Position numbers and translations under genes: made by a program. A stretch of 64,000 bases of DNA from Acrocarpospora corrugata (GTDB taxonomy: Bacteria > Actinomycetota > Actinomycetes > Streptosporangiales > Streptosporangiaceae): NCBI RefSeq assembly GCF_009687845.1, contig NZ_BLAD01000082.1, forward strand, positions 1 to 64,000. Direction: 5' to 3'. This document shows positions 1 through 64,000 of this stretch, in pieces. Positions within the stretch are counted from its first letter, which is position 1, and each line of letters starts with the position of its first letter. A model generated the notes under the pieces. The model was given only the letters and a program-made list of their open reading frames with translations, searched no databases and was not told the origin of the DNA.

Positions 1-39
1 ACCCTTCGGCGATGGCACTGCGCCGCATGTACGAGTTGA

Positions 40-237
40 ACGCCGGGCTTTGGAGCCGTTCTCGGGATCTACGCGCTGCGCCCGATCCGGGAGATCAATC
101 GCAGTAATATCAGGTTCCGAGCCGTGGAACAGTTGCAGACCTGCGCCCAGCATTCAGACCTCGACAAACGTTTCACCTGCCAGACCGCTGTCTGGGAAGC
201 GATAATGGCGGACTTGGCCAAACTTGACTACGCGTGA
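40..237 (+). other. Open 3' fragment, not recognised
   Basis: A reading frame is open from position 40 to a TGA at 235-237 and ends in MADLAKLDYA. It has no start codon of its own, and the frame upstream is closed by a TGA at 37-39, so it can only be the tail of a damaged gene or a chance frame. I recognise no family. Positions 238-330 contain nothing I can support. Confidence 0.2.
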
Positions 238-330
238 GAACCTCGCACAATTCCAGCTGCGGACGGGACCCGCTGTATCCATCAGGTGCGGCAGCAACGG
301 CCAGGCGGCCCAACAGGTTCAGGCAGACGG

Positions 331-393
331 TCACTTCAATGACTTCGGCGGAATGCTGAAGTTAATGTGGAACATGTTGTCCGGGTCGTAGGC
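331..393 (-). pseudogene. C-terminal stub of a BBE-type FAD-linked oxidase
   Basis: On the minus strand this stretch reads AYDPDNMFHINFSIPPKSLK and then a stop. It matches the conserved C-terminal segment of berberine-bridge-like FAD-dependent oxidases (YDPDNLFRLNQNIPP type). Nothing upstream of the alanine codon continues the gene, because base 394 starts an IS end. The rest of the gene is gone. The intact flavoprotein at 1384-2655 ends with its own version of this motif (YDSADLFRTGHRI), so this stub is a different gene. Confidence 0.6.
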
Positions 394-428
394 TGTCGGG
401 CTCAAGAACTCGATTCACTTCTAGCGTG
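394..428 (+). repeat. Orphan left end of the IS481-like element
   Basis: The sequence from TGTCGGGCTCAAGAACTCG onward matches the left end of the intact IS481-like element at 52637 at nearly every base for about 33 bp. The transposase part is absent. The match starts exactly where the flavoprotein stub ends, so it records an old insertion followed by deletion. Confidence 0.6.
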
Positions 429-449
429 GAGCACTCACCGGATCTGAAA

Positions 450-1214
450 TTAGGGTCTGCGGATGATCCATTCGGCTACGGCGAGGTTGATGAGCCATCC
501 TGCGGCCATGAGCATGGCCCTGGCGGTCTCGCCGGGGGTGCCGACGAGGATCATCCAGGGGAGGTGGGTGAACGCCTGGGTTCCTGCGCCCATGGCGATC
601 GCGTAAGAGCGGATCATCCAAGCGCGGTGGCGGTGGAAGTCTCTTCGCCGGATGGCGGCGAAACCGAGCACGAGGGAGACCGCCATCGCCGTGCCGAACA
701 CGAGCCGGAACGCCGCGACGAGATCGCCGTCGCCTGCCGGGCGTGGATAGAACACGGTCATCCACAGGCCGGTAACTGCGGCGACAAGTCCGCATATGAC
801 CAGGATTCGCCCTGCCATACGATGCCAACCCGGTCTCCGGCGACGGAACTTCTTCGCGAACTGGAAGGCACCCAGAATGCCGTAGAGCGAGGCTCCGATG
901 ATGTGTAACACCACGGGTAGCGGTGTCGCGAAAAATCGTGCATTCCCGGGGGTGACTACCGCGCCACCTGCCAATTCCCCCAAACGCAGTGCACCGGCAA
1001 CCACCGGAATCACGCTGAGCAGAATCAGGCCAGCGGGCCCCACCCATCCGGGAACCCTCGCGGACGTCCGTTCACCCGGCGACCATCCCACCGCCCCTGC
1101 CAACCGCCCCGAAGTTCGCCCATCCGCCGGGTGATCCAGTGTCCGCTCGTCCGCCGGCCCCTCCCTTGACGCCCTCTGTGGCTTGGTTCGGTCCGTCGCG
1201 CTGTTGTCGGTCAT
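450..1214 (-). CDS. DUF2306-type integral membrane protein
   Basis: Predicted membrane protein of about 254 aa. After a polar, charged N-terminus of some 55 residues it has a hydrophobic segment (VGPAGLILLSVIPVVAGALR) and at least three more. The HxxGASLYGILGAFQF segment, the GWHRMAGRI motif and the closing HRAWMIRSYA and HLPWMIL segments are typical of the DUF2306 family, which has no established function. I chose the ATG at 1214 (MTDNSATD); an in-frame start at 1271 would add 19 residues of unlikely composition. It sits alone, between an IS remnant and the flavoprotein gene, transcribed leftward. Confidence 0.7.
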   Translation of the reverse strand: MTDNSATDRTKPQRASREGPADERTLDHPADGRTSGRLAGAVGWSPGERTSARVPGWVGPAGLILLSVIPVVAGALRLGELAGGAVVTPGNARFFATPLPVVLHIIGASLYGILGAFQFAKKFRRRRPGWHRMAGRILVICGLVAAVTGLWMTVFYPRPAGDGDLVAAFRLVFGTAMAVSLVLGFAAIRRRDFHRHRAWMIRSYAIAMGAGTQAFTHLPWMILVGTPGETARAMLMAAGWLINLAVAEWIIRRP

Positions 1215-1383
1215 GAGGGGATCGTGGCTTCTTCTCCCATGTCCACACATCACACGAACGGCCCGATTCAAGTCAGCCGATCATCCAGCGATCAGGCGTA
1301 CTTTCGGCCGATTCGGTGGTCTGGCCACTCTTCTTAACCTTGGCTTCCTCCGCACCCGCATTGCACGCCGCGAGCAGCATCAG

Positions 1384-2655
1384 TCATGAATCCGACGCTA
1401 CCGCCGGGCGGGGAGCACACTTGTGCGCAGGGGATGTGGCGACCAACCGGTGGCCTGGACGCTCTCGGATTCGGTGGCCGGTCCGGAACAGATCGGCCGA
1501 GTCATAGGCGCGTTTCACGTCGATGAGACGGTTGTAGTCGTCGCGGGTGTACGCGTCGGCTGTCCGGCTCGTGTCGGCGAGAAAGTTGAGGAAGACGCCT
1601 CCGTTCGCGTACGGCGCGAGCGCCTCGGCCACGCCGGGGAGTTGGGCGTCCACGATGACGGAGAAGCGGGTGTCGCGGTGGCTCACGGGGCCGCCGGGTT
1701 TGGCCAGCGCGCCACCCCAGTGGCGTACCTCCACGATGGCTTCCTGGCCGGCACTGACCAGGGTGTCTATGGTGGCGTCCGGCAGTGAGGGGAGGAGGTC
1801 GAGGTGGCGGGCGGCGGTGCCGCCCATCGCGGCCTGGCCGAACGGCATGGGGGACATGGTGTCGGTGATCGCCGTCGCCCACAGGGGGCGTAGCGGGTCG
1901 GTGGGTCCCGCGCACATGGCTTTGATCGTCAGGGAGGTCGGGGTCAGTACGAGGGCGGTGCTCACCTCGTCAGGGGCGGTCGCGCACCAGTCGCGGTAGA
2001 ACGCCAGGGTTTCGGCCGCACGCTCGACCGGGAACGTGGCCGCCCCCGCGTGCACCACGGGCACCGGATACAACCGGAACTCCAGCGCGGTGACCACCCC
2101 GAAGCCACCGCCACCTCCGCGAAGCGCCCAGAACAGGTCGGCGTGCTGGTCGTGGTCGGCCGTGATCATCCGCCCGTCTGAGGTGACGATCTCGGCGCGG
2201 AGCACGCTGTCGGCGGCGAAGCCGTACCGGCGGGAGAGCCAGCCAAGGCCGCCGCCGAGGGTGAAACCGGTCACGCCGACACCGGGGTGCGACCCCGCCA
2301 GCGGCGCCAGCCCGTACGGCGCGGCGGCGGCGATCACCTGGCTCCAGAGCGCCCCGGGGCCGACCCGGGCGGTCCGGCGCTCCGGGTCGACGGTGACGGA
2401 GGTCATTTCGGATGTTCTGAGCAGCAGCACCCGCTCGTCGCAGGCGACGTGGGTGCCGTGGCCGGTGGCCTGCACGGTCAGGGCCAGATCGAGTTCCCGG
2501 GCCGCGCGCACGGCGGCCGCCACGTCCCCCGCCTCCTTGGCCTCGGCCACCAGGGCCGGGCGCGGGTCCAGAGCCGGGTTGAGCGTCCTGCGCGCCTCGT
2601 CGTAGCCGGGGTCGCCAGGTCCGAGGTAGTTGTGCCGTTCCATCAATCGGGACAT
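1384..2655 (-). CDS. FAD-binding oxidoreductase, BBE/PCMH type
   Basis: Flavin-dependent oxidase of about 423 aa. It has an N-terminal PCMH-type FAD domain and a C-terminal BBE segment. Visible signatures are QATGHG near residue 70 (the His is the usual site of covalent 8-alpha-linked FAD), the GVTGFTLGGGLGWLSRRYG loop, RGGGGGFGVVT, and YDSADLFRTGHRI near the C-terminus. Such enzymes oxidise alcohols, sugars or secondary metabolites; the substrate cannot be read from sequence. The ATG at 2655 is preceded by GGAGAG at 7-nt spacing, so I prefer it to the in-frame ATGs further upstream. The last 30 residues are polar and may be an extension or a divergent tail. Confidence 0.85.
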   Translation of the reverse strand: MSRLMERHNYLGPGDPGYDEARRTLNPALDPRPALVAEAKEAGDVAAAVRAARELDLALTVQATGHGTHVACDERVLLLRTSEMTSVTVDPERRTARVGPGALWSQVIAAAAPYGLAPLAGSHPGVGVTGFTLGGGLGWLSRRYGFAADSVLRAEIVTSDGRMITADHDQHADLFWALRGGGGGFGVVTALEFRLYPVPVVHAGAATFPVERAAETLAFYRDWCATAPDEVSTALVLTPTSLTIKAMCAGPTDPLRPLWATAITDTMSPMPFGQAAMGGTAARHLDLLPSLPDATIDTLVSAGQEAIVEVRHWGGALAKPGGPVSHRDTRFSVIVDAQLPGVAEALAPYANGGVFLNFLADTSRTADAYTRDDYNRLIDVKRAYDSADLFRTGHRIRERPGHRLVATSPAHKCAPRPAVASDS

Positions 2656-2706
2656 ATCGCGTCTCTCCATATTCATGCGTCGAACCAGATCCGGCGTCCA
2701 CGACAG

Positions 2707-2732
2707 ATTTAGACAGGTCGGTACGACAAAAT
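2707..2732. promoter_or_regulatory. Possible regulator operator upstream of the flavoprotein gene
   Basis: An imperfect inverted repeat, ATTTAGAC...GTCGTACAAAAT-like with half-sites ATTTAGAC and ATTTTGTC on opposite strands, lies about 50 bp upstream of the start at 2655. Its size and shape resemble TetR-type operators. No TetR gene is adjacent, so this is only a candidate. Confidence 0.25.
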
Positions 2733-3060
2733 CGCGAGACCGGTGGGAAGGATCGCGCCGCTGCCTTGGCCGGAACCGCCCCGTTGTGGGTGCCGCTGAC
2801 GGTGATCGCCACCGCGGCATGTCGGCTGCCGTATTTGCTACTGACAGGTCCCACCGTGCCGGGAGTGGCTTACCGACTTCTTCCGCTCCGCTTACCGTCG
2901 GGCTTACCGGTTACGGTGGCGTCACGTGCTCCGGTGTGGTGGGCTCGCTCGCGGTGTGGATCGACGATGGTGCCGTGGTCACGATCCCCGGCTCTGTGAC
3001 ATGCGTGGATGAGGTTTCGGCAGGAGCAATGCTCCGGGGAGCGCGCGGCGGACGGTCGGG
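2733..3060. other. Intergenic stretch without a supported gene
   Basis: Short frames on both strands show no recognisable protein, start context or family motif. The repeated word CTTACCG occurs at three places near 2870-2910. I see nothing else I can support. Confidence 0.4.
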
Positions 3061-3154
3061 CTCCGGCTTGGCTATCGGTCGTTCAGCGTGGAGCAGCGGC
3101 TGCGGCCGACGACGGTGAAGGCGTACCGGGACCAAGTTCGTCTGTTCTTGGCTC
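3061..3154 (+). pseudogene. Tyrosine-recombinase N-terminal (SAM-like) fragment
   Basis: The frame reads VEQRLRPTTVKAYRDQVRLF followed by LAL, the core-binding first helices of tyrosine recombinases and integrases. The frame then runs directly into an IS end at 3155 and the match stops. There is no catalytic domain and no convincing start. This is a truncated recombinase broken by the IS. Confidence 0.5.
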
Positions 3155-3180
3155 TGCGCCTGCCGATGATGTCATCCGCC
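3155..3180 (+). repeat. IS terminal repeat, copy 1
   Basis: TGCGCCTGCCGATGATGTCA followed by TCCGCC. The first twelve bases are the terminal signature seen at eight places in the window. It forms the right boundary of the recombinase fragment. Confidence 0.5.
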
Positions 3181-3217
3181 CAGGGCATGGCCTTGGCCAT
3201 GGCATCGCCTGACGTGC

Positions 3218-3616
3218 GTGGTTCCCGCCGTCATCGTCGGCGGAGTCCAGGTCGGCTGTCTCGGCGATCTGAGTTCAGGTGAGAATTTCTCCGGATTCGG
3301 CTGGCTGGCAGGGCGGTTCGCGCTGTTCGGCGTGTTCGCGATTGTCTGGCCCGTAATCGCCGCGATTGCCGAGCGTATGGCTGAGCACATGGGGTGGATA
3401 CGTTTAAAGCCACGCAGAATATTTCTTTCGGTCTTGTTCCTCGCGATGCTGTCCGTTGCCGCGCTGATCGCCTACGACGTCCAAGCGGTTGATTGTGCGC
3501 CTGCCGATAGTGTCATCCGCCAGTCCCTGCTCGCCTCCTCGGACGCGGCAGGCCAAAGGACTACAGCCCCCGAACCCTCGGAGGCGACGACGGCGTTCGA
3601 ATATCTCGTATCTTGA
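3218..3616 (+). pseudogene. Small membrane protein truncated by an IS end
   Basis: The frame opens with GTG (MVPAVIVGG) and has two hydrophobic segments, WLAGRFALFGVFAIVWPVIA and IFLSVLFLAMLSVAALIA, separated by a basic loop. From codon 93 (base 3496) it reads into an IS terminal repeat and then into unrelated sequence up to the stop at 3616. The original C-terminus is therefore lost. The family is not recognised. It lies between two IS ends in the same orientation. Confidence 0.45.
3496..3521 (+). repeat. IS terminal repeat, copy 2
   Basis: TGCGCCTGCCGATAGTGTCA followed by TCCGCC, nearly identical to the copy at 3155 and in the same orientation. It marks the point where the membrane-protein frame is cut. 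Confidence 0.5.
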
Positions 3617-3679
3617 GGTTGTAGAACGAGAATTGTCGCGTTAGTCGTATCCGGGATTCGGCGTAAAGATCACGCGTGG

Positions 3680-4057
3680 TCACCCTCCGTACGGGCGAGT
3701 GATGATCTCCAGGTTGTGGCCGTTGGGGTCGGACCAGTACAGGCCGCGACCGCCGTCGTCGGTGTTGATCTGGCCCGGCCGCTGGTGGAACGGGTCGGCC
3801 CAGAAGGTGAGTCCGCGGTCCTTGATCCGGCCCCAGATCTGGTCGAACTCCTCCTCGGTGACCAGGAAGGCATAGTGCTGGGGATGTACGGGACCGTCGG
3901 TCCCGGCGACGTCGAGGGACACCTCGTTGCCGAGGTCGACGACGAGGAACGGCCCGAAGGCCGTCGCGGGCGGCAGACCGAGAATCTCCACCAGAAACGC
4001 GGCGGTCTCCTCGCGGTCACGGGCTGCCACGATGGTGTGGTTCAACCGCACTGACAT
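3680..4057 (-). CDS. VOC-family (glyoxalase/dioxygenase fold) protein
   Basis: A 125-aa vicinal-oxygen-chelate protein. The N-terminal strand MSVRLNHTIVAARDREETAA, the central VVDLGNEVSLDV and the terminal GLYWSDPNGHNLEIITRPY are typical of glyoxalase, bleomycin-resistance and dioxygenase superfamily members. His and Glu in the positions usual for metal binding are visible (LNHT, HYAFLV, GHNLEI). The function could be lyase, dioxygenase or drug binding. The start at 4057 has a strong GAAGGAGAT site 5 nt upstream, which rules out the longer in-frame reading to 4321. It is a single gene with no clear partners. Confidence 0.85.
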   Translation of the reverse strand: MSVRLNHTIVAARDREETAAFLVEILGLPPATAFGPFLVVDLGNEVSLDVAGTDGPVHPQHYAFLVTEEEFDQIWGRIKDRGLTFWADPFHQRPGQINTDDGGRGLYWSDPNGHNLEIITRPYGG

Positions 4058-4164
4058 GTCGATCTCCTTCCCAGACGGTCCCGACCGTAGGGGGTACGAC
4101 AGGGGCCGCGATATGTCTTTCGCCTCCTTACCTCCATGGTAGGAGCGGCCGTCAGGCCGGGTGG

Positions 4165-4750
4165 GTACGGGCCGGAGCAGCGGCGCTGGCGAGCGGTAAG
4201 GCCGTGGTGTTCGACGCGCCCGCGCTGCGGGCGAGCTCCCACGTCCGGCCCTCACGCAAGCTCGAAGTACCCGCGGTGCACTTCGGCGGCCATGTCGTAG
4301 CCATGTACGGGTACGACACACAGCAGGCCCGCCTGGTGGACACCGACCAGCAAGGCGGAGCGGTAACCACCACCCTGACCAGCCTGGCCATGGCCAGGGC
4401 CGAGCGCGGCCCGATGACCGCCAAGAACCGCTCGTTCACACTCACGGTGCCGCGCGACCTGCCCTCACCACACGACCAGATCGTTCCCGCGATCAAGGCG
4501 TGCGCCAACGGTTTCCTCAACCCGCCCATCGCGAACCTGGGCTACCGAGGCATCGAGAAGACCGCCACACAGGTGCAGAAGTAGCTGCACCGCAGCGACA
4601 ACCCGCAGCGGGACCTGCCACAGGCCGCCCTGCTCATGGAGAAGGCCGGCACCGGCGGCGCCCTGTTCGCAATCTCTACCGCGACTTCCTCGGAGAGTGC
4701 GCCCAACTGATCAACGACAGCAACCTCGGCATCGGCCACGCGCTATTGAG
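4165..4750 (+). pseudogene. DUF4872/BtrH-type protein, degraded
   Basis: The frame reads KAVVFDAPALRA, then VPAVHFGGHVVAMYGYD, and later NGFLNPPIANLGYRGIEK. These match the C39-like N-terminal (BtrH_N) region and its DUF4872 partner, a family that includes the butirosin acyl-transfer enzyme BtrH. An in-frame TAG at 4582-4584 interrupts it. A frameshift near 4667 follows, after which MEKAGTGGALF continues as RNLYRDFLGECA in another frame. The N-terminus is also missing. The gene is not functional as read. No aminoglycoside biosynthesis genes lie nearby. Confidence 0.6.
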
Positions 4751-4813
4751 GTGCCCTAGAGATTCCGGACAGCTCCCCAACTAGGGTTGGGGCGACCGGA
4801 AGGATGTAGAAAG

Positions 4814-4950
4814 TTGGCACGGCGCAAGGGCCCGTACTCGCGGGAGTTCAAGGACGAGGCCGTCCGCATGGTGCTGGACGGGGACCGTCCGGTGACGCAT
4901 GTGGCCAGAGAACTCGGAATCCACGACACCACCTTGCACAACTGGGTGCG
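4814..4950 (+). pseudogene. IS3-family OrfA N-terminal fragment
   Basis: From a TTG at 4814 the frame reads ARRKGPYSREFKDEAVRMVL and then HVARELGIHDTTLHNWVRAW, the helix-turn-helix of IS3-family OrfA transposases. At 4951 the sequence switches to another IS inserted in reverse orientation, so the continuing open frame to 5347 is an artefact. The leader 4751-4813 probably contains the original IS3 left end. Confidence 0.6.
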
Positions 4951-5267
4951 CGCGTGGCGGCGGCGTCAGGAGGGCGGCGAGGAAGGCTCGGTCCTCGGGC
5001 GCGAACCTCGCCCTGGCACCGACGCCGAGTTGCCGTTCGAGGATGGTGATCTGGTGACGCAGGGCGAGGATCTCGACGTCCTTGTCCCGATCTCCCATCG
5101 GGAGCAACCGCAGCGCCGCGAAGGTGTTCGTGACGGCGAGATAGGCCAGGCGAAGGAGCACGACCGGTCATCCTGCCGCACTGGCTCCTCTTCAGGAGTC
5201 GAAGCCTGCGTACCAGAGAAGTCCTGCAAGGCCGTGACCTGGACGGATGGAATTATCGGCAGGCGCA
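4951..5267 (-). mobile_element. Left-end fragment of a rve-type IS, 317-bp repeat copy 1
   Basis: On the minus strand, from GTG at 5161, it encodes LRLLPMGDRDKDVEILALRH and QITILERQLGVGAR, the N-terminus of an IS481/IS3-like rve transposase. It begins with the terminal repeat TGCGCCTGCCGATAATTCCA at 5267. The block appears identical to 29319-29635. The catalytic domain is missing. Confidence 0.7.
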
Positions 5268-5615
5268 GAGGCACCGGGCGAGCCCGCGCAGGTCGGTGCC
5301 GAGGACGCGATCGAGCTCGTTCTCGGAGAGGTCGCCGAACGGAGTAGGGCGGTGCGAGACTCCGAGGTTGTTCACCGCGACGTCGATGCCGTCGCCAGCG
5401 TGCGCGGCGAGGAAGTCGCGCAGCGCACCGGGCGCGGCAGCGTCGAAGGACCCGGCGGTCGCTTCGGCTCCTTCCGCTCGCAAATGTACGGCCAGCTCTT
5501 CCAGTGGGGCGGCAGAACGTGCGACGAGGAGCATCCTATGCCCGGCAGAGGCCAGGCGTCGGGCGACGGCCGCGCCGATCCCACCGTTCGCGCCGACCAC
5601 GATCGCGATGCTCAT
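5253..5615 (-). pseudogene. Short-chain dehydrogenase N-terminal fragment
   Basis: From the ATG at 5615 the frame reads MSIAIVVGANGGIGAAVARR (the GxxxGIG nucleotide-binding loop), then VAVNNLGVSHRPTPFGDLS (NNLG segment). After about 116 codons it runs into the IS end at 5267 and stops at 5253. The catalytic Ser and YxxxK region is lost, so it is not an active oxidoreductase. The start lies inside the truncated membrane-protein frame to its right. Confidence 0.65.
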
Positions 5616-6063
5616 GACGCGCGCCAAGCCCGAAGGCGAGCCGGGCGAGGATCGCGGTGACCTGCGGGCTGGCGTCGACACCGGGGAAGCTCAGCGACCA
5701 GGTCACCAAAGCCGAGCAGAGAAGCGCGATCGATGCCGCGATCCCGCCGTAGAGGCCGATGACCGGCCCCGGCACACGCACGCCGAGGCGCAACTGCCTG
5801 GCGTACACCGAGGCCGCGAGGATGCCCAGCGGCACAGCGGCGCCGAACTGGAGCAGGGCGCCGATCCGTACCGCCATCGGATGGGCCGCATACCACCCCG
5901 CCACCTTGGTCGCGTCGGCGAAGGGAGCCGGCGCCGATCCGGTTCCGGCCACCAGTACGACCACCCCGGCGATGGTCAGGGCGAGGGTCACGATCGCGAG
6001 CGACCCCAGGGGCGGGCCGCCGGCACCGCGCCACGGGCGGATGGAACGCATGGATTCGGTCAT
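5536..6063 (-). pseudogene. DUF4386-like membrane protein, C-terminus replaced
   Basis: The frame starts MTESMRSIRPWRG and has several hydrophobic segments: LAIVTLALTIAGVVVLVAG, RIGALLQFGAAVPLGILA, VIGLYGGIAASIALLCSALV. It resembles DUF4386-type membrane proteins. After LARLAFGLG it turns into arginine-rich, out-of-frame sequence over the SDR start, so the last transmembrane segments are missing. It is divergent from the MarR gene, whose likely operator lies just upstream; MarR proteins often control such neighbours. Confidence 0.45.
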
Positions 6064-6075
6064 AGCATTAATCAT

Positions 6076-6110
6076 GCATAGTGTGAATTATTCAGTCAAC
6101 TGAGCTATGC
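6076..6110. promoter_or_regulatory. Divergent promoter with candidate MarR operator
   Basis: Two nested inverted repeats lie between the leftward membrane-protein gene and the MarR gene. GCATAG (6076-6081) pairs with CTATGC (6105-6110), and inside them is TCAGT-CA-ACTGA at 6092-6103. A TTGACT -35-like hexamer for the leftward gene overlaps the inner repeat. This arrangement is typical of MarR autorepression. Confidence 0.45.
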
Positions 6111-6117
6111 TGGATGC

Positions 6118-6600
6118 GTGACTTCCCCACGCCGTCCCCCACGCACCGGCTTCCTGCTCTCGCAGCTGGGCGCCTTCGCCTCCGCCCGGTTCGGCGAGCT
6201 GATCAAGCCAGTCGGACTCACCCCGGCGGCGGCGGGCGTGCTCCGAATCATCGCCCGCGAGCCCGGGCTGAGTCAGCGTGCGCTCGCGACGCGACTCGGC
6301 TCCGTCCCAAGCAGGGTCGTCGTGCTCGTGGACTCCCTCGAAGCGGCAGGCCATGTCTCCCGCACCCGCGACCCCGCCGACCGGAGACACCACCGCCTGG
6401 ACGTGACAGAGGCCGGGCGACAGGTGCTCGGCGCGCTTCGCACTGCGGCCGAGACACAGAACGCCGACGTGCTCGCCCCCCTCGACGCCGCCGAACGCGA
6501 GACGTTCACCGCTCTCGTATCCAAGCTCGCCGCCGCCCACGGGCTCGACCCAGACGTACATGCCGGCTACGGCGTGCGCCAGAGCCGACCCGAGAACTGA
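6118..6600 (+). CDS. MarR-family transcriptional regulator
   Basis: A 160-aa winged-helix repressor. It shows LTPAAAGVLRIIAREPGLSQ, the recognition helix region QRALATRLGSVPSRVVVLVD, the wing signature RTRDPADRRHHRLDVTEAGR, and a C-terminal dimerisation helix. It starts at GTG, seven bases after a TATGCT -10-like element, so translation may be nearly leaderless. It is divergent from a membrane-protein gene that has since been truncated, and the inverted repeats between the two are its probable operator. The ligand is unknown. Confidence 0.9.
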   Translation: MTSPRRPPRTGFLLSQLGAFASARFGELIKPVGLTPAAAGVLRIIAREPGLSQRALATRLGSVPSRVVVLVDSLEAAGHVSRTRDPADRRHHRLDVTEAGRQVLGALRTAAETQNADVLAPLDAAERETFTALVSKLAAAHGLDPDVHAGYGVRQSRPEN

Positions 6601-6657
6601 AGACGTGCAACCTGCCGGATTCAGGTGGAGAGGCCCGGCTAGTCCTGTGAAGAACGC

Positions 6658-7599
6658 CTAAAGGGGGGAGCCCAACAGGCGACGACCGCCTGGCGGGGGT
6701 GAGGCCAGGCGTGCGTACCCACCCCGGCGGTGCAGCCGCAGCACCAGCAGCGCGAACATCGCCAGGCCGACAGCCTGCGCGATCATGGCCCCGTAGGGGA
6801 AGTACTCCGTGAGTTCGTAGGGTACTGGGAGGAAGGTGACCAGCGCAGAGATGATGTTGGAGGTCGCCTGGTAGGCGATGGCCGCTTCGACGCCACCGGT
6901 CGCGATCGTGAGGTACGCGAGCACCAGGCCTGTCAGCAAGAGTTTCAGGAATTCCAAGCCGCGGACCTCCGACGGTATGAACCAGGCGTGTCCGTAGGCG
7001 AACGCCACCGCGCTCACCAGGGCGCCGGGCAGCGGGTTCCGCAGGAACGCGCCGAAGAACTGCGGCAACCATCCACGGAAGATGTACTCCTCGGCCGCCG
7101 ACTGGATGGGCATGGCCATGAACAGCAACGTCAGGGCGATTGACCAGTTCAGGCTGCCATCGACGTCGACGTTCGTGTCGTCCCCGAAGTCGTACGGGGC
7201 CTCAAGACCGGTCGCCGCCGCCGCGAAGCGCACCACGGAGACGATCACGGCGGCTCCCACCGCCGCTAGTAGGCACCGCCACAACAACCCCCAGCGCAGC
7301 CGCCCCACCACCGACGACAGGGTCCCGGCCGGGCGGCCCTGAATTCGGGTCGCCAGCAGTGCGACCGGCAAGAGCATCGCCAGCATCACGAAGCCGAGGG
7401 CCAGCCCGAACCACATTTCGGCGAGCACAACCCTCCGCTGCCCCTGGTCCACGCTGATGAAGGCCACCGCCACCACCGCAATGGAGGCCACCACTAAAGA
7501 GACCAGGCTGAGCGCCATCCGACGCCAGCCGACGCCGTGAGCCAGCCGGTGGTAGGGCACGCCCTCTGCCGGGCTTGCCGATGTAGTGATCTCGCTCAT
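6658..7599 (-). CDS. CPBP-family intramembrane protease
   Basis: A 313-aa polytopic membrane protein of the CPBP/ABI glutamic-protease family (Rce1-like). The catalytic motif EEYIFRG is at residues 170-176, and motif 2 is AFAYGHAW with His near 204. The third motif, usually HxxxN, here reads AYQATSN, with Gln in place of His. It has about eight hydrophobic segments. Family roles include CAAX-like processing and bacteriocin immunity; none can be assigned here. The ATG start at 7599 follows an AACATG-flanked region without a strong ribosome site. It stands alone. Confidence 0.85.
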   Translation of the reverse strand: MSEITTSASPAEGVPYHRLAHGVGWRRMALSLVSLVVASIAVVAVAFISVDQGQRRVVLAEMWFGLALGFVMLAMLLPVALLATRIQGRPAGTLSSVVGRLRWGLLWRCLLAAVGAAVIVSVVRFAAAATGLEAPYDFGDDTNVDVDGSLNWSIALTLLFMAMPIQSAAEEYIFRGWLPQFFGAFLRNPLPGALVSAVAFAYGHAWFIPSEVRGLEFLKLLLTGLVLAYLTIATGGVEAAIAYQATSNIISALVTFLPVPYELTEYFPYGAMIAQAVGLAMFALLVLRLHRRGGYARLASPPPGGRRLLGSPL

Positions 7600-7793
7600 G
7601 TTTCCCCACGTCTGATTCCGGGTGGCTGATCAGCCCCTGGGAACCAGGAAAGCCAGTGGAGAACGTCATGAACAGGTCCACTCACGGTCGTTTGCCGCGT
7701 GCGACTGGACCGCTGTCGAGCCTGGCACCGGGCATAACCGCGCTACCCGGGTGATGACCTCCGCGCCCGGCCATCCCAAAAGCTCTCCCAGTC

Positions 7794-9752
7794 TCACCAG
7801 GTGAGACGTTCACGGTAGACGGCGCGAGCCTCCGCGATCAGGTCCAGGTAGTCCGTGAGCTGCCCGGCCTCCGGCAGCCTCGCCTTGTCCTCGATCAGGG
7901 CCGCCAGGCGGGCCAGCCAATCCAGGCAGAACTCCACGTCCGCCCGGCGGGCGACCGGCCGCCGGTCCACCTCGACGTAAATCGCGCTCGTGTGCGCGAA
8001 GACGTTCGTGAAAAGGCTGCGCGGGTGCGGGCCGCCTTCGACCACCGCGACCACGTACGTCGACTCCGTCGCCGAGACCTCGCCCACGCCGCCCCTCATA
8101 GCCACCGCGGTGTCCCCGGCCAGCACCGTCACCCGTTCGGCCTCCACTCCGGTGACGCGCACCTCGACGCGCAGAACGGTCCCGTGGGAGCAGGAGACTG
8201 TCTCCCCGGGGCCCGCCCCGTCCACAGTGAGCTCGACGAACGGTCCCGTCGTGGCGAACGTCCGCCCGGCCCGTACGGCCTCGGCGAACGGCGCGGCGGT
8301 GAGCGGCCCGGTCACCCGCGCGTACGTGCGCTCGAACCCGATCGGGCTGCTGACCATCTCCATCCGTTGCCGCGTGAACGACACCATGGTGTCGGTGCCG
8401 GCCAGGGCCGCCAGCCGATTGCCCGCCCCGACGAGCCGCCGGTACACCGCCGAGGAGCCGGCCGCAGAGGAGAAGTGCAGCACCTCCAGGCCGTCGGCCA
8501 GCCCAAGCGCGGCGTCCACGACGGCCATCCGCGCGGTGCACTGTGGACGTCCCGAACCGATCACGTCAGCGGCGCCGTGAACCGGCGCGTGGAAGGCGTG
8601 CGCGTACGTGACGACCGCGCCGAGCTCGCGCAGCTCACGGCAGGCCCTCGTGACCGGCGGCCAGTCGGGGGCGCCGAGGAAACCCGCGTGATAGCGGGTG
8701 GGCGGCGCCGCCGGGCCGAAGCCGATGATGTGGCCGAGCAGGTCGTCGCGGTATTCCACGCCCATCCGGGCCACATGAGTCGCGTCCGACCAGGGCAGAT
8801 CCCGCCCGGCCCAGGCTTCAAGCGCCTCCCGGTCCATGATCCGCTCGCCGGACACATTCGCGGCGACGAGGTTCAGCACGTGCAGGTCCTCGCCGAGCTG
8901 CATGGCAGCCGCCATGTCCGGCGTGGCGACGAGGTCGCCGGTGAAGTTGAGGTGCACGTGCAGGTCACCGCCGTACCAACCGTGGGCGGCGGCGTCGTAC
9001 CGGCGGCCGGGGGTGAGTTGGACGAGCGTGTCCCCTGAGGGGGTCAGCGCGGTCTCGGCCATGTCGTATTCCATGCCGCGCGTCACGCGGACCGTCAGCG
9101 GTTCGGCGGGGACGTCCAGGACGAGGTCGTCGCCGTGGAAGAACGGTGTGCCGTGGTAGTCGCAGCGGGCGGGCGCGTCGCGGGGGTACCAGCCCTGCCC
9201 ATCGGCCGTCCAGACGCTCCACCGGCACGGCATCCCGGCCCGCAGCCGTAATCGCGCCGGCCTCGCGGCACGCGTCAAGCCGGTCAGGTCCACGCCGGTC
9301 ACCTCGGCCGCGGTGTCCAGCTCGACCACCCGCACCCCGCCGGCCTCGACCTTGACCGAGCGCCCGCCGATGGAAAGGGTCGCCGGCCCGCGCCGGTTGT
9401 CGATCAGCAGGGTCAGCGGCAGGGGCCGGTCCAGGACAGCACGGGTCCGCCCGAGCAGGACGTCACCGGCCGGGGTCAGGCGCAGGATCGCCAGCCCGTC
9501 CGGCGGGTCGTCACCGATGACCTCCAGCAGCACCTCGTCGAAGTTCAGCTCGCGCAGCAGGATCTCCAGCTCGGCCTCGGACGCGTCCGGAGCCTGCGCA
9601 CGCGCTCTCTCCAGCGCCGCCGCGTGGAACGTCCCGTCGTCGATGAACCTCGATGGGCTCATCACCCGCACGTACGCCAGCGGCGGCTCGCCCCAGGTCA
9701 GGCCATGCCGGGCCAGATCGGCGCGGTACCCGGCCAGATAGTCGTGCGGCAT
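7794..9752 (-). CDS. CehA/McbA-family metallohydrolase
   Basis: A protein of about 652 aa with a long N-terminal beta-rich region and a C-terminal PHP-like hydrolase domain. The metal-binding HxH motif is in YGGDLHVHLNFTGDL near residue 270, followed by VVTYAHAFHAP and later by GTDTMVSFTRQRMEM. These are features of the CehA/McbA family, named for carbaryl- and microcin-related hydrolases. The substrate is unknown. I use the ATG at 9752 (MPHDYLAGYR); a GTG at 9773 is possible. It has no signal peptide. The neighbours to the right are an integrase tail and an ABC-permease remnant, so it may once have been linked to a sugar-transport locus. Confidence 0.75.
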   Translation of the reverse strand: MPHDYLAGYRADLARHGLTWGEPPLAYVRVMSPSRFIDDGTFHAAALERARAQAPDASEAELEILLRELNFDEVLLEVIGDDPPDGLAILRLTPAGDVLLGRTRAVLDRPLPLTLLIDNRRGPATLSIGGRSVKVEAGGVRVVELDTAAEVTGVDLTGLTRAARPARLRLRAGMPCRWSVWTADGQGWYPRDAPARCDYHGTPFFHGDDLVLDVPAEPLTVRVTRGMEYDMAETALTPSGDTLVQLTPGRRYDAAAHGWYGGDLHVHLNFTGDLVATPDMAAAMQLGEDLHVLNLVAANVSGERIMDREALEAWAGRDLPWSDATHVARMGVEYRDDLLGHIIGFGPAAPPTRYHAGFLGAPDWPPVTRACRELRELGAVVTYAHAFHAPVHGAADVIGSGRPQCTARMAVVDAALGLADGLEVLHFSSAAGSSAVYRRLVGAGNRLAALAGTDTMVSFTRQRMEMVSSPIGFERTYARVTGPLTAAPFAEAVRAGRTFATTGPFVELTVDGAGPGETVSCSHGTVLRVEVRVTGVEAERVTVLAGDTAVAMRGGVGEVSATESTYVVAVVEGGPHPRSLFTNVFAHTSAIYVEVDRRPVARRADVEFCLDWLARLAALIEDKARLPEAGQLTDYLDLIAEARAVYRERLTW

Positions 9753-9879
9753 GCGAACCCCGTCCGTGAGCACACGAAGGCCCCGGCCGTGAACCGCCCA
9801 TGGCCTCAGGGCCCGATCCAGGAGACCGACCCCAGCCGCGCGTGGACAGTTCCTCCAGTGGCAGCAGACCGCGTGGGCG

Positions 9880-9990
9880 CCTGATCATCCCGTGACGCTC
9901 CGGGCGCCACCGAGGTGTAGGTGTCGGCGGTCAGCACGATGCCGGCGTGCCCAACCTGACCCTGCACCACCGGCAGATCCACGTGCGCGG
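9880..9990 (-). pseudogene. Tyrosine-integrase C-terminal remnant
   Basis: The minus strand reads HVDLPVVQGQVGHAGIVLTA then DTYTSVAP, the box-II end of actinomycete integrases (GHASIVLTADTYTSVLP type), including the tyrosine context. Similar tails occur at 27301 and 40272. The active-site arginines are missing and there is no adjacent att core. Confidence 0.5.
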
Positions 9991-10119
9991 CCGACGCCGA
10001 CGTGATCGCGCCGTGGGCTGCGGGAGGCCGTGCGGGCGACGAAGGGGAGGCGCGCGTCTTCTGGTCGGTATACTTGCCGCTGGCTCGCCCAGCGCACGTC
10101 ACCATCGCGGTCCTGACCG

Positions 10120-10317
10120 CCGTCCGACCTGGAACGAGTATGTCCTGACCCGGGCGTCCGTCAACGACCCCGCGCGCTACACGTTGCCGCTCGGCCTGGA
10201 GTCCTGATCTCCGGCCAGGTCCCCGCTACAACGAGGTCATGGCCGCGTCCCTGATCATCGTCCTCCCCGGTCATCGACGTTCCCGTTCCTCAGCGCCACT
10301 TCGTCGATGGCCTCGTG
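10120..10317 (+). pseudogene. Sugar ABC permease C-terminal remnant
   Basis: The first frame reads TWNEYVLTRASVNDPARYTL then PLGLES and a stop. The next frames continue with YNEVMAASLIIVLP and QRHFVDGLV. Together they match the C-terminus of MalG/UgpE-type permeases, with at least two frameshifts. The start is missing. Confidence 0.55.
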
Positions 10318-10416
10318 AGAGCGATCAAGGTTAGCGACCTTAGAGAGCCTCGTAAGCGCGGGATGCGCCGATTCGGGAGGAGCCTGCTACCCGAAATCAA
10401 CCCGAAGGACGCGGAT

Positions 10417-11934
10417 ATGGGACGCGCATCCCGACTCATCACGATGCTGGGCGTGGGGCTGCTCGCCACCACGTTCACGTCGCCGGCCCGGGGCGACCAG
10501 GCCCAGGCCGGGACGCCAGGTCTGGGCAGGTTCTACACCCAGCAGCTCAGCTGGACCGGCTGCGGCGGCGGCTTCCAGTGCGCGAAGCTGACCCTGCCGC
10601 TGGACTACCGCGACCCCGGCGGAGAGACCATCCAGCTGGCGGTGATCCGGCTGCGGGCCGGCGGGGGCAAGCGCATCGGCTCCCTGGTCACCAACCCCGG
10701 CGGCCCAGGCGGGTCGGGGCTGGAGTTCCTGCGCGGCGACAGCGTCGCCTTCGGCTCGGCGCTGCGGGCCCAGTTCGACCTGGTCAGCTTCGACCCGCGC
10801 GGGGTGGGCGAGTCAGCGCCGGTACGGTGTCTGACCGGCCCGGAGCAGGACGCGTACTTCGCCGTGGACGACAGCCCAGAGACCAAGGCAGAGGAGAAGG
10901 CGCTGAAGGTGGCGGACCGCAAGTACCTGAAGGCGTGCGAAACCAACTCCGGCCACCTGCTGCCGTACGTCGGCACCCTCAACGCGGCACGGGACATGGA
11001 CGTGCTGCGCGCCGCGCTCGGTGACGAGCGACTGACCTACCTGGGCTTCTCCTACGGCACCTACCTGGGCGCGGTCTACGCCGACCTGTTCCCCAAGCGG
11101 GTCAGGGCGATGACCCTGGACGGCGCGGTGGACCCTGCGCTCACCGACAACGAGGCGTCCGACAGCCAGGGCGCGGGCTTCGACGTGGCCTACACCGCCT
11201 TCGTCAAGGACTGCTTCAAGGCCGCGAACTGCCCGTTCGAGGGGCGTACCGTGGCCAAGGCGTTCGCCGAGACCAAAAAGCTGCTGAAGCGGGCCGACCG
11301 CAAGGCCCTTCCCTCCACTACGGACGGCAGGAAGGTGACCGAGCCGGTGGTGCTGATCGGCATCCAGGCCGCCATGTACAGCGCCGACAGCTGGCCGGAC
11401 CTGCGGGACGCGCTGGCCAGGGGATTCAAGGGCGACGGCACCGCGCTCCAGGCACTGGCTGACTTCTACAACGAGCGGCGTCCGGACGGGACCTACAGCA
11501 ACCTTGACGACGCCTTTCGCGCGATCAACTGCGCCGACCGGCCTCGGGGCGCCTCCGTCACCACCCGCCCCCGGTCGGTCTCCTCCGGCGAGAACGGCGG
11601 CAAGCCGGAGCTGTTCGGCGACTACTTCTCCGACGGGGAGGACACCACCGACTCGTGCGCGGCCTGGCCGGCCAAGCCGTCCCCGGTGCCCCGGTCGCTG
11701 CCGGCCAAGGGCTCCGCGCCCATCTTGGTGGTGGGCACGGTACGTGACTCGGCCACGCCGTACAAGCAGGCCAAGGCGCTGGCCAGGCAGTTCGACTCCG
11801 GAGTGCTGCTCACCTTCGACGGGGACGGGCACACCGCCTTCCTTCAGTCAGGATGCGTGAAAGGGCAGGTCAGCGCGTACCTGCTGACGGGGAAGACTCC
11901 CAGGAACGGGACCGTCTGCGCCTCGGGTACCTGA
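10417..11934 (+). CDS. Secreted tripeptidyl-aminopeptidase-like alpha/beta hydrolase
   Basis: A protein of about 505 aa with a signal peptide (MGRASRLITMLGVGLLATTF). The fold is that of actinomycete tripeptidyl aminopeptidases (SlpD/Tap, peptidase S33-related). Visible parts are the oxyanion-side NPGGPGGSG, the FDPRGVGES strand, the nucleophile elbow GFSYGTYLG, the acid region VGTVRDSATPY and the catalytic His in GDGHTAF. Several Cys pairs fit an extracellular enzyme. The start at 10417 follows GAAGGACGCG at good spacing; the longer in-frame reading from 10315 has no ribosome site. It is a single gene downstream of a transporter remnant. Confidence 0.88.
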   Translation: MGRASRLITMLGVGLLATTFTSPARGDQAQAGTPGLGRFYTQQLSWTGCGGGFQCAKLTLPLDYRDPGGETIQLAVIRLRAGGGKRIGSLVTNPGGPGGSGLEFLRGDSVAFGSALRAQFDLVSFDPRGVGESAPVRCLTGPEQDAYFAVDDSPETKAEEKALKVADRKYLKACETNSGHLLPYVGTLNAARDMDVLRAALGDERLTYLGFSYGTYLGAVYADLFPKRVRAMTLDGAVDPALTDNEASDSQGAGFDVAYTAFVKDCFKAANCPFEGRTVAKAFAETKKLLKRADRKALPSTTDGRKVTEPVVLIGIQAAMYSADSWPDLRDALARGFKGDGTALQALADFYNERRPDGTYSNLDDAFRAINCADRPRGASVTTRPRSVSSGENGGKPELFGDYFSDGEDTTDSCAAWPAKPSPVPRSLPAKGSAPILVVGTVRDSATPYKQAKALARQFDSGVLLTFDGDGHTAFLQSGCVKGQVSAYLLTGKTPRNGTVCASGT

Positions 11935-12200
11935 TCAGTGCAGTCGGAGGCGCTGTACCTCCGTTAGTACGGTGAAGACCTGGCCGTTGACGGGAGAGGT
12001 CAGCCGGGCCGAACGCGCTGTATTCGCCGTGCATGGCACGTCGTTGAGCGTGAACAACGTCGGAGATGCGTTCGTGCCGGTGTAGGTCCCGTAGAAGCCG
12101 ATGGTGACGCTCTGCCCGGTGCCCAGGGCCGGTGATACCGACGTAACACTGCGCAGACTGGTTACGACACGGCCTGTGGGCAAACCAGGAACGCTACAGC
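11935..12200 (-). pseudogene. CBM2-like carbohydrate-binding fragment
   Basis: The minus strand reads LGTGQSVTIGFYGTYTGTNA then SPTLFTLNDVPC, the C-terminal half of a family-2 cellulose-binding module (GqsvtfGF...P..ftLNG..C). It is followed by a short TSPVNGQVFT stretch and a stop. The W-rich N-terminal half and the catalytic domain are missing. It ends one base after the peptidase gene on the other strand. Confidence 0.45.
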
Positions 12201-12256
12201 CGAGCCTAGAAGGCCAGGTCAAGCGCCCTACTACGACTCTTGAAGCGATACACGGT

Positions 12257-12970
12257 TCAGCGGGGACGGCGGCCTTTCCTACCCTGGCCGGTTTGCGCAC
12301 CCCGGCGATCCGACCCGCCCGGAGCGGGACTCCGCGGCTGCTCCCGCGCCTTCCCCGGGGCAGGAGCGGGGGTACGCCCCCGCGAGCTGTTCACCGTACG
12401 CCCACGGACAATGCCGATGAAGTCCTCCACCAGCTCAGTCGTCGCCTCCGTGGGCCAGGCCAGCGCGATGTGCGACTGCGGCGTCTCCACAACCGGCCGG
12501 TAGGTCAGATCTTTGCGTTGATACAGGCGCGCCAGCGACTGCGGGACCAGCAGCAGCCCAGCGCCCGCCGCCACCAGTTCGATCGCCTCCTCCGTCGTGT
12601 CCGGACGCGCAAATGCCGGCAGTCCGGGCAGGGCCGTCCACTCAAGAGTGTCGTCCCTCGGACGGAACACCTCTTCATCGGCGAGATCGGCAACAGTCAC
12701 CTCGTCGGCGGCGGCCACCGTGTGATCCTTCGGCACCACGACCACGGTGGTCTCGACATAGAGAGGAATCACGCTGAGCCCTTCGCGGTCCACGGGCAGC
12801 CGCACGAGCCCGGCGTCGGCACAGCCGTCGTGCAGGAACTTCACCACCTCGGCGGCGGCAACGGAGACCAGGATGAGAGGCACGTCGGGCACACGCTCGG
12901 CCCAGACGCTGACCCATTTGGCGGGCGTCACCCCGGGCACGTAAACCAGCCGGAATTCCCTGTCAGTCAT
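12257..12970 (-). CDS. LysR-type substrate-binding domain protein without HTH
   Basis: A 237-aa protein that consists of the effector-binding (periplasmic-binding-fold) domain of LysR regulators: FRLVYVPGVTPAKWVSVWAE, ADAGLVRLP, VVVVPKDHTVAAADEVTVAD, LVAAGAGLLLVPQSLARLYQ. The N-terminal winged helix is absent, and no frame upstream supplies one. The C-terminus is a basic, proline-rich tail. It is divergently paired with a DUF5997 gene 54 bp away, a pairing I believe recurs in actinobacteria; the DUF5997 protein may supply the missing nucleic-acid contact. The start at 12970 has GAGGAG almost touching the ATG. Confidence 0.8.
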   Translation of the reverse strand: MTDREFRLVYVPGVTPAKWVSVWAERVPDVPLILVSVAAAEVVKFLHDGCADAGLVRLPVDREGLSVIPLYVETTVVVVPKDHTVAAADEVTVADLADEEVFRPRDDTLEWTALPGLPAFARPDTTEEAIELVAAGAGLLLVPQSLARLYQRKDLTYRPVVETPQSHIALAWPTEATTELVEDFIGIVRGRTVNSSRGRTPAPAPGKAREQPRSPAPGGSDRRGAQTGQGRKGRRPR

Positions 12971-13024
12971 CTCCTCACGGTACCGGTGTCAGAGAAAACG
13001 GCTTCGCGCCCTACCCTTGACACC

Positions 13025-13390
13025 ATGACCAAGCTCAAGACCACTCAGACGATGAAGCCCGCGACCGCGGCCAAGAAGCTGGGTGTGCTCCTCTCGGCTA
13101 CTCCCGCCGAGTTCCAGGAGGGAGTCGTCTCCAGGGATGAGCTGAACGCGCTGCAGGCCGATCCGCCGGCATGGCTGGCCGATCTGCGGCGCAACGGACC
13201 TCACCCCAGGCAGGTCGTCGCCGTAAAGCTGGGCATCTCCCACTCGGGCCTGGCCAGGGGCGGCATCACCGGGCCGCTCACCACCGCCGAGATCGACGCC
13301 ATCAAGGCGGAAGACCCCGAGTGGCTGAAACGCGAGCGGTCGGTTCAGGCCGAGGCGCGCAAGGAAGCGCAGCGCCGCGACCAGCGCTAG
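13025..13390 (+). CDS. DUF5997 family protein
   Basis: A basic 121-aa protein beginning MTKLKTTQTMKPATAAKKLG. It contains LLSATPAEFQEG, the PPAWLADLRRNGPHPRQVVA segment and KLGISHSGLARGGITGPLTT, and ends with a charged helix. This is the DUF5997 family, whose function is not established. The VVAVKLGISHSGLAR part looks like a small helix-turn-helix, so DNA binding is plausible. It is transcribed divergently from the HTH-less LysR-domain gene and probably works with it. Confidence 0.8.
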   Translation: MTKLKTTQTMKPATAAKKLGVLLSATPAEFQEGVVSRDELNALQADPPAWLADLRRNGPHPRQVVAVKLGISHSGLARGGITGPLTTAEIDAIKAEDPEWLKRERSVQAEARKEAQRRDQR

Positions 13391-13472
13391 TCAGCCGATG
13401 GAAGTGGCGATCTGGTCCGGTTTGGTCCGCCGCCATTTTGGGCCAGCCTCTGAGTTTTCCAGCGCGGCCCGG

Positions 13473-13605
13473 TGAGCGTCCGGCGTAGATGGTGCAAGAG
13501 CGCCGGGGCAAGCATTGACCCGCCCGACGCCCTGATCGGCGCGACCGCCGTGGCCAACAACTCGACACTGGCCATCTGCAACACCAAACACCTGTCCCGA
13601 ACAGG
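13473..13605 (+). pseudogene. VapC-type PIN-domain tail behind an IS scrap
   Basis: The frame reads ASIDPPDALIGATAVANNST then LAICNTKHLS, the C-terminal part of PIN-domain toxins (DALIAATA...L.T.N.KHF). Its left edge, 13473-13500, matches in reverse the HHLRRTLT coding sequence of the TGCGCC-type IS. Its right edge passes into a dispersed repeat. It lacks the N-terminal acidic residues, so no active nuclease is made. Confidence 0.5.
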
Positions 13606-13770
13606 TTGTGGGGTGCGAAATCCGGATGCGGCCTCTGGCCTGCGGTTGTCCTATTCAGCCCGCCGGTACAGGTTGATCAGATCCGTTCAGTATCTGCCGG
13701 CGCTGCAGGCGGACCTGATCGAGATCGCTGGGTGTAGGCGGAGGCATGTGGTGGTTGATCGGCAGGCGCA
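13606..13770 (+). repeat. Dispersed repeat shared with 27840-27985
   Basis: GTGGGGTGCGAAATCCGGAT and the following roughly 130 bp (GCGGCCTCTGG, then GTTGATCAG..., then TATCTGCCGGC) match the reverse complement of 27840-27985 with scattered substitutions. Both copies lie directly behind toxin-gene remnants. The right edge, 13759-13770, is the IS terminal word TGCGCCTGCCGA in reverse. Confidence 0.5.
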
Positions 13771-13885
13771 CGGTCCTGAAACAGCGAGAGGATGCCCCGA
13801 TCGCAGGCCATTGCAGTGATCCACAAGTCGCTCCCACCCGGGCTGGGAATCATGTGCCTCATTCTGATCAGGAAAGGAATGCGGT

Positions 13886-14674
13886 ATGAGATCTTCAGCG
13901 TTTCTCCTGCGTCTGGGAACGGTCGGCGTGTTGCTCGCGGGGCTGGCGGCCGGGCCCGTCCAGGCCGCGACCGCACACGCGGCGGCTATCGCGGCCACGG
14001 TCACCGCGTGGGGTGTAACGATCACTCCTCCCACCTACATCGGCCCCTGCAACGAAACACCACACGGCCTGTCGCTCACCGTCTCGGGGAAGATCACGGT
14101 CTCCGAACCGATGACCGTGAAGTACGTATGGGTCAACCAGCAGAATCTGCCCTGGCCCGGCCCTGAGCCCGTATCTGTGACGTTCCACGCGCCCGGCACC
14201 CAGACCGTCGTCCACGGCTTCGTCCGCACGACCAGCCTCAGGAGCTCGATGCGCCTCAGGATCATCGATCCCCCCTACGTCCCCGACTCCCTGGCCGCGG
14301 GAGCCAACACGGTCTGCGTGCAGCCGACGCTGTCCAATGTGAACATTGAGCGCGCGGACGAAGGCGAGGAGTGCGGGCTGGGCGGCCAACCCGCCGTGTT
14401 CACGCTCAGCGCGATGCTCGCCGTGGCCGGCGGCCCCGTCTTCCTCGACTACCGGTGGTACCGCAAGAGCAACGAGACCCGCAACCAGTGGTCGTACATC
14501 TCCGGCGGGAGCACGTCGTTCACCGCAACCGGAGCGCAGGAGAAGATTATTTTTAGCCCATACAGCACGAACCGGTCGGAGAGCGGGTACTTCAAGGTGG
14601 AACTCTCCTCCCCCTACCAAGGATCGGCGCAGACCACCTTCTTTGTGACCTGCCGCACGAAGAACGATCTCTGA
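13886..14674 (+). CDS. Secreted protein with Ig-like folds, function unknown
   Basis: A 262-aa protein with a clear Sec signal peptide (MRSSAFLLRLGTVGVLLAGL, cleavage probably after AHA or VQA). The mature part is Ser/Thr-rich and beta-like, with two similar halves, each containing a Cys pair (IGPCNETPHGLSLTVSGKIT and EGEECGLGGQPAVFTLSAML). It ends FFVTCRTKNDL. I do not recognise a named family; similar two-domain exported proteins are common in actinomycetes. A strong AGGAAAGGAA site precedes the ATG at 13886. Confidence 0.75.
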   Translation: MRSSAFLLRLGTVGVLLAGLAAGPVQAATAHAAAIAATVTAWGVTITPPTYIGPCNETPHGLSLTVSGKITVSEPMTVKYVWVNQQNLPWPGPEPVSVTFHAPGTQTVVHGFVRTTSLRSSMRLRIIDPPYVPDSLAAGANTVCVQPTLSNVNIERADEGEECGLGGQPAVFTLSAMLAVAGGPVFLDYRWYRKSNETRNQWSYISGGSTSFTATGAQEKIIFSPYSTNRSESGYFKVELSSPYQGSAQTTFFVTCRTKNDL

Positions 14675-15033
14675 CGAACCGGAGAAGGCGGCGCGCCTGG
14701 CGGGGTGCGGTTGCGTTTTCACCCGACGACGCCGACCACATCGCGCAAGCCGCAGCGAGTCATGGTTGCCATCACACCGGCCGCCCCGGCCTGCCCATCC
14801 GCACGCGCCACCTGCGCGCTGAGGCTTTGCCTTCCCGGCAGTTCCTCTTGGCAGCCGTCGTGTGTCACGCACAGCGGGCTCGCTTACAGCCTTCGAGAAG
14901 TCCGGGTGCAGAAATCGGCGCCATCGATGATCATGGATAGGGGCTAGGTACAGGCGTGACGAAGCACGGCCAGCCACCAGGCGATGCGGCTGCGGGGTCG
15001 ATGGCAGTGCGGATCGGACGAGAGAATTCCGTC
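14675..15033. other. Intergenic stretch upstream of the GH32 gene
   Basis: No supported gene is present. The stretch presumably contains the GH32 promoter. An in-frame ATG at 15001 would extend the glycosidase by 11 residues. Confidence 0.4.
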
Positions 15034-16341
15034 ATGTACGACGAGCACAACCGTGGCCAGTTCCACTTCAGCGCCCGCCGCGGCTGGATCAACGACCCCA
15101 ACGCCCCTCTCTGGTACGACGGCGTCTACCACCTCTACTTCCAGCACAACCCCGATGGCCTGGCGTGGGGCAATCTCCACTGGGGCCACGCCACCAGCCC
15201 CGACCTGGTCCACTGGACGGAACAGCCGATCGCCCTGCGCCCGGACCTGCACCCGGGGAACCTCTACTCGGGCGGCGGCGTGGTCGACACCGAGAACGTC
15301 AGCGGCCTGCGGTCCGGCGACCACGCGCCGATCCTCCTCTACTCAGGCACCGACGGCGTGACCCTCTTCTACTCCACCGACGGCGGCTACACCTTCCACA
15401 CCTACGACAACGGCCGCAGCGTCGCCGTACCGGAAGGCAAGAGCCGCGACCCCAAGGTCTTCCGGCACGAGCCGACGGGCCGCTGGTGCATGGTCATCTG
15501 GTCCGACCACAGCGGCTACGGCGTCGACTTCTTCACCTCACCGAACTTCCTCGACTGGACCTTCGCCTCCCGCTACCCCGCCGCCTGGCTGTACGAATGC
15601 CCGGACCTTATCCCCCTGCCCCTGGACGGCAACCTGAACTGGGTGCTCAACGGCGCCAGCGGCGAGTACGTCGTCGGCGACTTCGACGGCCGCGCCTTCA
15701 CCACCGCCCACCCGGAGCCGCAACGTTTCAACCACGGCACCAACCACCCGGGCGGCGACTACTACGCCGGCCTGACGTTCGCCAACCTGCCCGACGACCG
15801 GGCGATCTCGATAGCCTGGCAGGGCGGCAACGCCGGAAGCGTCTGGACGGGCAACCTCACCTTCCCCGTGCAGTTCCGCCTGCGCGTGGTCGACGGTGTG
15901 CCGAAGGTGCTGAGCACGCCGATCGCCGAACTGGACGACCTGCGCGAGACCACCCTGACCTGGGCGGACGTACGCCTCGACACCGACAGGACGCTGACCG
16001 GCGCGGCCGTTTGCACGGTCGAGGCCGAGTTCCACATAGAAGAGGGCACCACCCGCGTCGGCTTCCGGGTCGGCCCCCGCGAGGTGGCCTACGACACCGC
16101 CACCGCCACCCTCGACGGCGTGCCGATGCCCCCCGACGGCGACACCGTCAAGATCCAGCTCTTGGTCGACCGGGGCCAGCTGGAGATCTTCGGCAACGAC
16201 GGCCTGGTCTACAAGAGCCTCAACGCCGACCTCGGCGGCGACCGCCTCGACGTCTTCGCCGACGGCGGGGCGCACCTCGTGAAGCTGGTCTTCTCTCCGC
16301 TCCACTCAATCTGGCAAACGGGCCAGCGTTCGATCTCATGA
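15034..16341 (+). CDS. Glycoside hydrolase family 32 (sucrose/fructan hydrolase)
   Basis: A protein of about 435 aa with all three GH32 active-site motifs: the nucleophile in RRGWINDPNAP near residue 15, the stabiliser in KSRDPKVFRHE, and the acid/base in LYECPDLIPLP. A five-bladed propeller is followed by the C-terminal beta-sandwich (VQLLVDRGQLEIFGNDG-like KIQLLVDRGQLEIFGNDGLV). Substrates in the family are sucrose, inulin, levan or fructo-oligosaccharides. There is no signal peptide, which suggests a cytoplasmic invertase or fructosidase. It ends FSPLHSIW plus a short tail, 15 bp before an IS end, so the gene is essentially complete. No transporter is adjacent. Confidence 0.9.
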   Translation: MYDEHNRGQFHFSARRGWINDPNAPLWYDGVYHLYFQHNPDGLAWGNLHWGHATSPDLVHWTEQPIALRPDLHPGNLYSGGGVVDTENVSGLRSGDHAPILLYSGTDGVTLFYSTDGGYTFHTYDNGRSVAVPEGKSRDPKVFRHEPTGRWCMVIWSDHSGYGVDFFTSPNFLDWTFASRYPAAWLYECPDLIPLPLDGNLNWVLNGASGEYVVGDFDGRAFTTAHPEPQRFNHGTNHPGGDYYAGLTFANLPDDRAISIAWQGGNAGSVWTGNLTFPVQFRLRVVDGVPKVLSTPIAELDDLRETTLTWADVRLDTDRTLTGAAVCTVEAEFHIEEGTTRVGFRVGPREVAYDTATATLDGVPMPPDGDTVKIQLLVDRGQLEIFGNDGLVYKSLNADLGGDRLDVFADGGAHLVKLVFSPLHSIWQTGQRSIS

Positions 16342-16356
16342 AACATCTTCTGACGT

Positions 16357-16600
16357 TGCGCCTGCCGAAAGTTCCATCCGTGCAGTCCAAGCGGCATGTG
16401 AGTACTCGTGGAGCATTCCGCCGAGTTGGTCTTGTGGACTGTATGCCGGCCGACTCGAAGCTGCGTTCCCGGAGGTCGGTCCAGCCAGGTGACTACCAGT
16501 AGACCGCAGAAGCGCAGCCACGACGAAGGCGTCTGCTCGGCAAATGATCGAGGTAGCGGGTGAGTGTCCGGCGTAGCAGTCGGTGCTGGCGTGCGGGGGC
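16357..16600 (-). mobile_element. Right-end remnant of the TGCGCC-type IS, inverted
   Basis: It starts with TGCGCCTGCCGAAAGTTCCA at 16357. The minus strand encodes degraded pieces of the transposase C-terminus: LRRTLTRYLDH near 16580, then after frameshifts LGGMLHEYSHAA. It is the mirror image of the remnant at 18286-18602. Confidence 0.65.
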
Positions 16601-16688
16601 CCGGGGTGCCCGGTGACGAGCACGACCAGCCCAGCCACCGCACGCGCAGCGTAGGTGATCCCGAGGCCGCGGTCGGCCTTCGGATCCG

Positions 16689-17924
16689 TCAGCCGAGCCA
16701 GGTGGCGAGCTGGGTCATCGCGGTGGCGGACCATCCGAGTTTGAGGTGGTTGAGGCTTAGCGTGGCCGTACCGGCTCGGGTGGTGAGGCCGTCGGAGGCG
16801 GTGCAGCTGGCGACGAAGACCGCGCCGTCGGAGGGGCCGGTGTGCTCATTGTGCAGCAGCGCCATGTCCGGAGAGTTGCCGCACAGCTGGTAGACGGCCA
16901 CGCTCGCCGGGGTGCCCGCGGCGATCAGCGGGGCGACCAGGGAGCCACGGTCGATGGCCCACTGGATGCCGCGGCCGTAGGTGTAGAAACCGGTGCCGCC
17001 GTAGTAGGTGGTGTACCAGTCCTGTTCGGCGGCGGGCAGCGGGTAGACGTTGTCCCAGCGGTAGAGCATGTCGTCCGAGCCCGGGTAGGCGCTTCCCTCG
17101 TAGCTCAGCTCGGGGTGGTTGCGCCACAGGCCGTAGCAGATCATCTTCGAGTGTGGGGCGGGCGCGTTCAACGTTCCCCCACATTCGGGAAATATCGCGA
17201 AATCGTGGGTCCAACCGTGCCGGTAGCCCCAGTCGAAACCCTTGTTCGGCCCGCCCACCAGCAGCAGCTTGCGAATATCGCCCGCGTACGGCGTGCCCCA
17301 CGGCTGCCGCAGCGAGGAGACGTACATGCGCGCGTTGAAGGCCCCCTTCGACCAGCCGATCACGTCCACCTGCGCCGCACCGGTCTTGGCCCTGATCTTG
17401 GCCACCGCGTCGGCTATCTGCTCGGCCCAGTAGTGGCCCTCGCCCGTGACGTGCGGGAACCCGACCGCGAAGACCTTGTAGCCGCGCGCGTCCAGATACT
17501 GCATGAGCCCTGTTGTGGGACAGCTGGCCTGGCCGCAGCCGTAGGCCCCGCGGGCGTTGGGGTTGGCCCAGGCCAGGTCGGCCGTCTGGTTGGCGCCGTG
17601 GACCAGCAGCACCGGGGTGGCCTTGGTGCCGCTCTGCCAGCCGGGCGCGTGGTAGAGCAGGAATCTGGAGGAATGCGGCCGGGCGACGTCGCCGAACAAC
17701 CGCTTGGTCTGACCAGAGTGATCACCCCGACCGTCGGAAGGATAGGTCTCGGCCTGGAACCCGGAGGAGTTGTCGCGGTAGCGCTCCACCAGCGCCCAGC
17801 CGTTCTCCAGCGAGGTCGTGTAGGTCGCCTCCAGCGTTACCGAAGCGGAGGCGTCCGCTGGTAACGCCGACACCAGCAGGCCCGCCACCAAGGTCATGGC
17901 TGCGGCGATTCGCCTGAGAATCAT
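16689..17924 (-). CDS. Secreted alpha/beta hydrolase (lipase/esterase-like)
   Basis: A protein of about 411 aa with a signal peptide (MILRRIAAAMTLVAGLLVSA). The hydrolase core shows TPVLLVHGANQTADLAWANP (oxyanion HG), the nucleophile elbow VIGWSKGAFNAR, and candidate His residues in LLHNEHTGPSDG and SLNHLKLGWS. The final His and Gly-Trp region resembles triacylglycerol lipases and secreted esterases. Four or more Cys suggest disulfides. GGGAG lies 5 nt upstream of the ATG at 17924. It is bracketed by outward-facing IS remnants and may have arrived as transposon cargo. Confidence 0.78.
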   Translation of the reverse strand: MILRRIAAAMTLVAGLLVSALPADASASVTLEATYTTSLENGWALVERYRDNSSGFQAETYPSDGRGDHSGQTKRLFGDVARPHSSRFLLYHAPGWQSGTKATPVLLVHGANQTADLAWANPNARGAYGCGQASCPTTGLMQYLDARGYKVFAVGFPHVTGEGHYWAEQIADAVAKIRAKTGAAQVDVIGWSKGAFNARMYVSSLRQPWGTPYAGDIRKLLLVGGPNKGFDWGYRHGWTHDFAIFPECGGTLNAPAPHSKMICYGLWRNHPELSYEGSAYPGSDDMLYRWDNVYPLPAAEQDWYTTYYGGTGFYTYGRGIQWAIDRGSLVAPLIAAGTPASVAVYQLCGNSPDMALLHNEHTGPSDGAVFVASCTASDGLTTRAGTATLSLNHLKLGWSATAMTQLATWLG

Positions 17925-18117
17925 CACATCTCCCGTCAGCTGATCGTGATGTCACCTTCTTCCTCGCAACTGACCGGTGCAATGTGGGCCGCGCCCACCT
18001 CGCAGCCCACCGACATGTGGAGATCCAGACTGAGCCGATACCCTCCACCACTACAAGATCGACTAATAGTGGTGCAATCACCCTTTCAGGGCGTCATCGT
18101 TCGTTGTAGATGCCTCA
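17925..18117. other. Upstream region of the hydrolase
   Basis: This presumably holds the promoter of the leftward hydrolase gene. I see no coding sequence. Confidence 0.3.
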
Positions 18118-18285
18118 CGTCTGTACCCGGGTCAGCGCCTGCATGGCGTCATGATCTATTCGCGAGAGGTCGTGGAGGGTTGTGCTGGCCTGGGTAAGGT
18201 GCGCTGCGTCGCCGGTATCGCCAGCCTGTGTGATCAATCCGGCTACCTCCGTCCATAGGGTGGCTGCTTCGGTGTATATGCGATG
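18118..18285 (-). pseudogene. Unidentified C-terminal fragment cut by an IS
   Basis: The minus strand reads GHRIYTEAATLWTEVAGLIT, then DAAHLTQASTTLHDLSRIDH and a stop. It is a helical, plausible protein tail without recognised family. Its upstream part is replaced at about 18286 by the IS remnant. Confidence 0.35.
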
Positions 18286-18602
18286 CCCCCGGCTACTCGG
18301 CCAGGCGCAGCACTGCGAAAGGATCACCGGCTCCTTACGCCGCGAAGTGCTCGACCGCATGCTCATCCTCAACGAGCACCATCTACGCCGGACGCTCACC
18401 CGCTACCTGCAGCACTACAACACGGCCCGGCCCCACCAAGCCCTCGCCCAGGCGGCCCCACTGCGTCCCGTCCCGGATCCGATCATCGATCAAGAGCGAA
18501 TCGCGAGCTTGACCATACGCCGGAGAGAGCGGCTCGGCGGAGTCCTCCACGAGTACTCACATGCCGCTTGAACTGCATGGACGGAATTTCGGCAGGCGCA
18601 CC
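18286..18602 (+). mobile_element. Right-end remnant of the TGCGCC-type IS with transposase tail
   Basis: The plus strand encodes LRREVLDRMLILNEHHLRRT, then LTRYLQHYNTARPHQALAQ, then RLGGVLHEYSHAA and a stop at 18571. This is the C-terminus of a rve-type transposase with the DDE glutamate region lost. The element ends at 18602 with the reverse of TGCGCCTGCCGAAATTCCG. Confidence 0.7.
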
Positions 18603-18718
18603 TCTCTCACCCTTTGGCTTCAGTTAGGTTGAGGACCCACTCACAGAGGTCGAGGGCCCGCGGTTACCACGCCGATCAGGCCCGACCTCGCATCGCGGGC
18701 GTCTCTCCCCGGAGGCAA

Positions 18719-18758
18719 CGGCCCTGCCCATCCCATAGTCAGGCAATGGGCAGGGCCG
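18719..18758. terminator. Strong hairpin downstream of the immunity candidate
   Basis: Perfect 13-bp arms, CGGCCCTGCCCAT at 18719-18731 and ATGGGCAGGGCCG at 18746-18758, with a 14-nt loop. A T-rich stretch (CTTTGTCTTTG) follows on the plus strand. It probably terminates transcription from one or both sides, including the leftward toxin/immunity operon. Confidence 0.6.
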
Positions 18759-18800
18759 CTTTGTCTTTGCCAATGGTGCGGTTTGCTCTCCAAAATTGCG

Positions 18801-19406
18801 CTACTCCAGGTCCCAGGCAGCGGCGGGGATGACGTATCGTGTGTGGCTGCCGTAGAGCCAGGCGGCGTCCAGTTCCCGGCCGGTGATCCGGCCGACGAGC
18901 TGGAACGCGGCGTCGAGTCGCTCGTCCACCGCCGTCTCCCGGTTCAGGGGCAGCCCGTCCAGGTAGCGGTTCAGCGCGTCGGGCTCGGGGCCGAACCTGA
19001 CGTCGGGTGCGGCCAGGGGGATGCTCGTGAGCGCGCGCCCGTCCACCACGTACTCCATGTCCTCTGGGCCTTCCATTTCCAGCATCGGCCAGCCCAGGTA
19101 GAGGAGCGCGCCGCCTTCCGACAGCTCCCGTTGCGGTCCGCCCATCCCGATGTGCAGGCCCTCGTACTGGATGATCAGCGTCCAGCCGGGGGCCTGCTCG
19201 CCGATCCACACCACGCCGTCGTCCGCGTCCAGGCCGTCCAGGCCGTCGCCGATCTCCGCCCACACGCACTCGGTGGCCGAATCGAGGTCGGCCCGTAGCC
19301 GCGTGGCGGCCTCGACGACGCTCAAGCCCTTGCACCAGACGCCGACGAAGAAGTCGTGCAGTTCGTATTCGTTGAGCAGGTCGTAACGCTCGTTGGGGAA
19401 AGCCAC
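18801..19406 (-). CDS. Acidic protein, probable immunity partner of the NucA/NucB toxin
   Basis: A protein of about 201 aa from GTG at 19406 (AFPNERYDLLNEYELHDFFV), with AGGA 6 nt upstream. It is acidic and has a DUF6461-like look: FFVGVWCKGLSVVEAATRLR near the N-terminus, then VVWIGEQAPGWTLIIQYEG. It has no signal peptide and no membrane segment, so it is cytoplasmic. It starts 95 bp after the stop of the giant secreted nuclease gene on the same strand, which is where cognate immunity genes of polymorphic toxins lie. Immunity is inferred from position, size and charge; DUF6461 itself has no established function. A hairpin separates the two genes and a terminator follows. Confidence 0.6.
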   Translation of the reverse strand: MAFPNERYDLLNEYELHDFFVGVWCKGLSVVEAATRLRADLDSATECVWAEIGDGLDGLDADDGVVWIGEQAPGWTLIIQYEGLHIGMGGPQRELSEGGALLYLGWPMLEMEGPEDMEYVVDGRALTSIPLAAPDVRFGPEPDALNRYLDGLPLNRETAVDERLDAAFQLVGRITGRELDAAWLYGSHTRYVIPAAAWDLE

Positions 19407-19437
19407 GGTCGAGTCCTGTTCGGATGGGGGAGGGAAA

Positions 19438-19474
19438 CGCTCTGGCGCGGCAGGAAGCCGGCCGCGCCAGAGCG
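19438..19474 (-). terminator. Hairpin between toxin gene and immunity candidate
   Basis: Perfect 14-bp arms, CGCTCTGGCGCGGC at 19438-19451 and its complement at 19461-19474, with a 9-nt loop. On the transcribed strand GTTTCCC follows rather than a T-run. It could be a leaky terminator, a processing site or an mRNA stabiliser that separates expression of the two genes. Confidence 0.5.
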
Positions 19475-19500
19475 GTGTCGCGATCATTCTCGTGGATCGG

Positions 19501-22500
19501 CTAGTCCACGACTCTCACCCAGAACTTGTTATCAGTGCCCACGCGGTAACGCGAGTAGAACGCCGACAGGTAGCGCCCGTGCCGGTTGTTCTGCAGTTTC
19601 GGGATGTACATGATCGAGAAGTTGCCGTTGGCGTCCTTGGCGCCCATTTTGCTGCTGGCGTAGGGGAATTCATCGCATTCCAGGGTGCCGGCGACCGTGA
19701 CTCCTTCGTTTTCGAGGCGGGTGCGCTCGTGCCGGCACGGTGTGACGATCTTGGCGCGGTTGGCATCCGACCACTCCTTGGCGGCGCTGCCGGGGGAGGC
19801 GGTGCCGCGCCGCAGGAAGTTGTCCTTGTCCTCGGGTTCCGTTCCCGTTCCGTAGTCGCCGGGGATGTCCTTGTCGAGGACGTTGCCGTCCTCGTCGCGC
19901 CGCTCCGGGCGGGTGGCGTTGGGGAAGTTCATGGCCATGAAGTTGTGGAACGCGGCTCCGGTGATGACGGTGTCGCTCAGCGACATGGTGAAGATCCGGT
20001 TGGCGGAGCCGAACACGCACGCTTTCTTGTGGCGGTAGTCGTCCGAGCCAACCTTGTTCCCCATCTTGCTGTTGTCACAGCGGACCCGGGGGACCTGGCT
20101 GTACCGGTAGATGCGGTTCTCGGGCTTGTTCCACAACGCGATCTCTCCGTCGAGGGGGCCCCAGCGGTCCTCGTAGTAGAGCTTGGGGGAAATCTCACAG
20201 ATGTCGATCGAGGCGTCGTCGCCCGCCTTGGGCTGGGAGGTGAACACGTAGTCGTCGTAGGCGGTGCCCGCCCTCCACGTGCTTACCCTCGCCCGGCGGT
20301 CGGTGTCGCTCGCCCTGCGTACGCAGTTTCCGCTGTCCTCGCCCTTGGCGGCGGTGACCTCCAGTCTCATGTAGTCGTTGTCGAAATTGGTCGTCGGCTG
20401 GCCGTCGTCGAAGGCCCGTACGTCCTTGACCTCGGTCCAGACGGAGATGTCCCGGGGATTGTGGGAGCCGCCGCCGACCACGCCCGACCCGTCGGCGTTG
20501 CCGAGGTAGGTGTGCATGACCACGGTCGTCTCGGCGACCACGGCGTCGTCCGGGTCGGGGACGGGGATCGGCCGTCCGGCGGCGACGGACTTCTTCCGGT
20601 CGACGTCCCATTCGCCCCAGCCCAGCCACTTGGTCCAGCAGCCGCTGTATGGCTTGAGCTCCCGGAACCCTTCCGCCGTGTAGACCAGCCCGCTGGGCCG
20701 CAGTTTGTCGTTGCAGGTTTCCAGGTTGTGCCGTTCGTAGTCGAACCCGGGAACCACGCTCGCGGCGGCCGCGGCCGCGGGCTTCTCCGGGGTCTTGTCG
20801 ATGGCGAAAGCCGTACGGGCGGCGGGCTCTTCGGCCAGCAGCCCGGTGACCGCCTCGGCGGACAGCGCCCGCTGGAAGACGCGGGTTTCGTCCAGGTCGC
20901 CCAGCATGCGGGTGCCCAGGGTCATGGCCGACTCGGCGTGCCACGGATCGAAGCCGATCGGAGCCGTGCCGATCGCCTCCCCGTCCAAGTACAGCGTGGC
21001 CGTGTCCGCGCCGGCGTCGTAGACACCGGCGAGGTGGAACCATTCGCCCACCGGCGGCTCAACCCCGGAGAGCACTCCGGCCGCCGTCGCCCCGGCGCTG
21101 TCGCCGTCGGCGAGCGTGAACACCAGCCCGTGCTGGGGGGTGTTGCCGAGCAGGAACGGCGCCCGGTTCGTGCCCCGCTGCTCGATGACGCGGTAGTCGC
21201 CCTCCTTGTCGTTCCACCGCAGCCACGCGGCGACGGTGAAGCTGTCGTCGGTACGGATGACCGCTTCGTCCGTGACCGCCAGCGGTTCCTCGCCGGGGTG
21301 GACGATGTCGATCGTGACCTGCTGCCAGCCGGCCCACGCCGAGCTGAGCTGGCCGGAGACCGCCCGCGCCCGCCAGCGGATCTTCCAGCCGTCGCTCAGC
21401 TCTCCGGCGGGGACGGCGAGTGTGGCCACGGTTCCGGAGGCCACGTTGTCGACGCCGCCCGCCCAGATCTGGCCGCTGCCCTGCCCGGTGGCGGCCGGGT
21501 CGTGTTCGATCTCAAACTCGGCGCGCAGCGCCTGCCCGCCGGGGTCGCTGACCCGGGCGGCCAGCGACGGGGTCAGCGCGCCGCTGACCGTCGTCCCTTC
21601 CACCACCCGCGACGGCGTGAGCGACAGCTCCTGCACCGTCGGCTTGGGCGGTTCGACCGTGACGTGCTGCCAGTCGGCCCAGGCCGAGGCCAGCTCACCC
21701 GCGACCGCGCGGACCCGCCAGCGGATCTTCCAGCCGTCGCCGAGCTCTCCGGCGGGCACGCTCACGCTGCCCTCCGCGCCGGAGGCGACATTGTCGACGC
21801 CCCCCGCCCAGATCTGGCCGCTGCCCTGCCCGGGGACGGCCGGGTCATGCTCGACCTCGAACTCGGCGCGCAGCGTCCCGCCGACCGTGTTGCTCACCCG
21901 CGCCACCAGGGCGGGGGTCAGGCTGGTGGCGACGGTTATCCCGGCCACCTGCTGCGACGGATCGACCCGCAGACCCGTCACCGAGGGCTCAGGCTCCGGA
22001 TCGGGCAGATCGACCGTCACGTTCTGCCACCCCGACCACGGCGAACTGATCGTGGTCGCCTGGTTGACAGCGCGAGCCCGCCAGCGGACCTTCCACCCGT
22101 CGGTCAGCTCCCCGACCGGTACGGCGAGCGTGGCCACGGTTCCGGACGCCACGTTGTTCACGCCGCCCGCCCAGATCTGGCCGCTGCCCTGCCCGGGGAC
22201 GGCCGGGTCGTGCTCGACCTCGAACTCGGCGCGCAGCGCCTGACCGGCCGGGTCGGTGACGGTCGCCCGCAGATCCGGGGTCAGGCTCGTGGTCACCGTC
22301 GTGCCGCCCACCACGAGCGACGGCGTCACCTGGAGCGACCCGACGGTCGGGTTGGGCACGTCCACGGTGGCCAGCTGCCACGCCGACCAGGCCGAGTTCG
22401 TCCCCGCTCCGGCGTTGACGGCGCGGGCCCGCCAGCGGACCTGCCACCCGTCCTGGAACTTCGCGGCCGGCACGGTCACCGCCGCCAGTCCGCCGGAGGC

Positions 22501-22848
22501 CACCGCACCTGAGGACCCCGTCCAGATCTGGCCGCTGCCCTGCCCGGTCGCCGCCGGGTCGTGCTCGACCTCGAACTGGCCGGTCAGGTTGCCCCCGGCC
22601 GGGTCGGACACGGTTCCCGCCAGCTGCGGTGTGAGCGAACTCGTCACCGTCACCCCGGCCACCTGCTGGGCCGGGCTGATCGCCAGGCCAGTGATCGCGG
22701 GTGCGGAGGCGGGGCCGCTGGTGGTGACGGTCAGCGTCGGCGGCACCCCGAAGTCGGTGTCGTCGGCGCTGGTGAACACCCGGTAGTTGTTGGTGTTGGC
22801 CTCGGTCGGGGACTGAAGCACCAGGCCGTGGTTGACCGCGCCGGCCGC
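19501..22848 (-). CDS. C-terminal half of giant secreted protein: tandem repeats, LamG, NucA/NucB nuclease
   Basis: This continues the frame of the upstream half directly after the TGA at 22849-22851 (AAGAVNHGLVLQSPTEANTN). In order it has the end of a DNRLRE domain, four tandem beta-sandwich repeats of about 115 aa (21298-22701), a LamG/concanavalin-like domain (about 20836-21280, DDSFTVAAWLRWNDKEGDY to GDLDETRVFQRALSAE), a linker, and a C-terminal region with many Cys. The end, LECDEFPYASSKMGAKDA then LQNNRHGRYLSAFYSRYRV, matches the DNase_NucA_NucB family, whose members degrade DNA. The domain order is that of a polymorphic toxin with an exchangeable C-terminal effector. If translated alone it would need an internal start such as the CTG/ATG-like codons near 22821 and would lack a signal peptide. 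Confidence 0.75.
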   Translation of the reverse strand, partial: AAGAVNHGLVLQSPTEANTNNYRVFTSADDTDFGVPPTLTVTTSGPASAPAITGLAISPAQQVAGVTVTSSLTPQLAGTVSDPAGGNLTGQFEVEHDPAATGQGSGQIWTGSSGAVASGGLAAVTVPAAKFQDGWQVRWRARAVNAGAGTNSAWSAWQLATVDVPNPTVGSLQVTPSLVVGGTTVTTSLTPDLRATVTDPAGQALRAEFEVEHDPAVPGQGSGQIWAGGVNNVASGTVATLAVPVGELTDGWKVRWRARAVNQATTISSPWSGWQNVTVDLPDPEPEPSVTGLRVDPSQQVAGITVATSLTPALVARVSNTVGGTLRAEFEVEHDPAVPGQGSGQIWAGGVDNVASGAEGSVSVPAGELGDGWKIRWRVRAVAGELASAWADWQHVTVEPPKPTVQELSLTPSRVVEGTTVSGALTPSLAARVSDPGGQALRAEFEIEHDPAATGQGSGQIWAGGVDNVASGTVATLAVPAGELSDGWKIRWRARAVSGQLSSAWAGWQQVTIDIVHPGEEPLAVTDEAVIRTDDSFTVAAWLRWNDKEGDYRVIEQRGTNRAPFLLGNTPQHGLVFTLADGDSAGATAAGVLSGVEPPVGEWFHLAGVYDAGADTATLYLDGEAIGTAPIGFDPWHAESAMTLGTRMLGDLDETRVFQRALSAEAVTGLLAEEPAARTAFAIDKTPEKPAAAAAASVVPGFDYERHNLETCNDKLRPSGLVYTAEGFRELKPYSGCWTKWLGWGEWDVDRKKSVAAGRPIPVPDPDDAVVAETTVVMHTYLGNADGSGVVGGGSHNPRDISVWTEVKDVRAFDDGQPTTNFDNDYMRLEVTAAKGEDSGNCVRRASDTDRRARVSTWRAGTAYDDYVFTSQPKAGDDASIDICEISPKLYYEDRWGPLDGEIALWNKPENRIYRYSQVPRVRCDNSKMGNKVGSDDYRHKKACVFGSANRIFTMSLSDTVITGAAFHNFMAMNFPNATRPERRDEDGNVLDKDIPGDYGTGTEPEDKDNFLRRGTASPGSAAKEWSDANRAKIVTPCRHERTRLENEGVTVAGTLECDEFPYASSKMGAKDANGNFSIMYIPKLQNNRHGRYLSAFYSRYRVGTDNKFWVRVVD
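21298..22701 (-). repeat. Four tandem beta-sandwich repeats in the giant protein
   Basis: Each unit of about 115 codons carries the same landmarks: a start like VVGGTTVTTSLTPDLRATV, then RAEFEVEHDPAVPGQGSGQI, then DGWKVRWRARAV, and a W-x-W-Q-x-VTV end. The second to fourth units are very similar in both protein and DNA, which suggests recent duplication or recombination. They probably form a stalk in the exported protein. Confidence 0.7.
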
Positions 22849-25800
22849 TCAGTCCTGGGTCATGCCGGTAACGTTCCACTGCAGCAGGCCGGGCCAGGTG
22901 GCGCAGTTCGGATTGATGGCCTTGGTAACGGTCTGGGCGTCCTCGGTGGTGCTGGTGGGCTTGTTGCCCCAGTGGACGTTGTCCGGGTCCCAGGTGCTGG
23001 TGAGCCGACGCACCTGGATGCCCGCGCCCACGGCGTTGCCGCAGCTGGGGGCGTCGATGTTGTTGAGCGACAGGGTAGCCGCCGTGACCGTGCTGCCGGG
23101 CAGGCCGGTAGTGTCGAACTTTAGGTGCACGCGGTACTTGAGGTTGCCGCTCTGCGTCCCGGCCAGCAGGAACGGGCCGGTCGGGTCGCCCGGCCAGTCC
23201 TCGTCGCTCAGCGAGTCGACTTCGACGTCCTGGTGGAGAGGGAGTGTGGTGCTGGGGTCGATGCGTACCGGATAGACGGTCTTCGGGTTTGAAAGCCAGG
23301 CGTGGTCGGGTTTGAGCACCAGCTCGGTTCGGCCAGCCCGCTCCACCACCTCCGCGTCCACCGCGCGATCCTCGGCCAGCTGGCGGCGGCCATCCGCGCG
23401 TCCGTCCCACATCACCGGGCGGGGCGCCGAGGCCACGACCTTGTCGTTCCGGCCGGTCAGCAGCAGCCGTCCGCCCCTGCCCTCCGACAGCCGCAGACCG
23501 GTGTTCTCCACACCGATCCGCAGCTCCAGCGGCTTGTCCGGACGTTCCCGCAGCAGCACGTCATGCCGGAACCCGGTCGGCAGCACGGTCACGACCAGGT
23601 CGGCCCCCGCTCCGGCGGCGTCGGCGAAGGTGGCGACGTTGCCCTCGACGGTTGGCCTGGGCAGCGGCGACGGCCAGCGCAGCGCGTAACTCTTCCCGTT
23701 CGCGGTCATGGTCACGAACGCGCCGGAACCGCCGCTTGAGACCTCCAGGCTCGCGCCGGAGGCGATCGCCCTCGGTTTCAGCGCGTCACCGTGGTCGACC
23801 AGCGAGGTGTCGATCGGCATCCAGGCGCCGCCCACGCGGGTCCGCGTCGGCCCCGAGGTGATCGTGGTGGTGAAACGTTTCCCGTCCGGCTCGGCGCGGG
23901 TGACGCTCGTCGCGGTGGTGGCCCCGGCGACCTCGACGGCCTTGCCTAGGCGTACGGCTTCCGCCCGCGCGGCCGCGAACGCCTCGGCCTGCGTGTTGGA
24001 GACCGCGTTCCCGGCCTTGCCGGTGATCCAGTTCGCGGTGCCGCTCAGAGTCGCGTCCTTGCCGCGCCCGGAGGAGTCGGCAGCCGTCTCCCCCTCGCCC
24101 TCGTCGAACCTCCAGCGCCCGCGCTCACCGCCGTCCACGGTGGTGAACGACCAGGTGTGGGTGGGCAGGGTGTTCTCCCACAGATCCATGGCGCCGGCCA
24201 CCTCGGCCGTGAACACCGTGCCCTCCGCCAGCGGCGCGCCAGGGGTGAAGGTGAGCTGGAGTCTGGCCTCGTCCACCGCCGTCGTGCCCGCGACGGGGAC
24301 TCCGGCGGCCGTCTTCAGCTTGAACGTGGCCTCATCCACCGGTTCGCTGAACGTGACCGTGACCTGCTGGTCCACAGGCACCTGGGTGGAGTCGGCCACC
24401 GGGCTGACGGCGACCACCGCCGGTGGCTGGTCGTCCCCCACCTCGGGATCCATGGCGCTCCACTCGCCGCCCTCCAGCGGCTCCAGGTTATTCCTGCGCA
24501 CCTCATAGGCGACGCCTGGCGCGTCGTCGTGCTCGATGGAGTCGGCGACCGTCATCGGGGGCAGGTCCTCATCGCCAGGTTCGAGCGCGTTCGCGGCGGC
24601 CTCGTCGTAGGTGGGCAGGCCCGAAGGCCGCTGGTCGAAGCCGAACATCAGCCGCAGCCGCTGCCCCGGCTCGAAGTCCACGGTCAGCTTCGGCGGGTGG
24701 GCGCCCGGGCTGCAGCAGGTGTACTCCTGGGTACGGTAACGCCGCCAGTTGGTCAGGTCGTTCTCGTTCCCGGCGGTGAGCTGGAAACCGTAGTTGGGCG
24801 CGCCATCCGCCCACTCCTGGACGATCCCGTTGACCGAGTGGATCAGAAACCACTCCTTGGCCGCCCAGCCGCCCAGCGCGCAGTCAGGACTGTAGGCTCC
24901 GAGCTCGTCGTCCGAGCCCGCGTTGGTGACCGTCGGCTGCGCGCTCCACTGGAGCGACAACTCGTCCCACGGCGAGGTGATCCGCCGGGCGATGACCCCG
25001 GAGCCAACCGCGTCGCCGCAGCTGTTGGACAGGTGATTCCACAGCGTCAGGTCCGCGTTCTGCACCGTGCCCTGACGCAGCGGCGAGTCGTGCGGGATGT
25101 CGGGGAACTTGAGGTAACTGCGCCAGCGTACGGAGCCACTATTGGACTTGCCGACCAGGATGCGATCCAGGTTGAAGCCGTCGGCGCTGTACGTCCACGC
25201 ATCGTTGTTGATGAAAGTGTCGGAGCCGCCGTCGGAGATGTCCGGCTCCCACCAGTCGGAGTCGACCGCCATCAGAGTCACCGGGAAGGTGACTGCGGGG
25301 TCGGCGAGGAAGGCCGGGTCGGGGGCGTACACGAGGGTGGAGGCGCCCGGCTCGAGGGTGACGGCGGCCTTACCAAGACGGCCGCCGTCGATCGGGGCGG
25401 CCGGGGCCTCGGCGGCGGCGTCCAGCAGCATGCCGGGGCGCAGGTCCAGGATCTTCTCGCCGCCCGACATCAGGGACGGCCGGCTGGCGGCGTCGGCGGT
25501 GAAGGACATGCCCTCCGGCAGGTCCACGGGCAGGCGGAAGCGAAGCGGCCCACTGGGGCGGCTCCCAATGACGATCTCCTGGCGGAATCCGGTCGCGGTG
25601 GCGGTGACCTGGAGGTCCACGCCCTGGCCGTACGCGGAACGGTAGGTGGCCGTGTTGCCCTTCAGCACGGGCTTGGGCAATTTGGACGGGGCCGACACGC
25701 TGGCGGCCGAGCGTTCGGAGTCGCTGCGCAGCAGGGTGCGGTCGCCGCCCGTGGACAGGGCCAGCTCACCCTGGACGGCCTTGGGCTCGATAACGCCGTC

Positions 25801-26202
25801 ACGCTGGATCAGGGTGGTGTCGATGGGGGCGAACCCATCGCCCTTCTTCACGCGGATGGGCTCGGTGTAGAGCTCCATGCGCAGGGTCTTGCCGTCGGGG
25901 TTGGCGTAGACGGTGCTGGACTCGGTCCTGTGCTCGGGAATCTCGACGCGCTCGCCGGCCTTGGTGGCCTTGGTCCTGGCGGACGCGATGAACTTGTCGA
26001 CGACCAGCCCCCCCTCCGCCGGGGGTTTCGGCTCAGGGGCGCCGGCCAGGCGTAACGGCGGTAAGGGTGCCGCCTGCGCCGGAACGGGGGAAAGTCCGGC
26101 TGCCAGCGTGACCGACGCCGCCAGGACAGGGATGAGAAAGCCGCGGGCCTTTCGTCGATGTGGAGACGCTGATGGACGCTGTCCCATCGCGGTGAGACTC
26201 AC
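22849..26202 (-). CDS. N-terminal half of giant secreted protein: signal peptide, two DNRLRE domains
   Basis: The GTG at 26202 follows AAGGAG at 6 nt and gives a Sec signal (HRRKARGFLIPVLAASVTLA, cleavage near PAQA). A pre-domain (VVDKFIASARTKATKAGERV) is followed by a first DNRLRE-type beta domain, an Ig-like Big_5 domain (VVAVSPVADSTQVPVDQQVT), a short LamG-like start, a second copy of the pre-domain (FAAARAEAVRLGKAVEVAGA) and a second DNRLRE domain. The frame meets TGA at 22849-22851, at the position where the parallel motif of the first copy has Trp (VQEWADGAPNYGFQL). The same frame continues for 1,115 codons, so this is one gene of about 2,234 codons with one premature stop, either a nonsense mutation, readthrough or a sequence error. 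Confidence 0.75.
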   Translation of the reverse strand: MSLTAMGQRPSASPHRRKARGFLIPVLAASVTLAAGLSPVPAQAAPLPPLRLAGAPEPKPPAEGGLVVDKFIASARTKATKAGERVEIPEHRTESSTVYANPDGKTLRMELYTEPIRVKKGDGFAPIDTTLIQRDGVIEPKAVQGELALSTGGDRTLLRSDSERSAASVSAPSKLPKPVLKGNTATYRSAYGQGVDLQVTATATGFRQEIVIGSRPSGPLRFRLPVDLPEGMSFTADAASRPSLMSGGEKILDLRPGMLLDAAAEAPAAPIDGGRLGKAAVTLEPGASTLVYAPDPAFLADPAVTFPVTLMAVDSDWWEPDISDGGSDTFINNDAWTYSADGFNLDRILVGKSNSGSVRWRSYLKFPDIPHDSPLRQGTVQNADLTLWNHLSNSCGDAVGSGVIARRITSPWDELSLQWSAQPTVTNAGSDDELGAYSPDCALGGWAAKEWFLIHSVNGIVQEWADGAPNYGFQLTAGNENDLTNWRRYRTQEYTCCSPGAHPPKLTVDFEPGQRLRLMFGFDQRPSGLPTYDEAAANALEPGDEDLPPMTVADSIEHDDAPGVAYEVRRNNLEPLEGGEWSAMDPEVGDDQPPAVVAVSPVADSTQVPVDQQVTVTFSEPVDEATFKLKTAAGVPVAGTTAVDEARLQLTFTPGAPLAEGTVFTAEVAGAMDLWENTLPTHTWSFTTVDGGERGRWRFDEGEGETAADSSGRGKDATLSGTANWITGKAGNAVSNTQAEAFAAARAEAVRLGKAVEVAGATTATSVTRAEPDGKRFTTTITSGPTRTRVGGAWMPIDTSLVDHGDALKPRAIASGASLEVSSGGSGAFVTMTANGKSYALRWPSPLPRPTVEGNVATFADAAGAGADLVVTVLPTGFRHDVLLRERPDKPLELRIGVENTGLRLSEGRGGRLLLTGRNDKVVASAPRPVMWDGRADGRRQLAEDRAVDAEVVERAGRTELVLKPDHAWLSNPKTVYPVRIDPSTTLPLHQDVEVDSLSDEDWPGDPTGPFLLAGTQSGNLKYRVHLKFDTTGLPGSTVTAATLSLNNIDAPSCGNAVGAGIQVRRLTSTWDPDNVHWGNKPTSTTEDAQTVTKAINPNCATWPGLLQWNVTGMTQD

Positions 26203-26284
26203 AAACCACTCCTTGGGCATGCCTGTAGACCGCACGGTGGTGCGGGGAGATCACATGGACATTGCGCACAAGGAAGCTAACATC

Positions 26285-26307
26285 CAAGATTCTTTATCGA
26301 AATCTTG
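26285..26307. promoter_or_regulatory. Small inverted repeat between leftward genes
   Basis: CAAGATT (26285-26291) and AATCTTG (26301-26307) surround an AT-rich 9-nt centre. It lies just after the stop of the membrane-protein gene and about 90 bp upstream of the giant gene's start, so it could be a weak terminator or part of the latter's promoter. Confidence 0.3.
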
Positions 26308-26310
26308 ACA

Positions 26311-26850
26311 TTAGTGATCTTTCGTGCGAATAGGATCCGAACTGGTGAACGATTTTGTAGCGATGGAGTGAGTCCCCAGCAGGTACGCGGCGACGGCATA
26401 GGCCGGGGCGTAGAGGAAGAACGGGGTCGCCCCGGCGCCCCGGTAGCAGGTGGACTCGTGGTCACCCAGCGGCGGGCAGACCGAGAGATTCGAGAACAGG
26501 GCGACCAGGTTAGCGCCGAGATTGGTCACCGCGAAGATGGCCAGCAGCCAGACCACGGTCCTGGTGAAGTGGCGTTCACGCCACAGCAGCGCGGCGACCA
26601 CCAGGACGACCGGCACCCCGAAAGCGATCGTGAAGATCTCTACGTGCAGGACGGCGACGGCCACGTCGAAGACTGCCGAACCGAGGTACCCGACGCCGAG
26701 CCCCTGCGCCAGCGAGAAGATCCCAATCCCGTCCCGCACGGATATGTCGTAATAAAACAACCCTGTGATCGCGATGAGTGCTCTTCCGACGTACGCCATC
26801 ACCGTCGGGAACAGCACAAGCGCCACAGGAGCTGAACAACGCGTCCACAT
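26311..26850 (-). CDS. Integral membrane protein, family not recognised
   Basis: A 179-aa protein with four or five hydrophobic segments: ALVLFPTVMAYVGRALIAIT, VAVAVLHVEIFTIAFGVPVV with LVVAALLW, RTVVWLLAIFAVTNLGANLV, and FFLYAPAYAVAAYLLG. An exported or luminal loop has a Cys pair (SVCPPLGDHESTCYRG). It has no motif I can name. The ATG at 26850 is the first in frame; MAYVGR at 26799 is an alternative. It is upstream of, and codirectional with, the giant toxin gene, with 108 bp between them, so it may be cotranscribed, but nothing shows that it exports or protects against the toxin. Confidence 0.6.
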   Translation of the reverse strand: MWTRCSAPVALVLFPTVMAYVGRALIAITGLFYYDISVRDGIGIFSLAQGLGVGYLGSAVFDVAVAVLHVEIFTIAFGVPVVLVVAALLWRERHFTRTVVWLLAIFAVTNLGANLVALFSNLSVCPPLGDHESTCYRGAGATPFFLYAPAYAVAAYLLGTHSIATKSFTSSDPIRTKDH

Positions 26851-26887
26851 GCGTCACAATCCTAGATCCGCCCGCCGCACCGCAGGA

Positions 26888-27300
26888 TCACCCCCGTTCC
26901 CTGTTCTGGCAAGAGGCGTTCTGGTCGGACTTGGCCAGGAACGGCGAGCGGCCGAGGATGACGATGCCGGTCACCAGCGCGATCAGGCCCGCGACCTGGC
27001 CCGCCAACGTGGGAGGGTCCACGCCCAGGCGCTCGCCGAGCATGGCCACGCCCAGGGCGATAATGGTGATCGGCTCCACCGCGGTGGCGGCCCGGAGGGA
27101 CACGCGCAGCGGCGTGGTGTCGAAGGCGCTCTGGTTGAGCATGATGCCCACCACCGCGACCATGACCAGGCTGTACGGCTGCCACGCGGTCAGCAGCCAG
27201 TTGGGCCCCTGCCCCGCTCACTCCAGCCTCACCAGGGAGTCGCGGATCAGCACGTCCTGGATTCCGTAAAGGATGCCCGCGGACGCCGCGAGGAGCATTG
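26888..27300 (-). pseudogene. DMT/EamA-type transporter fragment
   Basis: The minus strand reads LAASAGILYGIQDVLIRDSL then VRLE and a TGA. It continues in frame with GPNWLLTAWQPYSLVMVAVV, then ATAVEPITIIALGVAMLGER and AGLIALVTGIVILGRSPFL. This is the C-terminal half of a DMT-family drug/metabolite transporter with one internal stop. The N-terminal half is replaced at about 27300 by an integrase tail. Confidence 0.6.
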
Positions 27301-27527
27301 TCTTTCAGACCTGGGGATACATGCGGCTGGCCTTGGCCGCCGGAGACGACCTACGAGTGGTACAGGGCTTGCTCGGGCATGCCAGCATCGTAGTGACCGC
27401 GGACATCTACGCGTCGGTACTGCCGAAGCTGTACCACGATAGCGCCCGAAAGACCGCTCGGCTCGTGCTGGTCGCGGCACGCCAGACGCCTCGTGCCGCG
27501 AAAGGGGCACGAGCAATCCCAATGTGA
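27301..27527 (+). pseudogene. Tyrosine-integrase C-terminal tail beside att site 1
   Basis: The frame reads GYMRLALAAGDDLRVVQGLL, then GHASIVVTADIYASVLPKLY and a stop at 27527. This is box II of pSAM2-type integrases, with the His and the catalytic Tyr of the TADIYASV motif. The 5' part is gone. It ends 73 bp before a tRNA-Lys 3' sequence, the normal place of int relative to attP in actinomycete integrative elements. Confidence 0.7.
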
Positions 27528-27599
27528 CTCACATGTGTCCTACGATGACTCTCGCTGTCATCCGGCAACTAGTGAAATGGGTAAAACCGCAGGGTCAAA

Positions 27600-27646
27600 G
27601 GTGGTGGGGCGCCAGGGATTCGAACCCTGAACCTACGGATTAAAAG
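27600..27646 (-). other. att-like site 1: 3' part of tRNA-Lys(TTT)
   Basis: On the minus strand this is positions 32-73 of a tRNA: anticodon loop CTTTTAA (anticodon TTT), T-arm CAGGGTTCGAATCCCTG, acceptor GCGCCCC, discriminator A and CC. The 5' half is absent, because the bases before the loop do not pair. The 47 bp are identical to 40534-40580. It is therefore an attachment-site copy, not a functional tRNA gene. Confidence 0.75.
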
Positions 27647-27719
27647 ACGAATTTCTTAGTGTCAATCAATGCCGTAGGCTATCCATTTCTATCATCTCGC
27701 CCGGATATGCCGCCGTCAA

Positions 27720-27815
27720 ATGCCCGACGATGATGAGCGATGTTGCCCAGTGTCGCATGCCCATGAGCAACCACCGAGCAACCATCAGCTACCCTATCCG
27801 GCTTTACTGAAACAC
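27720..27815. repeat. Element-end sequence shared with 40595-40700
   Basis: Both stretches contain GAGCAACC-x-CCGAGCAACC, then TCAGCTACCCT and CCGGCTTTACTGAAAC, with scattered differences. They lie at the same distance behind the two att copies and probably are the left ends of two related integrative elements. The repeated GAGCAACC word may be a recombinase arm site. Confidence 0.5.
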
Positions 27816-27839
27816 GATCACGTATTCTCGACCTTGGAT

Positions 27840-27985
27840 CTTACGCCAGAGTGTCCGAACTGCCGGGGAAAGCGGACTAATCCCTGAGGTGCCAACAGAT
27901 ATTTGACGGCCTGATCAACAGCACCGACGGGCCGCATGGACGAAGTGGATAGACCAGAGGCCACATTCGGGTTTCGCACCCCACA
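27840..27985 (-). repeat. Dispersed repeat shared with 13606-13745
   Basis: The minus strand reads TGTGGGGTGCGAAACCCGAA, then TGTGGCCTCTGG, and continues to GTTGATCAG and TATCTGTTGGC, matching the copy at 13606. It follows the damaged toxin gene directly and overlaps its end. Confidence 0.5.
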
Positions 27986-28235
27986 CGCTGTGCGGTAGAG
28001 AGCCACTGGACGCGGACGATGTAGACCTCGCGCTGTTGTTCCAGCACGACGTAGGTAACGAGCCGCCCGTCCCGAAGGGCATGATCCGGAGATTTCCTTC
28101 CGGCTTGGACGGCTTGCCGGCCCATGGTGCCGTCTCCAGCAGGGCGAAGACTTCGGCAAGGTAACGGACGGCATCAAGGGGTAGAGCGGCGATCTGGTCT
28201 TGGGCGATGGGATCCGGCTGGGTGATCGAGTACAC
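27960..28235 (-). pseudogene. RelE/ParE-like toxin with frameshift
   Basis: From GTG at 28235 it reads YSITQPDPIAQDQIAALPLD, then AEVFALLETAPW and NLRIMPFG. The sequence then continues one frame over as DGRLVTYVVLEQQREVYIVR and VQWL. The two parts together match small RelE/ParE-superfamily toxins. The frameshift near 28085 should prevent full-length toxin. The start codon touches the stop of the antitoxin gene upstream. Confidence 0.6.
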
Positions 28236-28583
28236 CTATGCCTGCACTCCGCGTTCAGCGAGTAGTTCGCGCCAGGTTCTGTCTCCACGTGGCACAGCTT
28301 GTCCGTGGTCGGCGAGGTCTTGTACCTGTGCGGCGTGCGCGTACATGCGTTCGCGGCCTGCGGGGTCGTGTATGGAGTCGTGGGCGATCAGCCACCAGGT
28401 ATGGATGAACTCGTTTAGCTTGCCGAGATCGAGCGTGGCACGCACTTCATCCAGAGTCAGGCGCAGACCTGCGTCGAAAGCCTCGCGATCTTGCGGCACG
28501 GTCAAGGCCACGCGGATCGACCGCAAGTTCCTGTCCAGCACGGGTGAGCTCACGTTCGCCAGCTCGTGCGGCTGAGCGCTCAT
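28236..28583 (-). CDS. DUF6247-family antitoxin
   Basis: A 115-aa protein starting MSAQPHELANVSSPVLDRNL, with AAGGGGA 7 nt upstream. It has the DUF6247 pattern: FDAGLRLTLDEVRATLDLGK then LNEFIHTWWLIAHDS. In actinomycetes this family sits directly upstream of RelE-like toxins, as here, where its stop codon abuts the toxin start. The protein appears intact while its toxin is frameshifted, so the module is probably inert or relaxed. Confidence 0.75.
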   Translation of the reverse strand: MSAQPHELANVSSPVLDRNLRSIRVALTVPQDREAFDAGLRLTLDEVRATLDLGKLNEFIHTWWLIAHDSIHDPAGRERMYAHAAQVQDLADHGQAVPRGDRTWRELLAERGVQA

Positions 28584-28719
28584 GAGCAATCCCCTTTCGC
28601 TGGTCCGCTTCACAGATTACGTCACTGTCGCTTGTGTGAGCCCGCCTACAGCGTCAGCATACTGGGCGAGGTTCTCGGCTACTTCATGATCCGCAGCACC
28701 GACGAGTCGACCCGGGACC

Positions 28720-29529
28720 TCAAAGGCCGCGCCGCTGAAGCTCCGCCATGAAGTTACGCTTGCGCTTGTGGACGGTGCGTAGCCGCTCCAGGTAGGCGTG
28801 TCCGTCCGCACCCTGGCCCAAACGATCATAAAGTCTGATGATTTGCGCGGCTAAATCGGCGGCCTCAGCGTAGGCGTCGTTCTTCATCAGCGAGATCTCG
28901 CTCTCGGCCAGGCGCTCGTAGACGGGAATCGCCTCGGCAGGGTGAGTTTCCGCCCGCAGCCGAGCCAGTCGCAGCCACTGTTGATCGACGGCGCCGAACT
29001 CCTGCGCTGCCTGCCACGCCTCCTCAGCGCTGTTCTCCCACAACAGCACATCCACCAGCACGGAGGGAGGCCACCATCCGGTCAGGCCACTCCGCGCCGT
29101 ACGCGCATCATGACGCAGCAGCTCCAGCGCCCAGACCCGCAGTTCCAGCCGGCGATCCGGCGACGCCGTCGCCTGCAGCGCTTGATAGATCGCCAGGCAT
29201 CGGTCGCGCTCGAACTGGGCACGGCGCAGCGCCAACGCCGCCCCGCCCCGGTCGGCGGCGGCGTAGCACCGCATGACGGTATCCGGCCGGATGAGGAGCC
29301 TCAGCCGGCGCAGGACGTCGCGTGGCGGCGGCGTCAGGAGGGCGGCGAGGAAGGCTCGGTCCTCGGGCGCGAACCTCGCCCTGGCACCGACGCCGAGTTG
29401 CCGTTCGAGGATGGTGATCTGGTGACGCAGGGCGAGGATCTCGACGTCCTTGTCCCGATCTCCCATCGGGAGCAACCGCAGCGCCGCGAAGGTGTTCGTG
29501 ACGGCGAGATAGGCCAGGCGAAGGAGCAC
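28720..29529 (-). pseudogene. Chimeric frame: IS transposase N-terminus fused to SWIM-protein C-terminus
   Basis: The frame has 269 codons. The first 80 or so (LRLLPMGDRDKDVEILALRH to LRRLRLLIRPDTVMR) are the N-terminus of the TGCGCC-type IS transposase. From about 29289 the frame continues with AQFERDRCLAIYQALQATAS, then PAEAIPVYERLAES and HKRKRNFMAELQRRGL, the C-terminus of actinomycete SWIM zinc-finger proteins. The zinc-finger part is missing. The join is in frame, so a hybrid protein could be made, but the catalytic part of neither parent remains. Confidence 0.65.
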
Positions 29530-29635
29530 GACCGGTCATCCTGCCGCACTGGCTCCTCTTCAGGAGTCGAAGCCTGCGTACCAGAGAAGTCCTGCAAGGC
29601 CGTGACCTGGACGGATGGAATTATCGGCAGGCGCA
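29319..29635 (-). mobile_element. Left-end fragment of the TGCGCC-type IS, 317-bp repeat copy 2
   Basis: It appears identical to 4951-5267 by eye, and ends at 29635 with the reverse of TGCGCCTGCCGATAATTCCA. It provides the start of the chimeric frame. The identity of two non-functional fragments suggests recent duplication, gene conversion, or recent arrival of both. Confidence 0.7.
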
Positions 29636-29697
29636 CAGTCCCGCCCATCGACAATGGACGCTGCGACGGGCGGCACTGCTGTCTAGGATCGACATCG

Positions 29698-30344
29698 ATG
29701 GCACAAGAACGACACTCAGGCGAGCCAGAACCGGGCGCGACAGACGACCGAGCCGCATCCAGGCCGGTCAGACGCCAGCGCGCCGACGGCCGTCGCAATC
29801 AGGCGCGGCTTCTTGAGCCGCATTCGCCGAACACGGCGCCTCGGTTTCCGTACGCGAGATCGCACGGCGAGCGGGCGTCAGCACCGGCACCCTCAGCAGG
29901 CACTTCCCGACGAAGGAGGAGCTGTTCAGCGCCGTCGTCCTCAACCGCATCGGGCAACTCGTCCAGCGCGCCGACGAACTCGCCGCCGACAAGGACGCGA
30001 CCACTGCCTTCTTCACCTTCTTCGCCGTTCTGGTGGAGGAAGGCGCAGCCGACCACTCGGTCGGCGACGCGCTCAGCAGCGCGGGCTTCGACATTCAAGC
30101 CACCGCATCGACCGCGAACCGGGATTTCGGGGCTGCCTTGCGCGGCCTGCTGGTCAGGGCCCAGCAAGCCGGCGCGGTACGCCAGGACGTTGATACCGCC
30201 GACGTCAAGGCGCTGGTCGTCGGCTGCCTGGCCCGTGAACGTGACGGCATCGACGACGCTGCACGGCAGCGCATGATTTCGATCGTCTGTAATGGGCTCC
30301 GCGCCTGTCCACGGCTTGAAGCCCCAGCGACTCATCCCGCATAA
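29698..30344 (+). pseudogene. TetR-family regulator with frameshift
   Basis: It begins MAQERHSGEPEPGATDDRAA and reaches RADGRRNQARLLE, the start of a TetR HTH domain. Near 29818 one base seems to be missing, and the gene continues one frame over as AFAEHGASVSVREIARRAGV, STGTLSRHFPTKEELFSAVV and a normal C-terminal domain ending APATHPA. Restoring one G in GAGCCGCA would repair it. The frame from 30033 encodes only part of the C-terminal domain. Confidence 0.65.
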
Positions 30345-30546
30345 AGCGCCTGTGCGCCTCGGTTGATCAACCAGGTCACGGCTCGTCCCAGCTGGAGGCG
30401 GTGCGGGTGAACTAACCGTCGGCTTTCGACGTGCTGTTCAGCTCGCGCTCGAGTCTGGGCCAGGCGGTAGAACTCGCGCATTCTCATTCCATCGGCTGCT
30501 CCCGCAGGGAACCTGTGATCACCTTGAGAAGGGGATTGATTGACCG

Positions 30547-30948
30547 TCAGGGTTGCGCGGGGGTGATGTCGGTGTGCGGGAAGTCCTCACCTTTGAAGAG
30601 CAGGGGCTGGTCGAGGTCTTTGGCGAGAGCGTAGGCGAAGCAGTCGCCCATGTTGAGCTTGGCCTTGGAGTTGTTGCCCTTGCCGTAGGTCTGGTACGCC
30701 CAGCGCGCAATCCTGGCCTGATTGGGTGTTACCGGCTCGATGATGAGGCCCATCTCGTCAACGAGTGTGTCGAAGGCGTTGCGCATGGCCTCACCGCGGT
30801 TGTCCGCCACGATGGCCGCTTCGATGGCCGCTTCGATGTAGTTGACAGCCGAGATGCGACACACGGCGACGGCGATGGCGTAGGCGAACGGGGTAGCCTC
30901 GGGCTCACCGTTGATGACAGCGATGATGGCGCTGGAATCGATGATCAC
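30547..30948 (-). CDS. vapC: VapC-family PIN-domain ribonuclease toxin
   Basis: A 133-aa PIN-domain protein. The acidic active-site residues are visible: Asp in MIIDSSAII, Glu in NYIEAAIEAA, and Asp residues in LNMGDCFAYALAKDLDQPLL and KGEDF. VapC toxins cleave RNA, commonly tRNA or rRNA. Its ATG at 30948 overlaps the stop of the antitoxin gene by four bases (ATGA), the usual VapBC organisation. The pair looks intact, in contrast to the two broken toxin genes elsewhere in the window. Confidence 0.85.
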   Translation of the reverse strand: MIIDSSAIIAVINGEPEATPFAYAIAVAVCRISAVNYIEAAIEAAIVADNRGEAMRNAFDTLVDEMGLIIEPVTPNQARIARWAYQTYGKGNNSKAKLNMGDCFAYALAKDLDQPLLFKGEDFPHTDITPAQP

Positions 30949-31190
30949 GCGGGAAGGCCGGTGTCCGGGTCGTACAGGTCTTCAACGGAGAGCCGGTCCT
31001 GACCCAGATGGGTTCGCATGCCGGCGGCGATGCTCAGGATGCGTTCGGCTCTGCCGGCGGCTTCGGAGCGGCGTTCCAGCGCATCCAGACGGCGTTCGAG
31101 CACTTGAGCGGCGTGCTGGGTTTCCTCGGCCAACCGGATAACCCGGCGGGCGAGGTCATGAATGGGCTCGTGTTCGAGGTCTACGCTCAC
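30945..31190 (-). CDS. vapB: VapB-type antitoxin
   Basis: An 81-aa protein from GTG at 31190 (MSVDLEHEPIHDLARRVIRL). The N-terminal part binds DNA in this family, a charged helix (VLERRLDALERRSEAAGRAE) follows, and the C-terminus ends in HLGQDRLSVEDLYDPDTG, which should wrap the toxin. GGAGGG lies 13 nt upstream, rather far, so the exact start is uncertain. It is the first gene of a two-gene operon with vapC, probably autoregulated. Confidence 0.75.
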   Translation of the reverse strand: MSVDLEHEPIHDLARRVIRLAEETQHAAQVLERRLDALERRSEAAGRAERILSIAAGMRTHLGQDRLSVEDLYDPDTGLPA

Positions 31191-31402
31191 CGTCGCTCGA
31201 CTCCCTCCGTCGCGGCGCCTGTGTTGCACCTTCAGCGTAACTGGTGGCCGAGGCTTACTCGCGTCGATGGGCTGCGTCCGTCCGCGTCACAAGGTTCTCG
31301 TCGAGTCACGGTTCTCCTCGGGCATGGTGTCGGCAGTGTGTTCGGCAGTGGTTGACCTGGGGGTTCGTGGCTGGAGCATGAGGTCTCGGGCATCCCGCTG
31401 AC

Positions 31403-31600
31403 GTGTCGTGGTCCTCCCTCTACCTCATCCTCGGGCGTGTCTCTCAGTTCCTGGTCCTGCTGGGTCGCGGTGATCGGGTCAAGGCGATCGAGATCGTGGT
31501 GCTTCGTCATCAGGTCGCCGTATTGCGTCAGGTGAATCGGCCCGATCTCCAGCCGGGGGTTCGGGTCGTGCTCGTGTCTATCGCCGGGTCGGCTCTGCGC
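31403..31600 (+). pseudogene. N-terminal fragment of another rve-type transposase
   Basis: The frame reads SWSSLYLILGRVSQFLVLLG then AIEIVVLRHQVAVLRQVNRP, the N-terminal helices of IS481/IS3-like integrase-type transposases. It is related to, but distinct from, the one at 39177. The catalytic domain is missing, and the match fades near 31600. Confidence 0.6.
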
Positions 31601-31785
31601 GAGGACCTTGCCACCGTGACGTTCGGCGGCGTTGCGAACAAGCGTCAGTTCGGGTTTGCCCGGGTCCTCGGGTGTGATGGCTCTGGCTGATCTTCGGCCA
31701 CGCCTTCGGTGACGTCTCTGTTAAATCGTGTGGCCGGGGGGTTGACGGTAGCAACCGTGTTGGTGAAGACTCCCAGCACATCGAG

Positions 31786-31798
31786 GATGTCTGACATC
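31786..31798. promoter_or_regulatory. Palindrome upstream of the GntR gene
   Basis: GATGTCTGACATC is a perfect 13-bp palindrome with one central base, 25 bp before the start at 31823. Its size and position fit the autoregulatory operator of a GntR/HutC-type repressor, here also the probable control point for the nucleoside operon. Confidence 0.45.
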
Positions 31799-31822
31799 AT
31801 ATACCCCCTTTGGAGACCCTCA

Positions 31823-32623
31823 ATGGCCACACGTGCGGGAGCGATTCCGGCGTCGACCTTCGCCAGTCCTCTGCGATATCGCGGCAACCTCCCGCTGCGC
31901 GTCGCGGTCTACAGCGAGGTCGCGGGCGCGATCCGCGGCGGCGTGATCGGCCCGGGGCAGATGCTGCCGTCGGAGCCCGAGCTGAGCTCCGCGTTCGCAG
32001 TCAGCCGCAGCGTGATGCGCGAGGCACTGATCCTGCTGGAAGAGGACGGACTGATCCGCAACCAGCGTGGTATCGGGCGGTTCGTCGTCGACGTGATCCC
32101 GGCCATCGGGTTGGAGCAGCTTCATCCGATAGAGCGGATGCTCGCCGCTCCCGGCCCGGCCTACTCCGTGCGGCGGAGGAAGGCCAACCTCGAGACCAGC
32201 ACAGACTTCACGCAGCGAGGGCTGCAGGTGCCCGACGATGCCGTGATTCTCATGTGGGAGAGCCTGATCGTCGGTGATGGCGTGCCGCTGGCTCTCGCAC
32301 AGGAGTGGGTTCCGGGAGAGGACCGCCTGGCCGTGACCCACCCGGAGCTGAAAGCAGAGCTGCAGGAGCGTCACGCCGATCCTGTCAGCATGCTGGCGGT
32401 ACTGAGCGACCGGTTCGGGGCCGCTCTGGGACCGAGCTCGTGCGAGGTCTCGGTCAGTACGGCCGGCAGCGAGCGAGCCCATGCCCTCGAAGTGACGAGC
32501 GGCAGCCCCATCCTCGTCCTTACCCAACGCGTGCTACTCGACGGCTCGCCCATCTACGTGGCCAAGCACCTCATCACCCCAGAGGCAGGCCACCTCACTG
32601 TCGTCCAGACCTCGTCCCCCTGA
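31823..32623 (+). CDS. GntR-family regulator, HutC/UTRA type
   Basis: A 266-aa regulator. It has an N-terminal GntR winged helix (LRVAVYSEVAGAIRGGVIGP, GQMLPSEPELSSAFAVSRSV, MREALILLEEDGLI) and a C-terminal UTRA effector domain ending GSPIYVAKHLITPEAGHLTV. The start at 31823 follows GGAG at 8 nt; a longer frame from 31709 lacks a site. Its stop is 17 bp before the BMP lipoprotein gene, so it is probably the first gene of the nucleoside operon and responds to a nucleoside or a salvage product. A perfect palindrome just upstream may be its operator. Confidence 0.88.
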   Translation: MATRAGAIPASTFASPLRYRGNLPLRVAVYSEVAGAIRGGVIGPGQMLPSEPELSSAFAVSRSVMREALILLEEDGLIRNQRGIGRFVVDVIPAIGLEQLHPIERMLAAPGPAYSVRRRKANLETSTDFTQRGLQVPDDAVILMWESLIVGDGVPLALAQEWVPGEDRLAVTHPELKAELQERHADPVSMLAVLSDRFGAALGPSSCEVSVSTAGSERAHALEVTSGSPILVLTQRVLLDGSPIYVAKHLITPEAGHLTVVQTSSP

Positions 32624-32639
32624 ACCCCCTGGAGCGAGC

Positions 32640-33701
32640 ATGAAAGCTCTGCACCTCGCCGCCCTGCTGGTAGTCCCCGTCATGGTAGTCACCGGATGTG
32701 GCGGTGACGGCTCGGCAACGGCCACCGGCACCAACTCCCAGGTCGCGATCAAGCCCGGCGTCGTCACCGACATCGGCGGCCTCGGCGACCACGGCTTCAA
32801 CGATCTTGCCAGTACCGGCCTCAAGGTCGCGGAAAAGAACCTCGGCGCCGAGGGCCGCGTCCTGGTCCCGCAGACACCGGCCGACTACGCCAACAACCTC
32901 AACCAGCTCGCCCAAAGCGGCTTCCAGCCCGTCTTCGGCATCGGTTTCACCTTCACCGACGCGATCACCGCCGCCGCCAAGCAGTTCCCGAACACGCACT
33001 TCGGGATCATCGACTCAGTCGTCGAGGCGCCGAACGTCACCTCCCTCGTCTTCCGCGAGGAGGAGGGCTCGTATCTCACCGGCGTCGTGGCGGGCCTCAT
33101 GACCCAGGTCAAGACCGACTACACCAACCCGGCCGACAAGGTGGTCGGCTTCATCGGAGGTCAGGAGTCCCCGCTCATCGAGAAGTTCGGTGCGGGATAC
33201 AAGCAGGGCGTACTGTCGGTGTGCCCCGACTGCCAGGTGCTCTACCAGTACGTCGGCACGACGACGCAGGCGTTCAGCGATCCTGGCACCGGCTCGGAGA
33301 TCGCCAGCAACATGCATTCCAAGGGCGCCGACGTGATCTACCACGCGGCCGGGGCCAGCGGTGACGGCCTGTTCAAGGTGGCCCAGGACCAGAAGTTCTT
33401 CGCGATCGGCGTGAACGTCGACCAGGCCCAGACCAATCCGAACGCCCCTGTCCTCACCTCTGTGCTCAAGCGGGTCGACACCGCGGTCACGTCCACGATC
33501 GAGGCGCAGACGAAGGGCACGTGGAAGGCGGGCGTCCAGTCGTTCGGCCTGTCCAACCAGGGCATCGCGCTCGCACCGTTCGGCAAGTTCGACTCGGTCG
33601 TGCCCGAGAGTGTCAAGACCGCCGTCGCCGACGCCCAGCAGAAGATCGTCGACGGCTCCCTGAAAGCTGCCACGACGCTCGCCGAGGTCGGCGGCAAATG
33701 A
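32640..33701 (+). CDS. BMP-family nucleoside-binding lipoprotein
   Basis: A 353-aa substrate-binding protein of the BMP (PnrA-like) family. A lipobox ends its signal peptide (VMVVTGCGG, Cys near 20). Family landmarks are GLGDHGFNDLASTGLKVAEK, FGIGFTFTDAITAAAKQFPN, EEGSYLTGVVAGLM, VGFIGGQESPLIEKFGAGYK and YHAAGASGDGLFKVAQ. BMP proteins bind purine or pyrimidine nucleosides and deliver them to a CUT2-like ABC importer. Its stop overlaps the start of the ATPase gene (ATGA), the first of a chain of overlaps. Confidence 0.92.
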   Translation: MKALHLAALLVVPVMVVTGCGGDGSATATGTNSQVAIKPGVVTDIGGLGDHGFNDLASTGLKVAEKNLGAEGRVLVPQTPADYANNLNQLAQSGFQPVFGIGFTFTDAITAAAKQFPNTHFGIIDSVVEAPNVTSLVFREEEGSYLTGVVAGLMTQVKTDYTNPADKVVGFIGGQESPLIEKFGAGYKQGVLSVCPDCQVLYQYVGTTTQAFSDPGTGSEIASNMHSKGADVIYHAAGASGDGLFKVAQDQKFFAIGVNVDQAQTNPNAPVLTSVLKRVDTAVTSTIEAQTKGTWKAGVQSFGLSNQGIALAPFGKFDSVVPESVKTAVADAQQKIVDGSLKAATTLAEVGGK

Positions 33702-35248
33702 TCCCGGAAGATCGGCGCGACCGCGCCGCCCTGCGCATGAGGGGCGTCACCAAGACGTTCGGGGCGGTCAAGGCGAACGACGGGATCGACCTCGAGGTGC
33801 GCGGCGGTGAGGTGCTCGGTCTGCTGGGAGAGAACGGGGCCGGCAAGTCCACGTTGATGAACATCCTGTACGGCCTGCTGCGGCCGGACTCGGGGACCGT
33901 CGAGATCGACGGCACGCCGGTCGACATCGCCGGCCCCGCGTCCGCGCTGGCCCGCGGGATCGGCATGGTCCACCAGCACTTCATGCTCATCCCCGCCTTC
34001 ACGGTCATGGAGAATCTGGTGCTCGGCGCCGAGCCTGCCCACGCGGGGATACTCGACCGGGCCAGGGGCCGAGCGTCCGTCGTGGAGATCTCCGAGCGGT
34101 TCGGCCTCGAGGTGGACCCGGACGCGAAGATCGCGGCGCTCGGCGTCGCCGCTCGCCAGCGTGTGGAGATCCTGCGTGCCCTCTACCGCGGAGCCAGGAT
34201 CCTCATCCTCGACGAGCCGACGGCCGTGCTGACTCCTGCCGAGAGCGACCGCCTTTTCCAGGTCGTCGGCGGCATGGCCAGGGAGGGCATGTCCGTCATC
34301 CTCATCTCGCACAAGCTGCACGAACTGCTGGCGGTGACGGAGCGGATCACGGTGATCCGGGACGGCCGGGTCGTCCGCACTGTGGACACGGCCGCCACCA
34401 CCCAAGGGGAGCTCGCGCGCCTGATGGTGGGCAGAGAGACGGAGCTCGAACTCACGGTGGCGCCCCGGGCCAGATCCGAGTCCCCGATGCTCACCCTGCG
34501 GGGAGTGTCCGACCGCGCAGGGCGGGTTCGCGATGTGGATCTGGCAGTCCACGGAGGCGAGATCGTCGGCATCGCGGGAATGGACGGCAGCGGCCAGACC
34601 GAACTCGCCGAGATGATCTCGGGCGTTCGCCCGGTGGGAGCCGGCTCGATCGCCCTGGCGGGCGCCGACGTCACCCGCGCGGGGGTTCGTGATCGGCTGG
34701 AGGCCGGGCTCGGCTACGTGCCGGAGGACCGCAGCAACGAGGGTCTCGTCCTCGACCTGCCCCTGTACGAGAACGCGGTGCTGCGCCGGCACCGGCACCG
34801 CGGTCTGCGTGTGCGCGGCCTCCTGTCGCGGCGTGCGATGCGAGCGGTGGCGCGCCGGCTGATCGAGGGCAACGACGTCAGGCCGCCGCACGTCGATCAG
34901 ACCGCCGCATCCCTGTCGGGCGGAAACCAGCAGAAGCTTCTCGTGGGGCGAGAGCTCGCGGATGATCCCCAGGTCCTCGTGGTGAGCCAGCCGACGCGCG
35001 GCGTCGACGTCATGGCGGGCCATGCCGTACACCGGCGGTTGCTCGACGCACGCGACCGCGGTCGTGCGGTCCTTCTGATCAGTCTCGACCTCGACGAGAT
35101 CAAGGCACTCAGCGACCGGATCGTCGTGATGTCCGGCGGCAGGGTAGCCGGGGAGCTCGCCCGGGGCGAGGCCGCCGACGAGTCCCTCGGCCTGCTCATG
35201 GCCGGAGCCGGAAGCCGTGTGACGACCACCACGGGAGACGGATCGTGA
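33698..35248 (+). CDS. Nucleoside ABC importer, duplicated ATPase
   Basis: A 516-aa protein with two ABC domains, as in YufO/NupA-type and ribose importers. Domain 1 has Walker A GENGAGKST and Walker B ARILILDEPTAVLTP. Domain 2 has a degenerate Walker A (GMDGSGQTE), the signature LSGGNQQKLLVGRELADD and SQPTRGVDVMA, where Ser-Gln replaces the usual Asp-Glu. That pattern of one weak site is normal in the family. The ATG overlaps the lipoprotein stop by four bases. It powers transport with the two permeases that follow. Confidence 0.92.
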   Translation: MIPEDRRDRAALRMRGVTKTFGAVKANDGIDLEVRGGEVLGLLGENGAGKSTLMNILYGLLRPDSGTVEIDGTPVDIAGPASALARGIGMVHQHFMLIPAFTVMENLVLGAEPAHAGILDRARGRASVVEISERFGLEVDPDAKIAALGVAARQRVEILRALYRGARILILDEPTAVLTPAESDRLFQVVGGMAREGMSVILISHKLHELLAVTERITVIRDGRVVRTVDTAATTQGELARLMVGRETELELTVAPRARSESPMLTLRGVSDRAGRVRDVDLAVHGGEIVGIAGMDGSGQTELAEMISGVRPVGAGSIALAGADVTRAGVRDRLEAGLGYVPEDRSNEGLVLDLPLYENAVLRRHRHRGLRVRGLLSRRAMRAVARRLIEGNDVRPPHVDQTAASLSGGNQQKLLVGRELADDPQVLVVSQPTRGVDVMAGHAVHRRLLDARDRGRAVLLISLDLDEIKALSDRIVVMSGGRVAGELARGEAADESLGLLMAGAGSRVTTTTGDGS

Positions 35249-36318
35249 TGACGCCGCGCGCCTGGAGGGCACAGGTCCTTCGCGGGCTCGCCGCTCCGGC
35301 CGCGGCCGTGGCACTGAGCCTCGTCGCCGGAGCGGTGATCATGGCGCTGTCCGGGGTTTCCCCGGCCGTCGCGTACGTGTCCCTTCTCCGCGGGGCCCTG
35401 GGGTCTCCCGAGGCCATCGGCCGTACGCTGCAGAACGCCACGCCGCTCATCCTCACCGGCATCGCCGTGGCCTTCGCCTTCCGCGGCGGCCTGTTCAACA
35501 TCGGTGGAGACGGGCAGTTCGCGGCCGGCGCCACCGCTGCGGCATGGGCCGGCGTCACGCTCAGCCTGCCGCCGGTCATCGGGCCGGTGGCCGTCCTCGC
35601 CCTGGGCGGGCTTGCCGGCGGGCTGGTGGGCGCTCTCGCCGGCGCGCTGAAGGCCAGGTTCGGAGCCCACGAGGTGGTCACGACGATCATGCTCAACTTC
35701 ATCGTCGCGGACCTGTCCACGTGGTTGCTGCTGCACCCGCTCTCCGCGCACAGCCAGGTGCCCGGATCGGACTTCGCGCTTCCGTCGAATCGGCTGCCCA
35801 TGATCGGCGGCGGCCTCGCCGGCGCGCACCTGGGGCTCGTCGTCGCGCTGGCCGGCGCCGTCGTCGCCTCGGTGGTCCTGTGGCGGACGCCGTACGGAAT
35901 GGAGTTGCGCGTCTCCGGGCTCGCACCACGAACGGCCCGTTACATGGGCGCATCGCCCACAGTCGCCGCAGCCGCGGCACTCGGCGGTGGCGGGCTCTTC
36001 GCCGGGCTCGCCGGGGCCGGGGAGGTCCTCGGCACCTACGGCCACATGACCGTGCCATTCGTGACCAGCCTCGGCTACCTCGGCATCGGTGTGGCGCTGC
36101 TCGGCCGCAACCACCCGGTCGGGTGCGTCGCCGGCGGGCTCGTCCTCGGCGCACTGTCTTCCGGAGGTCAGCAGATGCAGTTCGACGTGGGAATCTCCGC
36201 CCACCTCATCGACGTCCTGGTGGGCATCGTGCTGCTCTTCGTGACGGTCCAAACTCTGCGCAGAAGGACCGGGCCTCGGCGGGCACGCGCCGCCCGGCTC
36301 GCCGTGGGAGGGCGATGA
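35245..36318 (+). CDS. Nucleoside ABC importer permease 1
   Basis: A 357-aa BPD_transp_2 (CUT2-like) permease with about nine hydrophobic segments. Typical motifs are FRGGLFNIGGDGQFAAGATA and ARFGAHEVVTTIMLNFIVAD. GGGAG lies 7 nt before the GTG at 35245; the ATG at 35248 overlaps the ATPase stop by one base and is an equally possible start. The C-terminus is a basic cytoplasmic tail. It is part of the BMP importer and partners with the next gene. Confidence 0.9.
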   Translation: MMTPRAWRAQVLRGLAAPAAAVALSLVAGAVIMALSGVSPAVAYVSLLRGALGSPEAIGRTLQNATPLILTGIAVAFAFRGGLFNIGGDGQFAAGATAAAWAGVTLSLPPVIGPVAVLALGGLAGGLVGALAGALKARFGAHEVVTTIMLNFIVADLSTWLLLHPLSAHSQVPGSDFALPSNRLPMIGGGLAGAHLGLVVALAGAVVASVVLWRTPYGMELRVSGLAPRTARYMGASPTVAAAAALGGGGLFAGLAGAGEVLGTYGHMTVPFVTSLGYLGIGVALLGRNHPVGCVAGGLVLGALSSGGQQMQFDVGISAHLIDVLVGIVLLFVTVQTLRRRTGPRRARAARLAVGGR

Positions 36319-37250
36319 TGCTCGATCTGACCGAGCTGATCGCCTCGACACTCCGGTTCGCGGCCCCACTCATCTTCGCCGCGCTGGGCGGAATCCTCTG
36401 CGAGCGCGCGGGAGTCGTCAACATCGGCCTGGAGGGGCTGATGCTCACCGGCGCCTTCTTCGGCGTGCTCGGGTCGTATCTCACCGGGAGCGCCTGGGCC
36501 GGGCTGCTGTGCGCGATCGCGGCGGGGACGGCGCTCGCGCTGGTCCACGCGATCATGACGATCCGGTTCGGCGCCGACCAGATCATCTCGGGGACCGCGC
36601 TCAATCTGATCGGCCTGGGAGGCACCAGTTATCTCCTCACCCAGGTGTACGGAAATCCGGGCAGCTCCCCCCAGGTGGCCGGTTTCGTCAGCACGCCGGT
36701 GCCGGTTCTGAAGGACATCCCCGTCCTGGGCCCGGCTCTCTTCGCCCAGTCGTGGTTCCTCTGGGGGGCCCTGCTCTGCGCGTTCGCCGTCTGGTGGTTC
36801 CTGAATCGCACCGTCACCGGTCTGCGGCTACGGGCCTCCGGCGAGGCGCCCAAGGTTCTGGAGGCGGCCGGCGTGCCGGTGCTCCGCCTGCGCTACGGCG
36901 CCGTCGCGGCGTCGGGCGCCCTCTGCGGTGTCGCCGGTGCCTACCTGTCCCTGTGCCTCCTCACCGCCTTCTCGGAGAACATGACGGCAGGCCGCGGCTT
37001 CATCGCGCTGGCCGCGGTCATCTTCGGCGGCTGGAATCCGCTGCGGAGCATGGTCGCCGGCCTATTCTTCGGCTTCGCCAGCGCGCTGGTGATCCGGCTG
37101 CCGCAGGACATGGTCGACGCGCAGTTCCTCAACATGATCCCGTACATCGCGACGATTCTCGCGTTGGTGGTCTTCGGTCGTGGCGTCCGTGGACCAGCCG
37201 CCGCAGGCGTGCCCTATCGGCCAGGCACGGGCGGGACGGCCAAGAAATGA
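36315..37250 (+). CDS. Nucleoside ABC importer permease 2
   Basis: A 311-aa BPD_transp_2 permease (MMLDLTELIASTLRFAAPLI). Family motifs include CERAGVVNIGLEGLMLTGAF, MTIRFGADQIISGTALNLI and AGRGFIALAAVIFGGWNPLR. GGGAGG precedes the start, and the ATG at 36315 overlaps the previous stop by four bases. The longer upstream open frame on this strand is a shadow of permease 1. Its role is to form the channel with permease 1. Confidence 0.92.
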   Translation: MMLDLTELIASTLRFAAPLIFAALGGILCERAGVVNIGLEGLMLTGAFFGVLGSYLTGSAWAGLLCAIAAGTALALVHAIMTIRFGADQIISGTALNLIGLGGTSYLLTQVYGNPGSSPQVAGFVSTPVPVLKDIPVLGPALFAQSWFLWGALLCAFAVWWFLNRTVTGLRLRASGEAPKVLEAAGVPVLRLRYGAVAASGALCGVAGAYLSLCLLTAFSENMTAGRGFIALAAVIFGGWNPLRSMVAGLFFGFASALVIRLPQDMVDAQFLNMIPYIATILALVVFGRGVRGPAAAGVPYRPGTGGTAKK

Positions 37251-37272
37251 TCTCTCAGCGAAAGGGAAGCGA

Positions 37273-38043
37273 ATGAGCACCGAATTGGTGGACAAGTCAG
37301 CCGTCGGGGTCACCGGGCCGCAGTACCACGTCGGCGTCCAGGCGGGCCAGATCAGCGAGGTCGTCTTGATGCCCGGAGACCCCTTCCGCGTGCAGTTGAT
37401 CGCCGATCGGCTCGAGGACCCGGTGGAGGTGGCGCACCAGCGTGAGTACCGTACGGTGACCGGCACCTACAAGGGCCGGAAGATCACCGCGTGCTCCAGC
37501 GGCATGGGCTGTCCTTCGACCGCGATCGGCGTCGAGGAGCTGGCGCGCGCGGGGGCGAAGGTCTTCATCCGCGTGGGCAGCACCGCGGCGCTGCAACCGC
37601 ACATCAGCGTGGGCGACCTGATCGTCAGTGAGGGGTCGTACCGCAATGACGGTACGACGCCGGCGTACGTGCCGCTCCCTTACCCGGCCGTGCCCGATTT
37701 CGAGCTCACGATGATGCTCAAGCAGGTGGCGACGGAGTTCGGCGAGGAGCGCGGCTTCGCCGCCCACGCCGGGCTCAACGCCACCGACGACGCCTTCTAC
37801 GCGGAGTCGCCGGAGTGGATCGCGAAGCTGTCGTCGATGGGGCTCGCCAACGTCGAGATGGAAAGCTCCGCCATGTTCGTCGTCGCGCGACTGCGCGGCC
37901 TGCGCGCCGGCATGGTCTGCGCGGTCTCCGGCAACCTGGTGACGGGCGACGTCGTGTACGGCAAGGCCAACGAACGGCTGCACACGGGCTGGGAGCACAG
38001 CATCGATGTGGCCCTCGAGGCCGTCTACCGTCTGGGGCTGTAG
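37273..38043 (+). CDS. udp: Uridine phosphorylase
   Basis: A 256-aa nucleoside phosphorylase of the PNP/UDP family. The order of motifs follows E. coli Udp: VVLMPGDPFRVQLIADRLED, then CSSGMGCPSTAIGVEELARA, VFIRVGSTAALQPHISVGDL, and ANVEMESSAMFVVARLRGLR with the ribose-binding EMES. It cleaves uridine (or related nucleosides) with phosphate to base and ribose-1-phosphate in the cytoplasm. AAGGGAAGCGA precedes the ATG at 37273. Its place after a nucleoside importer and before adenosine deaminase supports salvage of imported nucleosides. Purine nucleosides cannot be excluded as substrates. Confidence 0.88.
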   Translation: MSTELVDKSAVGVTGPQYHVGVQAGQISEVVLMPGDPFRVQLIADRLEDPVEVAHQREYRTVTGTYKGRKITACSSGMGCPSTAIGVEELARAGAKVFIRVGSTAALQPHISVGDLIVSEGSYRNDGTTPAYVPLPYPAVPDFELTMMLKQVATEFGEERGFAAHAGLNATDDAFYAESPEWIAKLSSMGLANVEMESSAMFVVARLRGLRAGMVCAVSGNLVTGDVVYGKANERLHTGWEHSIDVALEAVYRLGL

Positions 38044-38045
38044 CC

Positions 38046-39038
38046 GTGCTGCTCAACCTGCACACCCATCTGGAAGGATGCCTGCGGCCGGAGACCGCCG
38101 CCGAACTGGCGAAAGCGGCAGGACTTCCCGAACCGGACGCCGGCTGGGAGGCCGCCCTGCGGATGCGGGAACGCGCCGACCTCACCGTGTTCCTCGCCCA
38201 CGTCGCCGCCGCTTATCCCGTGCTCGCGCACCTGGACGGCATCGCCCGCGCGGCCAGGGAGGCGGTCGAGGACGCCGCGGCCGACGGTGCGTCCTTCGTC
38301 GAGCTCCGGGTGGGACCCAGCACCCACGCGGGACCCGGCCGGTCGATCTACGAGGTGCTGAAGGCAGTGTGCGAAGGCGTCGCCTCGGCGCCGATACCGG
38401 CCGGGGTGGTGGCATGCCTGCTCAGGCACGTTCCCGAGCACGTCAACATGGAGGTGGCGGATGCGGCCTGCCGGCTGGCCGGGGCCGGCGTCGTCGGCCT
38501 CGACGTGGCCGGTGACGAGCTTTTGTTCCCCGCGCTGGAGCCGTACGTCGCCGCCTTCGCCATGGCTCGCTCGCACGGGCTCGGCGTGACCGCCCACGCG
38601 GGGGAGGCCGCACCCGGTCATGCCGTGCGGGAGGCCGTCGACCTGCTCGGCGTCTCGCGAATCGGGCACGGCAGCCGGGCCGCTGACGATTCCCGGCTGC
38701 TGGAGTGGGCCGCCGACAAGGGGGTGTGCTTCGAAGTGTGCCCCACATCCAACGTTTTGACGGGTGCGGCGCCCAGTCTGGCGGAGCATCCGATGCACCG
38801 CTTCCTGGCCGCCGGATGCAGGGTGGTACTCGGCGACGACGACCCCGTAACGACAGGAGTGCGGCTCGCGTCGGAAGTGCGGGCGCTGGTCTCCGAAGGT
38901 GGCTTGCCCCCCGCGGCACTGGACGGCATGGCCCGAACGGCGGTCGAGGTCGCGTTCTGCAACGACGGTGTCCGGGCGGAACTGCGCCATGCCCTCGAGA
39001 GAGGGGATCCGAGCGGAGGACTGATCACGAGGCGTTGA
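38046..39038 (+). CDS. add: Adenosine deaminase
   Basis: A 330-aa amidohydrolase. Zinc and catalytic motifs are present: HTHLEG at the N-terminus, VTAHAGEAAPGHAVREAVDL (zinc His and catalytic Glu), SRIGHGSRAADD, and VVLGDDDPVTTG with the Asp pair. It deaminates (deoxy)adenosine to inosine; an adenosine-like or aminodeoxyfutalosine substrate is an alternative. The GTG start at 38046 is two bases after the phosphorylase stop. It is the last gene of the operon, and an IS follows at about 39.1 kb. Confidence 0.88.
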   Translation: MLLNLHTHLEGCLRPETAAELAKAAGLPEPDAGWEAALRMRERADLTVFLAHVAAAYPVLAHLDGIARAAREAVEDAAADGASFVELRVGPSTHAGPGRSIYEVLKAVCEGVASAPIPAGVVACLLRHVPEHVNMEVADAACRLAGAGVVGLDVAGDELLFPALEPYVAAFAMARSHGLGVTAHAGEAAPGHAVREAVDLLGVSRIGHGSRAADDSRLLEWAADKGVCFEVCPTSNVLTGAAPSLAEHPMHRFLAAGCRVVLGDDDPVTTGVRLASEVRALVSEGGLPPAALDGMARTAVEVAFCNDGVRAELRHALERGDPSGGLITRR

Positions 39039-39176
39039 TTCTGGCGGTGGCCGGGCTCGGTCCGGCCACCACACACGGCCTCACCTCGCCGTGATGAACG
39101 TGAAAGGTGTCATTATTCGGCTCTGGCTGGTGACCTGGGCTGATGCGGTGGCTGACGTCGGGCATCCTCGACGCCT

Positions 39177-40241
39177 GTGGTGTTCCGTCTTATATATCTG
39201 ATCTTCTGTCGGGTGGTCGGCTGGCTGTGCCTGCTGGCGCGCGGTGACGACTCCAAGGACCTGGAGATCCTGGTGTTGCGTCACGAAGTCGCGGTACTGC
39301 GTCGTCAAGCCGGACAGCCACGATTGTCCTGGCCGGACCGGGCGATCTTGTCAGCCCTGACCCGTGGGCTGCCGAAAGCGCTTCGGGCGCACCGGCTGGT
39401 CACGCCGGGCACGCTCCTGCGCTGGCATCGCCGTCTGGTCACTCGGAAGTGGACTTACCCCAAACGAGGCCGAGGCCGCCCGCCGACCGATCCTGAGATC
39501 GTGGCGCTGACCGAACGCCTGGCCACAGAAAATCGATCCTGGGGCTATGAACGGATCCGCGGTGAACTGATGCGCCTGGGATATCGGGTAAGTGGTTCAA
39601 CGGTCCGCCGGATCCTCAAGCGTGCCGGCCTCGGGCCGGCGCCCCGCCGTCACGACGATCGGTGGCGGGACTTCGTGCGCATCCACGCCGCCAGCACGCT
39701 GGCATGCGACTTCTTCGCCGTCGATACCGTCACCCTGCGCCGGCTCTACGTCCTGTTCGTCGTGGAGGTCGGCACCCGAATCGTGCATGTCCTTGGGGTG
39801 ACCGCCAATCCGGACGGCGCCCGGGTAGCCCAGCAGGCCCGTAACCTCGTCATCGACCTGGGCGACCGTGCGACCGCAATGCGATTTCGGGTCTGCGACC
39901 GGGACGCGAAATTCACGCGGGTCTTCGATGATGTCCTGGCGGACAACGGCACCAAGGTGATCAAGATCCCGCCCCGGGCGTCTCGAGCGAACTGCTATGC
40001 CGAACGTTGGGTGCGCACCGTACGAGCCGAATGCGCCGACCAGATGTTGATCTACGGCGAACGCCACCTGCGATCAGTCCTGCAAGAGTACGCCGATCAC
40101 TACAACGCGCATCGCCCGCACCAGTCCCGCCAACAACGGCCACCTGATCAAGACGAGCAAGTTGTGGTGCCGCTGGAAGGCTGGATTCAGCGCCGAAAGG
40201 TGCTCAGCGGAGCGATCAACGAGTACCACCGAGCCGCGTAA
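39177..40241 (+). CDS. IS481/IS3-like transposase, intact
   Basis: A 354-aa transposase with an N-terminal helical region (SKDLEILVLRHEVAVLRRQA), an HTH region (SWGYERIRGELMRLGYRVSG) and a full rve catalytic core. The DDE residues are in ACDFFAVDTVTLRRLYVLFV, RVCDRDAKFTRVFDD and YAERWVRTVRAE. It ends LSGAINEYHRAA. The frame is open throughout, so the enzyme could be active. The element probably runs from about 39.09 to 40.26 kb; I could not fix clear terminal repeats. It lies between the nucleoside operon and an integrase tail. Confidence 0.85.
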   Translation: MVFRLIYLIFCRVVGWLCLLARGDDSKDLEILVLRHEVAVLRRQAGQPRLSWPDRAILSALTRGLPKALRAHRLVTPGTLLRWHRRLVTRKWTYPKRGRGRPPTDPEIVALTERLATENRSWGYERIRGELMRLGYRVSGSTVRRILKRAGLGPAPRRHDDRWRDFVRIHAASTLACDFFAVDTVTLRRLYVLFVVEVGTRIVHVLGVTANPDGARVAQQARNLVIDLGDRATAMRFRVCDRDAKFTRVFDDVLADNGTKVIKIPPRASRANCYAERWVRTVRAECADQMLIYGERHLRSVLQEYADHYNAHRPHQSRQQRPPDQDEQVVVPLEGWIQRRKVLSGAINEYHRAA

Positions 40242-40271
40242 CTGACCCGATGAAACGCCAGCTCAGACCCC

Positions 40272-40472
40272 GTGTTCGAATTTGAAGCGGTACAGGTGCA
40301 GGGCCAGATCGGGCACGCCAGCATCGTGCTGACCGCCGACACCTACACCTCGGTGCTGCCGGAACTGCGCCGCCAGGCGGCCAGGGCGACGGCGCGGCTG
40401 GTGCTGTCGGCGGCGCGCGGAACCGCCCGGAAGGTGCGCCGGGGGCGGTGCGGCTGGATGACCCAGGTGTGA
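40272..40472 (+). pseudogene. Tyrosine-integrase C-terminal tail beside att site 2
   Basis: The frame reads AVQVQGQIGHASIVLTADTY then TSVLPELRRQAARATARLVL and ends GWMTQV. It is the same box-II segment, with catalytic Tyr, as at 27301. The IS at 39177 ends directly in front of it, so the IS probably removed or displaced the rest of int. The att copy follows 61 bp after its stop. Confidence 0.7.
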
Positions 40473-40533
40473 CCCATCCGTGTCCCAGGTCATGATCGAC
40501 TGATCTGCCGTGCGGGAGAACTCCCAGGTCAGC

Positions 40534-40580
40534 GGTGGTGGGGCGCCAGGGATTCGAACCCTGAACCTACGGATTAAAAG
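40534..40580 (-). other. att-like site 2: 3' part of tRNA-Lys(TTT)
   Basis: Identical over 47 bp to 27600-27646. On the minus strand it is positions 32-73 of tRNA-Lys with anticodon TTT. The bases upstream of the anticodon loop do not form a stem, so this is not a whole tRNA. It is the right boundary of the element-like interval. Confidence 0.75.
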
Positions 40581-40594
40581 GTCAAAATGCCCGC

Positions 40595-40700
40595 TGGTGG
40601 TGCGCGATGTTGCCCCGTATCGCCTGCCAATGAGCAACCGCCGAGCAACCGTCAGCTACCCTGCCCCGGCTTTACTGAAACCCGACCGCGTACCCTCGGT
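40595..40700. repeat. Element-end sequence shared with 27720-27815
   Basis: It carries GAGCAACCGCCGAGCAACC, TCAGCTACCCT and CCCCGGCTTTACTGAAAC as in the copy behind att site 1. See that entry for interpretation. Confidence 0.5.
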
Positions 40701-40736
40701 GCAGTTCCTTGCGCCGGCATGCCATTCTGTGCTGTT

Positions 40737-40789
40737 GCCCAGCTTGGCTGCTAGGCCAAGCTGGGCGCGACGTGTGCGCCCAGCTTGGC
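40737..40789. promoter_or_regulatory. Three-arm set of mutually exclusive hairpins
   Basis: Arm A GCCCAGCTTGGC (40737-40748) pairs perfectly with arm B (40755-40766) over a 6-nt loop. Arm B extended to GCCAAGCTGGGCGC (40755-40768) pairs perfectly with arm C (40776-40789, 14 bp) over a 7-nt loop. A:B and B:C cannot form at once. No coding sequence is nearby. Confidence 0.6.
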
Positions 40790-40830
40790 GTTAGCACGCG
40801 ACTACCGGAGCGGGTAACGCTATCTCAGAT

Positions 40831-40875
40831 GGGCGGCGTGTGAGGGATTCGAACCTCAACCTACGAATTAAGGGG
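40831..40875 (-). other. Third, different tRNA 3' fragment
   Basis: The minus strand gives a T-arm-like GAGGTTCGAATCCCTC and an acceptor-like ACGCCGCCC behind a CTTAATTCGTAGGTT stretch. It resembles tRNA-Lys but differs from the two 47-bp copies. No 5' half is present. It may be a third, diverged attachment site. Confidence 0.4.
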
Positions 40876-40887
40876 CAGATCGCCAAG

Positions 40888-41067
40888 TGACACCCCGAGA
40901 ACCGGCAGGTCAGACATCAATCCCATTATTGAGCCCCACAGGATCCGATCATCGATGCAGAGCGAATCGCCCGCCTGAACGTACGCCGAAAAGACCGACT
41001 CGGCGGAGTCCTTCACGAATACTCACATGCCGCCTGAGCTGCGTGGATCAGGTTTTCGGCAGGCGCA
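40888..41067 (+). mobile_element. IS scraps: right-end sequence and TGCGCC-type IS tail
   Basis: 40888-40918 is nearly identical to 58749-58780 (CCGAGAACCGGCAGGTCAGA) and resembles the right end of the IS481-like element. From about 40939 a frame reads PIIDAERIARLNVRRKDRLG then GVLHEYSHAA and a stop, the last residues of the TGCGCC-type IS transposase. The stretch ends at 41067 with the reverse terminal word TGCGCCTGCCGA. Confidence 0.6.
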
Positions 41068-41224
41068 GGGCCGGTGGGATTGTGGCTGCTGTGGCCGTGG
41101 CCGGCCTGGTGGGCGCGCAGCCGTGCGCCAGGCCTGGGAATGGGCGGCTCCCATTAAGGCGTAGCCAACAATTCCGATACCCAGGGTGGGGCAGGGAACT
41201 CGTCGTCTTGTGAAAGGCCCGTCA

Positions 41225-42460
41225 CTATCTCTGCTCCGGAGTCAGAACGTGTCGGGTCCGGTCCCCGATCCAGGCCGCTTCGAGGATCGCGGTCAGGCTG
41301 GCGGTGTCGGTCGGGCCTGGATGGTTCTGGATCAAGCGGGTGACGCCACTGGCCATCTCCGCGAAGCGCGGGAGGTCGGCGCGTGCCACGCCGATGTCCG
41401 CCAAGGTGGTAGGGATGCCGATGTCGGCAAGGAGCCCGTCGAGCCAGGTGAGGAACGTATCTGCGGCCTCGGCATCCGAGGCGTCGGTCACGTCGAGCCC
41501 GCACACCCCGGCGAGGATGGTCAACCGGTCGCCGATGGCATCCCTGGCCGCGTCCAGCGCGTAAGGCAGCAGCAGCCCGACGCCCAGGCCGTGCGGTGTG
41601 TGGGTGGCTGCGCCGATGGGGTACTGGAGGGCGTGCGGAGCCGCGTTGCCTGCGTGGGAAAATGCGAGCCCGGCTAGCATGGACCCATAGGACATGTCCG
41701 CGCGCGCGTCCTTGTCGCCTCCGTCCCTGACGACACGGGGCAAGCTGCGGGCGATCCGCTCCGCGGCCAGGAGCGCGTAGTGATCGGTGATCGGGTTGCG
41801 GCCGAGGAAGACCTGCTCCACAGGGTCGCGCGGTCCGTGGGCCCGGGGTCGCGCGGTGTAGCTCTCCACCGCGTGACAAAACGCGTCGATGCCGGAGTGG
41901 GCAGTGACGGTCGCAGGGCAGGTGTAGGTGAGCTCGGGGTCGACGATGGCGAAGTCGGGCACGATGTGGACGCTGGAGACCCCCACCTTCAGCTCGCGGT
42001 CCGGGTCGGTCAACACCGAGACGGGCGTGAGCTCGGAGCCGGTGCCTGACGTCGTCGGGACCGCGACGAGAGGAATCGTCGGCCCCGGCACCTTCGACTC
42101 GCCGTAGAAGTCGCGCGGCGTCCCACCGTGGCGCCGGATGACGCCGACGATTTTGGCGAGGTCGATCACCGTGCCACCCCCGATGGCGAGGATTACGTCG
42201 GCGTCCACCTCTGCGGCGACCGAGACGGCCAGGGCGACATCGGCGAGTGGCACGTCCGGAGTCGCGTCGGCAAACACGCCGACGACTTCGACCTTCTCCC
42301 GCACGGCGGCCACGATCTCGGCCACGCCCGGCTGCCCCAGAAGAACCCGGTCGGTCACGATGAGGACTCGTGAGCCACACTCGGCCACCACTCGTGGGAT
42401 GTTCTGCGCGACCCCTTCGCCCACTATCAGCTGGCGTGGTCCGCGAACGGTCTCAAGCAT
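41225..42460 (-). CDS. Iron-containing alcohol dehydrogenase
   Basis: A 411-aa group III alcohol dehydrogenase. The nucleotide-binding GGGTVIDLAKIVGVI follows an N-terminal Rossmann-like half. The metal-binding part shows TAHSGIDAFCHAVESY and NAAPHALQYPIGAATHTPHG (His ligands), and PTTSGTGSELTPVSVLTD is the family signature. It interconverts an alcohol or hydroxy acid with its aldehyde or ketone using NAD(P). Its start is two bases after the stop of the Ldh-type pseudogene, so it was the distal gene of the same leftward operon. The physiological substrate is unknown; a 4-hydroxybutyrate-like compound would suit the neighbouring semialdehyde dehydrogenase. Confidence 0.88.
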   Translation of the reverse strand: MLETVRGPRQLIVGEGVAQNIPRVVAECGSRVLIVTDRVLLGQPGVAEIVAAVREKVEVVGVFADATPDVPLADVALAVSVAAEVDADVILAIGGGTVIDLAKIVGVIRRHGGTPRDFYGESKVPGPTIPLVAVPTTSGTGSELTPVSVLTDPDRELKVGVSSVHIVPDFAIVDPELTYTCPATVTAHSGIDAFCHAVESYTARPRAHGPRDPVEQVFLGRNPITDHYALLAAERIARSLPRVVRDGGDKDARADMSYGSMLAGLAFSHAGNAAPHALQYPIGAATHTPHGLGVGLLLPYALDAARDAIGDRLTILAGVCGLDVTDASDAEAADTFLTWLDGLLADIGIPTTLADIGVARADLPRFAEMASGVTRLIQNHPGPTDTASLTAILEAAWIGDRTRHVLTPEQR

Positions 42461-42461
42461 G

Positions 42462-42957
42462 TCAGTGCCTCTCTGGAACGTCGGCGGTGATTTGCTGGGC
42501 GGACGTCCAGGTCACCTGCGAGACCGGGACGGCGTCGACAAGGTTGGCTGCCGGGTGGCGCAGGCGCGCGCGCCGGGCTCCCAGACTCGGTCGTGCCCGG
42601 GCGCCCTCGGGTCCATCGCGATGAAGACGTCGCCCTTGGTGGGCGGGTCAGTCGGGTCGAGGGTTCCGCGGACATCGTCGCCAAGGGCGGTACGAGTCAA
42701 GGTCGCGACCAGCACCTCGATCATGAGCCCGAGGGCGTAGCCTTTGGGACCGCCGAAAGGGCTGATCGCCCCATCCACCGCCGCGGCCGCGTCTGTGGCG
42801 CGCACACCGGCGGAGTCTACGGCGTCCCCGGGTGCCAGCGGATTCGTGCCGACCATGGCCCGGGCCCCGCCCCACGTGTGGAGGCCGGTCAGGTCATGTG
42901 TGCACAGGGTGCGGTGATCCTCGGCGGGCACCCGGAGCAGCGGGCCGGTCACGGTAG
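42462..42957 (-). pseudogene. Ldh/MDH2-type oxidoreductase, collapsed
   Basis: Recognisable blocks are GGARAMVGTNPLAP, then AVDGAISPFGGPKGYALGLM, then RTALGDDVRGTLDPTDPPTK and PGHDRVWEPGARACAT. They match the malate/L-lactate (ureidoglycolate) dehydrogenase family, but stretches between the blocks are deleted and the N-terminus is missing. A frameshift near 42560 moves the end into another frame (ANLVDAVPVSQVTWTSAQQI) that stops at 42462. It can no longer be an active enzyme. Confidence 0.65.
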
Positions 42958-44409
42958 GTCGATCGCCGCGTAGGTGACGTCGAGGTACTCAAGGATGCCC
43001 TCGTGCGACCCCTCCTTGCCGATCCCGGACTGCTTCACGCCTCCGAACGGAGCTGACGGGTCCGAGATCAGACCACGGTTGATGCCGACCATCCCCGTCT
43101 CTAGCCCCTCGGTGAACCGGAGCGCCCGCTGGAGGTCACGGGTGAAGACGTATCCGACCAGGCCGTGCTCGGTGTCATTGGCCTTCGCCATTACCTCGTC
43201 GTCGGACGTGAACGAGATGATCGGCGCCACCGGGCCGAAGATTTCCGCCTCCAGCATCCGCGCGTCTTCGGGCACGTCGACGAGGACCGTAGGCGGGTAG
43301 AAGTAGCCCGGCCCATCCGGACGCTCGCCGCCCACCAAGACACGGGCGCCGCGATTGACCGCGTCGGCGACGAGCTCGTCGATCTTGGTGACCGAGGCCT
43401 CGTCGATCAACGCCCCGACGTCCACACCGTCGTCGAGACCATGGCCCACCGAGAGCGCACCCATGCGCATGGCAAAGCGAGCCGTGAACTCCTCGCGCAC
43501 CGGCTCCTCGACGTAGATTCGGTTGGCCGCGATGCAGGACTCCCCGATGTTGCGCATCTTGGCCACCATGGCACCGTCGAGCGCGACGTCCAGGTCCGCG
43601 TCGGCACACACGATCAAGGCCGCGTTGCCGCCCAGTTCCATGGAGGTGCGCAGCACGTTGTCCGCCGCCTGTCGTAGCAGCACGCGCCCGACCTCGGTCG
43701 ACCCGGTGAACGAAAGCTTGCGGGTCCGACGGTCGGCTAGCAGTGCTGAGACCACCTCGCCGGCACGCTTGGTTGTCACGACGTTGACGACGCCCGGGGG
43801 AACGCCGACCTCCTCCATGATGCGGGCCAGGAACAGCATGGTGAGTGGCGTCTGGGCTGCCGGCTTGGTGATCGTCGTGCAGCCCGCCGCCAGCGCAGGA
43901 GCGATCTTGCGGGCACCCATGGCCAACGGAAAGTTCCAGGGCGTCACGAAGACGCACGGTCCGACCGGCTTCGGCACGGTGAGGATGCGATATCCACCAG
44001 CGGGAGCGGTGTTGTAGCGCCCCTCGACGCGGACCGCCTCCTCGGCGAACCAACGGAAGAACTCGGCGCCGTAAGCCACCTCTCCCCGAGCCTCGGCGAG
44101 CGGCTTGCCCATCTCGAGCGTTATCAGCCGGGCGACCTCCTCGGATCGCTCGGTCAGTGCCCGGTACGTCGCGGTCAACAACTCTGACCGTTTTCGCGGC
44201 GGGGTCGCCGCCCACACCGCCATTGCCTTGCTCGCTACGTCCAGAGCGGCGAGCCCGTCAACGACGCCGGCGTCCGCCACTTCGGCGATGGTCTTGCCGG
44301 TGGCCGGGTCCTCGACGGCAAAGGTGGCTCCGCTGGCGGCGTCGCGCCAGGCGTCGCCAATCCGGAGCCGCCGGTGCTCGGGGGCCAGGACGTTCATCGG
44401 GTCACTCAT
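42949..44409 (-). CDS. NAD(P)-dependent succinate-semialdehyde-type dehydrogenase
   Basis: A 486-aa aldehyde dehydrogenase of the GabD subgroup. Visible parts are FVTPWNFPLAMGARKIAPAL (cofactor site), LSFTGSTEVGR, MELGGNAALIV (catalytic Glu) and NIGESCIAANRIYVEEPV (catalytic Cys). The end, SGIGKEGSHEGILEYLDVTY, is normal. It oxidises a semialdehyde such as succinate semialdehyde to the acid. AGGAGG lies 7 nt before the ATG at 44409; the longer open frame upstream belongs to another, broken gene. It overlaps the remnant of the Ldh-type gene and sits between ABC transporter and alcohol dehydrogenase genes, as expected for a catabolic operon. Confidence 0.9.
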   Translation of the reverse strand: MSDPMNVLAPEHRRLRIGDAWRDAASGATFAVEDPATGKTIAEVADAGVVDGLAALDVASKAMAVWAATPPRKRSELLTATYRALTERSEEVARLITLEMGKPLAEARGEVAYGAEFFRWFAEEAVRVEGRYNTAPAGGYRILTVPKPVGPCVFVTPWNFPLAMGARKIAPALAAGCTTITKPAAQTPLTMLFLARIMEEVGVPPGVVNVVTTKRAGEVVSALLADRRTRKLSFTGSTEVGRVLLRQAADNVLRTSMELGGNAALIVCADADLDVALDGAMVAKMRNIGESCIAANRIYVEEPVREEFTARFAMRMGALSVGHGLDDGVDVGALIDEASVTKIDELVADAVNRGARVLVGGERPDGPGYFYPPTVLVDVPEDARMLEAEIFGPVAPIISFTSDDEVMAKANDTEHGLVGYVFTRDLQRALRFTEGLETGMVGINRGLISDPSAPFGGVKQSGIGKEGSHEGILEYLDVTYAAIDLP

Positions 44410-44439
44410 TGCGTCGCCTCCTGTGATGTTCTTGGTGAT

Positions 44440-44625
44440 GTCCAGCGTGACCTCAGCGATCGCGCCACGCGCGTTGACGAACGGGTCGAACGTGGCCTTG
44501 GCCCTGGCTGCAGGGCGACGCCCCGCACCACCGATCGCCTTCTCGGGCCATGGCTGCTTCATCGTCGTCAGGCCGTGCTCACCGGTGACGGTCCGCCGAG
44601 GCTCGATTGCCACGTGCGGGCGCAT
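44440..44625 (-). pseudogene. GlcD-type FAD oxidase C-terminal fragment
   Basis: The minus strand reads TVTGEHGLTTMKQPWPEKAI, then ATFDPFVNARGAIAEV. It corresponds to the SGEHGIG...LDPxGxLNPGK end of glycolate-oxidase-type flavoproteins, with the NPGK part degraded. The rest of the gene is missing, between the ATPase gene and the aldehyde dehydrogenase. It was probably another enzyme of the operon. Confidence 0.5.
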
Positions 44626-44649
44626 GTTGACGTCGCCGCCCCTGCGCGG

Positions 44650-45726
44650 TTACCTTCCGGCCTCGGACAGCACCAGCCCGGTGCCCGCATCGAACAGGTG
44701 CGCGCGGTCCAGGTCGACCGTGACGTGCAGCCGCTCGCCCGGCGTACCGGTGACGGTGGGTCGTGCCTTGACCTTGAGGATCTCCGTCCCCACTCGGACG
44801 TCGACCACCGTTCGGTCACCGAGCGGCTCAAGCCCGTAGAGTTCCCCCGACAACGACGCGTTCCCACGCTGCTCGACGGACAGGTCCTCTGCGCGCAGGC
44901 CCAGCAGCAGCGGACGACCGTCCTCAGCCGTGGTCCAGCGGGGCCGCGGCAGCGTCCAGCCTTCCGCCCCGACCAGACGATCTCCCTCGGCGTGGCAGGC
45001 GAGCAGGCTGATCGGCGGGCTCCCGACGAAGCCCGCGACCCACTGGTTGGCTGGACGCTCGTACACCTCGGCCGGCGTGCCGACCTGTTGCACCTTCCCC
45101 TCCTTGAGGATCGCGACCTGGTCGGCCATGGACAGGGCCTCGACCTGGTCGTTGGTCACGTAGACGAAGGTTGCTCCGAGGCTCCGGTGGATGCGGGTGA
45201 GCTCGGTGCGCATCTCGACGCGGAGCTTGAGGTCGAGGTTCGTCAGCGGCTCGTCCATGAGAAACGCGCGCGGGCGACGGACCAGCGCCCGGGCCAGGGC
45301 GACACGCTGCATCTCACCGCCCGACAACTGCGCCGGACGACGCTGCAGCAGACGTTCGATGTGCAGCAGGCTCGACATCCGCTCGACGGCAGCGGCGATC
45401 TCGCTCGAAGAACAGCGGCGTGCCCGCAGCGGCGAAGCGATGTTCTCGTACGCGGTGAGTCGCGGGTAGAGGGCGTAGCTCTGGAAGACCATGGCCAGGT
45501 CGCGTGCGGCCGGGGCGTCACCGGTCGCGTCCCTCCCGTCCAGATGCACCGACCCGGCGTCAAGCTTCTCAAGGCCGGCGATCGCTCGCAGGGTCGTCGT
45601 CTTTCCTGCCCCGGAGGGCCCGAGCACGACGAAGAACGAGCCGTCCGGCACGTCCAGCGTCACCCCGTCCAGGGCCTGGACTTTACCGAAGGACTTGCAC
45701 AGCCCGTGCACTGCCACGGTTCCCAT
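44650..45726 (-). CDS. ABC importer ATPase 2, MalK/UgpC type
   Basis: A 358-aa CUT1-type ATPase. Motifs are Walker A VLGPSGAGKTTTLRAIAGLE, signature LSGGEMQRVALARALVRRPR, and Walker B AFLMDEPLTNLDLKLR. The C-terminal OB/TOBE region (GLRAEDLSVEQRG) is complete. It overlaps the first ATPase gene by one base (TGATG). With that gene it gives two non-identical ATPases for one importer, so the complex may be heterodimeric, as in GlpST of rhizobial glycerol importers. Confidence 0.9.
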   Translation of the reverse strand: MGTVAVHGLCKSFGKVQALDGVTLDVPDGSFFVVLGPSGAGKTTTLRAIAGLEKLDAGSVHLDGRDATGDAPAARDLAMVFQSYALYPRLTAYENIASPLRARRCSSSEIAAAVERMSSLLHIERLLQRRPAQLSGGEMQRVALARALVRRPRAFLMDEPLTNLDLKLRVEMRTELTRIHRSLGATFVYVTNDQVEALSMADQVAILKEGKVQQVGTPAEVYERPANQWVAGFVGSPPISLLACHAEGDRLVGAEGWTLPRPRWTTAEDGRPLLLGLRAEDLSVEQRGNASLSGELYGLEPLGDRTVVDVRVGTEILKVKARPTVTGTPGERLHVTVDLDRAHLFDAGTGLVLSEAGR

Positions 45727-46793
45727 CAGGCCACCAGCTCTTCCGTGCTCACGTCGTAGACCGGCGGGGGCCCGCCGGTGTGCCGCAGCCCGACCGGTGC
45801 GTCAGCATCGAAACGGACAGTCGGTGGCATCCGAACCCGTACGTCGCCCTGGCCGCCGTGGTCGACCACGTAGATGATTTCGTCGCCCAGCCACTCCGCC
45901 GAGACCACGCGGGCCGGGACCGAACCTTCCGCCCCTGGTTCTGTGACTTCCAGCGCCTCCGGCCGGACGCCCGCGACCAGGCCACGGTCGCGCGGCAGGT
46001 TTGGCGGTGGCGTGAGGACCAGTCCGCTCTTACTGCGCAGCTTCCCGTCGGCCACCTCCACCTCAATCAGATTCATCGGCGGGGAGCCGATGAACGCGGC
46101 GCAGAAAAGACTCGCCGGACGGTCGTAGACTTCCAGCGGCGTGCCGATCTGCTCGACGCGGCCCTTGTTGAGGATGGCGATTCTGTGACCGAGTGACATC
46201 GCCTCGACTTGGTCGTGGGTGACGTAGACCATCGTCGTCCCCAGCTCCCCCTGCAGGTGCTTGATCTCCGTGCGCATGTCCGCCCTCAGCTCCGCGTCCA
46301 GATTGGTGAGGGGCTCGTCCATGAGGAATGCGCGCGGTCGTCGCACCAGGGCGCGAGCGAGCGCGACGCGCTGCTGCTCCCCGCCGGACAGCCGGTGCGG
46401 TCGCCGGTCCAGGAGCGGACCAAGCCGCATCAGCCGGGCGGCCTCTTCGACCCGCTCGTTCACCTCCGCCTTGGGCAGTCCCTCGGCCCGCAGTGGGAAC
46501 GCCAGGTTGTCGCGGGTTCTCAGATGCGGGTAGAGAGCGTAGAACTGGAACACCATGGCGATGTCGCGCTCGGCCGGCGGCAGGTCGTTGACCAGCGTGT
46601 CGCCGATGCGGATGTCGCCCGTCGTCTGCCTCTCCAGGCCGGCTATGGCCCGCAGCGTGGTCGTCTTGCCGCAGCCCGAAGGGCCGAGCATCACGAACAG
46701 CTCGCCGTCGCCGATGGACAGGTCCACGTGATCAACCGCGACCGTCCCGTCCGGGTAGCGCTTGTGCAGGGCGTTCACCTCGATGCCCGCCAT
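45726..46793 (-). CDS. ABC importer ATPase 1, MalK/UgpC type
   Basis: A 355-aa ATPase with Walker A MLGPSGCGKTTTLRAIAGLE, signature LSGGEQQRVALARALVRRPR and Walker B AFLMDEPLTNLDAELRADM, plus a TOBE-type C-terminus (VAGVRPEALEVTEPG). It is clearly related to its neighbour, and identical over the stretch between signature and Walker B, so the pair probably arose by duplication. Its start overlaps the permease stop by one base. Expression is coupled across the whole transporter. Confidence 0.9.
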   Translation of the reverse strand: MAGIEVNALHKRYPDGTVAVDHVDLSIGDGELFVMLGPSGCGKTTTLRAIAGLERQTTGDIRIGDTLVNDLPPAERDIAMVFQFYALYPHLRTRDNLAFPLRAEGLPKAEVNERVEEAARLMRLGPLLDRRPHRLSGGEQQRVALARALVRRPRAFLMDEPLTNLDAELRADMRTEIKHLQGELGTTMVYVTHDQVEAMSLGHRIAILNKGRVEQIGTPLEVYDRPASLFCAAFIGSPPMNLIEVEVADGKLRSKSGLVLTPPPNLPRDRGLVAGVRPEALEVTEPGAEGSVPARVVSAEWLGDEIIYVVDHGGQGDVRVRMPPTVRFDADAPVGLRHTGGPPPVYDVSTEELVA

Positions 46794-47704
46794 CAGCGTC
46801 GCACCGCCCCGAGCGTCACACCGGCGATGAGGTGCTTACGCACCAGGTAGGCGAAGACGAGCACCGGTAGGGCGAACACTACGGAGGCGGCGGCCACCAG
46901 ACCCCAGTCCACAGTGGTTCCACCGATGAGGCCGGCGATGGCGGGTGGGGCCGTCCGCACGCTGTCGCTGGAGGTAAGGAAGATGGCGAACACGAACTCG
47001 TTCCACGAGAAGATGAGTGCGAACACCGCTGTCGCGGCGATGCCGGGCAGGAGCAGGGGAAGGGTGAATCGCCGGAACGCCTGCAAGCGGGTGTAGCCGT
47101 CGAGCATGGCGGCGTCCTCGTACTCTGCGGGTACCTCGTCGACGAACCCCTTCATCATCCAGATCGTGAACGGGACGTTGAACGCGGTGTAGATGAGGAT
47201 CAGGCCGAGCTTGGTGTCGATGAGTCCGAGTTGGCGGTACATGAGGAAGATCGGGATCACGACCACCACGGGCGGCATGAAGCGGGTGGACAGGATGAAG
47301 AACAGTTGGTCCTTCTTGGCCTTCACGGCGAAGCGTGAGTAGGCCCAGGCCGCCGGGACCCCCAGCACGGTGGCCAGCACCGTGGAGACCCCGGCGACCA
47401 CGACGGAGTTGAGGAACGAGACGGACAAGGACGAGCGACCGCCGCCGGAGGAGAAGAACACGTCCTTGAAGTGGTCCAGAGTGACCTGGAAGTCGAAGAA
47501 CTTGGCCGGGATGGCGTAGACGTCCCGGTTCTCCTTGATGGACGTCTCGATCATCCACAGCACCGGAAAGAGCATCACGGCGGCCAGCACGGTCAACACC
47601 GCGATCTCCAGCACGGAGAGGCCCCGGCCGCCAAAGCGGCGCGCGGGGGGCGTGCGATCCCGGGCAGGATCTGTGGACACGGCCTCGTTGATGGAGACGG
47701 CCAT
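46793..47704 (-). CDS. CUT1-type ABC permease (MalG-like)
   Basis: A 303-aa permease with six hydrophobic segments (SVLEIAVLTVLAAVMLFPVL first). The cytoplasmic EAA loop reads EYEDAAMLDGYTRLQAFRRF, followed by LPLLLPGIAATAVFALIFSW and NEFVFAIFL. The true start is the ATG at 47704 (MAVSINEAVS), overlapping the stop of the other permease by one base; a longer upstream reading is out-of-frame shadow. It forms the channel with the next gene. Confidence 0.9.
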   Translation of the reverse strand: MAVSINEAVSTDPARDRTPPARRFGGRGLSVLEIAVLTVLAAVMLFPVLWMIETSIKENRDVYAIPAKFFDFQVTLDHFKDVFFSSGGGRSSLSVSFLNSVVVAGVSTVLATVLGVPAAWAYSRFAVKAKKDQLFFILSTRFMPPVVVVIPIFLMYRQLGLIDTKLGLILIYTAFNVPFTIWMMKGFVDEVPAEYEDAAMLDGYTRLQAFRRFTLPLLLPGIAATAVFALIFSWNEFVFAIFLTSSDSVRTAPPAIAGLIGGTTVDWGLVAAASVVFALPVLVFAYLVRKHLIAGVTLGAVRR

Positions 47705-48654
47705 CAGTCCTCCTTGAGCTTGTTCAAGTAGCGCAGGTAGAGCTGCGTGAGGACGATGACGATGAGGACCATGAGGATCCCGTACGCTGAGGCGGTTCCG
47801 GTGTTGAAGCCCAGGAACGCGACCTTGTAGACGTGGAACGACAACGTCTCGGTGGAGACCCCCGGACCTCCGCTGGTGAGGATGTAGACGAGCTCGAACA
47901 GCCGGAAGGCCTCGATGGCCCTGAACAACACGGCAATGAGGAGCAGCGGCCACACCAGCGGAAGAGTGATGGTGCGGAACCGGAACCACTCGGACGCCCG
48001 ATCGATCGAGGCGGCCTCGTACAAGTATTTGGGGACCGCGGTAAGGCCCGCGAGTGCGATGAGCATGATGAACGGCGTCCATTGCCAGGTGTCGACCAGG
48101 ATCAGGGAAATCAATGCCGTTTGCTGCCGGGTGAGCCACTCCACCTGCCCCAGGCCGAGCGAGCCGAGCATGCTGTTGATCACGCCGAATTGCGCGTCGA
48201 GCATGAATCGCCAGAACAGCCCGACCACGACCGGCGACAGCATCATCGGAATTAGGAACAGAGTGGTCAGCAGTCCTCGCCCGTGCGTGCGCCGTGAGAT
48301 CAGGTAGGCGATGGTGAAACCGAGCACGGTCTGCAGGGTGACCGCGCCGACCACGTAGATCAACGTCGTCAAGGCCCTCTGGTGGACCTGCGCCGAAGTC
48401 AGGATGGCGGTGTAGTTCTCGAACCAGACGAAATGGGCGGACCCCCCGCGGGTGGCCGAGTAGTCGGTGAAAGACAGGTACAACGCCCACAGCAACGGGA
48501 ACACCGACATTGCGAGCAACAGCAGCAACGCGGGGGAAATGAATGCCACAGTGAGCCAGCGGTCGCTCAAGCGGCGGGACCAGCCCGGTGCAGGCGGCGT
48601 CGCGGACGCCACCTGCCCGGGGTGGTCGGTCGTCAGAGGGACGGGGTCACTCAC
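47704..48654 (-). CDS. CUT1-type ABC permease (MalF-like)
   Basis: A 316-aa permease. The N-terminus MSDPVPLTTDHPGQVASATP is followed by six hydrophobic segments and the EAA loop PKYLYEAASIDRASEWFRFR. A LMLDAQFGVINSMLGSLGLG segment precedes the cytoplasmic loop, as in other sugar permeases. It overlaps the binding-protein gene by four bases (ATGA) and the second permease gene by one base. Confidence 0.9.
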   Translation of the reverse strand: MSDPVPLTTDHPGQVASATPPAPGWSRRLSDRWLTVAFISPALLLLLAMSVFPLLWALYLSFTDYSATRGGSAHFVWFENYTAILTSAQVHQRALTTLIYVVGAVTLQTVLGFTIAYLISRRTHGRGLLTTLFLIPMMLSPVVVGLFWRFMLDAQFGVINSMLGSLGLGQVEWLTRQQTALISLILVDTWQWTPFIMLIALAGLTAVPKYLYEAASIDRASEWFRFRTITLPLVWPLLLIAVLFRAIEAFRLFELVYILTSGGPGVSTETLSFHVYKVAFLGFNTGTASAYGILMVLIVIVLTQLYLRYLNKLKED

Positions 48655-50039
48655 AGCCCGCCGCCGCCCTTGCTGCCGCTGGAGTCGAGCACGGCCTGCT
48701 GCTCCTTGGCGATGTCGTTGAGCGCGTCCTTCGGCGTCTCCGCGCCGTTGAGAGCGGCGTTCACGTTGGTGTTCTCAATGTCGACGAGGCGCGCGTACTC
48801 GGGCACGTTCCACATGTCCCGCATCCGCGGAACCGAGTCGGCGTACACCTTGTTGAACGGCCCGGCATTGAGGAACTCGGGCGACTCCAGGGCGTCCGTA
48901 CGCGATGGCACGCCACCAGCCGCGGCCCACTTCTTCTGGATGTCGGCCTGCTGGAACCACTTCATGAAGTTCAGGGCCTCCGCCTGGTTCGCCTCGGAGG
49001 AGTAGGCCGACACGTGCATCCCCATGCCGCCGAGAGGCACCAGGTTCGTCTTCTGGCTCGGCAGGGTGGCAAAACCCAGCTTGCCGAGAATCTCCTCCCG
49101 CGTGGTGCCGAGCGTCGACTGCTTCGGGTCAAGCAGGCCGCCGCTCGCGGCGATCCAGTTGAACGCGATGCACGCCTTGCCCTGGGCGACCGCCGCGTTC
49201 ACCTCGTCGATGAACCAGTTGCCTGAGCCCGTGGCGGTCAGCGGCTTCATCTTGTTGACCAGGACGTCCATCGCCTCCTGACCCGCAGCGTCGTTGAGGA
49301 CGCCCTCGATCTTGCGCGTCTTGGGGTCCCAGAGGTTGCCGCCGTAGACGCCGTTGACCGTGTTGTAGGTTACGGCCGCGGCGTCGGAGCCGTTGGCCTG
49401 GTGGAAAGCCAGCCCGCTGACGCCAGGGTTGTCCGCCTGGCACTTCGCGGCGGCTGCGATCATCTCGTCCCAGGTCTGCGGTGGCTTGTCGCCGATCAGG
49501 TCCTTGCGGTAGATCATCGTCCAGGTGTCGCCGAGCAGCGGCAGTCCGTACAGGCTGGCGTTCTCGTCGCGCTTCCCGGTCTCCGCCTGGGGGAACTGGC
49601 CGTAGGCCGCCAGGAGGTACGGGTTGTAGGCATTGACGTCGATGTTCTGCTTGACGAAGTCGGTGATGTCGACGATGTTGCCGTTCGTCACGGCCTCGCC
49701 GATGTGCTGCGAGTCCAGGATCGGGATGTCGAAGTCGGTCTTGTGCGCTGCGAACTGGGTGAATATCGCGTCGTGCCAGTTCGCGTTCGGTACGGTGTTG
49801 ACCTTGATGGTCACGTTCGGGCGATCCTTGGTGTACTCCGCGTTCGCGAAGGCTTCGAGCGCCTGGGCGGGGGGCCACTCGAACCAGATGAAGCTGAGGG
49901 TCAGCGGGTCCTTGGTGAGCTCCGGGATGGTCGCCGGTGCCTTGGGGGCGCTCGCCTCCGTGCCGCCGCCGCAAGCCGCCACGGCCGTGGCCAACAACAT
50001 GGCCGCGGACAGTCGTCCTAGTCGCTTTGGATACCGCAT
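48651..50039 (-). CDS. Extracellular solute-binding lipoprotein, CUT1 importer
   Basis: A protein of about 462 aa starting MRYPKRLGRLSAAMLLATAV, with a lipobox (AVAACGGG). It is a type-1 solute-binding protein for carbohydrates or polyols; TLSFIWFEWPPAQALEAFAN and FDIPILDSQHIGEAVTNGNI are in the N-lobe, and TWTMIYRKDLIGDKPPQTWD follows the usual first hinge region. The ligand is not obvious; sugar alcohol, glycerol-like or sugar-acid compounds are possible. It is the first gene of the leftward operon, divergent from a FadR-type regulator across about 290 bp. Confidence 0.85.
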   Translation of the reverse strand: MRYPKRLGRLSAAMLLATAVAACGGGTEASAPKAPATIPELTKDPLTLSFIWFEWPPAQALEAFANAEYTKDRPNVTIKVNTVPNANWHDAIFTQFAAHKTDFDIPILDSQHIGEAVTNGNIVDITDFVKQNIDVNAYNPYLLAAYGQFPQAETGKRDENASLYGLPLLGDTWTMIYRKDLIGDKPPQTWDEMIAAAAKCQADNPGVSGLAFHQANGSDAAAVTYNTVNGVYGGNLWDPKTRKIEGVLNDAAGQEAMDVLVNKMKPLTATGSGNWFIDEVNAAVAQGKACIAFNWIAASGGLLDPKQSTLGTTREEILGKLGFATLPSQKTNLVPLGGMGMHVSAYSSEANQAEALNFMKWFQQADIQKKWAAAGGVPSRTDALESPEFLNAGPFNKVYADSVPRMRDMWNVPEYARLVDIENTNVNAALNGAETPKDALNDIAKEQQAVLDSSGSKGGGGL

Positions 50040-50284
50040 CTTTCTTGCCTGCTTTCTGGGTGGGGAATTTTGGAGCCTTGCTGCATGCTCCGCCGAGCAG
50101 TCGCTGGGTTCAGGCGTCACGAGTACGCCGAGCATGCTCATGGGAGCTCCAACTGATCGAAGCGGAGCGATGGCGGATGGTTCCCCGATGGGTGAAGGAT
50201 GGCTGGCATCCGCCACCTTTCCTATACGATCCGAGTGGGGGCGTCAACATCCCGCAGCGTTGCGACCGATGTCAACAGGTTCCC

Positions 50285-50308
50285 GAAGACGTAAGAGAAG
50301 ACGTAAGA
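50285..50308. repeat. Perfect 12-bp tandem repeat in the regulator leader
   Basis: GAAGACGTAAGA occurs twice without spacing. It lies in the divergent region upstream of the GntR start at 50326 and overlaps the probable 5' leader. It could be a pair of regulator half-sites, or a short duplication. Confidence 0.6.
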
Positions 50309-50325
50309 AAGGACCTCACGTCACG

Positions 50326-51069
50326 ATGGACGACGAAGCGATGATCGCGCGGCGCCGTGGGGCCATGACGGACGGAATGCCGCCGGGAAGATCCCGCGGC
50401 CGGCTTGCCGACGAGGTGTACGACACGCTGCTCGGACAGCTGATGTCGCTACGGATCGAGCCTGGCTCCCGCGTCACGATCGACGTCCTGGCGCGAGAGC
50501 TGGGGGTCTCGCAGACGCCGATCCGAGACGCTCTGAACCGCATGGAGGCCGAGGGCCTGGTCGTGCGTGTGCCCCATGCCGGCTATCGCATTCCCCCCCA
50601 AATCACCCGTGAACGATTCGAGGACATGCTTGAGATCCGCCTGCTCCTGGAGCCGGCAGCGGCGCGCAGATCCGCCGAACGCGCATCCTCCAAGCAGGTG
50701 GCCGGTCTGCGACGAATGCTGGAGGAGATGGCGGAGCTGGAGGGGGGCGACGGGCCCCTGGCCTATGGCGCCTTCGGGCTACGCGACGCCGCTTTTCACG
50801 ATCTCGTCGCCCTGAGCGCGGGGAACCAGGTCATCCGCGAAGCGCTCGCTCGCCTGCACACGCACGTGCACCTGTTCCGGCTTCACCACGACACCCAGGT
50901 CACTTACTTGGCCATGGCCGAGCACGAAGAAGTTCTGGCCGCGATCGCCGCGCGTGATCCCGAGGCCGCCGCCTACGCCATGCGCCGGCACATCCTGCTG
51001 TCCGGCGAGCGGTTCCGGCGATTGTTCGACGAGGCCAAGGGCGCGGACGGAATGGCGGTAAAGGCTTGA
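50326..51069 (+). CDS. GntR-family regulator, FadR type
   Basis: A 247-aa repressor/activator. A winged helix (LADEVYDTLLGQLMSLRIEP, LARELGVSQTPIRDALNRME) is followed by an all-helical FCD domain whose metal ligands are visible (FHDLVALSAG, HLFRLHHDTQ, EHEEVLAAI, MRRHILLSGE). FCD regulators respond to organic acids or sugar acids, which fits the operon it faces (transporter, semialdehyde and alcohol dehydrogenases). AAAGGACC is 13 nt before the ATG at 50326, so the next ATG at 50341 is also possible. Confidence 0.88.
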   Translation: MDDEAMIARRRGAMTDGMPPGRSRGRLADEVYDTLLGQLMSLRIEPGSRVTIDVLARELGVSQTPIRDALNRMEAEGLVVRVPHAGYRIPPQITRERFEDMLEIRLLLEPAAARRSAERASSKQVAGLRRMLEEMAELEGGDGPLAYGAFGLRDAAFHDLVALSAGNQVIREALARLHTHVHLFRLHHDTQVTYLAMAEHEEVLAAIAARDPEAAAYAMRRHILLSGERFRRLFDEAKGADGMAVKA

Positions 51070-51151
51070 CGGGGCGGGCTGGGCGGAGGAAGCTAACTCA
51101 ATCGGATCGGATTGGATCCACCTCACCCGCCCGAGATGCGAGGAGAAGTAG

Positions 51152-51721
51152 GTGCCCAGAGCGCTGCTTCTGACCGGCGACGCCGCCGAGGAGCTCGACA
51201 CCATGTATCCCTACTATCGCGTGCAGGAGGGCGGCTGGGATGTTGACGTCTCGTCACGGACGATGCGTGACGTTCAGCTGGTCATCCACGAGTTCGACCC
51301 CAACTCCGACGCCTACGTGGAGAAGAACGGCCGGAAGTTGCCGGTCGACGTGCCCTGGGCCGAGGTCGACGTCGAGCGCTATGACGCCCTCATCATCCCT
51401 GGGGGACGTGCCCCCGAGTGGATCCGGGTCGACGCCGACGTCAGGCGCATCACCGAGCACTTCTTCGCGCGCGACCTCCCGATCGCGCTGGTATGCCACG
51501 GCGCGCAGGTGCCGGCTGTGTACGGGCTGCTGAAGGGTCGAAAGACAGCGTGCTTCCCCCCCATCACCGGTGACATGGAGAACGCGGGCGCGACGGTCAT
51601 CGACGCTCCCGACGTCGTGGACGGCAACCTCGTCTCCTGCCGGGGGTGGCCGGACATGCCGCAATTCGGCAGGGCGATGATGGAGCTCTTCTCGAAGTCC
51701 GTCAACTCCGCATCGGCATGA
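51152..51721 (+). CDS. DJ-1/PfpI-family protein
   Basis: A 189-aa DJ-1/PfpI-fold protein. The nucleophile elbow with Cys is in LPIALVCHGAQVPAVYGLLK, preceded by YDALIIPGGRAPEWIRVDAD, whose acidic partner residues are typical of the family. Members act as glyoxalases, chaperones or amidases, and the sequence does not decide. The GTG at 51152 follows GAGGAG at about 7 nt. It is the second gene of a rightward cluster after the FadR-type regulator, with 82 bp between them. Confidence 0.85.
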   Translation: MPRALLLTGDAAEELDTMYPYYRVQEGGWDVDVSSRTMRDVQLVIHEFDPNSDAYVEKNGRKLPVDVPWAEVDVERYDALIIPGGRAPEWIRVDADVRRITEHFFARDLPIALVCHGAQVPAVYGLLKGRKTACFPPITGDMENAGATVIDAPDVVDGNLVSCRGWPDMPQFGRAMMELFSKSVNSASA

Positions 51722-51740
51722 GCACACCTGGCCCGTCCCG

Positions 51741-52562
51741 GTGACGGCACTTCGGACTGTCACAGTCGACGGCTCCCCCGTCCACGCCCTGGAGAGCGGC
51801 ACCGGGCCCGCGGTGCTGATGCTGCACGGCTCCGGGCCCGGTACGACCGGATCCGGCGCCTGGGCGACGACGGCACAGGCGCTGGGCACGTCCTGGCACC
51901 TGGTGGCCCCTGACCAGGCTGGATTCGGCCGGACACCGATCCCGGCGGGATCCAGGGGTGGGCTCCGGCTGTGGACGGAGCAGGCCGCGGGCCTGATGGA
52001 TGCTGTCGGTGTCGAGCGCTACGCCGTGGTGGGCCACTCCATGGGCGGTGCCGTGGCGCTGGCGTTGGCGGCCGCGCGTCCCCAGCAGGTCACCCGGGTC
52101 GTGGCGGTCTCGACGATGGGCGCCCCCGGGGCGCCGCTGTCCGCCGAGCTCGACGCGATCTGGGCCGCCCCCGCCGGCCCGCTCGGGGCACGAGACATGT
52201 TGAGTCGCCTCGTCCTCGACCAAGCGCTCGTGACCGAGTCGGCCGTCGCCGCCCGTGCAGCTGCGATGCAAGCGGGGGCGGCCGCATTCGCGTCGTTGTT
52301 CCCTCCACCTAGGGCACGTTGGGCCGACGACCTCACCCTCTCAGCGCAAACGCTGGCAGGGATCCGCGCGCCCGTGCTGCTCGTCCACGGCGCCGAGGAC
52401 CGAGTCACCCCGCTCGGGACGGCAGCCCTGCCCCTGCTCGATCACCTGGCCGATGTCCGTCTGCACGTGCTCGGCCGATGTGGGCACGTGCCGGCGCTCG
52501 AGCACCCGCACGACTTCAGGCGACTCCTGTCGTGCTTCCTCGGCCGGGAACGAGGTCACTAA
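51741..52562 (+). CDS. Alpha/beta hydrolase, MhpC-like
   Basis: A 273-aa hydrolase with a complete catalytic triad: nucleophile in VVGHSMGGAVALALAAARPQ, acid in LVHGAEDRVTPLG, and His in LGRCGHVPALEHP. The oxyanion region is MLHGSGPGTTGSGAW. The GSGPG and GHSMGG pattern fits C-C bond hydrolases and related esterases. It starts 19 bp after the DJ-1 gene and is probably cotranscribed with it. It may hydrolyse a substrate or intermediate of the neighbouring catabolic locus. It ends 75 bp before an IS. Confidence 0.85.
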   Translation: MTALRTVTVDGSPVHALESGTGPAVLMLHGSGPGTTGSGAWATTAQALGTSWHLVAPDQAGFGRTPIPAGSRGGLRLWTEQAAGLMDAVGVERYAVVGHSMGGAVALALAAARPQQVTRVVAVSTMGAPGAPLSAELDAIWAAPAGPLGARDMLSRLVLDQALVTESAVAARAAAMQAGAAAFASLFPPPRARWADDLTLSAQTLAGIRAPVLLVHGAEDRVTPLGTAALPLLDHLADVRLHVLGRCGHVPALEHPHDFRRLLSCFLGRERGH

Positions 52563-52636
52563 TTGCTGCGACAGGTCCGCAGCCCGTGCTCGAAGGCCGA
52601 CGCCGGCCAGTTCGCCGCTGATGCGCTGATACCCCC

Positions 52637-53880
52637 TGTAGGGCTCAAGAACTCGATTCGCTTCCAGCGCAGAGCCCATCGTCGGGTGGGGTGGACGGGT
52701 TGAGAGTTGCCGAGCGGCTGGTTCGGGTCGTCTGGGACCATGCTTTGTGATCTTGTCTATGGTGTACGCCGTCACCCGGCGCCTGATGTCTTTGCCCGTA
52801 CTGCTGTTGCGGCGCGACGCCTCCAAGGAGGCGGAGCTGCTGGTGCTTCGGCATCAGAACGCGGTCCTGCGCCGCCAGGTCCCACGCGTCCGGTATGAAC
52901 CAGCCGACCGCCTGTGGTTCGCGGCGCTCTCGCACCTGGTACCCCGCCCCAACTGGGAGAAGATCTTCCCGGTCACGCCGGCCACCCTGCTGGCCCGGCA
53001 CCGCAAACTCGTGACGAGGAAATGGGATTACAGCAGACATCGCCGTCCCGGCCGCCCGCCCACCGCGGCCGCGGTCAAGGCCCTCATCCTGCGCATGGCC
53101 GCGGAGAATCCGGGATGGGGCCACCGGCGCATTCATGGTGAACTGACCCGCCTCGGCCACAAGATCGCCGCTTCTACCGTCTGGAACGTCCTGAACCGGG
53201 CCGGGATCGATCCCGCCGCGCGCCGCAGCGGACCGACGTGGAAGCAGTTCCTGACCGCCCAGGCCGAGCACATTGTCGCCGTCGACTTCCTGCACGTGGA
53301 CACCGTCCACCTCAAACGCCTTTACGCCCTGGTCGTGCTGGAGCACGGCAGCCGCCGTACGCATCTGCTCGGCGTCACGGCAAACCCCACGGGCCAGTGG
53401 ACCGCCCAAGCCGCCCGCAACTTTCTCATGAACTCCGACATCGACGCGACGAACCTGAAGTTCCTGATCCGTGACCGTGCGGGCCAGTTCACCGGTGCCT
53501 TCGACGCGGTGTTCGCCGACGCCGGTCTCCGGGTCCTCAAGAGCCCAGCCCAGGCCCCGAAAGCGAACGCCCACTGCGAAAGGATCATCGGCACTCTACG
53601 CTGCGAGGTCTTCGACCGCATGCTCATCTTCAACGAGCACCATCTACGCCGGACACTCAACCGCTACCTAGAGCACTACAACACAGCCCGACCTCACCGC
53701 GGCATCGGGCAACTGTCCCCATCGCAAGCCGAAACCGGACCGCCAACCCCGATCGACCTGGCCAACCGCCGAGTCCATCGCAGAGCCATCCTCGGCGGCC
53801 TCATCAACGAGTACCAGATCGCCAGCTGACACCACCAAGACCCCGCAGGCCAGAGCCGAACCCTATTTCTGACCCCCACA
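52637..53880 (+). mobile_element. Intact IS481-like insertion sequence
   Basis: The ends are imperfect inverted repeats: left TGTAGGGCTCAAGAACTCG, right (reverse) TGTGGGGGTCAGAAATAGGG, agreeing at about two thirds of the first 25 positions. Both begin with TGT, as IS481 elements do. The element has 1,244 bp and one transposase gene. I see no obvious target duplication. The right end lies in the CDGSH gene and supplies its stop codon. Confidence 0.75.
52747..53829 (+). CDS. IS481-like transposase
   Basis: A 360-aa transposase. The N-terminal helices include EAELLVLRHQNAVLRRQVPR, the HTH region WGHRRIHGELTRLGHKIAAS, and the rve core shows DDE residues in HIVAVDFLHVDTVHLKRLYA, FLIRDRAGQFTGAFDAVF and AHCERIIGTLRCEVFDRML. 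The end, AILGGLINEYQIAS, is normal. It is open throughout. The left end of a relative survives at 394-428, so the family has been active here before. Confidence 0.88.
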   Translation: MILSMVYAVTRRLMSLPVLLLRRDASKEAELLVLRHQNAVLRRQVPRVRYEPADRLWFAALSHLVPRPNWEKIFPVTPATLLARHRKLVTRKWDYSRHRRPGRPPTAAAVKALILRMAAENPGWGHRRIHGELTRLGHKIAASTVWNVLNRAGIDPAARRSGPTWKQFLTAQAEHIVAVDFLHVDTVHLKRLYALVVLEHGSRRTHLLGVTANPTGQWTAQAARNFLMNSDIDATNLKFLIRDRAGQFTGAFDAVFADAGLRVLKSPAQAPKANAHCERIIGTLRCEVFDRMLIFNEHHLRRTLNRYLEHYNTARPHRGIGQLSPSQAETGPPTPIDLANRRVHRRAILGGLINEYQIAS

Positions 53881-54135
53881 GGCTTGGTCGCTCTCCCCGG
53901 CCTCGGCGGCCGGGAGGCGGGTGCGGCGGCGGTGGCTGGTGTCGCAGAACGGATACGTCCGGCTGCGCCGGCACGCGCACAGGGCCACCAGGAACCGGTC
54001 GGACCTGGCGACCGAGCCGTCGTCCAGCGTGACCTCGACCGGCCCTTCGACCAGCACCGGTCCGCCGGGCACAATCGTGACCCGGCGGGCCTCAGGCGGC
54101 GTGCCGTCTCGCGGCGGTGTCGGATTTGTCGGCAC
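53863..54135 (-). CDS. CDGSH iron-sulfur protein, C-terminus altered by an IS
   Basis: A 90-aa protein with a CDGSH-type motif, CACRRSRTYPFCDTSHRRR, whose three Cys and one His can hold a [2Fe-2S] cluster. The family works in iron or redox handling. The last residues (after ESDQ) are read through the right end of the IS481-like element, which also provides the stop at 53863; the natural tail is lost or altered, though the cluster motif is complete. The start at 54135 overlaps the methyltransferase gene by 44 bases. It is the last gene of a four-gene operon. Confidence 0.8.
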   Translation of the reverse strand: MPTNPTPPRDGTPPEARRVTIVPGGPVLVEGPVEVTLDDGSVARSDRFLVALCACRRSRTYPFCDTSHRRRTRLPAAEAGESDQACGGQK

Positions 54136-54772
54136 GGATGACCACCAGTTCCTCGTCGTTGTGTCCCGGACCCAGCAGCCCCTGGACCTGAAGGGCTTCT
54201 TTTCGCGCTCGCATGACCGGCCCGAAGTGCTCGCGCCGCCTGGCGACCACGCACGCGTTGAGCCCCGCCTCGCGCAGCCGGCACAGTGACGCTTCGACGC
54301 CGCTGAGCGCCGAATGCACCATCAGCAGCGACCCGCCGTCGGCCAGGTGCGCGGGCGCGAGGGAGCAGACCCGGTCGAGGATCCCGCGCCCGTCCAGCCC
54401 CGCGTTCCAGGCCCGTGCCCTGCTGTGGGCGGAGGGCGGGGCGGCGTCGCCCGGTACGTAGGGCGGGTTGGTCACGATGAGGTCGAACACCTGCCCGCCC
54501 AGCGGGGTGAACAGGTCGCCGTGGACCACCCGTACGCCCAGCCCTCTGATCAGTGTGTTGAACCTGGCGGCCAGCACCGCGCGCAGCGACCGGTCGACGG
54601 CGGTTACTCGCACACCGGCCCGGCGGGCGGCGACCACGGCCATCGCGCCGGTCCCCGTGCCCACGTCGAGCACCTCGGCCCCCGGCCGGAGTTCGATCAG
54701 TCCGAACGCGGCTGCCAGCAGCGCCGTGTCGCTCTGCGGCCGGTACACACCCGGCGGTCTCAGCAGGAACAT
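54092..54772 (-). CDS. HemK2/MTQ2-like class I methyltransferase
   Basis: A 226-aa SAM-dependent methyltransferase. Motif I is VLDVGTGTGAMAVVAARRAG, the acidic loop VTAVDRSLRAVLAARFN, and the catalytic motif FDLIVTNPPYVPG. The NPPY motif is that of N-methyltransferases acting on Gln, Asn or adenine, and the overall shape follows the HemK2/MTQ2 protein methyltransferase group. The start at 54772 lies 9 bp after the stop of the iron-enzyme gene. The target in this operon is unknown; release factor is unlikely, because prmC normally lies elsewhere. Confidence 0.82.
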   Translation of the reverse strand: MFLLRPPGVYRPQSDTALLAAAFGLIELRPGAEVLDVGTGTGAMAVVAARRAGVRVTAVDRSLRAVLAARFNTLIRGLGVRVVHGDLFTPLGGQVFDLIVTNPPYVPGDAAPPSAHSRARAWNAGLDGRGILDRVCSLAPAHLADGGSLLMVHSALSGVEASLCRLREAGLNACVVARRREHFGPVMRARKEALQVQGLLGPGHNDEELVVIRADKSDTAARRHAA

Positions 54773-54780
54773 CCCGCCCC

Positions 54781-55752
54781 CTATCGCGAATCGGACATCG
54801 GAGCCAGCAGGGAGCTACGGCCGGACCGCCAGCGGCCGAGCACGAAGTCGCCGAACCGGCCCTCCAGCCAGTCCGTCGCTCGCACGCCGAAGACGACGTC
54901 GGCCGCCAGGCCGGGCTCCCGCTGCAGCAGGTCGCCGATGACATCACGCCGTAGCACCTGCTCGTGTACGGCGTCGGCTTCGATGTGCTCGGTGTAGAAC
55001 AGCGGGTCGACGCCGAGCCGGGTCAGTCCCTGGGCCAACCGCCTGGCGCTGGGCGCGGTGGTGATCTCGGCCGCGGCGAAGTGCCCGACCAGGGCCCCGC
55101 GCAGGCGGCGATGCAGGCCGAACAGCGACATCATGTTCACGACCGCGAGCATCTCGGCGGGCGCCACCTCCAGGTATGCCCCATAGGAGGAGTCGAGCGC
55201 GAGTTCGTCCATCAGGTCGGCGAACAGCCGGGAGTGCATGCGCTCGGCCCGCCCGCCGCCGAACTCGTCGAACTCCACCGCCACCAGCGCGGCCTTGGCC
55301 CTGCCCTGCAATCGGGGGATGACCCAGGCGTGCGGGTCGGCCTCCTTGAGGTGGTAGATCGACCGGTGCACGACGTACTCGCGTAGCTGCCACAGCTCAC
55401 CGTCGTCACGCAGATGGTGTGAGATCCCCGTCGCTTCGACCGGCTCGACCAGCAGCTCCTCCAGCACCCCGCTCACCTCGTCGCAGCCGGTCACCCCGCC
55501 CCGCAGCGCCGCCAGGAACAGCCGCTCCAGCTCGCCCCGTGTCGCCAGCAGCCCGGGATCCCATTCCCACTCGCCGCTGACACCGTCGAACCCGCGATAG
55601 TGCAGCTCGTAGCAGAGATACAGGGCGAGCTGCAGGTCCTCCCCGAGCGGATCGGCCCCGGCCACCCGAGGCGGCGGCTGCCGGAGCGTCAGCGCCGAGA
55701 TCACCCCGGCCGACAGCGGTCCGCGCGCGGGCGGCAGTTTCGGTTCGTTCAT
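54781..55752 (-). CDS. Iron-containing redox enzyme, haem-oxygenase-like fold
   Basis: A 323-aa protein of the haem-oxygenase-like diiron (HDO/HOX) type. After LALYLCYELHYRGFDGVSGE it has LKEADPHAWVIPRLQGRAKA and VAVEFDEFGGGRAERMHSRL, and later YTEHIEADAVHEQVLRRDVI. The Glu and His residues in these segments are the likely metal ligands. Known relatives oxidise or cleave amino-acid- and fatty-acid-derived substrates with O2. Its start overlaps the YbdK-like gene by four bases, so the ligase and the oxidase are coupled. Confidence 0.8.
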   Translation of the reverse strand: MNEPKLPPARGPLSAGVISALTLRQPPPRVAGADPLGEDLQLALYLCYELHYRGFDGVSGEWEWDPGLLATRGELERLFLAALRGGVTGCDEVSGVLEELLVEPVEATGISHHLRDDGELWQLREYVVHRSIYHLKEADPHAWVIPRLQGRAKAALVAVEFDEFGGGRAERMHSRLFADLMDELALDSSYGAYLEVAPAEMLAVVNMMSLFGLHRRLRGALVGHFAAAEITTAPSARRLAQGLTRLGVDPLFYTEHIEADAVHEQVLRRDVIGDLLQREPGLAADVVFGVRATDWLEGRFGDFVLGRWRSGRSSLLAPMSDSR

Positions 55753-56873
55753 GCGCTCTTCCTGTACGTCGGGTGCGGCTGTTCCCGCACGGTCTGGTCG
55801 CGCAGCATCTCCAGCACGGCCTCCGGCCCTCCCGCGGCGGCGCGGCGCTGCCGTACGGCACCCGTGCCCGCGCGTCGTACCCAGGCCACCGACTCCTCGA
55901 CCTCGGCCAGGTCGCCGCTGTCGGCCAAGGCGTCCCGCACGTGCGCCAGGAGCCGGTCGAGAATCCGAGCGGCGGGCACGGTGCGCGCCTCGACCACGTC
56001 GACGCCGGGCCCGTCGAGCCCGTGACGGGCCGCGTTCCACACCGCCGCCGCGCAAATCTGGTCGTCCACTCTGGGTGCCTCCCGCCCTTCGGCCAGCGCG
56101 GCTTCGGCCGTACCGACCAGGGCCCTGGTCAGCGCCGCCTGCAGTACGGCCTCGTCGGCGGTGCCGGCCGCGTCGGCCGCGCGCACCTCCACAGTCGGTA
56201 ACCCGACGCCCGGTCTGGCCAGCCAGAACGACATCGCCTCGTCCACCAGCACGCCGCAGTCGACCAGCCGGTCCACCTGCCGCTCATAGGCGGATGCCGA
56301 GTCGAACCACGGCGGCACCCCGGAGCCGGGGAAGCGTGACTGCTGCACCATCCGCCAGCTCGCGTACCCCGAGTCACGTCCACGATCGAACGGCGAGTTG
56401 GCCGACAGCGCCAGCAGCGTGGGCAGCCAGGGACGCAGGTGATTCATCATGGCTACCGCCGTCTCGCGATCGGCGACGCCGACGTGCACGTGGCACCCGC
56501 AGCTCTGATAGTCGGCGATCACACCCCTGTACAGATTTCCGATACGCGCGAACCGCTCGCCCTCCGACAGCACGGGTACGGCCTTCGCCAGCACCGGAGT
56601 GCCCACCGACACCAGGTCCAGCCCCTCGGCCCGCGCCGCCTCCGCCAGCAGCACCCGGGCCCCGTGCAACTGGGCGCGCAGGTCGGCGAGCGTCGCGCAG
56701 ACCCCGGTGGCCGCTTCGACCTGCGTCTGGAACAACTCCTGGTGCAGGCTGCCGCCGCTGCCCCGTCCAGGATGCCCGCCGACCGCCGCAAGGACCTTGC
56801 CCGCCAGCGCGACCGGCTCTCCTGAGGCGGCCAGCAGCAGGAACTCCTCTTCCACTCCTACGGTCTTCGCCAT
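55749..56873 (-). CDS. YbdK-like carboxylate-amine ligase (GCS2 family)
   Basis: A 374-aa glutamate-cysteine-ligase-2-family enzyme. It starts MAKTVGVEEEFLLLAASGEP behind a strong GGGAGGTAAG site, which excludes the longer frame to 57023. Other landmarks are LYRGVIADYQSCGCHVHVGV and ALSANSPFDRGRDSGYASWR. The family forms amide bonds between a carboxylate and an amine with ATP; E. coli YbdK has weak gamma-glutamylcysteine activity. As the first gene of an operon with an iron oxidase, methyltransferase and CDGSH protein, it may make the substrate they modify. Confidence 0.85.
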   Translation of the reverse strand: MAKTVGVEEEFLLLAASGEPVALAGKVLAAVGGHPGRGSGGSLHQELFQTQVEAATGVCATLADLRAQLHGARVLLAEAARAEGLDLVSVGTPVLAKAVPVLSEGERFARIGNLYRGVIADYQSCGCHVHVGVADRETAVAMMNHLRPWLPTLLALSANSPFDRGRDSGYASWRMVQQSRFPGSGVPPWFDSASAYERQVDRLVDCGVLVDEAMSFWLARPGVGLPTVEVRAADAAGTADEAVLQAALTRALVGTAEAALAEGREAPRVDDQICAAAVWNAARHGLDGPGVDVVEARTVPAARILDRLLAHVRDALADSGDLAEVEESVAWVRRAGTGAVRQRRAAAGGPEAVLEMLRDQTVREQPHPTYRKSA

Positions 56874-57178
56874 CTTACCTCCCGGGCAGCGCCGCAGGAG
56901 ATGGCCTGGAGGCCCCTGAGCTGCGGCGCAGTGCTTAAGCCCTACCCAGTTGGCGCCCATCATGCCTGGAGCGGGCCAGAGCGACAATGCCCACCAGGGC
57001 GGCAAGCCGAATTTACCCATCAACTTGCTCGCTAGTTCCCTGCGGGCGGTGGGCGGCCACGCTCACGCGCCAAGGCCTGCCCATCCATGACTTCACAGCA
57101 GGTCAAGGCTCAAACGACCTGTTAAGAATACGGGCGTTCGGGTATATGGCGAACTATGTAGACATGAAAGGGGCAAAT
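56874..57178. other. Divergent intergenic region
   Basis: It separates the leftward YbdK operon from rightward small membrane-protein genes, so it should hold both promoters. AT-rich sequence occurs near 57120-57175. I see no gene or clear operator. Confidence 0.35.
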
Positions 57179-57478
57179 GTGATTCGCATGCTGAAAAAGA
57201 TCGGGGTGCGTTCCGAGATGATGTACGCCGCCGGAGTCGCGTCCATCGGCTTGACCTTCGCATCGTGGGTGGCGTCCTACTTCGGCGAGCGCGCGGGTAC
57301 GGATCGGGCTGACCGGTGGGGCCTGTTCATCGGTGAATGGGCGCCGACGTTCTTCGCGATAGGTATCGCACTCCGTCTCGAGGAGACTCAGCCAAGCCCG
57401 CAGGATCTGGAAGCGCCCGCACGCGAGGAGCGGGCGGAGGCGTACCGGGGCGCGGAGATGCGCAACCCGGTGCGATGA
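57179..57478 (+). CDS. Small two-segment membrane protein A
   Basis: About 99 aa from GTG at 57179 (VIRMLKKIGVRSEMMYAAGV), with AAAGGGG 5 nt upstream; ATG at 57146 is an alternative. Hydrophobic segments are MMYAAGVASIGLTFASWVAS and LFIGEWAPTFFAIGIALRL, followed by an acidic tail (QPSPQDLEAPAREERAEAYR). I recognise no named family. Similar short proteins are common next to each other in actinomycetes. It is followed after 56 bp by a second small membrane protein. Confidence 0.55.
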   Translation: MIRMLKKIGVRSEMMYAAGVASIGLTFASWVASYFGERAGTDRADRWGLFIGEWAPTFFAIGIALRLEETQPSPQDLEAPAREERAEAYRGAEMRNPVR

Positions 57479-57534
57479 GTGGAGCGCCTCATCGGACCAT
57501 TCCGACTCTTGCGCAAGAGACCAAGGGAGACATC

Positions 57535-57822
57535 ATGCATGAACCTACACCGAGCCGCGCAACCGATCCCTCGTCGGTCGGGGCCCAGATCAGGGACACC
57601 ATGGAAAGGAAATCGGCATACAGGACGAGCGAGTTCATGCTTTACGTCGCGGCGGTTATCGCGGTGGTGATCACTGCTCTAGTGGTCGGCGATGACGACG
57701 GTAGCGGGCCTGGCGTTGATCCCTTCGGGGCAACTCTCGCCCTCGGATACATCACCATACTCACCATCGGCTACATGCTGGCCCGTGGCCTGGCCAAGGC
57801 CGGGACCCGGCGTGAACGTTAG
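57535..57822 (+). CDS. Small two-segment membrane protein B
   Basis: A 95-aa protein (MHEPTPSRATDPSSVGAQIR), with GGGAG 6 nt before the ATG. Hydrophobic segments are FMLYVAAVIAVVITALVVGD and FGATLALGYITILTIGYMLA, with a short acidic Gly-rich loop between them. The N-terminal 30 residues are polar. No family is recognised. It is probably cotranscribed with membrane protein A. The 200 bp downstream to 58020 hold no gene I can support. Confidence 0.6.
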   Translation: MHEPTPSRATDPSSVGAQIRDTMERKSAYRTSEFMLYVAAVIAVVITALVVGDDDGSGPGVDPFGATLALGYITILTIGYMLARGLAKAGTRRER

Positions 57823-58020
57823 CCGAAGGAGAAACAGCACGTGACCTGCGTTGCTCCACGTGAGGGAGCTACCACAGGTCCAGGTCCTTCCCCGGCTCCG
57901 TTCTGGGCAAGGGCTCAGCAGAGACGAGCTTCCTGACCTGCCTCGAACAGAAGCCCAGGCTCCACCAGAGCTCCTAGGGGCCGGGAAGCGCGAGGTGGTG
58001 ACCCGCGAGTACTACTGGAG

Positions 58021-58620
58021 TTAGCCCTGGTCGTCACCGTGGCTTGGCGACGCCGTCGAAGGCGCCGGCCGAGTGGTACCGCTCTTGCCTCTGATCCGGG
58101 AACCGCTGGTCAGCCCAGAGGGCTTACGGGCGTTGAGGCGTTTCAACGTGTAGGCGAGAGTCGCACCGTAGACGACGTGGCTGACCGCCATGACCCACTG
58201 GCGGCCCCGATAGTCGCGGGATATCGGTGGCAGGATGCCGAGCGAGGGCACCCAGCCTCCATAGCTGGACAGCCAGATCGCCAGCCCGTATGCCGTGCCG
58301 ATCGGCGCGGACGTCCGGTAGCCCCGGGCCACCGCGGCGAACGCGCTGCCGGCCACGGCGCCGAAGCCGAAGTGAGACAGGAAACTGAGCACGTTCTCGC
58401 CCGGCTTGGGACGATGTGCCGGTCCCGGCATCAGGGCGCGGGTGATGTGTTTGGGCGGATGCTCTTCCATAACACCGAACCGGCGACCGGCCAGCATGAC
58501 AACGCTCATGGCCGCGGTGGCTAGCACGCCACCGACGGCTCCGGCGCCCAGTTCCTTCTTTATGACGACTCCCTTGCGGATGTGGCCTGGTGCAAAACCC
58601 TGTCCTCGAATTGAGCACAA
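58021..58620 (-). CDS. DUF1440/DUF6789-like membrane protein
   Basis: A membrane protein of up to 199 aa. Hydrophobic segments are AGAVGGVLATAAMSVVMLAG, HFGFGAVAGSAFAAVARGY, GTAYGLAIWLSSYGGWVPSL and a last one around WVMAVSHVVYGATLAYTLKR. The pattern of Gly-rich helices and the EEHPPKHITRALMPG segment resembles the DUF1440/DUF6789 group, of unknown function. The first in-frame ATG is at 58620; a good GGGAG lies further inside, before ATA at about 58560, so the true start is uncertain. The C-terminus is basic and Ser-rich. Confidence 0.6.
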   Translation of the reverse strand: MCSIRGQGFAPGHIRKGVVIKKELGAGAVGGVLATAAMSVVMLAGRRFGVMEEHPPKHITRALMPGPAHRPKPGENVLSFLSHFGFGAVAGSAFAAVARGYRTSAPIGTAYGLAIWLSSYGGWVPSLGILPPISRDYRGRQWVMAVSHVVYGATLAYTLKRLNARKPSGLTSGSRIRGKSGTTRPAPSTASPSHGDDQG

Positions 58621-58748
58621 GATCTCGGACCAAGTCGAAGAGGTATGGTCCTGGAACGACCGTCATACCCGCTTGGAGCTGGGCAAACGCGTCAGGGCCG
58701 GAGCAGTTTCAGCTCCGCTAGATGGGCATGTGGGCCGCCAGCGCCAGC

Positions 58749-58780
58749 TGACACCACCGAGAACCGGCAGGTCAGACATC
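58749..58780. repeat. IS481-like right-end scrap
   Basis: TGACACCACCGAGAACCGGC and the next 12 bases match 40888-40918 and, less well, the right end of the intact IS481-like element after its transposase stop. No transposase remains. It marks the left edge of the XRE fragment. Confidence 0.45.
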
Positions 58781-58785
58781 GTGGC

Positions 58786-59103
58786 CGCGTGCTTCGCGGG
58801 CTGCGCCGTGGTGCGCTGGCCGGGTTGCGCTGGGCGGGCGAGCAGGTGGTCGCCGAGGCCCGTAAGCGTAACCAGGCATACATCGACGGTCACCGTCTCG
58901 CCGAGCGCCGTGCTGCCCTGGATTTGACCCAGGTCGAGGTGGCCGAGCGGATGGGCGTCACCAAGAGTCGCGTCTCCCAAATCGAACGCGGCGAGGTGTC
59001 CACCGTGGAGGCCATCGCCCGTTATGGTGTCACCCCGGTACTTCGTCATCGCCTGGGCGGCGCATTTGCTGTCGCGGCTCCCATCAGTCCGCCGGCGTGG
59101 TAG
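58786..59103 (+). pseudogene. XRE-family HTH protein, both ends damaged
   Basis: The core reads ARKRNQAYIDGHRLAERRAA, then LDLTQVEVAERMGVTKSRVS and QIERGEVSTVEAIARYG, the complete HTH of RelB/HigA-like XRE antitoxins. After VEAIARYG the sequence no longer follows the family, so the C-terminus was replaced or shifted. The N-terminus runs into an IS scrap at 58780. No toxin gene is adjacent. Confidence 0.55.
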
Positions 59104-59444
59104 CCGATCAGCCCCAGGCGATGACGATGATCAGATAGCCCGCCAGGACGGGCAGCAGGTCGCGAAACGTATGATCTTGCGGAGGTGCGGGGGTATGTGT
59201 CAGATTCCGTGCCACCGGAGCTTTCACCTACTCTGTCGCCAGGTCCGAGAGGGTGCGGACCTTGTTCGCGCCCCCGGCGGCGGGGATGGCCCACCGGCGG
59301 AAGCTATGTCCGGTTATGGTGTTTCCGGAGTCTCGCCGGATATGCGTTGTGTGTCCCCATCGTTACGGAGTTCGTCGGCTGTTTGCGTGGACGGCGCTCA
59401 CGCCGGGGTGCCGGCTCTGGTACTCCGACAGGTACGGAAGCCGC
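59104..59444. other. Stretch without a supported gene
   Basis: A 14-bp inverted repeat links 59044-59057 (CGTCATCGCCTGGG) with 59113-59126. On the minus strand PVLAGYLIIVIAWG before a stop at about 59105 looks like the tail of a membrane protein. The rest shows no recognisable gene. Confidence 0.3.
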
Positions 59445-60413
59445 TCAGGCGCGCGGCCGGAAGGACTGCCGGTAGCGGTGCGGGCTGGTGCGCAACTCGC
59501 GGTCGAAGTGGGCGCGCAGGGCGCTGGCCGAGCCGTGTCCGCTGCGGTCCGCCACGGCGGGGATCGGCAGGCCGGTGCGCTCCAGCAGGTGCCGGGCCAG
59601 TAGCAGCCGCTCGCGGGCGAGCCAGGCCAGTGGTGTGGTGCCCGTCTGTTCCTGGAATCGGCGCGAGAGCGTGCGAATGCTGAGGTTGGCGTGCTGGGCG
59701 ATGGCGGCCAGGGTGAGTGGTTCGGCGGCGTGTTGCCGCATCCAGGCGAGGGTCGCGGCCAGGCTGCCGTCGGTGGTGGCCGGTGGTGGGTGCGGGATGA
59801 ACTGGGCCTGGTCGCCGTCGCGGCTGGGCGCCATGACGGTGGCGCGGGCGGCGCCCGCGGCCACCGCCGCGCCGAAGTCGCGGTGCACCAAGTGCAGGCA
59901 CAGGTCGAGCCCGGCGGCCACACCGGCAGAGGTGAACAGGTTTCCGTCCCCGACATAGAGAGGGCGGTCGTCCACATGGACGTCGGGATAGCGGCGGGCC
60001 AGTTCGCCCGCCGCCGCCCAGTGGGTGGTGGCCGGTAGCCCGGCGAGCAGGCCGGCCTCGGCGAGGACGAACGCTCCGGTGCAGATGGACACGATCCGTG
60101 TCCCGCGCGCCGCCGCCTCGTGCAGCAGGTCGAGTACGGCGGCCGGAGCCGGTCGGGTGATGGTGACACCGGGCACCACGATGGTGTCGGCCTCTTCCGC
60201 GCCGTCCAGCCCGTTGGGGGCCTCGATGCGGTAGTACCCGATGCCGGCGGCGGTGGCTCTCACCGACGGGGAGGTCCCACATACGCGCACCTGATAGGGG
60301 TAGCGGCCGTCGGGCAGACGGGCGGAGCCGAAGACCTGGCAGGGCATCGCCAGGTCGAAGCCGACCACCCCGTCCAGGGCGAGTACGGCGACGATGTGCG
60401 GATCAGTGGGCAT
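59445..60413 (-). CDS. GlxA-family transcriptional regulator (DJ-1 fold plus AraC HTH)
   Basis: A 322-aa regulator. An N-terminal DJ-1/PfpI-like domain (VAVLALDGVVGFDLAMPCQV, TRIVSICTGAFVLAEAGLLA) is joined to a C-terminal AraC-type double HTH (LAAIAQHANLSIRTLSRRFQ, ADRSGHGSASALRAHFDREL). The Cys in SICTGAF keeps the nucleophile position of DJ-1 enzymes. Its start at 60413 overlaps the end of the ATPase gene by 11 bases, so it is the last gene of the metallophore operon and may regulate it. Confidence 0.9.
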   Translation of the reverse strand: MPTDPHIVAVLALDGVVGFDLAMPCQVFGSARLPDGRYPYQVRVCGTSPSVRATAAGIGYYRIEAPNGLDGAEEADTIVVPGVTITRPAPAAVLDLLHEAAARGTRIVSICTGAFVLAEAGLLAGLPATTHWAAAGELARRYPDVHVDDRPLYVGDGNLFTSAGVAAGLDLCLHLVHRDFGAAVAAGAARATVMAPSRDGDQAQFIPHPPPATTDGSLAATLAWMRQHAAEPLTLAAIAQHANLSIRTLSRRFQEQTGTTPLAWLARERLLLARHLLERTGLPIPAVADRSGHGSASALRAHFDRELRTSPHRYRQSFRPRA

Positions 60414-61233
60414 CGGACAGCAGTGCCTCCGGTCGCGTGCGGCAACTCCAGTGGCAGGGCCGCCCCGGGCACAGGCATCGGGGTTTCAGCACGAATCCCG
60501 GTCGTCCTCCCACGCCATGCACGGTGGCCTCCACCTGGAACACCTCGCCGATCGTGGTGGGCGTCAGCACGTCGGCAGCCGGGCCATGAGCCACCAGCCG
60601 CCCCTCCTTGAGAACGGCGACGGTGTCGGCGTAGGTGGCGGCCAGGTCGAGGCTGTGCAGCGCGGCGACCACGGTGACGTCCAGATCCCTGACCAGTTCC
60701 AGGATGTCGAGCTGATGGCGTACGTCCAGGTGGTTGGTCGGCTCGTCCAGGATGAGTAGCCGCGGCCGGCCGGCCAGGGCCCGGGCGAGCAGGACGCGCT
60801 GACGCTCGCCCCCGGAGAGCCCGCCGACCCGGCGCTCGGCGTAGGGTGCCAGGCCGGTGCGGTCGAGCGCCTCGGCGATGGCGGCCCGGTCAGTGGTGGT
60901 GAGCCGGTCGAAGAAGCCGAGATGCGCTGTACGGCCCAGAGCGACGGTTTCCGCGACCGTGAACTCGAAGCCCGCGTGCTGTTCCTGCATGAGCACGCCG
61001 ACACCTCTGGCGGCGTGTGCCGCGGGCATGGACCACAGGTCGCGGCCGTCGAGACGGATCGTGCCCGAGACCGGGCGGAGGGCCCGATAGACGGTTCGCA
61101 GCAGGGTGGACTTGCCGCTGCCGTTCGGGCCGACGAGCGCCGTGAACGTCCCGGAGGACACGGTCAGCGATACTTCGGCCACCACGTCCTGTCCGCCCAG
61201 CGTCACCGAGACGTCGTCGATGTCGAGTCTCAT
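60403..61233 (-). CDS. Metallophore/haem/B12-type ABC ATPase (FecE-like)
   Basis: A 276-aa ATPase: Walker A LVGPNGSGKSTLLRTVYRAL, signature GGLSGGERQRVLLARALAGR, Walker B LLILDEPTNHLDVRHQLDIL, and a C-terminal VVAALHSLDLAATYADTVAV. The tail contains a Cys cluster (KPRCLCPGRPCHWSCRTRPE) unusual for FecE-type ATPases, which may bind metal or a cluster. The ATG at 61233 overlaps the permease stop by four bases. Confidence 0.88.
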   Translation of the reverse strand: MRLDIDDVSVTLGGQDVVAEVSLTVSSGTFTALVGPNGSGKSTLLRTVYRALRPVSGTIRLDGRDLWSMPAAHAARGVGVLMQEQHAGFEFTVAETVALGRTAHLGFFDRLTTTDRAAIAEALDRTGLAPYAERRVGGLSGGERQRVLLARALAGRPRLLILDEPTNHLDVRHQLDILELVRDLDVTVVAALHSLDLAATYADTVAVLKEGRLVAHGPAADVLTPTTIGEVFQVEATVHGVGGRPGFVLKPRCLCPGRPCHWSCRTRPEALLSDAH

Positions 61234-62294
61234 GGCGTCTCCTGAGTGGCCAGACCGCGTGCCCGCATGACGAGCAGGAAGCACGGGACCCCGAGGAACG
61301 CGGTCAGCACACCGATGGGCAACTCCGCGGGCGAGGTCAGAGTGCGCGCGGCGACGTCGGCCCAGAGCAGGAAGAGCGCGCCGAGCACCACCGTGACGGG
61401 CAGCATGCGCCGGTGGTCGGCGCCGACCAGCATCCGGGCCAGATGCGGCACGATCAGCCCGACGAAGCCGATTCCGCCGGACACCGCCACGATCGTTCCG
61501 GTCAGCAAGGTGACCAGCAGGAGCAGGTACCACCGCTGACGGCCGGTGTTGAGGCCCAGCGCGGCACTGGCCTCCTCGCCCAGCACGAGGGCGTTGAGCC
61601 GCCGCGCCCGCAGCAGCAGAAGGCCTGCAGCCACGCCGACGACCGCCGAGGGGATCGGCAGGGTGGCCCAGTTGGTGCCGGACAGGCCGCCGAGCAGCCA
61701 GAAGATGATCTGCTGCTGGGCGGAGGAGCTGTCGGTGCGCGACAGCATGAACGAGGTCACCCCGGCGAACAGGTGCCCGAAGGCGACGCCCACCAGGATC
61801 AGCCGCACCGGCAGCAGCCGGCCCTGGAGGCTGGACATCACCAGTACCACGCCGATCGCGACGGAGGCTCCGGCGAACGCCGCCAGCGGCAGGGTCAGCG
61901 CACCGAGCACGGTCGTCCCCGTGGTCAGCACCAGCACGGCGCCGACGGAGGCTCCGTGCGACAGCCCGAGCAGATACGGGTCGGCGACCGGATTGCGGAC
62001 CACACCCTGCACGATCGCTCCGGCCAGGGCGAGACCGGCGCCGGCCACCGCGCTGAGCAGCACACGCGGGAAGCGGATGCGCCAGACGATGAGGTCGGAG
62101 ACGGCCGTGCTGTCGCCACCGCCGGTCAGGTGATGAGCAAGGATGCCGGCGACCTCCCCGGCCGGTATGCCCACCGGCCCGAGTCCCGTGGCGATCACCA
62201 CGGACAGGCCGAGCGCCGCCGTGAGCACCACGACCAGGGCCGGGTACGGCACGGCGGCGGCCCTGACCGGCAGCCTGCGGGCGATCGCGATCAT
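61230..62294 (-). CDS. FecCD-type ABC permease
   Basis: A 354-aa permease of the iron-siderophore/B12/haem family (BtuC/FecCD) with about ten hydrophobic segments. Diagnostic parts are WRIRFPRVLLSAVAGAGLAL, QGVVRNPVADPYLLGLSHGA and FVGLIVPHLARMLVGADHRR. The ATG at 62294 overlaps the binding-protein stop by one base. Only one permease gene is present, so it should act as a homodimer. Confidence 0.92.
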   Translation of the reverse strand: MIAIARRLPVRAAAVPYPALVVVLTAALGLSVVIATGLGPVGIPAGEVAGILAHHLTGGGDSTAVSDLIVWRIRFPRVLLSAVAGAGLALAGAIVQGVVRNPVADPYLLGLSHGASVGAVLVLTTGTTVLGALTLPLAAFAGASVAIGVVLVMSSLQGRLLPVRLILVGVAFGHLFAGVTSFMLSRTDSSSAQQQIIFWLLGGLSGTNWATLPIPSAVVGVAAGLLLLRARRLNALVLGEEASAALGLNTGRQRWYLLLLVTLLTGTIVAVSGGIGFVGLIVPHLARMLVGADHRRMLPVTVVLGALFLLWADVAARTLTSPAELPIGVLTAFLGVPCFLLVMRARGLATQETP

Positions 62295-63316
62295 CAACTG
62301 CCCGCGTGCAGGTCGGCGGCGAGCTTTTCCAGCCCGTCGAGGTTGAGCGGGCTGGGGAAGGCGACCAGGTACTGCGAGGCGGAGAAGACCTTTCCCTCCT
62401 TGACGGCGGTGGTCTCGGCGAGCAACGGGTTCTGCCTGACCTTCTCGACCAGCTCCTGCCCCTTGATCTTGGCGAAGGAGTAGTCGGTGATCACCCAGAT
62501 CACCTGCGGGTCCCGTTTGACCACCTCCTCGGGGGAGGCGTCGGCGTGCATCGAACCGACGTCGCCGAAGAGGTTCTCGCCGCCCGCGAGGGTGAGGATG
62601 GCATGGGTGATCGTGGCGCTGCCGGAGGTCTTGATCGGCTGCCCGGCGACGGGGTCGTCCTGCACGATCATGACGCGCGGTCTGGCCCCGTCGGATGTGA
62701 CGGCGCTCTGGCGGGCCCGCAGGTCGGTGACGAGCTTTTCCGCCCGGTCCCGTACGCCGAACACGGCGCCGAGCTTGCGGATGAAGTCGTAGGTGGGGGT
62801 GAGGTCGGTCAGCGCGGAGGTGGAAGGGGTCTCGCCCATGGCCATGCCGCCACCCGGCATGCACCCGGCCAAGCCCTTCGCGTTCATGGTGGCCAGGTCG
62901 GCCTCCTTCGGGCTGCCCACCGGGCCGCCGAAGGTGGAGAAGCTCGTCACGACCAGATCGGGCCGCTGACCCGCGACGACCTCGGTGACCGGAATCCTCT
63001 CCGCCAGGACCGGGATCGTGGCCAGTTCCTCCTTGTAGGGAGAGGTGTCCACCGTGAACGGCGCGGGGAACCCGGTGCCCACGATCTTCGCGGTCAGGCC
63101 GAGCCGGACCATGGTCTGGGCCGCGTACCCGTCGAGCGTCACCACCCTCTCGGGCGCCGCGGCGAAGGAGACGTCCTGGCCGGCGCAGTCCTTGACCACG
63201 ACCGCCCCGGCCCCGGCACCGGTCGCGGCAGGGACGGGGGTGGCCGAGGGCGCGCCGCCGCAGGCCGTCAGCGCCAGGGGGAGCGCGATCAGGAGGGTCG
63301 ACAGCCGTCGCATCAT
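62294..63316 (-). CDS. Metallophore-type ABC substrate-binding lipoprotein
   Basis: A 340-aa lipoprotein (lipobox LALTACGG). Type-III (cluster A) binding-protein features are APERVVTLDGYAAQTMVRLG, GQRPDLVVTSFSTFGGPVGS and GKVFSASQYLVAFPSPLNLD. The family binds ferric siderophores, haem or cobalamin. A Gly- and Met-rich insertion, AGCMPGGGMAMGETPSTSAL, lies in the middle and could contribute to metal or ligand contact. It is the second gene of the operon, overlapping the DJ-1 gene by four bases. Confidence 0.88.
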   Translation of the reverse strand: MMRRLSTLLIALPLALTACGGAPSATPVPAATGAGAGAVVVKDCAGQDVSFAAAPERVVTLDGYAAQTMVRLGLTAKIVGTGFPAPFTVDTSPYKEELATIPVLAERIPVTEVVAGQRPDLVVTSFSTFGGPVGSPKEADLATMNAKGLAGCMPGGGMAMGETPSTSALTDLTPTYDFIRKLGAVFGVRDRAEKLVTDLRARQSAVTSDGARPRVMIVQDDPVAGQPIKTSGSATITHAILTLAGGENLFGDVGSMHADASPEEVVKRDPQVIWVITDYSFAKIKGQELVEKVRQNPLLAETTAVKEGKVFSASQYLVAFPSPLNLDGLEKLAADLHAGS

Positions 63317-63942
63317 CGTTCACCCACCGTCACCGCGGGGTCCCCGGTGGAACGCCAGACGGGTGCGCGCCGCTCGTATTCCAGGAGGCGCTCCAGCAGT
63401 TCCGCCGCCTCCCCGCCCTGATACCGCTCGACGAGCCACAGCGCCAGATCCAGCCCCGAGGTGATGCCACCCGAGGTCACCACGTCTCCGTCGTCCACCA
63501 CGCGGGCGTCCACGTGCCGGCCGCCCATCGCGACCAGGTCGTCGACCGCGCGGTGGTGCGTCGTGCAGGCACGGCCCGCCAGCAGGCCGGCCGCGGCGAG
63601 CAGCAGCCCGCCGGTGCACACCGACGCCAGCACCAGCCCCGGCCGGGCCGCCTCCGCCAGGGCGGCGGGCAACCGCCCGGACGCCAGCTCGGCGCCGACA
63701 CCGGCTGATCCGCTCTTCGCGAATCCGCCACCTGCCACGATGACCACGTCCGTGTCCTGTGGCGCCCAAGCCCCGGTGGGCAGGGGGAGCCCGCCCCCGG
63801 TCGTCACCGTGCGTGGACCGTCCACGGACGTCAGACGCACCGTCACGTCGAGCCCCGCGCGTCCGGCCAGGCCGAGCACGGAATAGGGACCCACCACGTC
63901 TAGGTCGTCGGCGCCGTCGAATACGGCGATGTCGACTCGCAT
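63313..63942 (-). CDS. DJ-1/PfpI-family protein, first gene of the metallophore operon
   Basis: A 209-aa stand-alone DJ-1/PfpI protein (MRVDIAVFDGADDLDVVGPY). The nucleophile elbow is in LVLASVCTGGLLLAAAGLLA, followed by TTHHRAVDDL. The subgroup is close to isonitrile-hydratase-like and GlxA N-terminal domains. GGGAGG lies upstream of the ATG at 63942. It overlaps the binding-protein gene by four bases (ATGA), so its product is made together with the importer and may act on the imported ligand. Positions 63943-64000 hold its promoter region. Confidence 0.85.
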   Translation of the reverse strand: MRVDIAVFDGADDLDVVGPYSVLGLAGRAGLDVTVRLTSVDGPRTVTTGGGLPLPTGAWAPQDTDVVIVAGGGFAKSGSAGVGAELASGRLPAALAEAARPGLVLASVCTGGLLLAAAGLLAGRACTTHHRAVDDLVAMGGRHVDARVVDDGDVVTSGGITSGLDLALWLVERYQGGEAAELLERLLEYERRAPVWRSTGDPAVTVGER

Positions 63943-64000
63943 ACAGCCTCCCATCGTTGAACTGGGTCCCATGGTCACTGTGCGTCGCGATTGCGTGGAA

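Follow-up and report, generated by a model that had tools for sequence, protein, structure and literature searches.

Why do genes for a predicted ATP-dependent ligase, a putative diiron oxygenase, a methyltransferase and an iron-sulfur protein stand together in Acrocarpospora corrugata, and what would such a set do for the cell? We analyzed a 64,000-nt stretch of DNA, here called the window, in which the following features lie upstream to downstream:

56942-56965, minus strand: SigB-type promoter-like sequence (GCAT-N14-GGGTAG), located 92 bases upstream of the YbdK start
55749-56873, minus strand: YbdK-type carboxylate-amine ligase, first gene, 374 aa, ATG start; PF04107, TIGR02050, NF010041
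54781-55752, minus strand: heme-oxygenase-like diiron oxidase/oxygenase (HDO), 323 aa, ATG start; PF14518
54092-54772, minus strand: HemK2/MTQ2-like NPPY methyltransferase (MT), 226 aa, ATG start; TIGR00537
53863-54135, minus strand: CDGSH iron-sulfur protein with a single motif (CDTSH), 90 aa, GTG start; PF09360

The four genes form one operon

The four-gene operon observed in an earlier, sequence-only reading was confirmed. The ATG of the HDO overlaps the YbdK stop as ATGA, and the start of the CDGSH gene overlaps the end of the MT gene by 44 bp; the coupling by overlaps therefore stands, and the 9 bp spacing given in that reading measures 8 bases, from the HDO stop to the MT start. The four family assignments were likewise borne out by profile matches (GCS2/YbdK, PF14518, TIGR00537 and PF09360). 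A block of ∼3.08 kb, spanning about 53898-56976 and thus the operon with ∼100 bp of upstream sequence, is 89% identical to a same-genus genome (G150), and the sequences flanking that block in G150 (0.3 and 0.6 kb compared) do not match those flanking it in the window. The similarity ends at ∼53898, the last codons of the CDGSH gene differ from those of its G150 homologue, and the promoter-like sequence is retained in G150 as GCAT-N14-GGGTA. Because the block is conserved without its flanks and the families recur together elsewhere, the grouping is more than chance.

HDO and CDGSH are the core of the set

Recurrence was counted in 81 near loci, namely the window together with the 80 top-ranked among at least 592 pattern matches, where all four families lay within 3 kb in 40, HDO and CDGSH in 78, and HDO and MT in 76 by domain ends or 78 by ORF ends. 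Outside the class, 20 of 23 HDO places were taken, some on contigs that end near the HDO; CDGSH was near the HDO in 10 of these 20 loci and all four genes were within 3 kb in one (L207). The belief that similar sets recur in actinomycetes was thus upheld, and the refuting condition named with it, that the four genes be found together in no other genome, did not hold; the set recurs across the phylum. None of the families was present at 30 random loci, which were left from 32 drawn after two near an HDO (G118 and G056) had been dropped. HDO and CDGSH also lay within 3 kb in 33/35 class/relative loci.

The class sample comprised 148 genomes, 81 of which have an HDO match, and contained 87 HDO places, of which 85 were used after omission of a second fragment from each of two genes. 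CDGSH lay within 2 kb of 57 of the 72 strong HDOs, that is, the best 72 of the 85 entered places by a cut of our own choosing. CDGSH was not found near the HDO in the other 15/72, in 10/20 loci of other classes and in 2/35 class/relative loci, and CDGSH relatives without a strong HDO occurred in 15 genomes of the class sample. In this sample CDGSH is often near the HDO where MT and YbdK are missing or a glycosyltransferase takes their place; because of this, the core of the set is HDO with CDGSH, to which particular lineages have added MT and YbdK. The sequence-only interpretation was supported in part, since the four genes do not take part equally: the tie between HDO and CDGSH is the widest and MT is common, whereas YbdK belongs to certain lineages and in the class sample seldom adjoins the HDO. 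Among the class-sample places listed, the genome of the window is the only one in which the two are neighbours on one strand. In the near loci YbdK was codirectional with and upstream of the HDO in 40/40 loci, and MT preceded CDGSH on one strand in 73/74, although the orientation of this pair towards the HDO varies. The loci scanned contained an HDO and a glycosyltransferase as a single frame, and no HDO-CDGSH fusion.

The HDO resembles N-oxygenases

The HDO matches PF14518 with E 7.6e-59, and its structure model (pLDDT 97.1) has a heme-oxygenase-like helical fold. Residues E163, H173, E229, H256, D260 and H263 are invariant in 61 HDO sequences, and E137 is conserved in at least 90% of them. 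These positions align with the metal-binding residues of SznF, giving three histidines and three or four carboxylates that include the extra glutamate of SznF. Profile matches and the best fold matches of the model both pointed to the same three N-oxygenases, HrmI, SznF and RohS, whose folds match the model along almost its entire length (VIA Z 31.7, 29.3 and 28.6); however, identity is only ∼20%, their gene setting is different and CDGSH is a constant neighbour of the HDO. We infer that the HDO is a 3H/4C diiron enzyme of the N-oxygenase branch, and resemblance suggests that it may N-oxygenate an amine or guanidine, as enzymes of that branch do.

Another HDO is known by its published description. 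DtpC of Acinetobacter baumannii is an HDO that protects dried cells from oxidative stress; it is co-transcribed with katE, limits peroxide in dried cells and requires E143, H153 and H232 for function (PMC13232832). The window HDO shares with it the HDO type and the E-x9-H spacing of the ligands (E163/H173 here) and may share a stress role, whereas DtpC accompanies katE, which is absent from the four genes of the window, and the text on DtpC mentions neither CDGSH nor a methyltransferase or ligase (PMC13232832).

The CDGSH protein is a CDTSH variant

The window protein matches PF09360 (E 7.5e-17) and carries a single motif, LCACRRSRTYPFCDTSH, with three cysteines and one histidine. By counts that include some genomes twice, this arrangement is found in 159/160 HDO-linked homologues, K or R follows the motif histidine in 152/159, and CDTSH, which departs from the literal consensus CDG(S/T/A)H, is shared by the window and 110/159; it occurs in 98/104 proteins paired with MT and in 0/26 at glycosyltransferase-type loci. 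Because PF09360 is passed despite CDTSH, we class the protein as a variant within the CDGSH domain family. The bacterial type 4 CISD proteins likewise have a single motif and all four metal ligands, but their consensus is CDG(S/T/A)H, whereas the proteins here are mostly CDTSH and linked to an HDO. One structural study describes the function of CDGSH proteins as not yet understood (PMC3174974).

The ligase and the methyltransferase

The ligase matches GCS2 (PF04107, E 5.5e-42), scores 233.3 bits against a TIGR02050 cut-off of 176.4 and also exceeds the cut-off of NF010041. Its solved relatives are 1tt4 and 1r8g (YbdK); similarity to 1r8g and the TIGR02050 ligases extends over the whole length, but the window ligase sits in an HDO operon. 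The MT, with 105.6 bits against a TIGR00537 cut-off of 87 and an NPPY motif, is similar to HemK/PrmC and N6AMT1 among solved proteins. HemK2/MTQ2 (N6AMT1) methylates release-factor glutamine with a Trm112 partner. Unlike it, the MT is bacterial, adjoins CDGSH and belongs to a genome with a separate PrmC above the cut-off elsewhere; because of this PrmC, a release-factor role is not needed for the MT. Distant MTs beside HDOs match glutamine-methyltransferase models below cut-off.

Promoter motif and neighbouring genes

Our choice of the SigB-type motif GNNT-N14-16-GGGTA[CT], of a class described in PMC8346170, was partly post hoc, since the GGGTA box ahead of the window operon had been seen before any motif was counted. 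In a first test, which counted related loci, this form was found in 35/129 upstream regions versus 77/748, the bare GGGTA[CT] in 55/129 versus 157/748, and a GTTT-type promoter was flat (13/129 versus 69/748). After deduplication to 74 of 127 units, the GNNT form was enriched, being present in 16/74 versus 19/281 and 3/154 comparison sequences and absent from the other 58 units, and permuted motifs were flat. Against the same two comparison sets, the GTTT form gave 6/74 versus 9/281 (p 0.07) and 0/154 (p 0.001), P values that ignore relatedness; the GGWWT form gave 1/74 versus 5/281 and 1/154, and the bare GGGTA[CT] 22/74 versus 43/281 and 15/154. The window copy ends GGGTAG, a near match outside strict GGGTA[CT]; one mapped promoter, SCO1276p, likewise ends GGGTAG (PMC8346170).

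Pfam scans covered 150/196 HDO neighbours and 150/214 random-locus proteins, and the filter for core genes was leaky, zf-CDGSH matching 3/150 supposedly non-core neighbours. Stress genes were weakly enriched among the neighbours scanned, gas-vesicle genes lay beside 6/136 HDO loci versus 0/30 controls, and no biosynthetic, transport or resistance family was prominent among the first 25 families. A Rieske protein as standing neighbour was rejected, being found at only 1/136 HDO loci. A general-stress setting is indicated by the motif and weakly by the neighbouring genes. The small biosynthetic or modification pathway proposed in the sequence-only reading may still apply.

What the operon may do

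We favour, at a rough probability of 0.4, a stress-induced oxygenase pathway: the CDGSH protein would serve the HDO as redox or iron partner, and YbdK and MT would tailor the compound. The analysis establishes the gene families, their linkage and its depth, the conserved ligands, the fold and the motif enrichment, whereas the HDO-CDGSH partnership, N-oxygenation, order of steps and stress function are inferred and would be as follows. A SigB-family sigma factor would drive transcription; in this lineage the ligase would convert an amino acid or amine into an amide; the HDO would oxidize that amide, or else a partner compound, and most probably at a nitrogen atom; the dedicated [2Fe-2S] protein would give it electrons (or iron, or cluster repair); and the NPPY methyltransferase would methylate the oxidized compound, other (D/N)PP(Y/W) methyltransferases or a glycosyltransferase serving instead in other lineages. 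This pathway is supported by the linkage counts, the kept gene order of YbdK with HDO and of MT with CDGSH, the conserved ligands, the N-oxygenase folds, the CDTSH setting, the SigB-type motif and the DtpC precedent. Against it count the HDOs near which CDGSH was not found, the statement in section 5 of PMC13108848 that the HDOs studied so far do not require a protein effector, the 15 genomes with CDGSH relatives but no strong HDO, the rare adjacency of YbdK, the lack of an HDO-CDGSH fusion in the loci scanned, the units without the motif, the off-pattern window copy and the weak enrichment of stress genes among the neighbours. The role of a CDGSH protein as dedicated redox partner of a diiron HDO is known for neither family. 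More tentatively still, HDO and CDGSH, the latter in its CDTSH form where it is paired with MT, may be a two-component oxygenase in a SigB-controlled, phylum-wide stress pathway with exchangeable ligase, methyltransferase and glycosyltransferase.

The HDO could instead be a protective oxidase that lowers O2-derived oxidants or holds iron under drying, osmotic or oxidative stress, CDGSH being a redox or iron-sulfur aid and YbdK and MT serving other stress functions. DtpC with its shared E-x9-H spacing (PMC13232832), the SigB-type motifs and the gas-vesicle neighbours agree with this, but the tight YbdK-HDO and MT-CDGSH pairs and the HDO-glycosyltransferase frame fit multi-step modification better, the nearest solved relatives are N-oxygenases, and the likeness to DtpC is by description; we consider it rather doubtful. 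A specialized-metabolite pathway, as first supposed, in which ligase, N-oxygenase and N-methyltransferase yield one secreted compound, suits the enzyme types and the natural-product pathways from which HDOs are mostly known (PMC13108848), yet it is unlikely in view of the broad spread of HDO matches in the class and because no biosynthetic, transport or resistance family was prominent among the first 25 families of the neighbours scanned. Methylation of a protein glutamine or similar by the MT, with HDO and CDGSH acting on the same protein, would accord with the HemK2/MTQ2 match, the NPPY motif and the glutamine-methyltransferase likeness of distant MTs; it is improbable, as the genome has its own PrmC, YbdK and glycosyltransferase fit poorly and the set is without a known target-protein gene. 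Finally, that the genes are accidental neighbours moved jointly by a mobile element is very unlikely after the linkage counts, since proximity is kept across families and classes while orientation changes, despite the differing flanks in the two genomes of the genus, a transposase ORF beside the block (around which no convincing insertion-element inverted repeats were found) and HDO genes on 13 plasmid-collection records.

In the literature searched, which most subscription journals lie outside, we found no paper that links an HDO to CDGSH or describes the four-gene set. In Streptomyces, Amycolatopsis and their relatives, the stress-induced oxygenase pathway that we favour would be widespread and is apparently unstudied; its predicted inducer is osmotic, drying or oxidative stress, and it offers a clear deletion target. 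Moreover, the deep genomic tie between HDO and CDGSH makes both the function of CDGSH proteins and the question of an HDO partner testable with two purified proteins.

Results

The sequence-only reading had described a tight set of four genes in the window, and that observation stands. The set encodes a YbdK-type carboxylate-amine ligase (YbdK), a heme-oxygenase-like diiron oxidase/oxygenase (HDO), a HemK2-like NPPY methyltransferase (MT) and a small iron-sulfur protein (CDGSH), and we found the following features.

56873 to 53863, minus strand: YbdK, HDO, MT and CDGSH genes, in this order
52747-53829, plus strand: transposase ORF adjoining the CDGSH gene, resembling IS481/IS3 models below their cut-offs
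58021-58620, minus strand: DUF6789 membrane protein, upstream of the operon

The YbdK and HDO genes share the bases ATGA, a gap of 8 bases separates HDO from MT, and the last 44 bases of MT also belong to the CDGSH gene. Each product passes its Pfam cut-off; in addition, YbdK exceeds the TIGR02050 and NF010041 thresholds and the MT that of TIGR00537. The window's genome has one PF14518 match, four further YbdK homologues (E 1e-20) and a separate PrmC above cut-off.

Five genomes of the genus were searched, the window's among them, and two, this one and G150, have an HDO of the window type. A block of ∼3.08 kb (∼53898-56976), comprising the operon and ∼100 bases upstream, is 89% identical to G150, and the G150 flanks compared (0.3 kb upstream, 0.6 kb downstream) did not match the window. 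The match ends ∼11 codons ahead of the CDGSH stop, next to the transposase ORF; an insertion seems to have changed just the tail of the CDGSH protein, and the metal-binding motif is untouched.

E163, H173, E229, H256, D260 and H263 of the HDO are invariant in 61 sequences, no fewer than 90% of which also have E137. Counted along a profile alignment to SznF, E137, E163 and H173 correspond to E189, E215 and H225, which we take to be metal ligands in SznF, and an H-x3-D-x2-H motif follows the aligned H173/H225. E137 has a counterpart in RohS and none in HrmI. The HDO model matched HrmI (Z 31.7, rmsd 2.5 over 296), SznF (Z 29.3) and RohS (Z 28.6), all three N-oxygenases, and more weakly FlcD (24.0), CADD (19.7), and BesC and UndA (∼16). 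Our best guess is that the window HDO may N-oxygenate its substrate. The review PMC13108848 describes SznF as 3H/4C, with an extra glutamate supplied by an auxiliary helix.

We searched with profiles up to 3 kb from the HDO in the window and in the loci of the best 80 of at least 592 pattern matches, and detected CDGSH in 78/81, YbdK in 40/81 and the MT in 78/81 by ORF ends (76/81 by domain ends). All four families recur together in 40/81, which partly supports the pathway proposed from sequence alone. In L071 and L087, both lacking CDGSH, the locus stops shortly past the HDO. YbdK was upstream and codirectional in 40/40 loci. Where MT and CDGSH were both present (74 loci), the MT came first on a shared strand in 73, and the two were direct neighbours in 72. 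This pair lay downstream of the HDO and convergent in 40 loci, downstream and codirectional in 31 and otherwise in 3, and the all-codirectional order of the window occurred in 3/81. Orientation changes yet proximity is kept, which argues for function.

Among 148 genomes drawn from the class Actinomycetes, 81 had an HDO match (E 1e-3). For the 72 strongest HDO places (70 genomes), a CDGSH was located no more than 100 bp away in 33 cases, 500 bp in 38 and 2 kb in 57. Counted by genome, both were found in 58, HDO alone in 12, CDGSH alone in 15 and neither in 63 (Fisher p 4e-15, uncorrected for relatedness). The MT (E 1e-20) occurred at 26 places in 25 genomes. An HDO was at most 400 bp away for 20 of these places and 2.9 kb away for one, the other five lying elsewhere; 22 had a CDGSH within 300 bp. 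Among the matches listed, only the window's own YbdK adjoined an HDO on the same strand, and in G073 a YbdK lay 268 bp away on the opposite strand; thus linkage of YbdK to the HDO is uncommon across the class as a whole. The initial picture of four equal partners is not supported: HDO and CDGSH form a constant pair and the other genes are exchangeable.

A set of 35 loci picked from the class sample and from relatives (L130-L149, L180-L194) had CDGSH in 33, a glycosyltransferase in 10 and a match to any of three MT profiles in 18; no profile matched in 30 random loci of 10 kb taken from genomes of the same kind. Among 20 loci outside the class but within the phylum, 10 had CDGSH, 6 a glycosyltransferase and one (L207) all four families. 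A natural link between two of the enzymes is seen in L133 (8065-10422; L028 has the same gene), where a single open frame of ∼785 residues joins the HDO to a GT2-type glycosyltransferase. Some distant loci carry other methyltransferases with DPPW, DPPY or NPPY motifs near the HDO; of four scanned, the top-scoring model was PrmC for three and PRK14968 for the fourth, with every score under the cut-off. A distinct NPPY type stands beside HDOs with no detected CDGSH (L139 9052-9765; L144 8906-9682).

The motif was present in 159/160 linked CDGSH homologues (some genomes counted twice), as CDTSH in 110, CDGSH in 26, CDGTH in 17 and other forms in 6; K or R followed its histidine in 152. The published consensus is CDG(S/T/A)H (PMC3174974). 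The sole motif-less gene (L072, Amycolatopsis) looks frameshifted or misassembled, with a profile match and no motif in frame. CDTSH was found in 98/104 where a window-type MT adjoins, 12/29 with neither neighbour and 0/26 at glycosyltransferase-type loci; thus the form of the iron-sulfur protein goes with the type of set.

According to PMC8346170, SigB, SigL and SigM promoters of S. coelicolor have a weak GNNT at -35 and a -10 element with three near-invariant G and with A as its fifth base. GNNT-N14-16-GGGTA[CT], a partly post hoc choice, occurred within 300 bases upstream of 16 of 74 deduplicated HDO units compared with 19/281 other unit starts of the same loci (p 4e-4) and 3/154 in random loci (p 2e-6); 58/74 lack it, and two permuted motifs were flat in the same comparison. 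The window has GCAT-N14-GGGTAG at -92, G150 GCAT-N14-GGGTA at -85, and six Amycolatopsis loci (L064, L082, L083, L088, L094, L115) GCAT-N15-GGGTA at -54 to -63.

Leading families among 150 of 196 HDO neighbours were ANTAR (6) and sigma-70 region 4 (6), with 5 for region 3; in 150 of 214 random-locus proteins, region 4 had 3, and ANTAR and region 3 fell outside the first 25 families. This difference is only suggestive. Gas-vesicle genes adjoin the HDO in 6/136 loci (three in one genus) versus 0/30 controls. Gas-vesicle clusters stand beside the set in several lineages (L084, L132, L133, L134, L144, L147, L215), and a Streptomyces plasmid is annotated, in order, with gas-vesicle genes, a Rieske protein, a VOC protein, HDO, CDGSH and a HemK2-type MT. 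Another HDO, DtpC of Acinetobacter baumannii, is reported to protect dried cells against oxidative stress (PMC13232832).

Discussion

A two-component oxygenase pathway best accounts for a constant HDO and CDGSH pair accompanied by exchangeable tailoring genes; in it, these two would be the fixed components, the tailoring genes around them could be swapped, and the whole would be switched on in stress. We give this whole reading a probability of about 0.4, and assign a higher one to HDO and CDGSH working in a single process. That the HDO is a purely protective oxidase is rather unlikely, that the set makes a specialised metabolite is doubtful, and a protein-modification route is improbable. For the two-component, stress-switched oxygenase pathway, a CDGSH partner for an HDO would be new, because according to the review PMC13108848 none of the HDOs so far studied depends on a protein effector.
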